From NCBI RefSeq assembly GCF_963675165.1, contig NC_087393.1:2795502-2859501 (forward strand): DNA of 64,000 nucleotides, in the 5' to 3' direction. Positions 1 to 64,000 of this stretch are shown piece after piece. Numbering within the stretch: position 1 is the stretch's first letter; each line of letters opens with the position of its first letter. Made by a program: the position numbers and the translations under genes. The notes under the pieces were generated by a model. The model had not been told where the DNA came from and searched no databases. It saw only the letters and a program-made list of their open reading frames with translations. Source of the DNA: Halichondria panicea. Lineage: Eukaryota; Porifera; Demospongiae; Suberitida; Halichondriidae.

Positions 1-228
1 ATTATATAGGTCACTCTGTGAATGTGGTTCTGTTGGGAGAAGCACTTTCTAGTATAACTATTTATATCGATTTGGGGATCATGTTCTGTTATCCAAAATA
101 TTATCCAATCCTCAACTCAACAGTCATGTTTATATAAACAATAAGTTGAATGTTATAGAAGAAGGTAGATCTACTTCCTCCTGTTTAATAATTTATCAAT
201 AATTATTATTAAATGGTAGATATTGAAG

Positions 229-375
229 ATGTGTTTGTCTAGATATTTTCTCATCTTTCTTGGTCTGCTGCTAACTGCTTCACTTCTGGGTCAGTCTGCT
301 AATGAAGAGTGTTCTCTGTTTATGGGTGTAATGTTTCCTCCATCATGCACCCTTAGCTGTGCTATAATAGTGTAG
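229..375 (+). pseudogene. Duplicated first exon of the GABA-B-like receptor (broken copy)
   Basis: An ATG at 229 opens a frame that copies the signal peptide and mature N-terminus of the receptor exon at 883-1116 (M-C-L-S start, hydrophobic core, then S-A-N-E-E-C-S-L-F). Similarity stops after the V-M-F-P-P residues near 345, and the frame runs into a TAG at 373-375. No splice donor equivalent to the one at 1117 is present. Sequence upstream of both ATGs is also shared (about 1-228 against about 655-882), so promoter and first exon were duplicated together, about 650 bp apart. It could be an alternative or decaying first exon, or the remnant of a tandem gene copy; the truncation favours a pseudo-exon. 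Confidence 0.7.
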
Positions 376-882
376 TAAAGACCCTTCATCTTTAGTTTGG
401 AACTACCAACTTGCATGACTATGTTTCTAGCTCATTTATCAACCTTTTACCATAGATACTATAAATTACAATGTAATTTATAGTATCTATGCTTTTACCT
501 TACATTTACGTGTTTTTTGTGTGCACTAAGTCTTGGCAAGTTAAAGTTAATGCTCTAGAGTAAAGTATCAATCATTATCAATTACTCTAGTATATGTAAG
601 TTGGTTCTCATATCATCAAGAAGCTGCTTGTCAATTCATGTTGTATGCATAGCTATTGCATATAATTATATAGGCCACTCTATAGCTGTGAATGTGGTTC
701 TGTTGGGAGAAGCACTTTCCAGTATATTTACATCGATTTGGGGATCCTGTTCTGTTATCAACTCAAGGTACATGCAGTCATGTTTACATAAACAATCAGT
801 TGAATGTTATAGAAAAGTATAAGAAGGTACTTCCTCCCTGTTTAATAATTTACCAATAATTATTAAATTGTAGATATTGAAG

Positions 883-3800
883 ATGTGTTTGTCTGGATAT
901 TTTCTCATCTTTCTTAGTCTGCTGCTAACTGCTTCACTTCTGGGTCAGTCTGCTAATGAAGAGTGTTCTCTGTTTGTGGGTGTAATGTTTCCTCCAACTG
1001 CACCTAACAAGAGTCTGTCCAAAGGATTTACTGGTGTGAGACGTGCCATCGAAATCATCAATAACTCATCCTTGTTGAGTGGCTATAAACTGCACAGTAT
1101 GCATCTGGACACAGAGGTAAGAAAGTATAAAGATGTACACTTGCATAACGTTGACATTATGTACGTGGTAGAATTAGTCTAGTTCTTCACCTCGCCTGAA
1201 AAAATGTTTAAGCAAGAAGCAGAAAAGCTACTCAAATTTATCTCAAGTGTGTACAGAGCCTATGGTCCCACTATATGTACACTGCTTAGGTTTAAATTTC
1301 AAAGGATATAATTATTACTGCAATTAATGTACCATGGGCTAAATCAAAATGGATATATAAGAGGCTTTTTTCTCAGATTTGACTGATACATAAATTACAG
1401 CTACATGTAGATTGTAATTATTTCTTCACTGTAAAACACCACGATTTGGTATGACGTACATTATCATATTTCCAGGGGGGGAATCCCAGGGCTCCCGTAT
1501 GAAACCCTGCTCACTATAAATTATTATTTCAATACGTTTTTAATCAGTGTAACAGAACGCAAGCCTTGAAGCAATTATTTCAACTGGGTACGGGTGAACA
1601 AAAGAGTGTTGCGGTGATTGATGCCGGTTGCTCTACTGCTACTGAAGCGACTGCAGAGATTTCGCACTTGTTTGGATATTCTCAAGTGAGTGATCATTAC
1701 ATCAGTTACAATTTAGAGTGTGCACTAATTGTCAAGTGAGTATAATTATATAGCTGTATGTAACTATGTTATAGTTAGAACATGGGCATGAGGTATCTAT
1801 GTGTTATAGTGTCCCAAAGCTCGAGGGCTTTAGCCCGAGGGATGAGGGACACTATAACCATAGATATCGAATCCACATGTTTTAACTGATTTAGATCCCA
1901 AAACCTATTGGCTACTAGAAATGCACTAGCTTAGCAACAGTCAACCTATATAAACAGCCAACCTATAGCAACTGGATCATTATTCTTTTGAAAACTAATA
2001 TCTGAAGTTGGCATCTCTGTGTCTCTACTAAATCTGTGGTCTCTATATATTCAAGTCAACCCTGTTCCTCCACCTCAGTTGATGGACAAAATTATAGTCC
2101 TAGCTCCACCCACAAAACGGAAACATCCAGCTCCTCCCCCAGTTTTGCAGCAAACAAGCCCAGCACACTTCCCAAGAAACAAGCGGCTCGTACTACTCTC
2201 ACAAAGCGAAAGGAAGACACCTAAGCTATAATTTGCAGCAAACAAGCCCTATACTACTACTCTTGAACAAAGCGAAAGGAACTTTAGGAAGAAGCCAAAG
2301 CTAGAATCCCAGCACTTCCATACATCCAGCCTTGCAGCAAAAAAAGCACAGCACACTGCCGCCCAAAAAACGAGCGTCTCCTACTACTCTCGAACAAAGC
2401 CAAAAAAAGAAACTAGAGCTTCTCTCTTTCATTCTAGTTCTGTTATTATATTACTAGACAAAGCATCTAGCTACAATAATTTTTATGTTATTACATGTGC
2501 ATCTTCTTGTAAATCACAATACAATGTACAATCTTGTAGTTTGTAGCCCAGAGCAATCTATAGTACCGGTACTATAGCTCATAGTTCCCTGCTAAATACA
2601 CTCAAATGGGATCTAAATAATTATAGCCTTGTTCCCAGGCCCATTTTTCTTCTATTGGAACGCTAGCTATATACTGTATATACATGTAGGCCGTATTTTT
2701 CGACTTACGTAGAAAATTTGACATAGGAACAAGGCTACTGTAACGTTATCAGAAACAAACTTTAATAGTGATAGTTCTCTAATAATTATGCTGTAACTAT
2801 GATGCACACGTACGTACTAAGTGTACGTATATTGCTCATGCTATATGAATGAACCACAGATATCTTGCCAGTCATCTTCACCAGTGCTCACGAACCGGGA
2901 TCGGTTTCCTAGGTATTTCCAGCTTTTACCGAGTATTTCTGAGATGGCCCATCTTTTTGCTGAAATTGTGATTGAGTTTCATTGGACTCACGTGGTTGTC
3001 TTTGTTCAAGATACAGTTGTTTACAAAACGGTAGTATAATAATAATATTTTTGGGTGTCAAAGATTTGTCTCTAAATTCGTCTTCTGTATAATTATAGGT
3101 AGCAAATGAGGTCACAACCCTCTTCAATCAGCTTAACATTACTCATACCAGCTACATTATAGCAACTAAGATGGGAATATCGAGCTTGGACCCTCCACCG
3201 TTTGAGGTACTCTGAACTTATGCACACTACTAACTACTTTTATACACATTAATTATACAGAACAGCGATGAAAGGATTTTCATCATTGCCACTGATGAAA
3301 ACGTTGCAGTTGACCTTCTCTGTACTGTATGTTATATCTGCAAACTAAGCATGTCCATGACGCATGTATGCAGGCGTACAGAAAATGGACTCAACCAGTC
3401 CTACGTGTGTTCATCACTCAGTTTTATTCTCGAACTTGGTATGACAACTACAACGACTCCAATTGCCAATTAAAAACAGTTTTACACCTATCGTTTTCTG
3501 TGGCCTATTTTAAGCCAGTTACAGAGGTATGTCGTGTCATAAAGAATAGTGAAGGCAACTGGACTATACAGCCCAGTTATTAATTGGAGTGCACACAATC
3601 TATTTTTAATTTATGCATTCCCATAATTTCAAATACATAGAAAAACAGTTTACAGAGTTTGGCGACTTACTCTATGCCATATAAACTATTATAAGAGGAC
3701 CATTCTATAAGAATAGTTGGTAATGTTAATGACAGTTAATTAAGATCGAGCAATATAGTTAAAATTGAGAATCTGCTTTCAACGATATGCCTATAGGATT

Positions 3801-6303
3801 GTATTGGGTACTCTGTAAGATGTCGGTTCCTATATTTAATTGTTTCAGCATGCAGGATCACACTAAAGATACTAATCCCTATAAGTTTGGACCCTTATAC
3901 TTAAAACACTTTGATATACATAACGTACACTGCATCTATCAGGCAATGTTTGCAAAATGCAGGATAAGTATGATCCTTATTGCTACGATGCCACACTATT
4001 CCTGGCAACTGCTCTGAATCAATTACTGAGTGAGTCCTTTCATATACAGTTTCATAGCAATTGACCATTATTTTTGTAGACAAACGTGTATGGGAGTCCA
4101 ACTGCTCTCAAACTGAAGGAGGGGCTGTACTCGGTCTGGATAATGTCTTTAGAACATTACAAAATCTTAGTGACCAAACGATTACTTTTGGTGAAACAGT
4201 GAGTTTGTAATTGTCACGATACATACAATCTGCCTCTAACTTGCTGGCCTCGTTCCTCACAAGCACTGATGATTGTGGAACACTATAATTATGTACACAA
4301 CTTGCAGGGAGAAGTGACGTTTAATGAGTTTGGTGTGAGAACAATAAAAACCACACCTGTATTTCAGTTTAGATACACTCAGCCTGAAGGTTAGAATAAT
4401 CATGCGCCCTCATTTGACATAACTCTGCATGTATTGTTGGACAGGTGTGCAGGAAAAGAGCTTGGAACTTGTCAACTTTGGCTTATTTAACAAAAGTGAA
4501 ATAACAAACTACATTCTTGTCTATAATGATAATGAAAGCAACGTAACAGTGTTCCCTGGTGGGCATATGTCCTGTAAATGCTAGTGTTTGTTGTTATTTT
4601 CAATTGATGCAGATGGTATTCCATATGATGGCAAGGTAGTAACCATTGTGACTACTTTATTTCTTCCTGTAACCGTTGGTTTTGGTATCCTGGCCAGTGC
4701 CGGTATTATTTTTGCATTTTCTTGCCTTATCTTCAACTTTAAGTTTCGAAATCATAAGTAAGTTACTTTTTAATGTGCTTAGTGTGCAGTAATAAGTTGT
4801 TCTTATTTTCAGAGTTGTTCGACTAACTAGTCCAACGCTGAACTACTTCATTATCACTGGCGCTGCGCTCTTTTACATTGATGTGTATTTCTTCACGCTT
4901 CCAACTTACAAAGAAGAAGATGTTCGTTTGACTTGTAATGCTGAAACGTGGTTTACTGTTGTTGCTTACACACTTTGCTTTGGGACAATAATGGCCAAAA
5001 TGTTTCGAGTTTGGCTTATCTTCAGAAACCCAAAGCCAAAAATGAGACTGGTATGCCAAAATTCATAAGTGTAATTAGCATAATTATACCGGTAGTCACG
5101 CTTTACCCAAATCTTCCCAGGGCCATTGAATTCGAGGTCTTTGTCCCAGCCGTAATGTAAATACTTGCATGGTTATACAACAAAGCGACTAGTATTAATG
5201 TTTTTGGGTGACTAACAAATTGTAAGGATGTGTGCATTGGTTCGCTTATGATGTGTTGTGATTAACCCGGCTCTGCTGTAATACACATGAATATAGAGTG
5301 CAATTTGACACTTCTCACCTTCTACTGCAATCACATGTAGGTAATCAGTGATTGGTGGTTAATAGCTGCAGTGATGGCACTACTAGGAGTGGATCTTATA
5401 ATCCTGACTGTGTTCACCATCATTGAGCAGGCTGGAATTGGAGGAGAACTTATTAGACTGACCAAGAGTCTAGAACATACACAAGATGAGGTGGATTTAG
5501 TATAGTAATGGCATGTATACCAAAACAGTACAGTTTTACTTTTCCTCTTGTCCCTATCATATAATAATAATAATAATTATCGTATAATAATAATATCCAG
5601 GATGGAGTAGTACGTGTTCAATATCTTCGCTACTATTGCGACTCGAAGCCTCATGACATCGTGTCTGGATTTTTCTATGCCTTTAAGGGACTACTTCAAG
5701 TGGTTGCTTTAGTGTTGGCCTTCATGACTCGCAAAGTGAAAGTGAAAGGTCTTGATGATGCCAAATACATTGCTGCCATTATCTATATCACAAGTATCAT
5801 AATCGGTGTGCTAACAGTTATTGAGTACAGCCTTGATGACTACATCAATGCGTATGCATCAATTTTCGCTACTGGGCTATCTCTTATTCCAACGTGCGTT
5901 CTGCTTTTGGTCTTTGTACCCACAGTGAGTAGTAAATTAATTGTTTTATGTATGTTCAGGCTGATTTTATTGCAGATGATTCGACTGTACAAAGACCCCA
6001 AAGGAGAAAATGTGTTTGCTGCTCCTCACACCATTTCCACGGTTGGTGATGATCAAGCTATTCTCACTCTGAGGACCAGAGTGAGAGAGCTGGAAAATCT
6101 CTTACTATCAACGGTTCCTGAGGTGTGTCCATAATTCTAAACTGGTTTAATTATAGCAAAGCATTATGATGATCATAATAATTACTATTGTAGGCATTTT
6201 CGAACACCATTACTATTTTCATAGCCCTTATTATTAATTTTCCAACATAATACTGCAGGACAAAAACAACCCCCAGAACAAGTTAACTCAACTTGAGCAC
6301 TAG
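883..6303 (+). CDS. Class C GPCR, GABA-B receptor-like (16 exons)
   Basis: Exons: 883-1116, 1548-1685, 2860-3030, 3099-3206, 3261-3326, 3374-3526, 3963-4029, 4080-4198, 4308-4389, 4445-4558, 4613-4757, 4813-5050, 5341-5490, 5601-5924, 5976-6122, 6259-6303; 766 codons with consistent phases. A signal peptide (residues 1-23) leads into a periplasmic-binding-protein-like ligand lobe with the family blocks G-C-S and S-S-S-P-V-L-x-x-R-x-R-F-P, which in GABA-B receptors contribute ligand-contact serines. There is no cysteine-rich domain before TM1, which excludes the mGluR and calcium-sensor branches. The seven-helix region spans about residues 425-690 and includes S-P-x-L-N near TM2 and F-G-x-x-x-A-K-x-x-R-V at TM3. 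The C-tail (about 730-766) has a heptad-like segment, as in GABA-B coiled-coil dimerisation tails. It would act at the plasma membrane and signal through G proteins. The natural ligand is uncertain; early metazoans carry many such paralogues. Confidence 0.9.
1117..2859. other. Receptor introns 1 and 2: palindrome and degenerate repeat
   Basis: Intron 1 (1117-1547) shows nothing beyond AT-rich sequence and a short G/C run near 1475-1495. Intron 2 (1686-2859) holds a long imperfect palindrome (1777-1883). It also holds a stretch at about 2140-2425 in which a lysine/serine/proline-rich unit beginning with GCAGCAAACAAGCCC recurs three times in degenerate form, each unit containing ACTACTCT and ACAAAGC. 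No conserved exon was found inside. Confidence 0.5.
1777..1883. repeat. Long imperfect palindrome in receptor intron 2
   Basis: The arm around 1791-1815 (TATCTATGTGTTATAGTGTCC) is mirrored around 1848-1869 (GGACACTATAACCATAGATA), and weaker pairing extends outward (ACATG at 1780, CATGT at 1879). The loop contains a second nested pairing, CTCGAGGGC/GCCCGAGGG. This looks like a self-complementary (foldback) mobile-element remnant. Confidence 0.6.
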
Positions 6304-7028
6304 CTAGGGTAACAACTCATAAACAAACCTTTCATGTACATGTATATACTGCTAGACTGTAGTCTGTGTGATTTTGTGCAAGTAGTTGGTTGGAAAATTC
6401 TTCATAAACTGTAAACATTGTAATTAATGTATGGATTACTATACTTCAAGTGTATTTTGTATTTGTTGGTGAACGTTCGTTGCAGCTTTTTTTTTAGCTT
6501 TTTTTTCATATTAAATGGAATATTTAGGTACGATAACAGTTTGGAATTTTCTTTTAAAAAAACCTTGTTCTTGGTTTCCATGGTGTGGAGAAAGATGTAG
6601 GAGATCAGATAACATTTTGAACCCCTCCCACTTAACATCCACACTTTTTGTTACTAGATGGGCGTTTCTTTGCATTGATTTGCTATAAGAGGACTTTGTA
6701 TGGATTATTGGCAAAGTCAGCATGCTTTCTGACAAATGGAAGCACTACAATCAGCTGGCTGCGATACAGAATATCTCGTGCATATAACTTATTTTTTATC
6801 ACAGTCCCTCTGCCATTCACTATAATTATTATGTCAATACTGTTTGAAAAGAATTGGAACAAAAATTAAAATTCTGAGAGTTCTAGTGAGTTTGCACGCA
6901 TGCGCTGGTATGCAAAAGAGGGCGGCGAATTCACTGTTGGTTTTCTGGTTTTCTGCCAGGGACACAGTTTTTTCTACTCCCTCCGATCCCTGGCCTTTAG
7001 TTATTAAGTTATTCACCCTGTGGGAACC
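6304..7028. other. Intergenic spacer between receptor and DHX16
   Basis: About 725 bp containing the receptor 3' end and the presumed DHX16 promoter and 5' UTR. It is AT-rich with T-tracts at 6486-6508. Short open frames here are not conserved and have no domain signal. No clear TATA box or other regulatory site could be assigned. Confidence 0.5.
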
Positions 7029-19120
<12,092 letters not shown>

Positions 19121-19317
19121 ATTTTGTTTTCTATTTGAAGTTGCTATGATTGCATTTTCTAACTGTAACATAATCTTCAATGTAAATTTGCTGCGTGCGT
19201 TCTGTTTAATTTAAGGGGACGCAATAACGCCATAATTATGTATAATATTCAAATGACAATCACTCAGTGTAATAATAATATTAAATACATACGAAAAAGT
19301 TGCCGTGTGAACCAAAA

Positions 19318-19832
19318 CGTGTGGAAACAAGAGAGTGGGAGAGAGCTATAATTATTACTGCTTTCTACTGCTCTCATGCACTCTCTTGTTTCCATCACAA
19401 CACAATTAAATGTGATATGTGCCAAACCATAGATAAAACTGTGGCACAGTTTACTCTTACATGATCAGATATTGTTCATACCAAATTGTTCACTTGCCCA
19501 GCTTAAAACTTGTACTGTACCAGTATAATCTAATTATGGTGTACTGCTCTCTTGTTTCCATCACAACACAATTCAATGTGGTATGTGCCAAACCATAGAT
19601 AAAACTGTGGCGCAGTTTACTCTTACATTATCAAATATGGTTCATACCAAATTGTTCACTTGCCCAGCTTAAAACTTGTACTGTACCAGTTAATCTAATT
19701 ATGGTGTACTGTTGCAGTGCATGTCACAGAGAGAAAGCATAACAATAACATTCCCATTTGACCTCTGTTTAACTGTATAATTATGTAGGCTATTGACGAA
19801 AGAGTCTCTCCCGCTTGCTTGTTTCCGTACTT
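19318..19832. mobile_element. TIR element with internal 166-bp duplication, 3' of DHX16
   Basis: The left end (GGAAACAAGAGAGTGGGAGAGAG near 19322) pairs with the right end (GTCTCTCCCGCTTGCTTGTTTCC near 19804-19826). Between them two near-identical units of about 166 bp (about 19379-19545 and 19546-19711) share long stretches, including CCAAACCATAGATAAAACTG. No coding capacity; a non-autonomous DNA element is likely. Confidence 0.6.
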
Positions 19833-20352
19833 CTTTTTAGTGACCCTAGCAACTTTCACATTGCAATGGTTAGTTCAATACATGCATGCTTGTTCTGATT
19901 GTATACAGTAGTCGTTGCAATTGACTATAGTGTCTGTATAGCCCCTGTCAGAGCCTCTGTGATATTATAGTAGAGTGATAGTGTCAAATTACAGTTCAAT
20001 GAGGGTGTGTTTTCATGCATAATTATCATGATATAGTTATTGTCCACTACATCAGAATTTATGGCAGTAAACCTACGAGGGCGAGGCCAAGAATGGTGGG
20101 TTTACTTTCCCAAATGTAGTGGACAGTAAGTGTTATACCCTGAAAATGCTTGCTACCTTGATCACCTTGGATACAAGTAGCTCAAAAACTACCGAAAACC
20201 AATGATCTATAATAATAGATCTAGATCTTTATAAAATGGAAGCTTGGAGGCTATTCAAATAGACAATAGACCCACACTCCATCCCCATTCACTAATTGGC
20301 AAACAATGGACAGCTGTAAACAACAATGCCAGAGTCCTATAGTCTGCATGCT
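19833..20352. other. Intergenic, nothing recognised
   Basis: AT-rich spacer downstream of DHX16. It holds scattered short inverted words (for example around 20030-20135, where GTCCACTACAT and ATGTAGTGGAC pair) but no gene signal. Confidence 0.4.
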
Positions 20353-20608
20353 GATCACCACAAATTGATATAGGAAGCTCCTGTATAACCATGCACATAC
20401 CTTCCACACACATTTTGATCACCACAAATTGATATAGGAAGCTCCTGTATAACCATGCACATACCTTCCACACACATTTTGATCACCACAAATTGATATA
20501 GGAAGCTCCTGTATAACCGTGCACATACCTTCCACACACATTTTGATCACCACAAATTGATATAGGAAGCTCCTGTATAACCATGCACATACCTTCCACA
20601 CACATTTT
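20353..20608. repeat. 64-bp tandem repeat, four copies
   Basis: Four head-to-tail copies of a 64-bp unit start with GATCACCACAAATTGATATA at 20353, 20417, 20481 and 20545. Copies are nearly identical (one C-to-T type change in CCATGCAC/CCGTGCAC). A partial, diverged copy follows at about 20618. Overlapping open frames on the minus strand are artefacts of the repeat. It lies between DHX16 and the peroxidase-GRE fusion. Confidence 0.9.
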
Positions 20609-21370
20609 TATCTGCTGATCACCACAAACAGGTGTTGTGCTGGAAGGAAGCTCAAGTGGTGCGGGCTGCATGCTGATCATTAGCCTGATCCCAGGCCTCT
20701 CTTCCTTTTTGAGGCCTTGTGAAGGAGGCTAGCTGATCATGTGCTGCATAGAAATAGAATTAAGAAACCATTCTGTTATTTATAATTTATATTCAAATGG
20801 TGCTGTATTATCTCTAAAACAGTCCTTTGAACCCAGGGAAAATATGTTATGTGATGCTCCTTGCCAATTATAACCATTATTTGTCTCATGCAATATACGT
20901 GTACAATCAAAATCTATCTCTGTATAGCGCATAAACTTTGGCGACGAATTAAGGCGAATCAAGCTAGGTGAGGGTTACCACATTAATTTATTATAATATT
21001 ATATATTAAGATACAATATCTCATATGCGTGATCAATTAACGCCATATGAATATATGCAGCATAATTATGTTTATCAGTTTACTCATTTACCAAATAATT
21101 ATTATGCTCGTCAAATTTTTACTGTAGTCTACTATATTATTATGTGTGGAAATTATTAATTAATTAAATCGATTTTCAAGTCTGCATGGTTTTCCAAACG
21201 ATTTCACAGCACTGAATCTCTCAGCAGATTTTCCAAAGGTAACAAGGAAGAGCCCTTTAGACATGGACTATAATTATATATAGATGGGACCAATAATCGA
21301 GCTTTTTCAATGACCAGAATGAATGGTGGCTTCGTCGAAGTCCATGCACCATTTTTTCTGGATATTATGA

Positions 21371-21493
21371 TATTATCCTATGGATACTGAGGATTATCAC
21401 GAGTCTGTGCCAGTAACTGCACGAGTGCCTGCAAGGCACGAGTGACAGTTACTAGGCACGGACGAGTGATAATCATCAGTATCCATGGGATAA
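21371..21493. repeat. Long palindrome upstream of the fusion gene
   Basis: ATTATCCTATGGATACTGAGG and CATCAGTATCCATGGGATAAT are inverted at the outside, and CACGAGT words pair inside; total about 120 bp. A further weak pair, ATTTATTGCTT at 21497 and AAGCAATAAAT at 22303, suggests that the palindrome may be one end of a larger element reaching about 22320. That interval also holds three GTGTGCAATA words (22169-22220). Confidence 0.55.
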
Positions 21494-22549
21494 TGCATTT
21501 ATTGCTTGGCAACCAAAATGCAGGTTGAATCTGCGCATGCGCAACATGCGGTTGCTTTATCAACCAGAAGAATGCGTAGCAACAAAATTGAGTTCTCCCA
21601 GTTGAAGACAAGTTTAAGAGAAAGAAAACAGCTAGTTAGACAAAGAAATAAGACTCTAGAACACCAAGAGAGCTTGCAGAAGGCTACTTAAAGATTTTGT
21701 AGAAAACAGACAAGAAAAAAAGACAAGAAAAACGTTGACAACCAGCAACCCGTTTTGAAAATGGATAGTTCTGAAGGATAAACACCATGTGCTTGCTTTC
21801 TATCATGCTCCAGTGTATCAGAAGAGGAAACATGCACCGCTGTAACTGAAGAAAAGTGTGACAACCGTTTTTGAAGCCAAAACGACTTTATACAAGCCTG
21901 AATATATGGTGGTGCAGTACACTTCTACATGTGCAATACTCTGCTCAAAGCACCCACTCCCAACACTGATGCCTGTTTGATGCATTACATATGAACACTG
22001 ACAACCTCCTGACCCTCAGCTTCACTGCAAAAAGAGCACAAAAGTGATACAGAGCATCAGAAAACAAGAAAAGAGACTGATAAACATTGCAATGCATGAT
22101 TATAAGTGTGTAAACTATGTTTTTCTTGTTCTCTCACTGCTGAAAACGTTTTATTCCAAATAATAATCACTTCCTAGTGTGCAATAACAAGTGTGCAATA
22201 ATACTTCCGGGTGTGCAATATGGGAAAATATCTGCACAGTCGGTGATGAGTCGCTTCCTGTGCAATTTGAATGTAAAACGCTGATGTCAGCACTTATTAA
22301 AAAGCAATAAATAAGTATATAGATTTAGGTACATGTATAATGTGTATAGATATGTACACATTATAATTATACATGCATGTACCTAAGCTTGTAGGATCCA
22401 TAATAATTATGTATGTCACATTTTAATGATGTCACAGAGTTTAATCCAGGAAGCATTCTACCTATCTACCTGTGGATCTCTACCACAGTAAAACACATGA
22501 GCAGAACCAACTTTAGACACTTATTGTTCTGAAAAATACTGGCCTTAAA

Positions 22550-25500
22550 ATGAGCAGTTCACAAATCCCTCCATGGGTTAGAAAGGCAATAGACCAACGT
22601 CTTGGTTCTCTAACAAAGAGAAAGGTACGTCGACACCTGGTAGATGTCAGTGTATATAGCTAAATTTGTTTAACATTATAATTATACTATAGCTATTATT
22701 GCAATAGTTGACAACATTAATTTTTAAATCTGCAGGTTCCTGCTGAAGCTAGTTTTGAAGGATTGAGTGGCAAAAAGAATTTATCTCATAAAGAATGGGA
22801 TGATGAGCTCAGTAGTTTCATAAGCACCCTCCTTGTTGAGCAAGAGGCTAACAAGCACCGTCCTCACAAGCAGGCTGTTACCTTTGCTCTTTCACTTTTG
22901 TCCATGTTGAAAGATCGTAAGACCAACGGCGGTAATGAATTATTGATTCATAAGCTTGTGCTTGCTCTTCTTACTCTTTCATTAACACACCCTGAAGCTA
23001 CAAATGCCCAAGGTTTCAAAGGTGTGATTCAAGAAGAAGTGCTAGATCAGTATTCGCATGATGAGTTCCTTCAGGCTTCTGGGAATAAGCTTCTTGATAT
23101 TGCTGAAGATTTGGTTCAGTTGGATCTTTCCTCCCAACCTTTCCAATTTCCTCCATTCCAAAAAGCTCTACCCTACTTTCCAAGCTATGGTTATCAGGCA
23201 ACCCTGGTATTTGCTGATGATAAGCTGGATCAAGATATCCAAAGATCTATTATTTCACTCGTGACTGAGCTCAAATGTAAGAAATTTATGCTAAATATAG
23301 ATGCTCCCTTGTATTTTTTTGCTTACAGTGCTCTGTGAAAAAATCGATCAAAGCCAAAATAGTGCATCTAAAGGAAAGCAAGCTCATTCAGGCTTCAACA
23401 TCGGATTTGATCTTGATTATTGGATTCACTGGTGTCAGCTTCTCAACAAGAAGCCTTCCACTCCTGTGGTGAATGCAGCTAAGATGATGGATTCACCTAC
23501 TGACAACTTTATGAAGAATCAGCCCAAGCTACGCTACACAAATGGTCACGTTTGGTTGTTTCTCAAAGCAGACAGTAAAGAGGACAGTGAGCAAATGTTG
23601 GCAGTGAGTTTGTATAATTTTGCATGTAAGAATTAGGATCTACATAATTATGTAAATACATCCATGACGACATGGAAAGATAACATAGTTAGTTTATAAT
23701 TGTAGTCGAGTCATGGTTTGCACCTCAAACATTCCTGATCATTGCAGATGGTCCGTGCCCATGTTAAGGGTTTTAGGAAGTCTGGCGTATCAGTTCGCCT
23801 GAAGGTAACAGCCGCCTACAAGAAAAACGAAGGGAGAATATTTGGTGGCCAGTTTCAAGATGGAGTGACCAATGCTGTTGATGCCGTGTCGATTGTGAGG
23901 TATGTACTTACCTAACCTTAACATATACAGTAAGTATAGTTATCAAATCCCTCACATGAACCAGTGTTGTATATTTCCAGAGAGGTGGTCTTGCCACCAA
24001 TTCCTTCTACTATGGATACCCCTAACCCTGAAGGAGGCTGCTTTGCTTTTGTTCAGTTCTTCAAGTTTGACAAATCGGCTTTACATGACTATTCCATCCC
24101 TATCTCTGAGAATATGATAGGTCGAGACAGCATGTACAGTGAAACTCTAGCACGACTGGATGATAGATGCCATATCAAGAGGGCCAGGTTGATCAACTCT
24201 AGAGATGGGACCAACACAGAGCTTCTTCGACAAAGTCTACCATTTGTTCCGAGTTCGGATAAAAGCGTTGATCGTGGTCCCATGTCAGAAGGGCTCTTCT
24301 TTGTTGCCTTTGGAAAATCTGCTGAGAGATTCAGTGATATCGTGCAAAATTTATTTGGTCACTCAAAAGCACTGTTCACTGAAGACTTGATGCTGACTCA
24401 TGTGCATGGAATGTAAGTAAATTGTAAATAATTATGAAGAAGTAATTAATTTTGTTCCTAGGTTTGGAAGACTGTTCTACTGCCCCAATACAGTAGAGTT
24501 GGATTCTCTCCCAAAATTCTCCGATGCTGACATTTACCCTGCCATTCCATTCTGGATGAAGTATGTGAGCAAAAACCCTGCTTTCTTCTACAACCACATT
24601 CAGTATCTACATGGGATGGCCACCAACTATGTTCATGGTGATCCTCCATCCAAGAGAATTCTCTATCTTATGAGCGCGCTGTTTGCTCGCTGGCACTCCA
24701 CATGGTAAGCGTAATGAAAATAGCCAACCTTATTAGACGTTGTATGTTGCACCTAATCAATTTTGTGCAGCACACTTTTTGTGTGCATGGTGATCAGCAT
24801 GCAGATCTGAAATGTGTATGTATACTGGTTGTGCACCATATCCTTCCAGCACACGTTTAATTTATGGAGATCAGCATATTTGCACCAAGTGGTGCACCTG
24901 TAATTTGTAATCAGCAGATCTAAAATGTGTACATACTTATTATGATTAACAGCCTTAATTTGGCATTTCGGGCATGGCTCCTATGTCAATGACGTTGCGT
25001 CCTCTAATATTGGTGGTTTAAAATAAAAATAATAATTTCTCCATTATACTGTATTCATACACTTCTGATCGACGGTACGTATCTATGTGCAGGCCGAGAT
25101 ATGCATACAACTGTTATTAACCCGAGGCCCTCCTGGCCGGGTTAAAGTATAGTCGATCTGTTTGTGTATTCTGAATATGCACTTAGTGGTATGTTTACAG
25201 CATCGATAGCAAATATAATATCAGATTTTCGAATAAAAGCTCCGTTGTCGAATAAAAGCAAAAACTAGAACTTACTATACACTAGTTATAGTCCATATGT
25301 GGCTTTGTTTCGAGCAGTTTTTGCAAAGTGTGCCTCGGAATTTGGAATGATTGTATGTGTCTATTATAAGGGACTATCAAATAAAATCTGCGAAATGTTT
25401 ATCTGCCAATCTCAAAATAATTATATGCATGGTCCTCCGAAATATGGCACTATGAATTATTATTCTGAGAAACACATTACAGAAAATATTGATTAGCTAC

Positions 25501-28500
25501 CTATAGATAAAACACCAATAATCTAGTAGCTAGCTAAAGTCTATTTAAATTGTGTTGAGTTAAGGCATACGCATTCAAAACCCGAACTTCTATCATCATC
25601 ATGCATGCATAGATTTATGCTTCTACCTCAAGATCATCAAATTTCTGTTCCCATTAAGCTCCTAGCTTTTCTAACACTTTTTGACCATTCCTGAGGCACT
25701 CGAGTACTTGAACTTATAGGCTGGGTGTAGCATAATTATATAGGCAGTTTCTTTAGAAAATTATATCATATGTTATTATTATTATAGGATTCACAAATTT
25801 GATGTTCCACGACTACCGCATTTGAGCGAATTTCTTCGTGAAGATGAGAAAGGAATCATGGATCGCCCTATTCAAGTTCGAAAGGGCTATAGCTACAAGA
25901 AGATGTTGGGAGAGGTGTTCACTAGTGACAAGTAACTATATGCAAATACTTACATGTATGACTGTTGAAGCAAAAATAATTTCTTACTTCAGGCGTGTTC
26001 CTAACTCTTCGGGAAAGATATATGGCTTTTCCGAAAACTTTGATACCTACCGGATTGATCCGAAGGTTTGTGTGCGATATCTTCTAATGTGTACATATAT
26101 ATAGGTATAAATTATATACTTACAGCAGTATTTGCATGCATGCGCATGTAGACATGCACCATAATATTATTATTACAAGTAGTCTTGAATTTATACACTG
26201 CTTTATGCATAATCGTCACAGGATCTGATTGTTGGGGTCACTGACAGACTCTCTTTTGGAAGTGGCAAAGAAGTGATGCCTTACCTCAAGGAGGGTGCTG
26301 AGATGGATCTATCCCTTGGTCTAGGTCTCACTGAGGCTGGGAACATGGGCCACATCGTTCCTGGTCATCACTACATCTTGGAGTTGGTATGGAAAATAGT
26401 TAACTTTTCCTCTGCTTGTCGTCTAAAGGTTATAGCTTAGTGTGGTATACAGTACATGCACATGTGTGTGTGTATAGTGGAACATTTCTGCGCTTTAGGG
26501 TCAACCAAACCTGCTTGTAAAATTTGCATTGTACGTACAGGGCGTGGAAGGAATGATTGAGAAGCTAAGAAAGTTAAGCAAGAACCCTAATCTTGCTGAT
26601 CAACAGCTGTTCTATGAGAGTGCCATTCATTCTTTCGAGGTAATACATGTGTTTGATATAGAAATAAGAGTGTATATATAGTTGCTATATAATCTTATAA
26701 TTATGTATGATTATAGGGTGTACAACAGTATATGTTGCGGTACAGCAACCTAGCGAGAGAAACAGGACAGAAATTACACACATCTACATCACAGGCCAGG
26801 TGGGATTCCACTGTTAGACTTAATTGTCAGTGTTCACAATTATCTCATTTCATCCAGTGATCGTAAGAATATGAGGGATATTGCCAACCGTATGGAACGT
26901 ATTGCCCATGGCCGTGACTCGAAGGATTTTTCTTTCCAGTGAGCACCAATATAAATAGGCAATCTTGTTGAATTTTAACTAACCAATAATGTTGCGTTTC
27001 ACAGTGATGCTGTGCAACTTGTGTTTTCCATGCATTGCTGCCTCCATCTTGTGGGCCAGGCTGTGTCTGTGGGCAGGCTAGACCAACTTGTTATAGCCTT
27101 TTACCGAAGAGATGTCAAAAACAAAATGCTCACCGAAGAAAAGGTTTCTTACTAGCTGATTTGCTAAATATACTGTTCCTGCATGCATCCCTATTATAGC
27201 CATTTTTGATTCTCCCATCTACAGGCACAAGAGATTATTGACGCTTTCTTCATCAAGTTCGATGAGCATGCTGTGCTAAATCGCTACAACATCCCTTATG
27301 GGCACACTACATATGGGTCTACATGTGTGACTGGCAGAGGAGGTCCTTTCCCAACTGGAGACTCTTTGAACCAATGGATTCAACAGGTTAACGGTTATAA
27401 TTGTTGTACACATGCAGATATCACATTACAGCTATTCCAAAATCCAGATAACAGTTGGCGGTTACCTAGAAGATGGTTCTGATGGTTGCAATGAAATAAC
27501 CTTGATGTGTCTGAAGGCTTGTCGTCGCCTCCCGCTTAATGCCCCTTGTGTATCTCTGCGACTTAACAGCTTAACACCCGAAGCTGTAAAGATGGAGGCA
27601 GCTAAAGCTTTGCTGAGTGGCGGAGCTCACCCAATACTCTTCCATGATGATAAAATGGTTGATGGTACGTTGTCCATGTAAGCTAGCTACATGCAGGAAC
27701 TCAGTTGCACGTTTCTTTATTATAACCATTCAGGGTTATATGAGGTGTTACGCCAGTCTTACCTGCGTTCTGGTCTCCAAGAGCCTGATGACCTGAAAGC
27801 AGTGGCCAGAGGTTATTCGTGTGATGGTTGCTATGAGCCCATGTTCACTGGAAGATCAGAGTTTAAATTTGCGTATATCGACCTATTAAGGGTATGTTTG
27901 CATGCCAACATGCAATAGCATGTATGTTCTGATGAAGAATTGATCTGACAAGTATGCACGAATCCCTACTCAGTTTATCATAATTACCCCGTGCATGTGC
28001 AACAAGGGTAGAGTGATTAGTGTGTGTGTGTCGGTATGTGTGTGTGTGTGGACACAAAAATGAACTGTTTGAGCAAACTAGACACTGTCAATGGACTTCT
28101 TTAACTGCTAATGAATGAGACAGTAGTGAAACATAATAGGTTACATGTATGCTTTAGTATAGCTGAAACTTGTAGGCGATCTTCGAAAACGACAAAAAAA
28201 CATGGTTTTCTGATCAAATTTTGCTTTATAGATCCACAATCATTCCCCATAATGAATAGGGTCATTACGATAAAAAGGTATTGTATCGTTTTAAGCTCGT
28301 TATTTTCGCGTCCTGTTACACGTGAAACGTTCACTGTATAAGCTGTTTATTGCAAAAGCCAGTGCAGCAAATCACAACTTTATCTCTGGCATCATTTAAA
28401 GCAATATTTAAAAACCGTATTACTATAGATCTAATGTTTTATGAACTCTGATTTTGCGAGTTTTGATCGTTTTGCGAAAACCTATATCGATACTTGTAGG

Positions 28501-30940
28501 ACATCACGATCCTTTCTAGAACGCAAATGTAATTAATTAGATGGCAAAGATGGATGATTTGGGTTTTTCACACGCAAAATATTCTAGCTACTGTGCTATA
28601 TAGCTTGATGTACGTATATACATGTATAGGTTCTTATATTATTGATGCCCAGTGCACTACTATAATTATGTACATTGGCAGAATACAGGAACAGTGCACT
28701 CGCTTGTATAGGGATTCATTCATGCATGTCAGGCCTCTTGCTTGGAGTCTGTTTTTTTCTGTAACTGTAATTTAGTCACCTCGATCTTCTTTACATGTAG
28801 GCTATCATCTATTCACTAAACTCTGGGGCAAACTATCAGGGTGCCGGACCACTCTTCCTTGCTGGTGGAGTATCTTCTTACAGAACTGCATTGCCAGAAG
28901 ACATCCACACTTGGGATGAATTTAAGGTAGTATACATAATTATACATGTAATACGCGCACATGTATATAAATATAATTACTCTATGAGAGTTATACTTGG
29001 GTGCATACAATTATAGTGGTTGTGGGACAGGCTATTGGCGTCCTCAAAATAATCCACTTCCCTGAGTATAGAATTATGATTTTGCTGCAGGCTATTTTCA
29101 GAATGCACCTCAAGCTGCTTGTTCAGAACCTGTACAACCTCATTTTGGGTGCATATGGGAACCCTTGGAAAATCTGTCCCTCACCATTATTGTCGTGTCT
29201 ACTGGAGGGATGTGTGGACAGTGGCACGGACATGACTAATGGTGGATCAAGGTATATGGCTGTACATGTATATTAACGTCTAATTGTGCCCTTTTAACAG
29301 TAGTACATTGCAAGTAATAGATATAGCATGAGACCGATTGTTGTATACAATATACAGGCACAAACCCGATTGAGGGTTAGCTGCCTGTATATTGCATGGG
29401 ATTCTCATGCTTCGTGTTTTATACCACAACAACCGTACCAAATTTTGCCTAGAGGCTACGTGATCATGTAATAAAAAAATTACACAGAAAGGACCAGCTG
29501 TATGAATTTTTTATATAATTATGGTTGCATCTACTAATAAATATCTCACCTACTAGATTCCATATCCTCACCCCAATGTACGTTGGGTTTGCCAACGCTA
29601 TAAACTCGCTCTACAACGTGAAGAAAATGGTGTACGATGAGAATGACGTTACCACATTGGAAGATCTCAGGATGGCTCTAATCAACAACTGGGGAGAATC
29701 GTAAAATTAATTGCATATGATGTATATAATAATTATGACATGTGCCTTATAGAACTGTGGAGCCATTCTATGATGAAATTGGTGTGGGTGTTCTGCACAG
29801 TACTATGTCAGCTGAGCGCTTCAAGGAGCTTCGTGAGCATGCTCTTTCTCTTCCTAAATTTGGAACAGACACTGCTGATGACGAGGTAAAAATGTATACT
29901 GTTAAAATGCGTAGCATGCATTTATGAAAGCCGTTCATTGCAGATCAATGATATTGCTCTATGGTTGGCAACTGAGATGAATGAAATTGCTTATGAAGCT
30001 CTCTATGAAGAAGGAAACATCTCAAAAATGTATGAGGATCTAAAAAAGAAACACAGTGTGCCTGGGAAACCTTTTCTTTTCCAAGTGAGCTAACCTCAAG
30101 AGTAAAAAAATTAGCTGGCAAATTTACCACCCATGAAAGGTTATGACAGGGAGTGGTACATTCGAGAGTTACTTCAGTGTTGGTGCTGGCTGTGCTGCTA
30201 CTCCAGATGGGCGTCTAAACGGACAGCCAACTGCTTCAGATTGTAGTCCGCAGCCATTTGCACAAGTAAATATACTCAATGTGGTTACACTGCACCTGCA
30301 TATAAATGTATTATCAATTAAGGGCGTATATATACGCCCTTGGTATTATTTATGGTGTTATTTATACTTTGGGCCGTAGCCGCAGGAGGTATACATACGG
30401 TCAAGCTAGTTGTTTGTGTGTGCATGTGTGTGTGCATTTGCACAGGCGCTTGATAATTTTTACACAAATATACAGGATCGCCCAGTGCCAACGGTGAACC
30501 CAATGGACATAGTGGATACATTGAAGCCATACAACAAACTAAACCTTGACAAGTAGGCTTTTAGATTTATATATAAAGTACAATTAATATTGTTGTATAT
30601 AGGTTAATTCCAAATGGATGTGAAGTGGATTTGACAATCTGTGAAGAGTTTCCGATTGAATCACTACTGGAGTTTATGGAAGCCTTTATCAAGGTACTAA
30701 TTAATGTTAACTGCATAGTACGTTAATAACACATACTCCATATAGAGGCAAACAGGGTCTAACCTTGTGACAGTGACCTGTGTGGACTCATCAAGCATTC
30801 AAAGGGCTGTGAACGAGCCGCAAAAGTTTGATCTGGTTAGGAATAGAATGGGAGGCTGGAGCAACTTCTTTGTGTCTATGTTTTCTGGGCACCAAAAGCA
30901 GCACGCACGTAGACCAGTGTTTGGGCCACATATGAATTAA
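22550..30940 (+). CDS. DyP-type peroxidase / glycyl radical enzyme fusion, 25 exons
   Basis: Exons: 22550-22624, 22736-23276, 23329-23603, 23748-23899, 23981-24412, 24462-24704, 25788-25931, 25993-26065, 26222-26386, 26541-26639, 26717-26799, 26858-26938, 27005-27143, 27225-27386, 27418-27664, 27734-27891, 28801-28926, 29091-29251, 29557-29700, 29753-29885, 29944-30084, 30140-30265, 30475-30551, 30603-30693, 30746-30940. All phases agree and the sum is 1420 codons plus stop. Residues 1-165 are a helical extension, about 165-510 a DyP heme-peroxidase fold, about 510-645 a linker, about 645-1260 the PFL-like barrel, and about 1260-1420 the glycyl radical domain. The barrel has C1003-Y-E1005, the Cys-x-Glu pair of dehydratase/lyase-type GREs. 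G1393 sits in R-M-G-G-W, 28 residues from the C-terminus. No transit or signal peptide is evident. The activating radical-SAM enzyme is not in this window. Substrate unknown. The intron-rich structure argues against bacterial contamination. Confidence 0.9.
22736..24560 (+). other. DyP-type peroxidase domain of the fusion (exons 2-6)
   Basis: DyP peroxidases oxidise substrates with H2O2 through a heme held by a proximal His. Residues in order: a first ferredoxin-like half starting near Y-G-Y-Q-A-T-L-V-F; the strand G-H-V-W-L-F-L-K-A-D; the distal loop Q-F-Q-D-G-V-T-N with the catalytic Asp335 (codon 23859-23861); the I-G-R block at 394-396; the proximal-His region D-R-C-H with His412 (24171-24173); and L-L-R-Q-S-L-P-F carrying Arg431 (24228-24230). 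The last block is closest to bacterial YfeX-type (class P) DyPs. The usual G-x-x-D-G has Gln in place of the first Gly, and N-P has become N-A. Asp, His and Arg are all kept, so heme binding and peroxidase activity are plausible but unproven. Confidence 0.85.
24705..25787. other. Long intron of the fusion gene
   Basis: This 1.08-kb intron contains, near 25120-25270, a fragment of the CCCGAGGC dispersed-repeat family (CCCGAGGCCC...GTATAGTC...TCGAATAAAAGC). A stretch at about 24765-24925 shares GATCAGCATGCAGATCT-like words with the sequence around the 64-bp repeat. No exon was found. Confidence 0.5.
27892..28800. other. Intron of the fusion gene after the active-site exon
   Basis: This 0.9-kb intron holds a short GT-rich microsatellite (about 28018-28050) and otherwise AT-rich sequence. 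No conserved coding or element termini recognised. Confidence 0.5.
29328..29412. repeat. Hairpin in fusion-gene intron 18
   Basis: GCATGAGA at the left pairs with TCTCATGC at the right, and CAATATACAGGCA with TGCCTGTATATTG, giving an imperfect stem of about 35 bp around a short loop. It probably is a foldback-element remnant. Confidence 0.55.
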
Positions 30941-32592
30941 ACATTGATTGTCTATAATTATTGTGTACGATAATTTTGTGATACCATCTCATTTGTAGAT
31001 GTGTATAATGTACCGGTACTCGGTAGTAGAGACTTAATAGAGGTAGATCTGAATAACTTAATTATAATTAATGATAATGTTGTTATATGAAATCAGCACC
31101 AAGGTGTGGACAATTTAATAGTAAACTTACAAAAACTTATATTATTACTTCTAATGACAAGGGTATGGAAACTGAGGCAATGATTAATTGAACTTTACCT
31201 GGACTCACATTTAACATTCTTGGGTAAGTGTTACAACTCGTAATGCCTTACATGAGCCATAAACGCTATTGTATCGTCAGGATAGTTCACGTTGGTACCC
31301 CCTCTGTGGAGCGTGGACTTGGGTTTGGAATGTCAGGGACGGTCTGCAAATATATTTTGTGTTCTCTGTGTGTCCCAGCTGGCTTGAATTTGTGTTACAT
31401 TTCCATCTTTAAGACTTGCTAGCGATTGTTAAGTTAAACCGCAATCTGGAAAAACTTGTGCCATCATAATCTTACGAACTGTACACTATAAGGTAAATGT
31501 TGGTATCACCTAAGCTTAATTAATTATAAATTTCTCTGGAGATAATCGTTGGAAAAATGTAAAATTTACGCCATAATACAATTAAGATATGGTGATTATA
31601 AAAATCAGGTTATCTTTTGGAATATACTGAAACTTTGGAAGCATTTTATCAGACCCATAATATCCCCTGACTCATAATACAGGTATCTACCTTACGTATA
31701 CGTGCATGTATATAATTATGTCATGCATACGTACGTAAATACAATTATAAAGTAGCTATATATATTGATAGAAATAATATTATACAAACTTAAATGCAGC
31801 TGCATCGATCATTTTCATTCACAAAGAATTGTTGTAGGTATAGAACTAGAAACCAACAGCAATTGTTTTAGGTATTCGTGGGGAAAAAAATCATCGGTAT
31901 CTAAAAACGATGCAAATTCATACACTCCTTGATATCGATACAATGATAACGGACAGCTATATAATTATTAATTAATATGTGATTTGATAATTTCTTTACG
32001 AGTTAATTCTGAAAGATGCACTTCAATCCAATAAAAATTGGCAAAATTGGCAAAATTGGCATTTCTTTGGTTTCGTAATTCGTAATAAATTTTATGCGCG
32101 TTTGTAGTTGGGCGGAGTCCAACTAGAAACGCACATAAAATTGTGCATTTGATGCACTTTTATCAACTCCAAAGTCCACAATGAGCCCAAGATTGCGTAA
32201 TTCTTTCAAGGCCTCAGCAAAAATGACTGTTGAGTTCTATCTTTTTCGTGTGTCAATGTATGCTGAACGAATGACAAAGTCGTATGGTATCTTTGTAGAT
32301 TTAATTAATATGATAGGAGATACTAGGAGATCACATGCAACAAATCTTCTCTTCATAGCTGCTAATTGTAATTGACTAGATCCATAGCTAGATCTAGCAG
32401 TTTTCAGGAGGCTAAGAACATAGACATATATAATTATAGTATAGTAGCAACCAGGCTATAATTATAGGAACCCTTGACCTTTAGTTAATTAGCTAGAGGT
32501 TGATGTAGCCTCGAGACCAAGCTGTTGCCAATGAAGGTACAGCTGGGCTAGTGCACTGCTAGATGATACGTACATATATATGTATAGTGTGC
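30941..32592. other. Intergenic spacer between fusion gene and SHPRH
   Basis: AT-rich 1.65-kb spacer. It contains three direct copies of TTGGCAAAA-like words at 32037-32062 and a hairpin at 32090-32140 (TTTTATGCGCGTTT paired with AAACGCACATAAAA). The hairpin is about 450 bp before the SHPRH start and could be promoter-proximal. No gene supported. Confidence 0.45.
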
Positions 32593-33472
32593 ATGATGGC
32601 TGAAAGGAAGAGAACCAATCCTCAAAGAATAGACGTTGAGAGAGACGCAAGGCGTTTTTCCTTCTACCAACACATCCCTAGACAGAAGCAGCTGACTATT
32701 GGGAGTGGAGTACTACAGATGCAGAATCAACAAATTTCTCTGCCCGAAATCATTGGCAATGAACCACTGACTAAATCTAGTAAGAATACGTCCCTTGTGG
32801 TATTATGGAGGGCATACACTCCCCTAGCCACGCTAGGCCTTGATGGATTGTATGCTAGTTTAGGAAAAGCGCCACAAAAAATTAATTAGACAGTGGCGCG
32901 GCCGGCGCACAAATATAATGTACTGGTTTGGCGCTTAGCAATAGAACGTAGAGTACTAGTAGCTGTTTCCACAAGGCTATATAATATATCGTTGATAAAT
33001 GGCATGTACATAAATAGCCTTGATTGAAGGCCGCATTATATAAATAGGTAAGCACCAGCAATAAATACTTCCAGAATTTACTCGGTGCTTAATTTGAAAT
33101 TACTTTGTCAACTTGGTGCTTCTATTAGGGTGACGCTGTAATTCGAACAGACTGTGCTCCCCGAGCATTGAGAATTATTCTGGGAAATATATTTTCTGTT
33201 GACTTTGGCAAAACAAATAGGTACAAACAAGAAGATTTGTAACAGCTTGAATAACGTAAAAGACTACCTACAGTACAGCTGGTTTTTATGTAATACAATT
33301 TGAATTATCGAAAAGAAGATAATTATTGACGATATAACTTGATTCTACGTGTACTTCATTCCTGTATTGATTTTATACTGTAACTCAGACACTCAATCAG
33401 ACTTCTAAAATTCAGTGTAAATTACTTCACAAATGCCTCGGTGCGCGCATGCGCAAGCGAGGTATACGGTAT

Positions 33473-33507
<35 letters not shown>

Positions 33508-36500
33508 TACAGCTGCTCAAGGATCAATGAAATGCAAGAAGAGGCTTCTTTTAGTCATATTTTCTTGGATTTTCATTCGTGGATTTGCAACATAATGCTT
33601 CGTCTCGAGTATGTGTACTTTTCCTTACTTGCCTTTTAGAAGAGTGCGTAGCAAAACTTGTTCACCGAGTGTTGCTACTCTACTTAGTAGTTAGCTCTGC
33701 ACTAGAACGCTAGCTATTGGTAGCTGCAAGAGTGAGAAGAGAGCTGCAAGGTATAATTATTATAATGTGTGTATAAGCTATTGCTAATAGCTAGATCTAG
33801 TAGCTTTATGCAGAGATATTCGAGAGAGGGGTGGGAAACGCTGTGTTAAAAAACACTGTCGATCCGCGTTACGGGTGATGTCATAATATTGACCCAAAAT
33901 TGCTAAAACAGCAGTATAATAGCTGAAATACACTCATGGTTTAAACTGAAGTTATAATGTAAAAAAAATTTAAGAGAGGGGATACTGGCAAGGAGTTGTG
34001 AAGGAAAGAATAAACAGAAAACTTTCGAAAGAATAATGAGAACATGAGTGAACACATCTATAAGAGGCGTAAATCTACTAAGTCTATGAGAACTGGTTGG
34101 TGGGACTAAAATTTAATTAACGATAAATATATAACAATGGTGGGAGTTGATTTGTTATTCGTTTTGGTCTGGATTTAACTTGACGCTTTCACCATTCCTT
34201 GTCCTTCGTCCTTTCTATAGTGTAACAGTAACTTCGAGGTAGTCTACCAAAAAAATTAGTATAGGGTGACATAATTATAATTATATCATACATGTATCAT
34301 TGATACCACATGTACGACACATTTCGAAATGTGAATTACGTATTAAACATGCATTTCTATGTCTTAATAATAATAATAATGTCATTACATTGTAAACCTA
34401 CAGAATGTGTATACACAGCAAAGGTAGTCTCATATTAACTACAACCTCGGGTTAAAAACAGACATAGTCTTCATACATGATTTACATGCAACAATCCAAT
34501 CATACTTTCTTCACATTATACATTAAGAAAACTAGTACCTACTTATATACTAGTTGTAGAATGAACTTTTCAAATGGCAGCAGGTACAAAAAGTGCAAGA
34601 AAGCACCTCAAAACAGGTGAAACTTAATAATTTGTATCTGGGCTGCTCTATTAGTGTCTAGTGATCCAACAAATATACACTAGAATCAGCGGAGTAAAGG
34701 GTTTCTATGGACTTCCCGCGCATTTGCTGGGTTTTGTTGAGGCGTAACACGGATTGACATTTTCGTAATCCGTTTCCCACCCCTCTTCTCGAATATCTAT
34801 GTTTTATGTTATGTACGTAGCTTTGCACCTCCACCGAGGCATCACCACCCGCGGTGCTGTCATTATAGTAGCAGCATGAATAATACGTATAATTGTAGAG
34901 GAAAAAGAAGAATAACAGAAAATAGATAACCAATTGAGCAAACTCCGCCAAGGCCCACGGGGTCCCATGTCCACGCCCACTTCCTCTCCACTAGATTAGA
35001 GACACCACCTCTTTACAGCCTGCGGGAAAGGGGACTGGCCAGGTGACTATCAACTAAGGGTGTGATTTCTGATTTCCTTTTATCAGTTCAGTGGTCATGT
35101 GTAACTACAGTATTTATGCAAGGCAGTGACATCACTATAATTACATTACGTTGGGGTCGAGTCATTGATAGTCACCTGGCCAGTCCCTTTCATGCAGCTT
35201 ATAAATAGCTTATACAATGTAGGTGTACTGTACACAGCTCGGGTTCATACTGAGCCCGAGGTAGGCTATCTGTTCTGGGATCTCGTATGACAGCTAGCTA
35301 GCTCTCCAATGGTACATTATTATAAATTATGTGTGGAAAGAAAGAGACTTAATAAGGTCTCGTGACAACCTTCGATGTGCACTGATATAATCTTCATGCA
35401 TGTGCTACAGTCATAACCCTGATCTGACTTAAAATTTCGTTTTGCAGTAGCAACAAGAAAACGTAAAAGAAAGAGTAAGAGAGCGGTTGTCGCAGTGACA
35501 TACAAGCCGAAGCTGAGAAATTCTCCATCTGTTTTGGCCTCCCCTACTATCTCAGAAAATACACTCCTGTCGTTTCCAGTCGTACAGATTCCAGATCATC
35601 CCCCAAAATGTTCCGTTCCCATCCTTCATTCCTATACACCTGGACAAGAAGCATTTCTTTCTCGAGATACACACCAATTAATATCAAATTGCATATCCAT
35701 AGGCAAGGTGTGTGTATCACTTAATGGTGACATACCTCTTAACAAACTGTTTTTGGAATGTGGAATTTCTCTCAAGTTGTCACTTGAGTTCTTTGCAGCT
35801 GCACCCCCTTTGCTCAAAATTGCTGATGGCACACAGTTTGTGTATGTGTGTGTGAGTGAAATTAATCCGCCACTGAAAATAAATGTGTGTGGCTTGCTCT
35901 CTGGGAAGAAGATGCGATTGATGGCAGCACCAATTGGTGATACTCCTCTTGTTAATGAGCTCGTTATTGAGGTGTGGGCGATGGAGTCGCTCTGTACAGT
36001 TGCTGATTCATCTGAAGTAGTCAAGTGCTATAGTCAAATCCATGATGTCAGAGAATTGGTTAAAACACTACATCCAGGCTGTTTGGACACCTGTGATACT
36101 AGAAATGTTGGTGAGTTATAATTGTTGCAACTCAAGGTGCGTAGGCCGCCGTGGGTTATAGTAGTCTACCAGGTCTGTTTGTCTGTCTGTCGTGTATTCT
36201 GCACGGTGTTTACATGCATGTATGGCCTCAGCTTTTGTATTTTGTGTATGTGTGTGTGAGTGTAACAAGTGAAAATATTTTGTTAAACAAAAGCTAACAA
36301 GCTTGTGCACTGACAACTGTAGAGATATGCGAGGCTTTAATTTGAGGCACTTCAGTACACATGTGCACTAGACCACGTGGACCCCCATTACCAATTTGGT
36401 GCGAACACTCCAGTCTTCGTTGCTGACTCAACTGGGTTCCTATAATAAAATAGTCCTAGCGGATGACCTACATCCCTGAAGCTATGCCAATCTCAATTCC

Positions 36501-39500
36501 TTGCCACAACTCAGCTGAATTCTCTCCAGCTTAACTGCGACATTGTTAATTGTTATAGACTCAAAATTGCATGACTTGCTTGCGAGGAGTAATTATTGTT
36601 GCAGGCTCCTATCCTTATACATACTGCGGTTTTCACATTAATTTTTATAACACTCCTCTTGAATCGTTGTGTATAGAGCTGCAGTTTATAATAAAATATA
36701 CTATTTTGCCCTTCCAACTTTTGTACAGGCTCAGTCTATGTCAGTGTATCTGACGCTATTAATAACTTCTACAAGGAGGTGCAAACCAAACAGAGTAACA
36801 AGTCTCCGGTTAAAAGTTCCATTGCAATGATCTCCCCTTTTGGTCTGTCCGCTACTCTCCGCAGTTACCAATGCAAGGCTGTGAATTGGATGATAGGGAA
36901 GGAGGAGGAGTGTAAGCCTGGTGGAGCTTGTGACAGGAGTGAGGAGTCTGGTGGTTGTGATGGTGAGGGTGTTCACAAGCTGTGGTGGAGGTTGCCTACA
37001 TCAGACGAGGAAGTATATTTCAACTCCTTTTCTGGAAAGTGAGTCAGCAGAAGCATTACATTTTTGTTCACTAGTATTCTATACAGTTGGCAGTTGTATA
37101 TTCCACCTGGCATGCATATGGTAATGGCTCTACGTTGTTGAGGACTATAGTTGTATCTTACATGCCAGAGGTATAAATAACACATCTTGATTGTCTTGAC
37201 AAGTTGTCCTAGCATAATACGTTTTGTTCTGCCATCAGATGATATTGGTCGGACACTAAATTACCCACGGATGCAATGTCCTTAGTAATCTCTATAAACA
37301 CAGTTTAGGTAGGGTAAAGTAATGCTTAATTAATAGTAGCTTACCTAGTCGTCTCGTCACTCTGTTACATAGCTATAAAATTATATAAGCCTGCTCTTGT
37401 GCAATGAACAAATACACATGGCTGATATGAGATCATTAATTTAGTGCGCATGCGCATCATACTATGGCCTTTGGCCTTCAATCTTCGCATGCTAGGACAC
37501 TATGACCAAGCAAGTAGCTAAATGGTCGGTCAAATAGGCTAATTGCTCGGAAATTGACCGATGACCGACTATTATTTATTCCTCTGCATGCAGCTACATA
37601 ATGTTGAGGCTGGAGTAGATGTAAGGTAAAGTTATAGGTGTAAACTGTTGCACAATGTGTTAGGGGGTTAGGGTTAGCCATACTATACTCAGGATGGCTC
37701 GCAATTGCACCTAATTAGTATCGCATTTGTGTGCATTACTCTAGTAGTGATGTCATAATAATTTCAAATTACAAAAGCACTTCACGTCATCATGTTGTTA
37801 GATTCTCAAGGCAGCGATTCCCAGTTGCTCCCTCGCCAAAGGGAGGCATTCTGGCAGACGAGATGGGTCTTGGAAAGACTGTTGAGATTTTGGCTCTCAT
37901 TCTGGCTCACCCATGGCCAGGTGAAAAATCAAAGAACAGCTCTTGCTCGAACTCTTCTACTTCTGAAAATGTTGAACAGAGTGCTGCAGTTGAGGAAAAA
38001 ACGAAATTGCTTTCTGCAGACATTCAAGGCACAGACAGTAAAAGAAGTTGTACAAATCTTCAACACAAGGAGCTTTTGACAGAGTTGGCTGCGCATGAAG
38101 GCCAAAAAGTGTTTGAAGCACAATCAAGCCCTAGTGACATCGCCAGAATGCAAACTGGCGTCAAATTAGATGATGGTGCCCCTCTACCTCATGTTGTAGA
38201 TTCTCATCGACCACACGAGAAAAGGCCGGCTGTCTGCATTAAAGATACTGATAGTCCTTCAGATGTCATTCAGTGTCTTTGTGGAGCCATCAGTGACCAT
38301 GGTTATGAGGGTGAATTTGTGCAATGTGAGTTGTGCCTCGTCTGGTTCCATACTATCTGTGTCGATTACTCTTCCCAAAGACATGGAGAACATTTTTACT
38401 GCGTGCGGTGTCTACTGGAAAATGTTAGTTGCAGCAATACATGTATAGTTCTATGTAGCATACCTCATTTACATGACTCATTCAGTCCATCTTATAAGGT
38501 GTATATCGAGTGCATGTAGTTTCAGAATTTATATTAATTGTGTGTTTATGATTAATGTATCAATGCCTTTACCCAGCCCCTGCCGTGTGGAGCGACTCTG
38601 ATTATCTCACCTCAGGCCATAGTTCAACAATGGATGGATGAAATAACCAAGCACACACAGCCAGGAGTTATCTCTGCCTATGTGAGTATCGCACATGTTT
38701 GGTTTCCGGCCCTGTTGTTAATTGTGCATTAATTAAATAGATGTACCAAGGCATCTCTCGAGGCAGATGTGTGTCTCCCCTTGAGCTTGCTCGCTATGAT
38801 ATTGTCATAGTATCGTACGAGACCCTGTGCAACGAGTTTTATTATGCTGTGAGCCATGAGATGTCTAAGAACCTTCGAAAGAGGAAGCGTTACTACTACT
38901 CACCTAGCCCCCTACCGGCTTTGCTATGGTGGAGGGTGAGCAGAAAAGACATACATTCATGCACAGTCTGCAAAATACTTTGCTGTTAATCTGCATTTAC
39001 TATACACCCTTGCATCTAATTAAGCTGCTCTGAAGTAGTAAGGCATAAGTTGGGATTGTGTATAGCATTACCCTTAATAAACAAGTGCTGTGTATATTAT
39101 ATAAGTTACTGGGACATGGATAACTGTCGTGTCAGCAAAGAAGCATTCGTATGCCAGCATTGAAACAAAACCCGTGGTGTGGCTCCATGTGTATGTACAT
39201 GTAGTGCGCATGTGCTTAACTGAAGAGCCCTGAGTTTCAACTAGCTATAATAGTTAGCAAGCTTCAAGCTTCATGACTTTACTTTCTCGTAAACACACTC
39301 ACTGCCGTACTACCACCTAATATTGTCTGTTCTGGTTAAAGGAAATAGAATTGTAGCCCAGGAGGGGTAAATATTATTTTATTGTTAATTGCCACACCTT
39401 AGAAGCACCATACTTTTACGCTGGCAGGTATAGTACATATATGTATCTCACAGGTTACTCTGGATGAAGCCCAGATGGTGGAATCCACCAACGTGAGGGC

Positions 39501-42500
39501 TGCAGAAATGACCAAGAAACTGAGTGCAGTCAACAGGTGGTGTGTGACAGGCACACCTGTGCAGAGGCAGCTGCTCGGTTAGTATGACTGCATGTAGGTA
39601 GTACTCATAATATTATATGTACGTGTTTGAGCTGCTATTTATATGTAATTTCATGTACTGTACGTTGTAACCCTCTTGTAAGCTTTGTTGTTGTCGGAAC
39701 CATGTTTAGATGCATCGCTATGTTTGTCTTCTTCCAGACCTGTATGGCCTCCTGCTGTTCCTCAAGGTAGACCCGTACCTGCACTCTACTTGGTTCTCAC
39801 GACTCTTATGGGAACCCTACCTCAATGGCAACAGTTGTCCCATGGTAGAACTCTTCGCTGAGGTCATGTGGAGAAACTCAAAGGCTGATGTAGCTAGTGA
39901 GGTGAATATGGGTCTTGGATCATTTTGAATCAACCTACGTGTGTACTTTATAGATAATAATTAACGCCAAAAGCCCTCTTCTATTAATCTACCTATACGC
40001 CAGGATGCAATAGGATATGAAGTAGTGTATATACATAATTCTATACCAACAAGTTCAGCTCACGTCATGCATGTATCACAGTTGTGCCTGCCAGGCCATT
40101 CAGAGGAGGTTCACTGGCTACAGTTCAGCTCAGTAGAGGCTTATTTCTACCAGAGACAACAAGGAAAGTGTCACACTGACCTAGAAAATGTGATACGCGG
40201 GCTGGCCCCTGGTTGTACCCTCTCCAGCCTTGAACAGGCCACCTTCCACAAGGTGCAGGATTTATTAATACAGGATTTTTAGCTGGGGGAGTTGAAACGT
40301 ATGGTGATCCAGGGGCATTCTGTTGTAATTTGGGAGATGTTTTGGGCGCTTTAAATAATTATTTTGGTTACTAAAACACCCTTATAATAGTTTTTTACTC
40401 TACCTGATATTATTTTTGATGCATTAGACTATGTCAGATGTGTCATGACTATGTCCCAACTATCAGGTATACATGCCATATGTATCTTATCCAATAGTCA
40501 TCTCTGTTTCGCTCCAGCTGATGACTCCCCTACATACTCTGAGGCAAGCCTGTTGCCACCCCCAACTGGTTCGCAGTGGCTCCTACCTACCGGTCAGCAT
40601 GGGAAACAAGAAGTAGGTAGCAGTCTGAGTATGCGCGTGTAGAGAGATTACATGTGTACTTTAACTACATGTACATAGAGTAATCTTTGTTTCCAGAGCT
40701 GACACCGTTAATTCTTAATTATGCCTCGGGGGAGGGGGGCGTATAGCTGCATAAGTATTATGATAAAGCTGATTGTATGTTTGTGTGTGTGTGTGTTCCA
40801 GCTGTAATTATGTCTCAGTTGCGCATGCGCAGCAAGGTATACTGCTAGTGGTGGGTCTGTCTGTGTGTCTATAATAATTATGTTTTAATTTCTAGAAGCT
40901 TCTATTTTTTAGCGACGTTTTCTTTGAATTTGATGCGTGTATTTTTTTCTCGAGATATAGCTAGTGTTACGAATCTCTTTCCAGAATTGTGCGTAGCATT
41001 CTATGTGGATAAATTTTGAGTTGGTCTCCCACTAGAGCTGTATATATTTCGTATCATGTACAAGAGTGAGAAAAGAGCTACAGAGCTTCGTTCAATACCA
41101 GAATCAGCAACCATTGTGAGCTTTGCGCATGCATGCTGTAGACACCACTTGTATTGAGGCGGTGCTTGATTCCGTGAAGTAAGGATCTACGTGCTTAGCA
41201 CCTTTTTTTAATTATTTAATTGATAGTTGTCAAAGCTTGACTGAGAGATCTCTCTGGTTATAATTATATTATAGTTGTTGCTTGCCCCATGTAGCTACAT
41301 TACCATGCCACGACTTCTTGAGAAGCTGACATCCCAAGCCAAAGTGGAGGCAAGGGAGGCCCTCAGGGCAATGGTAGCTGCACTCAACGGCCTGGCTGGC
41401 ATTTTCATCATTCAAAATGATGTAAGCAGGAATATGTATGTAATATACTTAATTCAGAGCATATATGCACATACATTGTTGAATGCCTGTGTGAGTCCCA
41501 AGCTCACGTGTCTAAACTCTGGACCATAATTATTTCAGTGATTCATTTCAGTGCATGTTGACACGTCTGTAAATCCATATGCCTTTACCCATACAGTTGT
41601 TTACAGCATCAACCTGCTACAGAAGGGCAATGACAGCATGGCAGGAGCACCAGAGTCATGACATAGACTGTGACAAGCTCCAACGCATACACACAATGGA
41701 AAATCTTGCGGAGCTATTGCAGCGTGGATTAGTGGGATATGAACATTCCCTCAGGGACAGTACACTAATGGAAGAGGTGTGGTCTCAGTGTTCTTGCTAA
41801 CAGTGTGATATACGTATTGGTCAATGGCACTTTTAATTATGGGTGGGCCCACTGGAACTACATGTATGTCAGCACGCTTTGTCTTCGTATTAACTTTCTT
41901 CTAGCTATTGCCTTCCTCATTTGAAAAACAACCACCTTAGTCTTACTCTTATGTACATGTATGTTTTGTGTGTGTATTTAGGCGGTTGCTCTGAGATCAC
42001 AGTACACGGAGAAGGTGGAAAGTCAGGTGAAGGTTGCAGCAGAGGGACTGTTTGTTACCAAGAATAACATTGACTTGGCTCAAAGCGAGGTGAGTCTTGC
42101 AATTGAAATGACAAGCATAAGTCAACAATATTTTAGTCACATAATCATGTTTGTCTCTCTCTAGTGCAACTGGATGCAAGCTGGCTTCCTCGAGGAGATA
42201 CCTGCCGAACTTCTAGAAGAGGTTGCCATGGCCTCAGATGGTCAGTCCACTGCTGAGGGAAAAGAGAGTGTAGGAGACAAAAATATTTCCCAGAAGGAAA
42301 CTGACACTGACACTACAGCTTGTGAAAATGACCAGGTTGTGAAGCCAACAGAGCTGTCTGAAACGGAGGCATTAGGCAAACAATCCCAAGGTGAACAATC
42401 AGAATCAATCGACCTATCTGATGACCTGGCTATTGAGAGTAGCCCTGTTAAAAACAAGAAGACTCAACCAGAAGTGAAGAAACCCAGACCTCGAATTGTA

Positions 42501-45500
42501 AGTTTCACATACAGGTTACGTTTCTCAATGTGGCTCACCTTAACACATAATTATTCACAATTAGACTCCATCTCAGCCATGGTGGGTGAGTGTGTGTAAG
42601 TGGCTGTGTGGGCATGGTCTTGATGAGGAGTTGGTCGCAGCTGTGAAGATAGAGTGTGAGCAGGGAGCAAAAGTACTTGCAAAATCTATTCCACGGTAAA
42701 TATTTTAATCGTTAGTATAGACATACACACTTGAACTTAAAATCGATTCACTGAGTGAATTTAAATAATTATAGCAGCAACTTTCTAAATATTTTTGTGA
42801 AAGTAATTATGCAACAAGGCAGTGTTTTCGAGTATTCTTTGAGCATTATACAGTTGAGCCTCGGTTATCCGAACACCTTTGTCCCCGGGCCCATTCGGGT
42901 AAGTGAAATATTCGGATAATCAAAAGCTGGCTTTTTGCCAGCCACGTGGGCAATTTCCTACTGCGCATGCTCAGATTGCACTATGCTCTAGCATTCGGAT
43001 AATCGAGGATTCGGATAACCGGGATTCGGATAACCGAGGCTCAACTGTAGTTCAATAATAGTGGCGGTCACTTGATCCCAGCTTTGTTCTACAATCCAGC
43101 GTAACAATTGATACAGTGACTCATACGGACAGTGACGGTCTGAAATGTTTCTTAATTGTTTCCCCCACCCATTTTATGTTGACAGTATTAGAGCAGGAAG
43201 TACATAATTCTGTGCTACCTACTTTCTGCTCTTTTAAAGTCGACATAAAGTGGGTGAAACAGTTACGTACTTAAAATTGTTTTCCTTCACCAGGTTCTCT
43301 GACCTCAGTGGCATCAGTTACTATATTACTGACCATGCAGATAAGACTCAGGTAAATGAAGAGCAAATGTAAAATTAATGTTCTGGTCACAGGAATTAAG
43401 TGCTATCTATATACAGCTAAGTTTTAGTATACTGGACTAATTCTGTGCGTACCGTCCTTTACTGTATCCTACATGTAATAAAAACGCCAAGTCCTTTGCT
43501 CCAATTGACTGTATGTAAATTTTTGCACTTTGGTAATTAAAAAGAAATTGCCTGAAATTGAGGCAATTTCTTTTCTAATACAACTTTACAGCCTTGGAAC
43601 GGCTTCACGTTCTAACTCTAAGCGCCAAATTTTGTTTTCTCAGTACGCCACGGGCGCTGATTTGAAAAAGACGCTATAATAAATACATTAATTGCCAGTT
43701 TCGTATTCAGTTGTCGAAGTCTTGCTCATGTTCTAAAGTCATAACAAAGCAATTCCATTGAGCATTATAGTTTTGCTTTACCTTGCAGTCTACTCGTCAA
43801 TGTGTGATCTCCCTCCTTGACGATCTCTGTACCAGCCCTATCTCCCGGCTGATTGACCACGCCTCTTCCTGTCACCTCCGACCAGAGCCAGATTCTGACT
43901 CGAACCGGGATGAGGTTGAAAAGCAACTGTAAGCTCGAATTGTTGTTTAATAGGGCTAGATAGGCCCTTTGTAGGTTTTTTTGCACTAGGCTGTTGTAGA
44001 TTTGCTAACTAGTGTAAACATAACACTAGTTAGCAAATCTACAGCCTATCTATTATTGTGTTTTACATTGTCGTTACATAACTATGTTTGAGCAGCTGTC
44101 TGCTATGTGTGACTGAATCTAAAACCATTTCCTATGAGAGACAGCTGTTTTCCGATTATGAACATGATAAGTGGGCTGAGCAAACGTCCCATGAACATGG
44201 TGGAGGGTCCCGCAAGCCCAGTCTGATGGAAAAAATCATTAAGACATTATGGTCCTACTCGAATAGGCAAAAAGGTGATGATCTAACAGAAACTTGGAAC
44301 TATACGTCGCTATTGTACATGTACAATTATTATTATTATTGATGTATAATACGTACTGTGTATTCACCACAACATTGGTCAACCAAACAAATCACACGGC
44401 AAAATTGGCCTTGGTATATGTTAGGGGGTATTTTTTCTGTGATAGGAAAATGGGAATTCGACATTCTTTTCACCCACACCGAAGCATACGAGATTGAAAT
44501 TATTAGTTCTTTTTCTCTAAGGATTTCCCAAGAAACTTCAGCAATCTGGGCAAGCTTACCTGAGCTACATGGAAGAATTAAAGAAAGAATACACTGTGAG
44601 TGAATGATTTCTAGACTTTTATTAAATTATGATTGCATTAGCTGGCATGCCATCAGATTATCTGTTCCGCTTAACCATAATTGTTATACAGGCCATTCGC
44701 AGTCTTTGGCTTACCTTGGACCGGAGATTGAGAGTCCATGATGAGTTGGACATGGCCTCTACCAGACTGCGTAAAATGGCACGGGAGGAAGTCTACAGTG
44801 GTAGAGAGATTTCCTTTGCTATACATCCAAATCAGGTGACAATGATTGATTAAGAAGAGACCTACGTAGTTCAAGGAATTGATGGAGATTTTGTTTTCAC
44901 CTACTACCTACTAATGCAAGCTTTGTACCTGTACCACCTTAGGTATTACAAAAAATGTATCAGTTTGACTCTGAGAAGGATGTAGCTGAGCGTGACCTTA
45001 AAAAGTGTGTCGGCCAAGTTCTATATCTCAAAAACCTTGCAAAGGTAACATTACAACTGAATCTAGTTCCTATGCGTAGTTCCTAGTAGACGCAGAGGTA
45101 TGATGGTATAAAGCTGTTCTTGTGTGTGTGTTGTGTGTGTTTGTCGGGTGCATGTGTGTTGTAAAGTGCTCAACGGTTGGAGTACGTGCTAGTACAACTA
45201 AAGCTTCTCTAGGCTCCTAGTCACATTTTTTTAGGTTTTGATTAATGGACTGACATGTATCTTCATAATCTTTAACCGTAAACGATACTGTTCAACCAAA
45301 TGTGAGCTTTGCAAAAATTAGGTACATGTTCTCGCAAATACAACTGATTGTTTTCCTGTACAGAAAAAATGTGTTGAGGAAACATGCCCAGTGTGCTCCC
45401 AAGCCCTCCACACGGAGGTGAGTCAGCCAACATGTCACTACATACATATCTACGCACAAAGTTTTTGTTTAAATTAGTTTTCTTATTACAGCATTCTAGC

Positions 45501-47365
45501 GTGTCTTATATGTACATGTGTGTATACTTATGGTAACCCCAGTCCCTTCACATACAGTGGGCCGTCTTTTCTTGTGGACACCCTCTATGTGTGGACTGTA
45601 CGTCATCTCTCATTCAACAGCAGCCTCACTCCCATTACCAACCATGTGTGACTGTTAAGTGCCCTCTCTGTAGAGAATCGTCTCGCATTTCAAATGTAAA
45701 CTATGTGCGAGAAGGATTGGAGGAAGGTTATCGAGAGGATATTCCAATACAGGGCTGTCACTCTACCAAGGTTGCAGCAGTTGTTCGTACGCTGCTTCAT
45801 ATTCAACAGAGTGAACCTAGATCAAAGTGTCTTGTGTTCTCAACTGTAAGTATAGGGAAGGGGGTGTTTTATCTCCACAATACCACTCGATCTGTACATT
45901 AAATTGTTTCATGTATATCTGTTATAGTGGCTGGATGTACTTGACATTATTGCTGCTGCCCTTGGAGTTAACAACATAGACTACCGATTCTTGAAAACCA
46001 AGAAAACTTTCCAGGTTTGCTAGTGCATGCCCAACACCTCACACTTCAAAATGTACTTAAACGCTATTGCCCCCAGGAGAATCTTGCCCATTTCAAAAGC
46101 TCTCCTGACACCAACGTCCTCCTATTGCCGTTCCACTCAGGGTCAAAAGGTCTAAATATTGTGGAAGCCTCCCATGTCCTCCTTGTTGAGCCACTTCTCA
46201 AATTGGGGGTTGAGCTACAGGCCATTGGGCGCATACATCGCATGGGGCAAACCAGGTTGGAACAGTGTACATTTTAAATTTGACATTGCATTCTTAAACT
46301 CGGAATGTATATCATGCACTTATAATTATTGTGATGGATACAAGCACTGTGTGATGTGTGAATCAATGTGTGGTAGAACTGAGTGTATAATTATTTTGTT
46401 CCACATTATAATTATTGTATCATGTCATGATGTGCCTGTGCCCGTTGTTTATCATCTCCAGACCAACGAAAGTCCATCGTTTCCTGGTGAGCAAGACTGT
46501 GGAGGAAAAGATTCATGTTCTCCTTAAATCTCAGCCAGACAAGTGTCGGTGAGTGTGTATATATGTAAAAAGACTATTAAAAGCAGCAGAATTTTTTGGG
46601 GCGGCGCAGAAATCGAATGGAGAAAATTAATGGCCACATTCAAATTGTAGCTTGGAGGCGAGTGCATAATTAGAGCTAAGACCGTTCATTTCTGGCACTC
46701 GCCTTTGTTACACTTTTTATGGAAGTGCACCTGCATATAATTATGTATAATAAGCAGTGTATGAGCCTCAGTGTCCTAGTATACTTTAGTAGTTGTAGTG
46801 ATGATAGTCATGACTTTGTGTACATTGCCATGTTTATGAATTATTAACCCGAGGCACGTAGGCGACAGGTTATTGTATAGTCCATTGGTTTGTCTGTTTG
46901 GGTTTGCTCACCTGGCTGCCATGCATAGCACTGCATGCGTTTACAGTTTACAGCATGGCCTCCACACAACAAGTTATTAGTTTAATACGTGGCAGATTAG
47001 CTTCTCTTGCATGTTGGCTTAGTTTGAGGCACCCCATTACACGTGTGGTGTACAGCAGATCCTACAAATGGTCCATGCAGAACTCCCATGCAGAAAGATG
47101 CCCTATTATGTCGTTTTCAAAGCCTTGTCACAATGTTTTTAATCTGATTTTGCTCTGTATAGTTCAAGTTTCATTTCCCTCTATAGGTTTTCATGTGCAT
47201 ACATAGATCTACTAGAATCAAAATCATAATATACTTGTAAGAGGTCATAATATACAACCGCCAAGGTTTTAGCGATTATTAGTTTCTTATTGTTTCAACA
47301 GACGAGAGAAGGAGAGTGAGCTGGCGCTGACACTGTCCGACATCAGAGATATGATCGAGCTATAA
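32593..47365 (+). CDS. SHPRH: SHPRH-type SNF2 helicase / PHD / RING E3 ubiquitin ligase, 27 exons
   Basis: Nuclear SNF2-family ATPase and E3 ligase, orthologous to the vertebrate PCNA-polyubiquitinating SHPRH (yeast Rad5-like role in damage tolerance). Exons: 32593-32779, 35448-36110, 36729-37038, 37802-38423, 38577-38681, 38741-38935, 39454-39577, 39738-39901, 40082-40252, 40518-40612, 41295-41421, 41597-41776, 41982-42089, 42165-42497, 42565-42695, 43294-43351, 43789-43928, 44096-44274, 44522-44595, 44692-44835, 44943-45044, 45364-45417, 45558-45845, 45928-46014, 46077-46255, 46462-46548, 47302-47365; 1656 codons (human about 1680). Order: basic N-terminus R-K-R-x-x-P-x-R-x-D; L-R-x-Y-Q; Walker A D-E-M-G-L-G-K-T; a PHD finger (C-L-C-G to C-V-R-C) inserted in the helicase; Walker B D-E-A-Q; a long alpha-helical insert; RING C-P-V-C...C-G-H...C-P-L-C; helicase C-lobe with G-S-K-G-L-N and [12 protein letters not shown] linker-histone H1/H5 domain, known in vertebrate SHPRH, is not obvious in the Walker A-to-PHD interval. 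Confidence 0.95.
33430..33765. repeat. Dispersed repeat with GCGCATGCGC core
   Basis: It begins with ATGCCTCGG and GCGCATGCGCA...GAGGTATAC, then a (GT)n tract and the landmarks GGCTTCT, GATTTGCAA, CGAG, GTGCGTAGCA and AAGAGTGAGAA. The same landmarks in the same order recur at about 40720-41085 in SHPRH intron 10, and a diverged reverse copy lies at about 60960-61135 in the minus-strand receptor gene. A dispersed non-coding family is likely. Confidence 0.55.
33811..34801. mobile_element. TIR element (7-bp target duplication), copy 2, in SHPRH intron 1
   Basis: The left end CAGAGATATTCGAGAGAGGGG...GGGAAACG and right end CGTTTCCCACCCCTC...GAATATCTATG are inverted. The flanks CTTTATG (33804-33810) and TTTTATG (34802-34808) match at six of seven positions, as for an aged 7-bp target duplication. 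A subterminal GCGTTACGGGTGATG/GGCGTAACACGGAT pairing is shared with the copy at 47747. No intact transposase. Confidence 0.75.
35018..35201. mobile_element. Small MITE in SHPRH intron 1
   Basis: AAAGGGGACTGGCCAGGTGACTATCAA-type left end (about 35027) and its inverted counterpart TTGATAGTCACCTGGCCAGT (about 35163) bound a 180-bp segment with no coding capacity. The arms are nearly perfect over about 25 bp, so the insertion is fairly recent. Confidence 0.75.
37039..37801. other. SHPRH intron 3, nothing recognised
   Basis: 763-bp intron splitting the segment just before the SNF2 Walker A block. There is a GCGCATGCGC-like word near 37445 and a duplicated GGGGTTAGGGTTAG near 37660-37677, but no gene. 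Confidence 0.45.
40720..41085. repeat. Dispersed repeat with GCGCATGCGC core, second copy
   Basis: It lies in SHPRH intron 10. Shared order with 33430-33765: ATGCCTCGG, GT microsatellite, GCGCATGCGCA, AAGGTATAC, TGCGTAGCA, AAGAGTGAGAAAAGAGCT. Diverged and non-coding. Confidence 0.5.
42851..43047. mobile_element. Pogo/Tigger-type MITE in SHPRH intron 15
   Basis: The inverted termini CAGTTGAGCCTCGGTTATCC (42851) and GGATAACCGAGGCTCAACTG (ending 43047) are flanked by TA on both sides (42849-42850, 43048-43049). These termini and the TA duplication are typical of the pogo/Tigger branch of Tc1-mariner elements. The right end carries extra copies of ATTCGGATAA. 197 bp, no transposase. Confidence 0.85.
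43156..43282. repeat. Inverted-repeat segment in SHPRH intron 15
   Basis: GTTTCCCCCACCCATTTTATGTTGAC-like left arm and GTCGACATAAAGTGGGTGAAAC right arm pair over about 20 bp, and an inner pair AGAGCAGGAAGTA/TACTTTCTGCTCT is also visible. This is a second small foldback element just downstream of the pogo-type MITE. Confidence 0.6.
43989..44046. repeat. Near-perfect hairpin in SHPRH intron 17
   Basis: GTAGATTTGCTAACTAGTGT is followed after a short loop by ACACTAGTTAGCAAATCTAC. The stem is about 24 bp including the outer GGCTG/CAGCC, interrupted only by two extra T bases on the left arm. Confidence 0.75.
46549..47301. other. Last SHPRH intron with dispersed-repeat fragment
   Basis: Between the helicase C-terminal exon and the 20-codon terminal exon. 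From about 46845 to 47060 it carries the CCCGAGGC...GTATAGTCCATTGGTTTGTCTG sequence seen in the repeat copies at 14.5-15.2 kb and 47.5 kb. Confidence 0.6.
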
Positions 47366-47746
47366 TTATGTCATTTATGAGGTGGATCAGGAGTCGTTAC
47401 TATAATTAGTATCAATCATTTATCCTTCCTGAATGCACTACCGTTAGTATAGAGTGCATCATCTCTCTGCTTCAGTTCATTTTGTCACTTATAGTATCAT
47501 ATCATTCATGATTCCGAGTTCATTTTGTCCCTTATTACCCGAGGCGCGTGTGGGCGGCCACGGGTATAGTAGTGTCCATTGGTCTGTTTGTTTGTTTGTC
47601 ACAGGTATATCTACTCACCTGGGTACCACAGCGCTGCGTTTACAGCATGTATACCTTCACAGAACAATATCTTGGTTTAAATAGTGGCAGATTTTGATGT
47701 TAAAGCTTCTTTGTCGAGAAGAAGCTTGAACTTGCACGTTGGCAGC

Positions 47747-48205
47747 ATAGATTGAATAGGGAGAGGGATTGGAAACGGAAGTAGTATCACGTGACATTTT
47801 ACATTGAATTTGCAGCATGGCACCAAAGAGCCTTTGATGTCAATCCATGTTACGGTTGCTCAACACGCGGGAAACAATGTTTCATGAATTATGATCACTA
47901 CAAGATATTCAGAGCCCCCCTAAAACGTCATTCGCCCACTAATGGTGAGCATCAGTTGGAAAAAAAAAACTTTTGTGAAGAGAGCTAGAGGTACAAAACA
48001 TGCAATGAGATCTTTATGTAGCTAAGACTGTGCAACTCATCGGTGTACTGTGTCCCATATGGTGTCAAGAGCGCAAGTTTTAGTACAAATGTAGTATAAT
48101 CTAGCAGACAAGATTTTACCAACGTTAGATACACAACCTCGATTAAACCCCGGCGTAACGCGGATATAACTTCCGTTTCCAATCCCTCTCCCTATTCAAT
48201 CTATG
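47747..48205. mobile_element. TIR element (7-bp target duplication), copy 3
   Basis: The left terminus CATAGATTGAATAGGG with GGGATTGGAAACGGAAGT is mirrored by ACTTCCGTTTCCAATCCC...CCCTATTCAATCTATG. The 7-bp duplication TTGGCAG flanks the composite at 47740-47746 and 49079-49085, because a LINE later entered at the right edge. It shares the subterminal CACGTGACATTTTACATTGA with copy 1. About 459 bp, non-autonomous. Confidence 0.82.
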
Positions 48206-48207
48206 TT

Positions 48208-49068
48208 CAATCTAAGAACACGGATTTACCCTGCACAAGCAAGTGTTCCAAGACGCACTGGCGCTGCGGTATGGCTGGACCCCCCTGAACTTACCATCGA
48301 AATGCACATGTGGATCAACATTCACTGTGGAGCATGCACTATCCTGTGCTAAGGGGGGGTACCCTTCGATTAGACACAACGAAATCAGAGATTTAACAGC
48401 ACACATGCTCACCGAGGTCTGCAACAATGTTTGCACCAAACCAGAACTTCAGCCCATGACAGGAGAGGTCCTGAGAGGAGCGAGTGCCAATGTCCAAGCA
48501 GGAGCAAGACTGGACATCGCTGCTAATGGTGTTTGGGGAGGCACATTTGAGAGAACATACTTTGACGTTAGAGTCCCACGCCCCTTCCAACAGACACACA
48601 GATCCCCAAACCATCTATCGTAAGCGCGAACAGATTAAGAAGAGAGCTTATGAACAAAGGATAAGGGAAATTTAACATGCCACCTTTTCCCCGCTAGTTC
48701 TCTCCGCTACTGGAGGTTTAGCCATAGCTAGGGAGGCCACTACATTCTATAAGAGACTATATATAGGGAGGCCACTACATTCTATAAGAGACTTAGCCTC
48801 CATGCTTTCCGCCAAATGGGATCAGACCTATAACAACACACTACGCTGGCTAAGATGCAAATTAGCCTTCTCACTGCTACGCTCGTCAATACAGGGCCCG
48901 ATCATCACGTGGCCACCCAGTCCACAATTCTGTCATCCATGCAAGAAGCTCGCCTTTAACTCGTTGTAACTAATTCTATCCTTACATGTTTATTTATATT
49001 TTTTGTACTATAGCTTTTTTACCTGATGTGTACTGTAGATCTACTACTGTTTATGAAAAAAAAAAAAA
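48208..49068 (+). mobile_element. 5'-truncated non-LTR retrotransposon with poly(A) and 12-bp target duplication
   Basis: The 861-bp insertion ends in a run of about 13 A (49055-49068) and is flanked by TCAATCTATGTT at 48196-48207 and 49069-49080. It encodes the C-terminal part of a retroelement polyprotein. A zinc-knuckle-like C-x-C-G segment is followed by H-A-L-S-C-x-x-G-G, R-H-N-E-I-R-D, and a possible endonuclease-like segment with L-D-I...F-D-V-R-V. Then, after a frameshift near 48570 and an in-frame TAA near 48672, comes A-T-T-F-Y-K-R-L-A-S...W-L-R-C. A 32-bp tandem duplication lies at about 48732-48795. The product is dead; the family assignment is from remembered sponge/cnidarian retroelement proteins and should be checked. 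Confidence 0.75.
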
Positions 49069-49440
49069 TCAATCTATGTTGGCAGCTAGCTAGCTACACG
49101 TGGCCTTGATTACGTAGTTGCAGCTGAAGTGATCCGTACCAGGAACAATTGAAGTAAAATTGTGACTGGTGTTGGTTAAGGTTGACTCTGGATCCTATAC
49201 TCCAGCAGCCTGGCAGGAGCCATACCTCTCTAAGCCTAAGACTCCAGGCTTCTTTGCTGTAATCCCAGTCCACAGTGCATGTCTAATGTGACATGTACCA
49301 CTCAATGTTTCCCAGTCTGGTTTAGTTTTATTGCTCTTGAGTTGCTGTGCTAGTCATCATGCTACATCCACTGCATTATCACTCTTCTGGTTTCTTTATT
49401 ATCATGTCACCAGCCGAGGGTTTGCACTTTAGTGCCGTAG

Positions 49441-49927
49441 TTAATTTGTCTATGCAATTGACAACACTGTTCTTTACTCCCCCTTTTATTATTATCATTC
49501 CACAATTGGATCGGAGGTAAGCCCACCCTTTCTGCAACTGTAGTGTCAGGCTGTTTGGTGGAGAGTTTTCTCGGTGCGTGTGGGCTCTTTGCTTCTGGCT
49601 GGGGGGAGAGGTACCGGCTACATGTGATGACGCCAGATCAAAGTTCGAGATGTCTTAGCAGGCAGCTAACTTAAAACTGGAACGAACAAGGGGCCCGGGG
49701 AGTCCAACTGTTTAATAATTGCTGATGGCTGATGGCTGGTGAACATGTTGACGCTGTATACATTCATCATAATGCCCATGTGATAAGTAGCAATAAGAAC
49801 ACCATAAAGTCGATTGTCAGGCCCAAAAGTGGCCACAATAAATATAAGGGGAAACAAACAGTCATGTATATTCAGTCCGCAGTTTAAACATTAACTATGT
49901 CTATTAATTTAAAAAAATGGTATCAAT
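49441..49927. other. Spacer between repeat nest and SRCR/EGF gene 3' end
   Basis: Contains the presumed 3' UTR of the minus-strand receptor; its stop codon is at 49928-49930. I see no gene and no clear element ends. Confidence 0.45.
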
Positions 49928-50802
49928 TTAATCAGTTTGATCTTTTTTCAATGGAAGCGTGTAGTTATTTTCACTAGCAGAAAAAGCTGGATTTTCTTGA
50001 TGAAGTGACCTTTCAAAAGCATTATCGTTAGTATAAAATTCGTATGTTTTGCCTTTCCTCTTCTTCAAAAGTCTGAGATGAAGACAATTACATGTATAAG
50101 TGCAGTAAGCATGCTAAAACAACATCTCCTTACATTATTATCACGATCAGGATTACTAACAATATAGCAGCACCAAGTACAGCTCCAACAGCAGCTCCTA
50201 TCACCACTGGTAGTGAGGTCTGCTACATGTAGTCGTCAACTGTTATCAGAGTTACCTGCTCAAAACCTGCTGCTTGAGTATTGCCACTGTCTATTCCAGC
50301 CTGATGGATACAGTAGTACACAATGGATGTGTGAGAAATAATTATTAGCAATACATACAATTTATATTGTTGAGTTACCTGTATACCAGTAGTTACTGCT
50401 TCTTCACTTAGCCTCTGTTCACCAACAGAAGCGTAAAAAATGACAGCAAGTCCACCACTACTCTTCTCAACATTCACAATAGTCACACATGGCCTCACAT
50501 AGCTACATGCATGCAGTGACAAAGTATACATACAACCTTAATAAATAAACCTACCTTAGTTGATCAAAGATACATGCAGCTTGGAAAGCAGAACAGTAAG
50601 CATTCAAAATGTTTTCAAGTGTTTCTTTAAACTGTCCTTGTAGCTCTTCAGTCAGTTGCTGAAAACATAATAGTTATTACAGACTATAATAATATTAGTT
50701 TTAAGCTTACAGCAGGCAATTGATAATCACCAATGACAGCAACAATTGTATCTTCATTGGCTTTGCGGTTGCCTGGGATACATGTTGGTTGTTGTACTAC
50801 AT
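49928..50802 (-). other. Membrane-proximal domain, TM helix and tail of the SRCR/EGF receptor
   Basis: Exons on the minus strand: 50711-50802, 50555-50658, 50379-50502, 50256-50300, 50134-50219, 49928-50072. The ectodomain part (about 120 residues) includes [15 protein letters not shown] and [10 protein letters not shown]. Its size and position just before the membrane suggest a SEA-like domain, without a clear cleavage site. The TM segment is [18 protein letters not shown] followed by I-L-I-V-I-I-I, with glycine/alanine-rich packing, then the stop-transfer K-K-R-K-G-K. The tail is about 45 residues, with N-P-A-F (an NPxF-type endocytic or adaptor motif) and tyrosines in Y-E-F-Y and N-N-Y, ending K-K-D-Q-T-D. 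Confidence 0.8.
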
Positions 50803-53800
50803 CTACAAAGAAGAATTTGCAGTGAAAAAATTAACAATCATTATTCTGTAAACTAAAAAACAGTGAGCACATGCATGATTATCTGATGTTACATTAACAA
50901 AGCATGGTACACACAAGGCCACTTGTTTCTGTGCTTTTTGGTTCTTTCTTGCATGACTTATAAATCCTAGTACCTATAACATCGTACAAAGAAATTTTAG
51001 ATTCATGATAGACGAACATTAATGTTTAACAACTACAATCAATACAAGTGCTATAGCTTGAGCAGCATAATTATTATAATTATCCATTTCTTGGAAACAC
51101 ATAACTAGCAGCACGTGGATGGCACTGCATTGGAGTGAGTTGCCATCATTTAAATATCTGGGAGTAATTATATAATAAGTACGAAAAATAATAATTAAAC
51201 ATGTGAACTACACTGCAATGAAGGCATCCAAACCCTCGAACCTATTATAAAGGAGGAACCTCCACCATAGTATTCTTCTAAGATGAAGCATAATTATACA
51301 CTGAGTATGCTTTAGTTTAGTTCTCCAGTCTGCATTTGGTCTCCGCACAAATTGTGCAACGTCAGTAAACTAGAAAATGTATGAAAAGGGCAGCAAGGTG
51401 GATAGCGGCCAAATGGAATAGAATACAGTAGGAACCATACGATGAGTGTAGACAAAATCTCAACTGGCTACCTTACTGTTAACAGACGTATAAAAATAGA
51501 TTACCTTCAATTTTCGGATTTTTACTCCTACGATGCTCGTTCTCAGGGTCGTTCCTTATTTTGTAAATACGCTACTACAGATTTTCCTTTTTTGTATAGT
51601 ATTTTTCTATATGGAACTCGTTACCCGCTACAATTGCCTAGAGTTGTTCATATACCGTATAATTATAGCAGGTAATTTCCGGGGGACAAAATAATTATTC
51701 GTGGTTTTCATGGTTGGAGGCTCTGACCACGAATATTTTACGAGCGACCTTGTCTAATTTAGAGCCACTCTGCGCATGAGCAATAGTGTTTTGCAATTAA
51801 ATTTGCCTATTACATTGTCAATATTTCCAAGATGCTGCCTATAATTATATCACCTTTACCTGCAAGTGCAAGCAGCAACAACGAAAACATTATCCACAAA
51901 GTTGAATAAATAAATAATTATTGCTCAACCAATGTTTTGCCCCCTGAAAATTACCGGCTATACGGTAGTACTTTTAGTAGTTGCTTACAATTTTTAGACT
52001 GTTACTCTTTATCTATTTTTGTGTAATGGGGAGCACCTTTGTAAGGAAATGTTGCCTATGTGTGACCCTTTCCCCTATGGATGAATTTATACTTGGGGAA
52101 TGAAATAGCGAAAGTGTACTAGATCTAGCTCCCTTTGCACTTTATCAGGCAATGTGTTTGAAAATAGATCAGTAGTGCATGGTTTTACTAAAGTCAATCA
52201 ACATACCGCTGCATGAAAATCCATTTCCAGTAAATCCAGTCATACAAGTACAAGCAAATTCCCCATTGGTCACACTGTCTGTGCAGTTCGCATTTATATC
52301 ACAGGGATCAGAGAGACAGGGATTTGGATTTGCATCTATGGCACATCAACGAATCATTTACCGGACATAATTTATATTTGTAACAATCCTCACATATACA
52401 AGTCAATCCGTCGCCTTGAAATGGGGAGTTGCATTCACACACGAAGTCTTGATTGTTCGCACTGCTTCTAGTACAGACAGCATTGACATCACAGGGATTA
52501 GAGAGACAGGGATTTGGATCTGTACACCCAATACGATATTTGAAAATCTACCTACCATAATTCTTTATACAAATTAAATGTGTTAAGCTGCCAATTTGTA
52601 TAAGTACGTACGTACCTTTAAAGTTCTAATTCATAGGCATTGCACATTGGAACTTACAGATGCAACTGAATCCATCTCCTTCATATGGATCAAAGCAGGA
52701 ACAATTGAACGTGGTCATGAGCAGTCCATCTCTTGCACAGTCAGCATTGGGGTCACAAGGACTACTCAGGCAGGGATCAGGTACTGTGTCAATTACAGAT
52801 TAGTGGACTGTGATGCTTGCATTAACTGATCAACATACCACTGCATGAGAATCCATCTCCGGTGTATTCAGGCCTACAAATACAAGTAAAGTTCCCATTG
52901 GACAAACTGAGTCTGGTACAGCCAGCATTGACATCACAAGGATTAGAGAGACAGGGGTTGCGATCTGTGAGGGCAGAAAAATAAATGCACATCTTTCGGA
53001 TGAACTATAAAGCTACATTTTCAAACATGGTCAACTCAGTGGGCAACTGACTGCACTACAAGCACGTGCATACAACCATGTAGCTAATTGGGGCGAGCGT
53101 AGCGAGCCCTAACTTAGTGACGATGGTAGGAAATTTCTCTGTATGTATGTAATGGTACGGTGGTACGGCCTGATAGCTGGTTTTTACACACGCGGTCCTT
53201 ACCAATTTTGTGTATTCCTGACAACGAACGCAAACAAGAAAGACTTCGAATAAGGAGGGATCGAGAGAGACAAGCAAGAGCCCAAGAAACAGCTGAAGAG
53301 AAAGAAGTCAGGCTAGCCAAACACAAACAACAAAGGCTGGATATATCCCAAAGGCTTCGAAGACAGAGTGACCAAGAAAGACAAGCAAGTGCTAACACGC
53401 TCACCCCATGACACCTTGTGTCACCCTAGTATAGCCACATGCGCAGATATGTAATTAGGTACAGGCACTTACAAGTACAACTGAATCCATCTCCTTCATA
53501 TGGAGCACTACATAAGCAATTGAATGTGTTCACGAGAAGCCCATCCCTTGTACACTCAGCATTGGGATCACAGGGACTGCTCAGACAAGGATCAGGTACT
53601 GTGTTGGAATATCAGTGGTAGTTTCAATTCAACTGATACAATTACGTACCGCTGCATGAGAATCCACTTCCAGTGAACCCAGTTCTACAAGTACAAGCAA
53701 ATTCCCCGTTGGTTACACCGTCTCGGGTGCAGTCCGCATTGACATCGCAGGGATCAGAGAAACAGGGATCTGGATCTGTGGCACATCAAAAAATAGTTTA

Positions 53801-56800
53801 CCGACACAATATATATTTGTAGCAATACTCACATATACAAGTCAATCCGTCTCCTTGAAATGGGGAGTTGCATTCACACACGAAGTCTTGATTGTTCGCA
53901 CTGCTTCTAGTACAGACAGCATTGACATCACAGGGATTAGAGAGACAGGGATCTGGATCTGTACACCCAATACGATGATGTAAAATCTATCTACATGTAC
54001 CATAATTCATTATACAATCATGTGTGCTAGCTGCCAATTTGCAGACGTATGTACTTTTATTCATATAGGCATTGCTCATGGGGATCTCTTTACGAGTCAA
54101 TGTCCCAATTAACTTACAGATGCAACTGAATCCATCTCCTTCATATGGATCAATGCAGGAACAATTGAACGTGGTCATGAGCAGTCCATCTCTTGCACAG
54201 TCAGCATTGGGGTCACAAGGACTACTCAGGCAGGGATCAGGCACTGCGTCAATTACATATCAGTGGACTGTGGGTATTCAATTATACGCATTAATCAACA
54301 TACCACTGCATGAGAATCCATTTCCTGTGTATTCAGGCCTACAAATACAAGTAAAGTCCCCATTGGACAAACTGAGTCTGGTACAGTCAGCATTGATATC
54401 ACAAGGGCTAGAGAGACAGGGGTTGCGATCTACACGAGGGCAAAAAACAGTAAAATGCACATCTTTTGGAATTCAAACATTGTCAACTCAACGGGCAACT
54501 GACTGCACTACAAGTGTACACAACCGCGCCACATGCACAGATATGTAATTGAGTTTAGTTTGAACTACACTTACAAGTACAACTGAATCCATCTCCTTCA
54601 TATGGAGCATTACACAAGCAATTGAACGTGTTCACGAGAAGCCCATCCCTTGTACACTCAGCATTGGGATCACAGGGACTGCTCTGACAAGGATCAGGTA
54701 CTGTGTTGGAATATCAGTGGTAGTTTCAATTCAACTGATACAATTACGTACCGCTGCATGAGAATCCACTTCCAGTGAAACCAGTCCTACAGGTACAAAC
54801 AAATTCCCCGTTGGTTACACCGTTTCGGGTGCAGTCTGCATTGACATCGCAGGGATCAGATAGACAGGGGTTTGGATCTGTGGCATATCAACAAATCGTA
54901 CTGACACAATAATTATACTATTGCAATGCTCACATGTGCAAGTCAATCCGCCTCCTTGAAATGGAGAGTTGCATTCACACACGAAGTCTTGATTGTTCGC
55001 ACTGCTTCTAGTACAGACAGCATTGACATCACAGGGATCAGAGAGACAGGGATCTGGATCTTTACACCCAATACGATAATGAAAAATCTATCTACCATAA
55101 TTCATTATACAATCATGTGTGTTAGCTGCCACGTACGTACCTTTAAAGTTTATAATTCATAGGCATTGCTCATGGGGATTGCTTTACGAGTCAATGTCCC
55201 AATTAACTTACAGATGCAACTGAATCCATCTCCTTCATATGGATAAATGCAGGAACAATTGAATGTGGTCATGAGCAGTCCATCTCTTGCACAGTCAGCA
55301 TTGGGGTCACAAGGACTACTCAGGCAGGGATCAGGCACTGCGTCAATTACAGATCAGTGGAGTGTGGGGTTTTCAATTAGACGCACATACCACTGCATGA
55401 GAATCCATCTCCGGTGTATTCAGGCCTACAAATACAAGTAAAGTCCCCATTGGACAAACTGAGTCTAGTACAGTCAGCATTGACATCACAAGGATTAGAG
55501 AGACAAGGGTTGCGATCTGTGAGGGCAGAAAATAGTAAAATGCACATCTTTCGGATGAACTAAAAGTTACTCAGCGGGCGGCAACTGACTGCACTATATA
55601 TAGAAGTCTGAGTATAGTTTGAACTACACTTACAAGTACAACTGAATCCATCTCCTTCATATGGAGCACTACACAAGCAATTGAATGTATTCACGAGAAG
55701 TCCATCCCTTGTACACTCAGCATTGGGATCACAGGGACTGCTCTGACAAGGATCAGGTACTGTGTTTGAATATCAGTGGTAGTTTTAATTCAACTAATAC
55801 AATTACGCACCGCTGCATGATAATCCACTTCCAGTGAATCCAGTTCTACAAGTACAAGCAAATTCCCCGTTGGTTACACTGTTTCGGGTGCAGTCCGCAT
55901 TGGCATCGCAGGGATCAGAAAGACAGGGGTTTGGATCTGTGGCACATCAACATATCGTATCGACACAATAATTATATTATTTGTAGCACTGCTCACATAT
56001 ACAAGTCAATCCGTCTTCTTGAAATGGGGAGTTGCATTCACACACGAAGTCTTGATTGTTCGCACTGCTTCTAGTACAGACAGCATTGACATCACAGGGA
56101 TCAGAGAGACAGGGATCTGGATCTTTACACCCAATACGATAATGAAAAATCTTTCTACCATAATTCATTATACAATCATGTGTGTTAGCTGCCACGTACG
56201 TACCTTTAAAGTTTATAATTCATAGGCATTGCTCATGGGGATTGCTTTACGAGTCAATGTCCCAATTAACTTACAGATGCAACTGAATCCATCTCCTTCA
56301 TATGGATAAATGCAGGAACAATTGAACGTGGTCATGAGCAGTCCATCTCTTGCACAGTCAGCATTGGGGTCACAAGGACTACTCAGGCAGGGATCAGGCA
56401 CTGCGTCAATTACAGATCAGTGGAGTGTGGGGTTTTCAATTAGACGCACATACCACTGCATGAGAATCCATCTCCGGTGTATTCAGGCCTACAAATACAA
56501 GTAAAGTCCCCATTGGACAAACTGAGTCTAGTACAGTCAGCATTGACATCACAAGGATTAGAGAGACAAGGGTTGCGATCTGTGAGGGCAGAAAATAGTA
56601 AAATGTACATCTTTCGGATGAACTAAAAGTTACTCAGCGGGCGGCAACTGACTGCACTATATATAGAAGTCTGAGTATAGTTTGAACTACACTTACAAGT
56701 ACAACTGAATCCATCTCCTTCATATGGAGCACTACACAAGCAATTGAATGTATTCACGAGAAGTCCATCCCTTGTACACTCAGCATTGGGATCACAGGGA

Positions 56801-59800
56801 CTGCTCTGACAAGGATCAGGTACTGTGTTTGAATATCAGTGGTAGTTTTAATTCAACTAATACAATTACGCACCGCTGCATGATAATCCACTTCCAGTGA
56901 ATCCAGTTCTACAAGTACATGCAAATTCCCCGTTGGTTACACTGTTTCGGGTGCAGTCCGCATTGGCATCGCAGGGATCAGAAAGACAGGGGTTTGGATC
57001 TGTGGCACATCAACATATCGTATCGACACAATAATTATATTACTTGTAGCACTGCTCACATATACAAGTCAATCCGTCTTCTTGAAATGGGGAGTTGCAT
57101 TCACACACGAAGTCTTGATTGTTCGCACTGCTTCTAGTACAGACAGCATTGACATCACAGGGATCAGAGAGACAGGGATCTGGATCTGTACACCCAATAC
57201 GATAATGAAAAATCGATCTACCATAATTCATTATACAATCATGTGTGCCACGTACGTACCTTTAAAGTTTATAATTCATAGGCATTGCTCATGGGGATCG
57301 CTTTACGAGTCCATGTACCAATTAACTTACAGATGCAACTGAATCCATCTCCTTCATATGGATAAATGCAGGAACAATTGAACATGGTCATGAGCAGTCC
57401 ATCTCTTGCACAGTCAGCATTGGGGTCACAAGGACTACTCAGGCAGGGATCAGGTACTATGTCAATTAGAGATCAGTAGACTGTGGTGTTTTCAATTATA
57501 CGCATTAATCAACATACCACTGCATGAGAATCCATCTCCTGTGTATTCAGGCCTACAAATACAAGTAAAGTCCCCATTGGACAAACTGAGTCTGGTACAG
57601 TCAGCATTGACATCACAAGGATTAGAGAGACAAGGGTTGCGATCTACGAGAGGGCAGAAAAAAGTATAATGTCGGATGAACTAAAAAGCTACTCAGCGGG
57701 CGGCAATGCATGACTGCACTAGAAGTCTGAGTATAGTTTGAACTACACTTACAAGTACAACTGAATCCATCTCCTTCATATGGAGCACAACACAAGCAAT
57801 TGAATGTGTTCACGAGAAGTCCATCCCTTGTACACTCAGCATTGGGATCACAGGGACTGCTCAGACAAGGATCAGGCACTGTGTTGGAATATCAGTGGTA
57901 GTTTCAATTCAACTGATACAGTTACATACGTACCGCTGCATGAGAATCCACTTCCAGTGAACCCAGTTCTACAAGTACAAGCAAATTCCCCGTTGGTTAC
58001 ACCATCTCGGGTGCACTCCGCATTGACATCGCAGGGATCAGAGAAACAGGGATCTGGATCTGTGGCACATCAACAAATAGTTTACCGACATAATGTATAT
58101 TTGTAGCAATGCTCACATATACAAGTCAATCCGTCTCCTTGAAATGGGGAGTTGCATTCACACACGAAGTCTTGATTGTTCGCACTGCTTCTAGTACAGA
58201 CAGCATTAACATCACAGGGATTAGAGAGGCAGGGATCTGGATCTGTACACCCAATACGATGATGAAACTAAATGTGCCATAATTCATTATACAATCATGT
58301 GTGCTAGCTTCCAATTTGCACACGTATGTACCTTTATTCATATAGGCATTGCTCATTGGGGATTGCTTTACGAGTCAATGTCCCAATTAACTTACAGATG
58401 CAACTGAATCCATCTCCTTCATATGGATCAATGCAGGAACAATTAAACATGTTCATGAGCAGTCCATCTCTTGCACAGTCAGCATTGGGGTCACAAGGAC
58501 TACTCAGGCAGGGATCAGGCACTGCATCAATTACAGATCAGTGGACTGTGGGGTTCTCAATTATACGCATTAATCAACATACCACTGCATGAGAATCCAT
58601 CTCCGGTGTATTCAGGCCTACAAATACAAGTAAAGTTCCCATTTGACAAACTGAGTCTGGTACAGTCAGCATTGACATCACAAGGATTAGACAGACAGGG
58701 GTTGCGATCTGTGAGTGCAGAAAATAATAAATGCACATCTTTCAGATGAACTAAAAAGCTACATTCTTCAAACATTGTCAACTCAGTGGGCAACTGACTG
58801 CACTACAAGCACATGCACACAACCCCATAGCAAATACAGCCACATCATGCGCAGATATGTATAGGCACTTACAAGTACAATTGAATCCATCTCCTTCATA
58901 TGGAGCACTACACAAGCAATTGAATGTGTTCACGAGAAGCCCATCCCTTGTACACTCAGCATTGGGATCACAGGGACTGCTCTGACAAGGATCAGGTACT
59001 GTGTTGGAATATCAGTGGTAGTTTCAATTCAACTATTACAATTACGTACCGCTGCATGAGAATCCACTTCCAATGAACCCAGTCCTACATATACAAACAA
59101 ATTCCCCGTTGGTTACACCGTTTCGGGTGCAGTCCGCATTGACATCGCAAGGATCAGATAGACAGGGGTTTGGATCTGAGGCACATCAACAAATCGCACT
59201 GACACAATAATTATACATTTAAACAATGCTCACATATACAAGTCAATCCGTCTCCTTGAAATGGGGAGGTGCATTCACACACGAAGTCTTGATTGTTCGC
59301 ACTGCTTCTAGTACAGACAGCATTGACATCACAGGGATTAGAGAGACAGGGATCTGGATCTGTACACCCAATATAATAATGAAAATCTATCTACCATAAT
59401 TCATTATACAATCATGTGTGTTAGCTGCCACGAACGTACCTTTAAAGTTTATAATTCATAGGCATTGCTCATGGGGATTGCTTTACGAGTCAATGTCCCA
59501 ATTAACTTACAGATGCAACTGAATCCATCTCCTTCATATGGATAAATGCAGGAACAATTGAACGTGGTCATGAGCAGTCCATCTCTTGCACAGTCAGCGT
59601 TGGGGTCACAAGGACTACTCAGGCAGGGATCAGGTACTGCGTCAATTACAGATTAGTGGACTGTGGTGTTTTCAATTATGCATTAATCAACATACCACTG
59701 CATGAGAATCCATCTCCTGTGTATTCAGGCCTACAAATACAAGTAAAGTCCCCATTGGACAAACTGAGTCTGGTACAGTCAGCATTGACATCACAAGGAT

Positions 59801-62800
59801 TAGAGAGACAAGGGTTGCGATCTGCGCAAGGGCAGAAAAATAATAGTAAAATTCACATTTTTTGGATGAACTAAAAAGCTATATTTTTCAAACATTACGA
59901 CTGCATTACATGTACATCCTAATAGCCACATGCGCAATTGAGTATAGGTTGAACTACACTTACAAGTACAAGTGAATCCATCTCCTTCATATGGAGCACT
60001 ACATAAGCAATTGAATGTGTTCACGAGAAGTCCATCCCTTGTACACTCAGCATTGGGATCACAGGGACTGCTCAGACAAGGATCAGGTACTGTGTTGGAA
60101 TATCAGTGGTACGTAGTTGTCATTGAAATTAATTATGTACCGCTGCATGATAATCCACTTCCAGTGAACCCAGTCCTACAAGCACAAGCAAATTCTCCGT
60201 TGGTCACACCGTCTCTGGTGCAGTCCGCATTGACATCACAGGGATCAGAGAGACAGGGGTTTGGATCTGTGGCCCAGGAAGATGATGATTGACATATTAA
60301 TTTAATCATCAACCCTTACATGTACAGTTGAATCCATCTCCTTGGAATGGAGCAATACACAAGCAATTAAATGTGTTCACGAGAAGTCCATCCCTTGTAC
60401 AATCAGCATTGGGATCACAGGGACTGCTCTGACAAGGATCAAGTACTGTGTTGGAATATGAGTGGTAGTTTCAATTCAACAAGTGTTGCAAGCTGCGCTG
60501 TGCTAATGCCTCTCGCCATGTTTTGCTTTTGCTCAAAACTATTAGACTATTAGAGTGTTATAGAATAGGTAATTATAGTTTGCTTTGTATAATAATGTTA
60601 CGTTATTATCTGATTGCTGTTGACAATGAATTCAATTCCACACAATCATTATAGGAGAGAAGCTTAGAAGCCTATCTGATGGGTTGAATGCATGATCTTC
60701 AATTTAGGATAAACTGCTTTATTGTAGACCTACAATGTAGAAGTTTAGTATTTTGCATTCCTGATGAATAATTATACACATGGTAGCAGTCTATTATGAA
60801 CTCTTGGTAGCATTGTAGTGTTTCGTAGCTTAATTGTGTTTTGTCTCAGGATCTCACACGTGGGACAGAAAAAGGGTTGTATCTGCAATAGGTTAAAGTT
60901 CGCAATGGCTGCTGCTCTCTGGCCGGCTGGCAGTACAGCTTTGCAGACTCTTGTAGCTAACAAAAAACCAGCGCGCATGCAAGGCTAACTCATAAATTGA
61001 AGAAATTTTGTGCAAACAGATGATGCTACGAAAAATTCTGAAGAGACTGCAACAGCCTTCACTATAAGTAAAATGAGCCGTGACTGAAGAACACAGCTTT
61101 AGTTTGCAAATCCACGAACGAGAACGTTGCTAGAAGCCTATAGAAGCTGTTAGTTTCTGTTGAGCAGTTACAGCTGGAATACACACAAGCAAACACAAGT
61201 CAGCTTTACCTCATCCCTCGTGCAGCTACGCCTCGAGGCTAATTACATACCGCTGCATGAGAATCCACTTCCAGTGTACCCAGTCCTACAAGTACAAGCA
61301 AATTCTCCGTTGGTAACACCGTGTCGGGTGCAGTCCGCATTGGCATCGCAGGGATCAGAGAAACAGGGATCTGGATCTGTGGCACATCAACAAATCGTAC
61401 TGACACAATATATATTTGTAGCAATGCTCACATATACAAGTCAATCCGTCTCCTTGAAATGGGGAGTTGCATTCACACATGAAGTCTTGATTATTCGCAC
61501 TGCTTCTAGTACAGACAGCATTGACATCACAAGGATTAGAGATACAGGGATCTGGATCTGTGGCACAGGAAGACGATGATTGACATATTAATTTAATCAT
61601 CGACACTTACATGTGCAGGTAAATCCATCTCCTTGAAATGGAGAGTTGCAAGTACAAGTGAATTCACTGTTCAGAGGATCACCTTGATGACAAACAGCAT
61701 TCACATCACATGGACCACTTAAACAAGGATCTGGAACTGCACGATCAAGATGGTTAAGCCAACGTAAATTATACCTCACAAACGTACGTACTTGAACACT
61801 CAAATCCAGTTCCAGTGAATCCAGATCGACATACACACATGAACACTGGACTCAAGGAACTTTCTTTTATGCAATCGGCATTTGCATCACATGGATTGGA
61901 TAAGCATGGGTCCACAACTGTAAATGAAATAGCAAATAAATGTACTGCCACTTCAGAAGTCTGTACACGTCAGAAGTCCTTACAGTAAAGTGGATTCAAA
62001 CCAGTTTACATGCTTAGTTAGGGCCGGGGACGATAACCACCCGCATTTGTACTGTTGTCTAAGGAGGATAACTGCTAATCGCAGAACTCACCTTGACAAC
62101 GGACTCCAGCGTCTTCTGAGTGCTGATTGAAGCAAATCACAATGGAGTTTTTAGGACAGTCTACCAATCTACTCTCTGTACCAGCACAGCTCACACCATC
62201 AAGGAAAATGCTTCCTGTCCCAGCACCAAAGTGCGCAGAACTGAATGCAACAGCACCTGAATAATTATAGTACTTAGAATTGATATGCAAATAACTAAAA
62301 GGACCTTCGGAATAGCTACGATCTAGAATTGATATAAATACCTGAATCAGAATACCCCAATTGTCTGCATACAACAGTTACATCAGCAGAGTCCCATGAG
62401 TCGTCACAGACAGTGCCCCATTCATTGTTTATGCAGATTTCTATTCTGCCTTCATTTGGTACACTTGCTCCATTCAATCGAATATCTCCAGTCAAGCAAG
62501 GAGCTGAAACATACTAACGTAATTTATGACTATACCTGCTATGAATACAAACCTTCACATCCAACTCCAGCATCATCACTGTGGTCACAATTATGGTCCA
62601 GAATTGGTCTGCTAGAACATTCCAAGAGCTGACTACTGCTAGAGGAGCACTGCACATCATCCATGTATATGGGACCAGTTCCCGAGCCGAAAAAGGCATT
62701 GCTGTACGGTGTTCCGGCTGCAAAATCCATAAGCAAACTCATTTTATCTCAGTTTTAATGTAATAAATACTATCTGTACATGTGCAATTACGTATGTATA

Positions 62801-64000
62801 TAATGGAAGGCACATCTGATAATACATACTTATAATTTTCCTAGAATAATAATCGATGTAGTTATGATGGCTTACTGGAAGTATAAGCATATCCCAGCTG
62901 CTTGCAGACCAATGTGGCATCAGTTGTGCCCCACGAGTCATCGCATACAGTTCCCCACTGATCATTGATACACACCTCCACTCTTCCCTGATACTGGTTT
63001 GACCCATCAACAAGACGAATATCTCCGTAGCTGCACACACTGCCCGTATCTGTTAAACTTTTATATCATAATAATTTTGCAATAATTATAATAACAAACC
63101 TTCAATCTGACACCTCACTCCGGCGTCCTCATTGTGACCATTGGAACAGATAACAGATGCAGCTCGAGTGCAGTCAATAAGACTGTTTTCTTCCCCACCA
63201 CAGCTAACTCCATCAAGGAAAGTACTCCCTATTCCAGCACCAAAGTGTGCTGCAGAGAATGCCACAGCATCTGCAAACAAGAAAATTCACTGCAAGTAGC
63301 ATTTGTGTATAGAGTAATTCTCGACATACATATACTTATTTAGCAAAACAACACAAAATGCTTTCACTCTAGAGATTAATAGTTGTATTTATAAGCAACT
63401 ACATAATATATAAACCTGTTGTGTTTTTATTGATGACAATAATATACATGCAGTGGGTGATTAGTGTACACAAATTGTATTACAACTAAAACCACACACA
63501 CAATAATATTATGTATAATGAGCAATGGTTTATACCATCGAAGCGCCTTGGTAAAATATAAAACACAATTGCAACTGTCATAAAAATTACCTGTTGCAGT
63601 ATATCCTAGCTGTCGACACACAACCGTAGCATCAGCAGAGCCCCAGGAGTCATCACAGACAGTGCCCCATTCATTGTTCATACAGATCTCTATCCTGCCT
63701 TCATTTGGAATGTTGCCTCCAGCCAGTCGAATGTCTCCAGTTGAGCATGGAGCTTCACATCCTACTCCAGCATCATCGTTGTGTGCACAGTTGTTAGTAA
63801 GAATAGGACTACTAGGACACTCCAAGAGTTGACTGCTGCTAGAGGAACACTGAACATCATCCAAGTATATTTGACCAGTTCCAGAGCCGAAAAAGGCATT
63901 ACTATATGGTACTCCGGCTGCAGAATTCAGTAAATAAATTGTACAAGCTTTCTACTTACTGTAATGTTGGACATTAAAAGTGAAACAAGCAATGTTAGTG
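49928..64000 (-). CDS. SRCR/EGF-repeat transmembrane receptor (N-terminus outside window)
   Basis: Large type-I surface protein read right to left: at least four SRCR domains (63917-62092, the outermost only partly inside), about 41 EGF-like modules (61917-52207), a membrane-proximal domain (50802-50256), a TM helix (50219-50134) and a cytoplasmic tail (50072-49928). EGF modules are mostly one exon of about 126 bp each, all phase 1-1, so whole modules can be gained or lost without frameshift. SRCR domains in scavenger receptors and sponge aggregation-receptor-like proteins bind polyanions, microbes or self ligands, so an adhesion or recognition role is likely by family; the ligand is unknown. 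No start codon or signal peptide can be assigned, because the gene continues past 64000. Long introns hold a LINE relic (51113-51660), a repeat insertion (53085-53440) and an 800-bp insertion (60446-61250). Confidence 0.88.
50803..52206. other. Long intron of the SRCR/EGF receptor
   Basis: 1.4-kb intron between the membrane-proximal domain and the last EGF module. It is occupied mainly by the LINE relic at 51113-51660; a short ORF of 77 codons at 51442 belongs to that relic. The segment 51660-52200 contains a pair of GGGGGACAAAA...AATTATT words but nothing further recognisable. Confidence 0.6.
51113..51660 (+). pseudogene. Non-LTR retrotransposon (reverse transcriptase C-terminus) relic
   Basis: Reading with frameshifts on the plus strand (antisense to the host gene) gives the LINE blocks [14 protein letters not shown], then K-A-S-K...R-R-N-L, then [14 protein letters not shown] and a final segment ending in L-Y-G-T-R-Y-P-L. 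These follow the order F-K-Y-L-G-V / R-R-N-L / Q-R-A-A-R-W of non-LTR reverse transcriptase thumb and post-RT regions. Several stops and frame changes show that it is inactive. Confidence 0.7.
53085..53440 (+). repeat. Insertion in the EGF array with Arg/Glu-rich open frame
   Basis: The spacing between EGF exons here is about 350 bp longer than in other cassettes. The extra DNA starts near GGGGCGAGCGTAGCGAGCCC and ends near GACACCTTGTGTCACCCT. It carries an 83-codon plus-strand frame (53160-53411) with repeating [13 protein letters not shown] units. Similar Arg/Glu-rich repeats accompany Helitron-type helicase genes in some invertebrates, as far as I recall; that link is tentative. It may simply be a fragment of a mobile element. 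Confidence 0.45.
54975..57183 (-). repeat. Two near-identical 1063-bp EGF cassettes in tandem
   Basis: Sequence from about 54975 to 56120 repeats at about 56038 to 57183 with a constant 1063-bp shift. Exons and introns are almost unchanged; the few differences I saw include ATGCACATC/ATGTACATC (55540 against 56603) and GAATGTGG/GAACGTGG (about 55262 against 56325). Intron identity as high as exon identity means a very recent unequal crossover, or gene conversion, in this array. Confidence 0.85.
60446..61250. other. 800-bp interruption of the EGF array
   Basis: Between EGF exons at 60445 and 61251 the usual short intron is replaced by about 800 bp. The part at about 60960-61135 resembles, in reverse, the GCGCATGC dispersed repeat at 33430 (GGATTTGCAA, GGCTTCT, GCGCGCATGC words). 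At least one expected module type of the regular order is missing around here, so the insertion may mark a deletion or recombination point. Confidence 0.5.
62092..63917 (-). other. SRCR domain cluster of the receptor (seven exon halves)
   Basis: Minus-strand exons: 63591-63917, 63100-63270, 62876-63049, 62553-62717, 62342-62503, 62092-62256. Each SRCR is split in two: a first half with I-R-L-x-G-G...G-R-I/V-E-I/V-C...W-G-T-V-C-D-D-S-W...[10 protein letters not shown], and a second half with G-A-G-x-G-x-I-F/Y-L/M-D-x-V-x-C...E-x-x-L-x-x-C...H-x-E-D-A-G-V-x-C. In 63591-63917 the second half of the outermost domain and the first half of the next are fused in one exon, where the intron between them has been lost or never existed. 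Cysteine spacing fits group-A/B SRCR folds. The upstream half of the outermost domain is beyond the window. Confidence 0.88.

Follow-up and report, generated by a model that had tools for sequence, protein, structure and literature searches.

Oxygen should destroy a glycyl radical, and glycyl radical enzymes (GREs), found for the most part in anaerobic bacteria, are in textbooks anaerobic enzymes depending on radical-SAM activases. How may such an enzyme be used by an animal, and what would a heme peroxidase do on the same polypeptide chain? Both questions are raised by a locus of the sponge Halichondria panicea, lying in a stretch of 64 kb (hereafter the window), where one gene on the plus strand (22550..30940) joins a DyP-type heme peroxidase to a GRE. 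A DyP-GRE fusion in a spliced gene amid animal genes was what the preliminary description of this DNA had claimed, and our analysis agrees with it; the same 64-kb window also has exons with SRCR and SNF2/PHD domains, so that the locus is most naturally read as animal DNA.

The gene model

The gene consists of 25 exons and, after splicing, of 1410 codons plus a stop; the 25 exons, the 24 introns and the single frame described previously are retained, while the length given with them was 1420 codons. All introns, with sizes from 49 to 1083 bases, are GT-AG according to hand splicing and a script check. The spliced coding sequence is a single open frame, with 71 and 117 stops in the remaining two frames; the GC content is 0.446 in its exons vs 0.345 in its introns; and in the alignment to the 120 listed homologues all 24 exon junctions are free of inserted columns, the stretch over exons 6-9 being in register too. 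Considering these stops, the GC gap and the junctions in register, the gene looks coding. Moreover, the window protein keeps 140 of the 153 columns which are at least 95% conserved in the listed homologues. Its N-terminal extension, aa 1-165 (exon 1 and most of exon 2, 22550..23155, plus strand), is without a family match, and for about these residues little or no homology support was found in the alignment to the 120 listed homologues or in Pfam; the start codon is therefore uncertain.

That the model joins two adjacent genes by mistake, or comes from bacterial contamination, has in our view a negligible probability: it was built from genomic sequence alone and the poorly supported first exons would suit such an artefact, but the presence of 24 introns, the length of the contig (2.8 Mb or more), a linker conserved across exons 5-9 and relatives sharing the domain order all speak for one genuine gene. 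A scan for bacterial-type promoters and terminators gave no clear excess (34 vs 33.1; 8 vs 5.9). In the 131-Mb assembly of 39 contigs, PF02901 has three matches, all of them exons of the DyP-GRE gene, and the power of this exon-wise search is limited since the profile saw 3 of the many GRE exons of that gene. Elsewhere in the window, several long open frames with similar text (GIRETGIWI...) at 54069-61576 resemble a repeat region; two of them were scanned and gave no Pfam match.

The peroxidase half

The DyP-type heme peroxidase domain covers about aa 166-503 (23156..24495, plus strand, exons 2-6). PF20628 matches aa 333-503 in Pfam (E 2.2e-15, 57.2 bits, cut-off 20), and the NCBIfam DyP model TIGR01413 gives 91.5 bits, just below its cut-off of 100.5; the N-terminal DyP family PF04261 has no match in the window protein at E up to 1, and likewise none in the relatives P0074, P0055, P0013 and P0022. 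Among the Pfam families which had been expected, PF20628 and PF02901 are thus matched, while PF04261 and PF01228 are not.

The distal Asp, proximal His and distal Arg of DyP peroxidases are all present, and the family alignment puts them exactly at the residues proposed for them earlier, namely Asp335 (codon 23859..23861), the proximal heme ligand His412 (24171..24173) and Arg431 (24228..24230), all on the plus strand. Among the listed homologues, His412 is kept in 117/117 having a residue there, at the position of Asp335 there are 95 Asp, 17 His and 5 Glu, and Arg431 is Arg in 102; in the wider set, Asp335 is His or Glu in 43/162 rows with a residue and Arg431 is replaced by a non-Arg in 21/163. 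The near-invariant Trp379 is Lys in the window protein. The same Asp, His and distal Arg are shared with DypB and YfeX, which are matched by the relative P0074; we take these two to be class B DyPs and the three residues to be their active-site set. In comparison with them, the window DyP is fused to a GRE and its N-terminal DyP profile is unrecognised. Altogether, the DyP half has the catalytic residues of a heme peroxidase, and heme binding and peroxidase activity are predicted for it.

The glycyl radical half

Downstream of the peroxidase lies a family-specific N-terminal GRE part, aa 504-678 (24496..26320, plus strand, exons 6-9), which contains Trp569 and Trp573 and is outside the PF02901 match. 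The PF02901-like GRE core follows from aa 679 to the C-terminal radical loop (26321..30937, plus strand), with PF02901 matching aa 679-1214 at E 2.4e-91 in Pfam; the phmmer alignment to a diol dehydratase extends as far as this loop, where RMGGW is paired with RVAGY. The GRE blocks named in the preliminary description, including C-Y-E and the radical-glycine loop, are borne out: by alignment, Cys993-Tyr994-Glu995 (27829..27837, plus strand) holds the catalytic Cys and Glu within GCYEP, and R1378-N-R-M-G-G1383-W1384 (30839..30859, plus strand) is the radical loop with Gly1383 as the radical glycine.

What is new here is that the catalytic Cys993 and Glu995 and the radical Gly1383 are each conserved in 120/120 listed homologues, and so are Arg1380, Gly1382, Trp1384 and the Gly992 before Cys993. 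The wider set behaves in the same way, where Cys993 and Glu995 are found in 164/164 and Gly1383 in 163/163 rows with a residue among the 165 rows of the fused set (some duplicates, fragments and three GRE-only proteins included), and all three in 14/14 split rows. The motifs of the DyP-PFL fusion family are DGC[YF]E and RVRxGGW, the latter being RNRMGGW in the window protein, which also departs from near-invariant sites at Asp860 (Gly) and Glu1386 (Asn). Four tryptophans, Trp569, Trp885, Trp1154 and Trp1384, are invariant where present in the family rows and are all kept in the window protein; at the same places two ordinary GREs have a gap, His/Ser, Phe and Tyr, though in the ordinary GRE 2f3o the position of Trp1384 is likewise a Trp.

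It might be asked whether the GRE half is radical-less and kept as a scaffold or sensor. PF01228 (Gly_radical) has no match in the window protein at E up to 1 and is listed for 0/120 relatives, with a value of 0.091 in P0013 which is below the cut-off, and many hosts of the family are presumably aerobes; set against these points, all 120 listed homologues keep the radical-machinery residues Cys, Glu, Arg, Gly and Trp, and we regard such a role as very improbable.

Compared with known GREs, the window protein shares with the glycerol/diol dehydratase and choline TMA-lyase enzymes (PDB 1r8w, 5i2a and others) the PF02901 core, the Cys-x-Glu, the equivalent of His164 (His689) and the radical loop R-x-x-G-aromatic. 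It differs from the glycerol/diol dehydratase type in its fusion to a DyP and in PF02901 matches starting from about profile position 145. His281, Ser282 and Asp447 of glycerol dehydratase, which we take to be residues with known roles in that enzyme, correspond to Gln806, Ala807 and Lys1005 here, and on these residues a glycerol dehydratase function was rejected. Pyruvate formate-lyase (PFL) has an adjacent Cys-Cys pair; the window protein shares its PF02901 membership and has Gly992-Cys993 without such a pair. A PFL function was also rejected, as residue 992 is Gly and not Cys and the NCBIfam model pyr_form_ly_1 gives 24.8 bits vs a cut-off of 994.2. Judging by the residues compared, the substrate pocket is predicted to differ from those of both enzymes.

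Distribution and phylogeny of the family

Searching with the GRE part at E up to 0.001 yielded at least 340 proteins, with the best 8000 candidates scored. PF02901 and PF20628 occur together in 117 of the 120 listed homologues and PF02901 alone in three, so the same architecture, for which a search in other organisms had been suggested, is indeed present elsewhere: in bacteria, fungi, lancelets and shrimps. The named sources include Lewinella, Aliikangiella, Pleionea and Andreprevotia among bacteria, and Fusarium, Xylaria, Branchiostoma, Macrobrachium and Halocaridina among eukaryotes.

The preliminary description knew of no published fusion of this kind, but a fused DyP-PFL of Chaetomium, with others in prokaryotes and eukaryotes, is already in print (PMC5041501). 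That paper reports a putative PFL activase, calls the significance of the fusion elusive, and finds that expression of the fungal fusion gene rises 3-fold with H2O2 and 18.5-fold with peroxyacetic acid (PMC5041501). Our literature search, with subscription journals mostly outside it, found the fusion in no other title or abstract opening. The DyP-B::PFL of Chaetomium and other ascomycetes shares the domain order and both domains with the window protein (PMC5041501), which is 37 and 39% identical to two fungal members, from Fusarium and Paramyrothecium. In contrast to the ascomycete fusions, the window gene is interrupted by 24 introns, its product starts with an extension of about 165 residues, and its branch in the tree is long; besides, activation by a PFL activase is assumed in the ascomycete paper (PMC5041501).

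When each species was represented by one genome, scanning revealed 75 loci of the DyP-GRE family, of which 50 by hand count are end-to-end fusions, some with broken frames, and the others are split systems, truncated contigs or fragments. Many of the hosts, for example Anabaena, Massilia, Pseudomonas cichorii and Corallococcus, we take to be aerobes. In the tree, split and fused GREs form two well-supported branches, and the fungal members group with beta-proteobacteria. The animal sequences group firmly without the window protein (98/95) and weakly with it (70/80), where another tree gave an SH-aLRT of 92 for the animal grouping including it; animal monophyly with the window protein included is weakly suggested. 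Among 27 pattern stretches in viral contigs one is a family relative; L115, an IMG/VR contig filed as viral, carries a DyP-GRE relative and may be host DNA. A plasmid search gave 121 records, and the 15 listed include two family members. Moreover, one Acidobacteria MAG holds fused and split DyP-GRE in the same genome (L024 and L055).

Split systems

In the second group a DyP gene comes after an unfused GRE, and the cluster of these DyPs was found in 14 of the 75 loci (two of its members confirmed by Pfam). A whole-genome search of this group gave a result which is new here: the separate, sister-branch GRE adjoins a DyP gene of a different class in 13/13 searched genomes, with one DyP gene (E <= 0.001) beside the family GRE in each. 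In one genome (G042) there are two DyP matches inside this one gene, and in another (G048) the DyP gene adjoins a GRE fragment on a second contig. In control genomes PF20628 was found in 3/14. Split GREs of complete sequence retain the catalytic motifs; in the aligned DyPs of this group the Asp, His and Arg motifs are retained, with one row (L060) unclean around the His. The split DyP best matches EfeB/deferrochelatases, while the matches of the fused one include DypB, YfeX and encapsulin-associated DyPs; presumably the fused DyP is class B and the split one class A. That two DyP classes are tied to one GRE family points to the peroxidase function as such.

This observation bears on the possibility of a two-step enzyme, in which the DyP and the GRE act successively on one substrate or the DyP uses the GRE product. 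Consecutive steps are often marked by fused or side-by-side genes, and the DyP pairing is very regular; nevertheless two different DyP classes with one GRE family are hard to reconcile with it, and it leaves GRE activation unexplained where no activase is recognised. We consider such a two-step enzyme unlikely.

Search for an activase

For fifty of the loci, the whole bacterial genomes were searched with the profiles for PFL (PF02901) and for activases (TIGR02493 and TIGR02494). In 45 of the 50 genomes there is no PF02901 gene outside the DyP-GRE family, and the remaining five (G007, G010, G011, G021 and G034) also have classical PFL-type GREs, six in total. The two kinds are distinguished by the start of the PF02901 match, at profile position 1-7 in classical GREs and, fragments aside, 132-154 in the family. 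A new result here is that PFL-type activases above the curated cut-off occur in 5/50 genomes, exactly the five which also hold a classical GRE, and in 0/45 of those with a family GRE only (one-sided Fisher 4.7e-7); all six classical GREs have an activase 0.04 to 3.5 kb away. In G010 and G011 TIGR02493 alone is passed, and in G007 TIGR02494 alone.

Below the cut-offs the picture is broader. In the family-only genomes TIGR02494 has weak matches (E up to 0.001) in 35/45, the best with 51 bits, and TIGR02493 has matches at E <= 1e-10 in 19/45, the best with 79.8 bits and located beside NrdD; the wider profile PF13353 matches 49/50 genomes. When NrdG is called from PF13353 matches above 90 bits plus NrdD neighbours, an NrdD/NrdG pair is found in 6/45 and an orphan NrdG-like protein, on a contig other than that of the family GRE, in another 6/45. 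The orphan NrdG-like radical-SAM frames (L119-L125) are in genomes without an NrdD match. Around the 75 loci themselves (1.41 Mb), a 3-sequence activase profile has one match, in Chromobacterium alticapitis (L047:21365), where the DyP-GRE fusion is followed after a few kb by a classical PFL with its activase, and a motif scan found two other radical-SAM frames, a MoaA-like one in L006 and one of 473 residues (L062:6599) about 3 kb upstream of a split GRE and ending about 2 kb before it.

In the sponge genome no GRE activase was recognised by an exon-wise search which, as a measure of its power, saw 3 exons of the DyP-GRE gene. TIGR02493 has 0 matches there at E up to 10, and TIGR02494 two weak ones only, both in ferredoxin-like frames which by eye we take to be NDUFS8 and DPYD. 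PF04055 has 8 matches, and 7 of them look by eye like parts of five ordinary genes, presumably MOCS1, ELP3, CDK5RAP1, LIAS and CDKAL1, so that the search has some power. Altogether, some hosts own a radical-SAM protein that might help the GRE, which counts against the strongest form of our claim, and none common to all of them was found.

It could then be supposed that a radical-SAM protein missed by the profiles activates the GRE, with the DyP clearing peroxide from around its oxygen-sensitive radical. The known chemistry of DyPs and the response of the fungal transcript to peroxide agree with such a guarding role, as do the PFL activase claimed in the fungus (PMC5041501), the NrdG or NrdG-like protein of 12/45 genomes and the radical-SAM frame near the GRE in L062. 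However, neither NrdG nor an NrdG-like protein is found in 33/45 genomes, each of the six classical GREs of these 50 genomes has an activase no more than 4 kb away, and removal of peroxide would leave oxygen in place; we rate this possibility as rather unlikely.

Neighbouring genes

BLAST clusters of the genes around the 75 loci, examined by Pfam with one to three members each, reveal as recurrent neighbours a PLD-like protein (12), a HAD-like protein of 270 aa (10), DUF2608 (7) and cytidine deaminase (5). The protein of about 270 residues, which adjoins the GRE in L015, L016, L037, L042, L057, L059-L062 and L066, has the motifs DFDD...TARGH...SDDDP, from which by eye we take it to be HAD-like; the members scanned gave no Pfam match above the cut-off, and in L060 and L061 the protein carries an additional domain, glyoxalase-like in L060. 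Endonuclease_NS lies within 15 kb of the GRE in 6/50 genomes (8/52 hits), more than expected by a rough estimate, yet it is no core partner. It is seen near the GRE in L031, L041, L042, L050, L057 and L058, and the L031 protein also contains a trypsin-like domain and matches the PADLOC 'nacht' model.

A defence system was considered; neither the fusion P0074 nor one split GRE nor one split DyP has a PADLOC match, whereas among neighbours PADLOC reports a PtuA-like protein in L056, and its 'nacht' model matches two trypsin-nuclease or trypsin-PLD proteins, so that a role in defence is at most a lead. The PLD-like proteins, PF04185 phosphoesterases, 5'-nucleotidase, nucleases, cytidine deaminase and HAD-like proteins hint at phosphoester, nucleic-acid or nucleoside chemistry, and none of them is constant.

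A proposed role of the peroxidase in place of the activase

The ideas offered in the preliminary description, protection of the radical, an oxidant-linked substrate or two coupled steps, are possible; the reading most favoured by the genomic data, a DyP in place of the activase, was absent from them. We propose, at nearly an even chance, that the DyP heme peroxidase and the GRE would form one working unit in which the DyP heme replaces the radical-SAM activase. The basis is that the catalytic residues of both domains are kept, that the DyP is regularly paired with the GRE, either fused or neighbouring, and that no PFL-type activase over the curated cut-off is found where the family gene is the only PFL-like gene.

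In such a mechanism, peroxide would convert the DyP heme to Compound I, which might oxidise the GRE through a tryptophan relay or by direct contact to give a glycyl or cysteinyl radical; the path of the relay could perhaps run over Trp569, Trp885, Trp1154 and Trp1384. This step would do the job of the radical-SAM activase in classical GREs. A thiyl radical at Cys993 would then take a hydrogen atom from the substrate, with the help of Glu995 and His689. The transfer from Compound I to such a radical would be feasible in redox terms according to general knowledge. With peroxide as the oxidant, a lost radical could be formed again in the presence of air, in line with hosts which we take to be aerobes. 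The wider proposal, that the radical is driven by peroxide through a fused or adjacent heme peroxidase, and that animals and fungi may have kept in this family a GRE class working in air, we hold tentatively, with doubt somewhat ahead of belief.

Several points weigh against a peroxidase in place of the activase. An unrecognised radical-SAM enzyme could serve, the DyP residues Asp335 and Arg431 vary in the family, and the window protein departs at Asp860, Glu1386 and Trp379; the tryptophan of 2f3o argues against Trp1384 as special. The exon-wise search of the sponge genome is of limited power, and loss of a glycyl radical in oxygen would be expected. Moreover, a putative PFL activase is reported in the fungus (PMC5041501).

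The hosts of the family include cyanobacteria, myxobacteria, pseudomonads, fungi and animals, which are mostly without a recognisable activase of the radical-SAM type and regularly with a DyP. If the proposal is true, GREs as a class would no longer be strictly anaerobic nor dependent on radical-SAM activases. They would then parallel the ribonucleotide reductases, with one thiyl chemistry served by several radical sources, and a specific partner would be known for the DyPs, a family of enzymes with largely obscure natural functions.
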